This document shows positions 1 through 7,456 of a stretch of 7,456 nucleotides of DNA, in pieces. Under the pieces are notes generated by a model. It made no database searches and was not told where the DNA came from. It was given only the letters and a program-made list of their open reading frames with translations. Position numbers and translations under genes: made by a program. The DNA is taken from contig JAFGUL010000037.1 in assembly GCA_016938535.1 (NCBI GenBank), positions 1-7,456 of the forward strand, given 5' to 3'. The stretch's first letter is position 1. Each line of letters begins with the position of its first letter. Origin of the DNA: Candidatus Delongbacteria bacterium (GTDB taxonomy: Bacteria; Delongbacteria; UBA4055).

Positions 1-1
1 A

Positions 2-1012
2 ACGATAGTTGACGGCGGACTTTCATGGACATATTCTCCTCAGGACCCTTCGCAGTCCCCTCCGTTCGGTTCTGTAAGCGAGATACTGAAAAATACTCAA
101 ACAGAATTCTGGCATATAATTTTAAGTGAACCTGAAGAATTTGACCCTATAAATGAAACTGAGTTCATGAGGCTGAGCAGCATTACAGCGGCAGAAGAAG
201 ATTCGTCTCTGGGAATGAGTGCGTCCACAGTAACAGATTCCGGAAGGATAACACCGGGAACAGGCACTGACGGTCCCAGGGTCATAAATTTTGCGCCTTT
301 ATTGAATCTGGAGCTTCTTCCGGTTAACGATCTAGTAAAAGATCTTCTGAAAATTTGTGAAAATAAATTCAGTACTCCTGTTGAGATAGAGTTCGCGATC
401 ACTGTTTCAGGTGAAGGATATAATGCCGAAGGCAGGTTCGGGCTTCTCCAGGTCAGACCTATGGTCGTTTCTGATGCAAAGATCGAGATATCTGAAAATG
501 AGTCAGGCGATCCTGATAACATCGTGACTACAGAGTACGCTCTAGGGAACGGAATGTCGGACGAAATAACTGATATTTTATATGTAAAACCCGACAGGTT
601 TGATGCCAGGAATACTAAAAAGATAGCCTCAGAGATAGGCAAATTCAATTCGATGCTGACGGAGATGAACAGGAAATACATACTCATCGGCTTCGGAAGG
701 TGGGGAAGTTCCGATCACTGGCTGGGTATACCTGTAGACTGGGGGCAGATATCAAATGTACATACTATTATTGAGTCCGGACTGCCTAATATGAACGTTG
801 AACTGAGCCAGGGGTCTCATTTTTTCCATAATATGACCAGCTTTGGAGTCAACTATCTTTCAGTACCTTGCTACTACGAGCGTGAGATCAACTGGGAAAA
901 ATTAAATAAAATGAAGCTCATAAAAGAAAGCGAAAATGTGGCATGGGTCAGATCATCCGGACCTGTTTTGATCAAAGTCGACGGAAGAACAGGAAAGGGT
1001 ATAATAAAATAA
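2..1012 (+). CDS. PEP/pyruvate-binding (PPDK N-terminal, ATP-grasp) family protein, C-terminal part only
   Basis: The frame is open from base 2 to the TAA at 1010-1012 (336 residues), so the 5' end lies outside the window. The ATG at 167 is an internal Met, because residues before it align with the family. The fragment opens with TIVDGG, matching the second half of the GLGKTIVD loop in the gene at 5162. It continues to the end of the ATP-grasp fold: PVEIEF (Glu at about residue 130) and LLQVRP (150-153), equivalent to the DIEW...LQARP signature of PEP synthase and PPDK. An uncharacterised domain follows with GFGRWGSS (about 230-237), SQGSHFF (about 269-275) and a VDGRTGKGII tail. No phosphohistidine swivel domain or TIM barrel follows, unlike true PEP synthase. 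By alignment with the 5162 gene about 650 residues are missing, giving a full length near 990. The substrate is unknown. It is probably co-transcribed with the next gene, 16 bases downstream. Confidence 0.85.
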   Translation, partial: TIVDGGLSWTYSPQDPSQSPPFGSVSEILKNTQTEFWHIILSEPEEFDPINETEFMRLSSITAAEEDSSLGMSASTVTDSGRITPGTGTDGPRVINFAPLLNLELLPVNDLVKDLLKICENKFSTPVEIEFAITVSGEGYNAEGRFGLLQVRPMVVSDAKIEISENESGDPDNIVTTEYALGNGMSDEITDILYVKPDRFDARNTKKIASEIGKFNSMLTEMNRKYILIGFGRWGSSDHWLGIPVDWGQISNVHTIIESGLPNMNVELSQGSHFFHNMTSFGVNYLSVPCYYEREINWEKLNKMKLIKESENVAWVRSSGPVLIKVDGRTGKGIIK

Positions 1013-1028
1013 ACTGTCAGAGAAAATA

Positions 1029-4000
1029 ATGGGTAACAAGGAATCACTCGGAAAATTGATAAAGGATCTTCGCGAAAGGGCGAAAGAAATAAAGTGCATT
1101 TATCAGGTGCAGGAACTCCTCAACGATCAGAGTCTGAGTCTGGAAGATGTATGTATGAGGATAATAAAGATACTTCCGCTGGGTTTTCAATATCCCGACG
1201 TATGTACTTCTCAAATCATTCTGTCAGGGAAGAAATATTATGACAGGAGTTTTCCTGAAACTGAATGGGAATTATCATCGACGATCAGATCACGGGATGA
1301 AAAGATCGGTTCTATTGTCGTTTATTATACTGAAGAAAGACCTTTGGAAGATGAAGGCCCTTTTTTAAAAGACGAAAGGAAGCTTCTTGATTCTATAGCT
1401 GACCAGTTCGCGATGTATCTTCTTCACATACAGCTTAAATCTGTTTTTGAAGAAGGTCAGATCAGAATAAAAGAGAAAAAAAGCGAATGGTGGGTCATAC
1501 TTGATCTGCTTAAAAGGACCGATCCGAGGCTTCTTGTAAATATTGCCCAGAAAATGCTTAACTATCTATGCCTGAGCGGAATAACTGAAGCCGAGAAATA
1601 CCTTGAGGAATTCAATCCTGCTTTCAAAAAGAAGACAGAGCTGTTCAAAGAAAGCAATTTTCCTCTGGCCGTCGGCGAAACGATCGATGTGATAGACAAG
1701 AGCAGCCATGTTTTCGATATAGCTTCAAGACATATAAGCGAACAGGAGATACTGGAGAGTATACAGAAATGGATCAAGGAAGACCGCTCCGGTTTCATGG
1801 TAAATATTCTCGAGAACACCAGTTCATCTCTATCAGATATATCGAACGCGATCGAACGATATCATCATCTTTCGGGACAGGGTCTTGAACTTTCAAAGCC
1901 CAGAGCAAAAAGCTTCAGGGTGGCTCTTACCAGAAGGATCCTGACAGATCAGCCCTCATTTATAAGCATAGCTAAAGAACATGTCAGAGTAGATGATTTC
2001 AACGGTCTTATGAAGAACATAATCCATCCGTTGAAAAGCCACGGAAAGATAGGCGGAAAAAGCAGCGGGTTATTTCTGGCGGAACATATACTCGCGAACT
2101 CGGTCGAGGACGAAGATCTGAGATCAAGAGTAAGATTTCCAAGATCATGGTACATTACTTCAGACGGGCTTCTGGAGTTCATGAATTACAACAGTCTGCA
2201 GGATATAGTTGAGCAGAAATACAAGGAAATAAGCCAGATCAGGCAGGAATATCCTTATATCATTCAGGTTTTTAAGAATTCAGCATTCCCGCCGGACATG
2301 ATAAAAGGTCTGACACTCGCACTTGACGACCTTGGAGAAAATCCGCTGATAGTAAGGAGCTCAAGTCTGCTGGAAGACAGATTCGGTACAAGCTTTGCGG
2401 GTAAATACAAAAGTCTTTTCATCACGAATACGGGAACAAGGGAAGAAAGGCTTCAGCAGCTAACCGGAGCGATAGCGGAGATCTACGCATCGACTTTCGG
2501 CCCGGACCCCATTGAGTACAGAGAGGAGCATATGCTTCTCGACTATCTTGAGGAAATGGGTATAATAATACAGGAAGTGGTAGGTAACAGGATAGGTCAC
2601 TATTTTATGCCGTCTTTTGCAGGGGTCGCTTTCGGAAAGAACGAATACAGATGGTCATCAAGACTGGAAAGGAACGACGGTCTTGTCAGAATGGTGCCGG
2701 GTCTGGGAACTCGGGCTGTTGACAGGATTTCTGATGATTATCCGGTAATGATATCTCCGGGGAAACCCGATATAATGGTAAATTCTTCCACCGAAGAAAA
2801 GATAAGGTACGCACCGAGATGTGCGGATGTAATAAATCTGAAAAAGTCGAATTTTGAAACAGTTGAGCTGAAAGAAGTATATGAAAAATACGGAAACAAA
2901 TATCCTATGCTCCAGTACATCGTTTCAGAAGTGGATGACAAGTATTTGAGGATCCCGAAGGCAATAGGGCACGATTATTCGGAAAAGTTCCATATTGTGA
3001 CTTTCGAAGGTCTCATCTCCAAATCCAAAGTCGTTTCAGATATAAAAAAGCTGCTCGACATTTTCAGGGAAAAATACGGGACCGCCGTCGATCTGGAATT
3101 CGCTCATGACGGAAACAATCTTTATATTCTGCAGTGCAGACCTCAGAGCTTTTCTGAAGAGAATCTGCCCGGTGAGCTGCCTGTGAGCACACCGAAAAAA
3201 GATATTCTTTTCTCGACAGACAAACACATCTCCAACGGTTATGTCACAGATATTACCCACATAGTATATGTTGATCCCGATGAATATTCGAAAGTACCTT
3301 CATACAATGATCTTCTAAAAGTCGGCACGATCGTAGGAAGGCTGAACAAGATTTTGCCTAAAAGACAGTTCATTCTGATGGGTCCGGGAAGATGGGGGAG
3401 CAGAGGCGATATTAAACTTGGTGTTAATGTCACTTATTCGGATATTAATAATTCTGCCGCGATTATAGAAATAGCCAAGAAAAAAGACCAGTATATACCG
3501 GAGCTGTCTTTCGGAACCCATTTTTTTCAGGACCTGGTCGAGGCTAATATTAAATATATTCCGCTGTATCCGGATGACAGGGAGTCGTTCTTCAACGAGA
3601 AGTTCATAAACAGATCAAAAAATCATCTGCCTGACGTTCTCCCTGAGTTCTCGGATATAGAGAAAGTAGTCAGGATCATTGACATTGCGGAGGCTACGGA
3701 CGGCAGGAACATTCAGATATTTATGAATGCTGACGAGCAGAAGGCGATGGCTGTTTTCAGTGATCCGCTTGGAAGGATTTCACTGAAAAGGAAAAATTCT
3801 GCTCATGAATTTAAAAAGAACAGGACAGACCTGCATTGGAAGTGGAGGTTCAATTATGCACAGGAAATAGCAATGTCGCTCGATCCTGAGAGGTTCGGTG
3901 TAAAAGCGTTCTATCTTTTCGGCAGCGTCAAGAACGCAACTGCCGGTGCCATGAGCGATATTGATATAATCCTGCATTTCACGGGCGATGAAGGGCAGAA

Positions 4001-4205
4001 GAGAGATCTTGAAAACTGGCTTGAAGGCTGGGATCAGTGCCTCACTAGAGTAAATTATTTTAATACAGGTCATAAAGTCGATAAACTGCTGGATGTTCAT
4101 TATATAAGTGACACGGATATAAAAAATAAAACTTCTTATGCCATAAAGATAGGAGCTCTGACAGATCCCGCAAGACAGCTACAGATGAAGCCTGTCAGAA
4201 AATGA
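1029..4205 (+). CDS. GAF / PEP-pyruvate-binding ATP-grasp / nucleotidyltransferase multidomain protein
   Basis: Complete 1058-residue protein. Residues 1-145 resemble the GAF-type sensor of histidine kinases (FQYPDVC, IGSIVVYY, DEGPFLKDERKLLD). Residues 146-335 form a helical region. Residues 335-710 are a PPDK N-terminal ATP-grasp module: glycine loop IGGKSSG (341-347, Lys344), VRSSSLLEDRFGTSFAG (442-458), IIQEVVG (513-519), GLGTRAVD (558-565), DLEF (Glu690) and LQCRP (701-705). Residues 735-912 are the domain shared with the preceding gene, with GPGRWGS (785-791) and FGTHFF (828-833, His831). Residues 935-1050 are a minimal nucleotidyltransferase: FGS (964-966), ten residues, then DID (977-979), with Asp1022 a possible third carboxylate. 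There is no PEP-utilising swivel His motif and no TIM barrel. No signal peptide or membrane segment is seen, so it is probably cytoplasmic. The ATG at 1029 has only a weak A-rich site upstream (AGAGAAAA). Function is inferred as an ATP-using signalling enzyme; the reaction is unknown. Confidence 0.92.
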   Translation: MGNKESLGKLIKDLRERAKEIKCIYQVQELLNDQSLSLEDVCMRIIKILPLGFQYPDVCTSQIILSGKKYYDRSFPETEWELSSTIRSRDEKIGSIVVYYTEERPLEDEGPFLKDERKLLDSIADQFAMYLLHIQLKSVFEEGQIRIKEKKSEWWVILDLLKRTDPRLLVNIAQKMLNYLCLSGITEAEKYLEEFNPAFKKKTELFKESNFPLAVGETIDVIDKSSHVFDIASRHISEQEILESIQKWIKEDRSGFMVNILENTSSSLSDISNAIERYHHLSGQGLELSKPRAKSFRVALTRRILTDQPSFISIAKEHVRVDDFNGLMKNIIHPLKSHGKIGGKSSGLFLAEHILANSVEDEDLRSRVRFPRSWYITSDGLLEFMNYNSLQDIVEQKYKEISQIRQEYPYIIQVFKNSAFPPDMIKGLTLALDDLGENPLIVRSSSLLEDRFGTSFAGKYKSLFITNTGTREERLQQLTGAIAEIYASTFGPDPIEYREEHMLLDYLEEMGIIIQEVVGNRIGHYFMPSFAGVAFGKNEYRWSSRLERNDGLVRMVPGLGTRAVDRISDDYPVMISPGKPDIMVNSSTEEKIRYAPRCADVINLKKSNFETVELKEVYEKYGNKYPMLQYIVSEVDDKYLRIPKAIGHDYSEKFHIVTFEGLISKSKVVSDIKKLLDIFREKYGTAVDLEFAHDGNNLYILQCRPQSFSEENLPGELPVSTPKKDILFSTDKHISNGYVTDITHIVYVDPDEYSKVPSYNDLLKVGTIVGRLNKILPKRQFILMGPGRWGSRGDIKLGVNVTYSDINNSAAIIEIAKKKDQYIPELSFGTHFFQDLVEANIKYIPLYPDDRESFFNEKFINRSKNHLPDVLPEFSDIEKVVRIIDIAEATDGRNIQIFMNADEQKAMAVFSDPLGRISLKRKNSAHEFKKNRTDLHWKWRFNYAQEIAMSLDPERFGVKAFYLFGSVKNATAGAMSDIDIILHFTGDEGQKRDLENWLEGWDQCLTRVNYFNTGHKVDKLLDVHYISDTDIKNKTSYAIKIGALTDPARQLQMKPVRK

Positions 4206-5067
4206 TCCTTTCGGCACCCTCTGGATCATCGAGGTCGAACAGCACCATAGCGAGTTCCTTTCCGTCATGAGCAGCAGAGAACATTTCCGTGATTCCTATC
4301 CTGTCTTTCCATTGTCCCGTCAGCCTCGGGGATTCATGAATATGTCCGTGAAGTGTAAGGTGAGGCTGTCTTTCTTCAATAAATTCTCTGATGGCAATAC
4401 TTCCCACATTTACATCAAGCGGTACGGAATCAAAGTACCTTCCGTCAAGATCAGCCCTGTCAAGATTTGTTTTGTAAGGCGGCGAGTGGAAGAGAACAAC
4501 TGAATCTGAGATATTTTCTTTGCCGAACAGTAAATCCAGATCTTTTCTTATCGTTGAGTACTTAACAAGATTAGGCTCAATGTCATAGGATCTTCTTCCT
4601 TCCTCCGGCGATATGCATCCCGGGTCTGTAAATCTCGACACATCATATTTCTCCCAGTCCTTCAGCAGAAAAGGGGTTGGCGGAATGAAAGAATATCCGA
4701 ATATTTTCCTGCCGTTAAAATCATATCTCCTGTTGTGCATATATTCCCAGAGACCTTCTTTCTGAGCGTCAAGTATATCTTCTTCGAAAACCTTTCCGTC
4801 ATCATTTCCGAGTATAAGGAAAATTTTAGGGTAGTTTTCTTTAAGTTTTTTCTTCATCGACCTGAATCCCTTCAGTATTACATTGTTGTAAAAATATTCC
4901 GGGTTCTCATGCCTGTATGTTGACGGCAGTATGTCTCCGCCGATAAAAACCGCCTCGGGTTCAGCAGACGTTATCTCTCCGAACAATTTATTGTACCGGG
5001 ATTTACTTCCGTGCAGATCGCTAACAAATACTGATCTTATCATGGTCGAAAAATAATTGATTTTCAT
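4195..5067 (-). CDS. Calcineurin-like metallophosphoesterase
   Basis: A 290-residue, probably cytoplasmic, metal-dependent phosphoesterase. The family's metal-binding motifs appear in order: SDLHG (Asp17, His19), GGD (43-45), GNDD (87-90), LFHSPP (His194) and HGHIH (240-244). The second block reads GND where many members have GNH, so the proton-donor His is absent; this is known in some branches of the superfamily. PPTPF followed by KDWEKYD resembles an Icc-related group of predicted phosphoesterases. The C terminus is a short strand typical of the fold's end (MVLFDLDD). Two starts are possible: ATG at 5067, or the internal ATG at 5043 (Met9, MIRSVFVSDLHG), which sits at the usual distance before the first motif. 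Neither has a clear Shine-Dalgarno. The stop overlaps the end of the opposite-strand gene by 11 bases. The natural substrate cannot be told from sequence. Confidence 0.9.
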   Translation of the reverse strand: MKINYFSTMIRSVFVSDLHGSKSRYNKLFGEITSAEPEAVFIGGDILPSTYRHENPEYFYNNVILKGFRSMKKKLKENYPKIFLILGNDDGKVFEEDILDAQKEGLWEYMHNRRYDFNGRKIFGYSFIPPTPFLLKDWEKYDVSRFTDPGCISPEEGRRSYDIEPNLVKYSTIRKDLDLLFGKENISDSVVLFHSPPYKTNLDRADLDGRYFDSVPLDVNVGSIAIREFIEERQPHLTLHGHIHESPRLTGQWKDRIGITEMFSAAHDGKELAMVLFDLDDPEGAERIIF

Positions 5068-5161
5068 GATTTATGCAATTGAAGAAACTAACAAATCATT
5101 TATAAAGTTCTTGATTTCCTGCAGTTTTATGATTAAATAGTAAAAAAAACGGGGAAAGCCT
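5068..5161. promoter_or_regulatory. Divergent intergenic region, probable site of two promoters
   Basis: This 94-base AT-rich gap separates the leftward phosphoesterase from the rightward PEP-binding gene and is the only non-coding stretch of any size. It must hold the start signals for both unless transcription enters from elsewhere. A weak rightward candidate is TTGATT (5111-5116), 17 bases, then TAAATA (5134-5139). A better -10-like hexamer, TATGAT (5128-5133), has no matching -35. Nothing convincing is seen on the minus strand, and no Bacteroidota-type -33/-7 pair is obvious. The promoter assignment is inferred mainly from gene orientation. Confidence 0.35.
5151..5158 (+). promoter_or_regulatory. 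Ribosome binding site supporting the GTG start at 5162
   Basis: The purine run GGGGAAAG lies just upstream of GTG 5162, with GGGGA ending six bases before it. An in-frame TAA at 5141-5143 rules out any start further upstream. The next in-frame candidate, ATG at 5192, has no comparable purine-rich site. This favours GTG as the start codon. Confidence 0.5.
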
Positions 5162-7456
5162 GTGAAATTTGAAAGATCAGAACCGGATAAGATGATATTC
5201 AGCGATGTAGAACAGGTGTCTTTTGAAAAACTGATGTCGAGAAGAATATCTGAAATCCTTTTAATCTGTAATGAATATGACGCTTTTATGCTTGAGGAGG
5301 ACGGAAGAATAGAAGAAAGAGTATTTAACGAGTACTCATCTTTACACCTCAGGTTCCCTCCGCATTTCAACAGAGCAGATTCATACAGATCAGCACTTAC
5401 GCTTATGAAGAAAAAGAATTTTGACCTTGTTATTACTATTCACAACAGCGGGTCGTGGAACGCTTTTAAGATAAATTCGGACTTAAAAAAAATATTTCCG
5501 GAAAAACCTATGGTCGTTCTTGCGCCGTTCTCGAGAAAGATACTGACTTTGAGCGACATTGAGGTAAAGCATGCTTCCTCGGATTATATCTTTTCCTGGT
5601 TAGGCGACATGGGGATAATGGTCGCCATAATAAAATTGATCGAAGACAAAATGAATGCCGATGACGATATATCAACAGCCGGCGTTCAGGTAATTATATT
5701 AGTTGAAGACTCGATCAGGTATTATTCGAGTTATCTGCCGGTTCTTTATGAGACCATTTTCGAACAGACCCTGCATGTGATGAGCGAAGACCTGAATGAC
5801 CACCAGAAGAATCTTAGAATGAGAGGGAGGCCTAAAATACTTCTTGCCACCAATTACGAGCAGGCCCTTTCTCTGTACAAAAAATATAAAAAGAACGTTC
5901 TGGGAGTAATAACCGATGTTGAATACGGGAAAAATTCCAGTATGGACAGATCAGCAGGTTTCAGGCTTTGCGGCCAGATACGCAAATATGACAGGGATAT
6001 TCCGCTTCTCGTTCAGTCATCGATTGAGCAGAACAGGAAAAAGGCCGAAAAGTATAACGCGGGGTTCATAAACAAACAGTCCGAAACACTGCTGAACAAA
6101 ATAGGTTCTTTCGTTAAGGTGAATTTCGGTTTCGGTGAATTCAGATTTATTGATACGAAAACTGGGAAGGTCATAGTAACCGCATCTAATCTGAGAGAGC
6201 TTCATCTTGCCTTAAAGAGCGTACCCGGCGAAACTATAAAATATCATGCGTCGAGAAATCATTTTTCAAAATGGCTGAGAGCCAGAACGCTTTTTCAGCT
6301 CGCGGACATATTAAAACCGCAGAAGATAGAGAATTTCGATAATATGGAAGATCTGAGAAATTATCTTGTTGAGGTGATAAGAGTTTTCAGAAAAAGCAGC
6401 GCAAAGGGAATAATCGCACAATTCAGCAGAGAAAATTTCGACGAGCTGTCCGGATTCGCCAGGATAGGACAGGGATCTATCGGTGGTAAGGCCAGAGGCC
6501 TCGCTTTCATGGACAGCGTGCTTAAAAAGAAACGGAAAAGTTATTCCTATTACGGACTGGAGATATCCATTCCGCAGACAGTTGTTCTTGCGACAGACGT
6601 ATTCAATGAATTCATGACGGATAATTTACTATATGATACTGCATATTCGGATGCTAGCGATGCGGCTATAATGAAAAAGTTCCTGGAATGTGATCTGCCG
6701 GAATGGGTAAAAGAGAAGCTGATGAAATTTCTCTCGAGCAATAATTATCCCCTGGCAGTAAGATCTTCCAGCCTTCTTGAAGATTCTTATTATCAGCCCT
6801 TCGCAGGAATTTATGCTACATATATGATCCCAAACAATTCCAGAGATACAGGCAAAAGGCTCAAAGACCTTACTGATGCGGTGAAATGCGTTTATGCTTC
6901 CACTTTTTATGAGGGTGCAAAAAAATACCTTAAGGCAACGAAGAATGTGATTGAAGAAGAGAAAATGGCTGTTATCATTCAGAGGATATCCGGCACTAAA
7001 CACGGCAGCCGGTTTTACCCTACATTTTCAGGTGTTGCAAGATCTATTAATGACTATCCGATCGGATACGAAAAGCACGATATAAGCATCGCGAACATTG
7101 CCGCAGGATTAGGAAAGACTATCGTTGACAGTGAAATATCATTAAGATTCTCACCCTCATCACCTAATAATGTTATACAGTTCTCATCAGCAGAATTCGC
7201 CCTCAAATATTCTCAAAAACATTTTTACGCGCTTAATCTCAGATCGATGTCGTTTAAGCCTGATATAAACGAGAGCAGGAATCTTTTAAAGCTGGATGTT
7301 TATGACGGTGTTAATGACGGTGCTTTCGATAATATTGTCTCGTCCTACGATCACGCCAGCAATGTAATTAGAGATACTTATGACCATCCGGGTAGCAAAA
7401 TACTGACTTTTGCCAACATACTTAAAAGAGAGACTTTTCCGCTCAGCACGATACTT
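5162..7456 (+). CDS. Tandem-receiver PEP/pyruvate-binding (PPDK N-terminal) family protein, N-terminal part
   Basis: The frame is open from GTG 5162 to the window end (765 codons), so the 3' end is missing; about 990 residues are expected. Residues 28-165 are a receiver-like domain with the family block YDAFMLEEDGRI (39-50). It lacks the phosphoacceptor: FDLVITIHNSG (87-97) has Ile/His where Asp is expected. Residues 175-320 are a second receiver that looks intact: VEDS (Asp183), VITD (Asp252), QSS (Ser286/287) and NKQ (Lys305), with an extra helical stretch after the first strand. Residues 430-765 are the ATP-grasp module: IGGKARG (440-446, Lys443), VRSSSLLEDSYYQPFAG (533-549), IIQRISGTKHGSRFYP (605-620) and GLGKT (649-653). 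The layout matches a receiver plus PPDK-like family I recall from Bacteroidota; its biochemical role is uncharacterised to my knowledge. The ATG at 5192 is an alternative start. A phosphorylation-controlled ATP-dependent enzyme is inferred. Confidence 0.87.
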   Translation, partial: MKFERSEPDKMIFSDVEQVSFEKLMSRRISEILLICNEYDAFMLEEDGRIEERVFNEYSSLHLRFPPHFNRADSYRSALTLMKKKNFDLVITIHNSGSWNAFKINSDLKKIFPEKPMVVLAPFSRKILTLSDIEVKHASSDYIFSWLGDMGIMVAIIKLIEDKMNADDDISTAGVQVIILVEDSIRYYSSYLPVLYETIFEQTLHVMSEDLNDHQKNLRMRGRPKILLATNYEQALSLYKKYKKNVLGVITDVEYGKNSSMDRSAGFRLCGQIRKYDRDIPLLVQSSIEQNRKKAEKYNAGFINKQSETLLNKIGSFVKVNFGFGEFRFIDTKTGKVIVTASNLRELHLALKSVPGETIKYHASRNHFSKWLRARTLFQLADILKPQKIENFDNMEDLRNYLVEVIRVFRKSSAKGIIAQFSRENFDELSGFARIGQGSIGGKARGLAFMDSVLKKKRKSYSYYGLEISIPQTVVLATDVFNEFMTDNLLYDTAYSDASDAAIMKKFLECDLPEWVKEKLMKFLSSNNYPLAVRSSSLLEDSYYQPFAGIYATYMIPNNSRDTGKRLKDLTDAVKCVYASTFYEGAKKYLKATKNVIEEEKMAVIIQRISGTKHGSRFYPTFSGVARSINDYPIGYEKHDISIANIAAGLGKTIVDSEISLRFSPSSPNNVIQFSSAEFALKYSQKHFYALNLRSMSFKPDINESRNLLKLDVYDGVNDGAFDNIVSSYDHASNVIRDTYDHPGSKILTFANILKRETFPLSTIL

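Follow-up and report, generated by a model that had tools for sequence, protein, structure and literature searches.

The open reading frame at 1029..4205 of the window (the whole stretch of 7,456 nucleotides analysed) belongs to a protein family derived from pyruvate phosphate dikinase (PPDK) and encoded close to glutamate dehydrogenase (GDH) genes. The family is real, widespread and undescribed in the literature searched. Its anatomy and its linkage to GDH are firmly established; its function is offered as a testable inference. The reading favoured here, with confidence slightly above even, is that of a kinase with a regulatory role, which combines the ATP-grasp half and the His-swivel half of PPDK/PEP synthase, is devoid of the PEP/pyruvate barrel and most likely targets GDH. 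The parts of this reading for which the analysis gives support are the domains, the conserved residues, the recurrent linkage and a gene fusion.

Features of the window, with residue ranges of the focal protein
Feature	Position	Strand	Characteristics
ORF1, upstream paralogue, C-terminal part	2..1012	+	ATP-grasp end and the same swivel-like domain
Focal ORF	1029..4205	+	1058 aa: GAF, helical region, ATP-grasp (PPDK_N), swivel-like domain, nucleotidyltransferase
GAF domain	1053..1460	+	aa 9-144
All-helical region	1476..2003	+	about aa 150-325, predicted model
ATP-grasp nucleotide-binding domain, PEP synthase/PPDK type	2046..3164	+	aa 340-712, catalytic residues intact
Probable diverged swivelling beta/beta/alpha domain (formerly 'unknown')	3174..3773	+	aa 716-915, candidate phosphohistidine carrier
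GRWG motif in swivel-like domain	3387..3398	+	aa 787-790
His831	3519..3521	+	candidate phospho-acceptor, helix start
Minimal nucleotidyltransferase	3816..4178	+	about aa 930-1050, GS...DxD...D
Calcineurin-like metallophosphoesterase	4195..5067	-	convergent, 11-base overlap with the end of the focal ORF; recurrent neighbour
ORF3, second paralogue	5162..7456	+	receiver-like N-terminus (below Pfam cut-off) and ATP-grasp; exits the window

The focal protein is one polypeptide of four modules, as the preliminary description proposed; its domains were recovered by Pfam, alignments and the predicted model. The GAF domain has the fold assigned to it. The ATP-grasp signatures, earlier called complete, hold up: the PPDK_N domain and its catalytic residues are present by profile and alignment, and the residues checked are invariant among relatives. 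The call of a minimal nucleotidyltransferase also stands, with an NTP_transf_2 score of 22.7 bits (Pfam cut-off 21), the GS...DxD...D residues kept in 61-63 of 64 aligned sequences, and Foldseek matches to 2rff, 7bxo and 8xeo (prob 0.95-0.98, E 0.11-0.23); its structural neighbours include MNT antitoxins. No TIM barrel (PEP-utilizers_C) is matched in Pfam at E<=1, in agreement with the preliminary description. PEP-utilisers_N likewise has no Pfam match, and EI domains are absent. Chance fusion or assembly artefact is ruled out by many relatives of equal length. Of 7999 scored candidates, 7948 fall at E<=0.001; the best 120 were viewed, and the remainder may lack the full architecture. Listed relatives carry the names pyruvate, water dikinase; pyruvate, phosphate dikinase; PEP/pyruvate-binding; nucleotidyltransferase; and hypothetical protein. 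Those named relatives that have the focal architecture probably do not make PEP. An ordinary PEP synthase/PPDK was rejected on the missing barrel match, the missing usual swivel motif and the presence of a normal PPDK besides in 16 of 20 genomes.

Residues 716-915 are likely a swivelling domain, diverged, as judged from the predicted structure (pLDDT 92.2, pTM 0.90). Many of their top structural matches have what is taken here to be the swivelling fold (SCOP c.8). The matches are weak and mixed: several of the 50 listed are seemingly unrelated to swivel domains, among them a chain labelled cellulase, replisome and DNA polymerase chains, and a radical SAM enzyme. Foldseek with these residues alone gave no match at E<=0.001, and profile-profile comparison of the domain with 16 PPDKs and with 11 swivel segments, local and global, gave no signal. 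The phosphohistidine motif GG.TSH, found as GGMTSH or GGLTSH in all 16 canonical PPDKs compared, is absent from the focal protein, and SFGTHFF is aligned in its place. His831 is invariant (64/64 and 115/115 alignment rows, 120/120 paralogues), as is GRWG in 115/115 rows; W789 is kept in 118 of 120 paralogues. The domain alignment comprises the window and 114 of 154 candidate rows, those omitted being mostly repeat entries of a gene already included, and at least one not. The divergence of the swivel motif from PPDK would suit an inactive scaffold or pseudokinase, which binds nucleotides and allosterically tunes GDH, a classical allosteric enzyme, without covalent chemistry; this is held to be improbable, since the invariance of the checked ATP-grasp residues and of His831 suggests retained chemistry.

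The best structural matches are to rifampin phosphotransferase (RPH), followed within about 1 Z by PEP synthase. Such matches are in keeping with a dikinase that acts on small molecules, as RPH and HpeHI do, phosphorylating a glutamate-linked metabolite under allosteric control by GAF, with GDH as pathway neighbour and not target. Enzymes of this superfamily, with ATP-grasp and His-swivel domains, are reported to phosphorylate small molecules (HpeHI, PMC12167813; RPH, PMC4844700). The focal protein differs from rifampin phosphotransferase and HpeHI in its accessory domains and in having no detected small-molecule acceptor domain: neither a RIF-binding nor a TIM-barrel domain was found, and in the model the swivel-like domain runs on directly into the nucleotidyltransferase. 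Regulation is the better fit for a GAF sensor, a nucleotidyltransferase and the paralogue's receiver-like domains, and a dikinase of this kind is considered unlikely.

In 57 of the 72 loci examined, a GDH gene of the same orientation precedes the focal gene by no more than 3.2 kb; it is lacking there in five (L083, L088, L089, L090, L093), and ten are not judgeable because the upstream sequence ended. The examination of neighbouring genes covered 72 of 75 loci, L045-L047 being dropped as repeats of L017, L020 and L011; 30 of 47 matches from one search entered this check as loci. The loci are related to varying degrees, so that the co-occurrences are not independent events. Among 21 named loci, from Delongbacteria, Calditrichota, Melioribacteraceae, Acidobacteria, Thermoanaerobaculia, Eisenbacteria and others, GDH is present in 17 of 17 judgeable (four not judgeable). 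The 428-aa neighbour protein is GDH by similarity. As a control, none of 16 canonical PPDK genes lies near a GDH gene on the contigs compared, some of which are short; canonical PPDK and GDH share a contig only in G009, about 700 kb apart. As the gene is repeatedly found shortly after a GDH gene, it probably controls glutamate synthesis or breakdown. An anti-phage role, for which PADLOC matches the nucleotidyltransferase end only (best E 2.1e-6, PDC-S09), is disfavoured because GDH linkage speaks for metabolism.

ORF1 stops 16 bases before the focal ORF. It is directly upstream of the focal gene in 36 of 72 loci and, by subtraction, sits between GDH and the focal gene in 27 of the 57 loci with GDH, about half. 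The phosphoesterase gene closely follows the focal gene in 30 of the 63 loci that allow a judgement, and 25 of these 30 copies point the opposite way. The 96% identical locus L001 (bacterium UBP11_UBA4055) has the order GDH, ORF1 (full copy, 8257-9984), focal gene, convergent phosphoesterase, receiver-type paralogue, second GDH, another receiver-type paralogue. The focal-gene copy of L001 seems frame-broken near its N-terminus (10001-10243), perhaps by assembly error; its frame is open from 10237, with two TGA inside the match.

The full copy of ORF3 in L001 terminates in the same swivel-like domain. In the window, the stretch of ORF3 that separates its receiver part from its ATP-grasp part weakly matches DUF5752 (E 9.3e-5, 22.3 bits, cut-off 23). 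Receiver-type paralogues were covered in 14 regions (13 with a match) and inside other loci. They adjoin a GDH of the 459-aa type in 6 of 11 judgeable loci, convergently in L124; adjacent GDH is lacking in L122, L123, L126, L127 and L128, and L116 and L121 are cut. The same adjacency occurs in L001, L003, L005, L083 and L095. In G007 (L127 584-4809, 5333-8320) the receiver-type paralogue, with GDH not adjacent, is convergent to an HPr cluster that also holds PTS enzyme I, phosphoglucose isomerase-like and SAM synthetase genes. In G014, HPr is on the contig of the receiver-type paralogue, about 4 kb off.

The fusion protein P0077 (1634 aa) consists of ORF1 (53% identity over 574 aa) followed by the focal architecture; two PPDK_N stretches also occur in P0078 and P0102. 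By range, the 47 matches comprise 18 whole, 12 without nucleotidyltransferase, 12 without GAF and nucleotidyltransferase, and 5 pieces; a range is where the model matched, and a missing end may also reflect divergence of the domain or the end of the contig. Upstream GDH is retained in 10 of 10 loci read as lacking the nucleotidyltransferase among L064-L074. Among loci read as lacking GAF and nucleotidyltransferase, GDH is kept in L071 and absent in L089 and L090; L075 is not judgeable. Variants with a match beginning near aa 143-177 retain the helical region. From these variants, the core tied to GDH comprises the helical region together with the ATP-grasp and swivel-like domains. At E<=1e-150, 8 of 13 genomes in the phylum of G001 give a match; for the phyla of G009 (Calditrichaeota), G016 (Melioribacteraceae record) and G019 (Acidobacteria) the corresponding counts are 20 of 79, 23 of 296 and 44 of 199.

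The phosphoryl acceptor of ATP-grasp domains of the PPDK type is a histidine in the swivel domain (see also PMC12167813). The order of ATP-grasp and swivel-like domain is that of PPDK and PEP synthase, from which the focal protein differs in lacking a TIM barrel match and GG.TSH and in adding GAF and nucleotidyltransferase. No paper on this GDH-linked family was found in the open-access literature searched, which is not proof of absence; the closest system is VadK (Rv1127c), a PPDK-derived regulatory histidine kinase that is reported to autophosphorylate without the pyruvate domain, and to interact with and regulate nearby-encoded enzymes of the methylcitrate cycle (PMC13400623). Both proteins have an ATP-binding domain and, putatively in the focal protein, a phospho-His domain, lack the PPDK pyruvate-binding domain and are encoded near metabolic enzymes, with which VadK reportedly interacts (PMC13400623); in the focal protein the ATP part is clear, no barrel is matched, and the phospho-His domain is indicated by weak fold matches only. 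They differ in that GAF and nucleotidyltransferase are not mentioned in the main text of the VadK paper (PMC13400623), in the enzymes concerned (methylcitrate cycle, as there reported, against GDH) and in the missing usual motif of the focal swivel-like domain.

By analogy with VadK, the focal protein would use ATP to autophosphorylate on His831 of the swivel-like domain, with the GAF domain in control, and would act on GDH. Autophosphorylation itself is a proposal, as are the ligand, the target, the direction of control and the roles of nucleotidyltransferase and phosphoesterase. The GAF domain would set kinase activity through a small ligand, nitrogen or carbon status being the obvious guess. 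The target would most likely be the GDH of the same cluster, controlled through binding or phosphoryl transfer. Where present, the nucleotidyltransferase may add a second modification (AMP or UMP), be it to GDH, to ORF1 or to the protein that carries it, and one modification could be taken off by the convergent phosphoesterase. ORF1 would be a partner subunit. The earlier suggestion that ATP-grasp chemistry serves signalling or another acceptor is partly supported; target and chemistry are inferred. More tentatively, GDH may be covalently switched by a ligand-sensing PPDK-derived phospho-His kinase with its own nucleotidyltransferase, a paralogous partner kinase and a phosphoesterase, as a separate, widespread nitrogen-assimilation control in groups such as Delongbacteria, Calditrichota, Melioribacteraceae and Acidobacteria. 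If proteins of this family do control GDH, they would add a layer of regulation where carbon and nitrogen metabolism branch, in phyla that have been little studied, and would join VadK as an example of a regulatory histidine kinase built from PPDK parts.

PtsP (EI-Ntr) likewise has a GAF sensor on a phospho-His enzyme tied to nitrogen status, and EI-Ntr nitrogen control is a parallel for sensing (PMC4848567); the focal protein differs in having ATP-grasp and not the PEP-binding barrel, and in its lack of EI domains. A phosphorelay to HPr or another carrier, like the nitrogen PTS but fed by ATP and not PEP, with GDH co-located through shared nitrogen physiology, is improbable: HPr and focal gene are on different contigs in the 18 genomes compared, whereas GDH adjoins the gene in nearly all judgeable cases, and HPr is present in 7 of 14 control genomes too. 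GlnE/GlnD are alike in mode of working only, with a nucleotidyltransferase near a key nitrogen enzyme; the focal nucleotidyltransferase is of a short, MNT-like type. GlnE occurs in 4 and PII in 10 of 20 genomes with the focal gene (draft assemblies). Both were not found in G001-G005 (UBP11_UBA4055 and four Delongbacteria), which is weak evidence because the assemblies are drafts.

The relative P0098 (1202 aa) has about 140 additional residues before the ATP-grasp domain, with no Pfam match there. L113 and L114 encode two very large PPDK_N proteins, whose open frames span 1712 and 1905 aa, with the swivel motif GGGILSH, each followed by a 754-aa frame; these represent a different PPDK-derived family.
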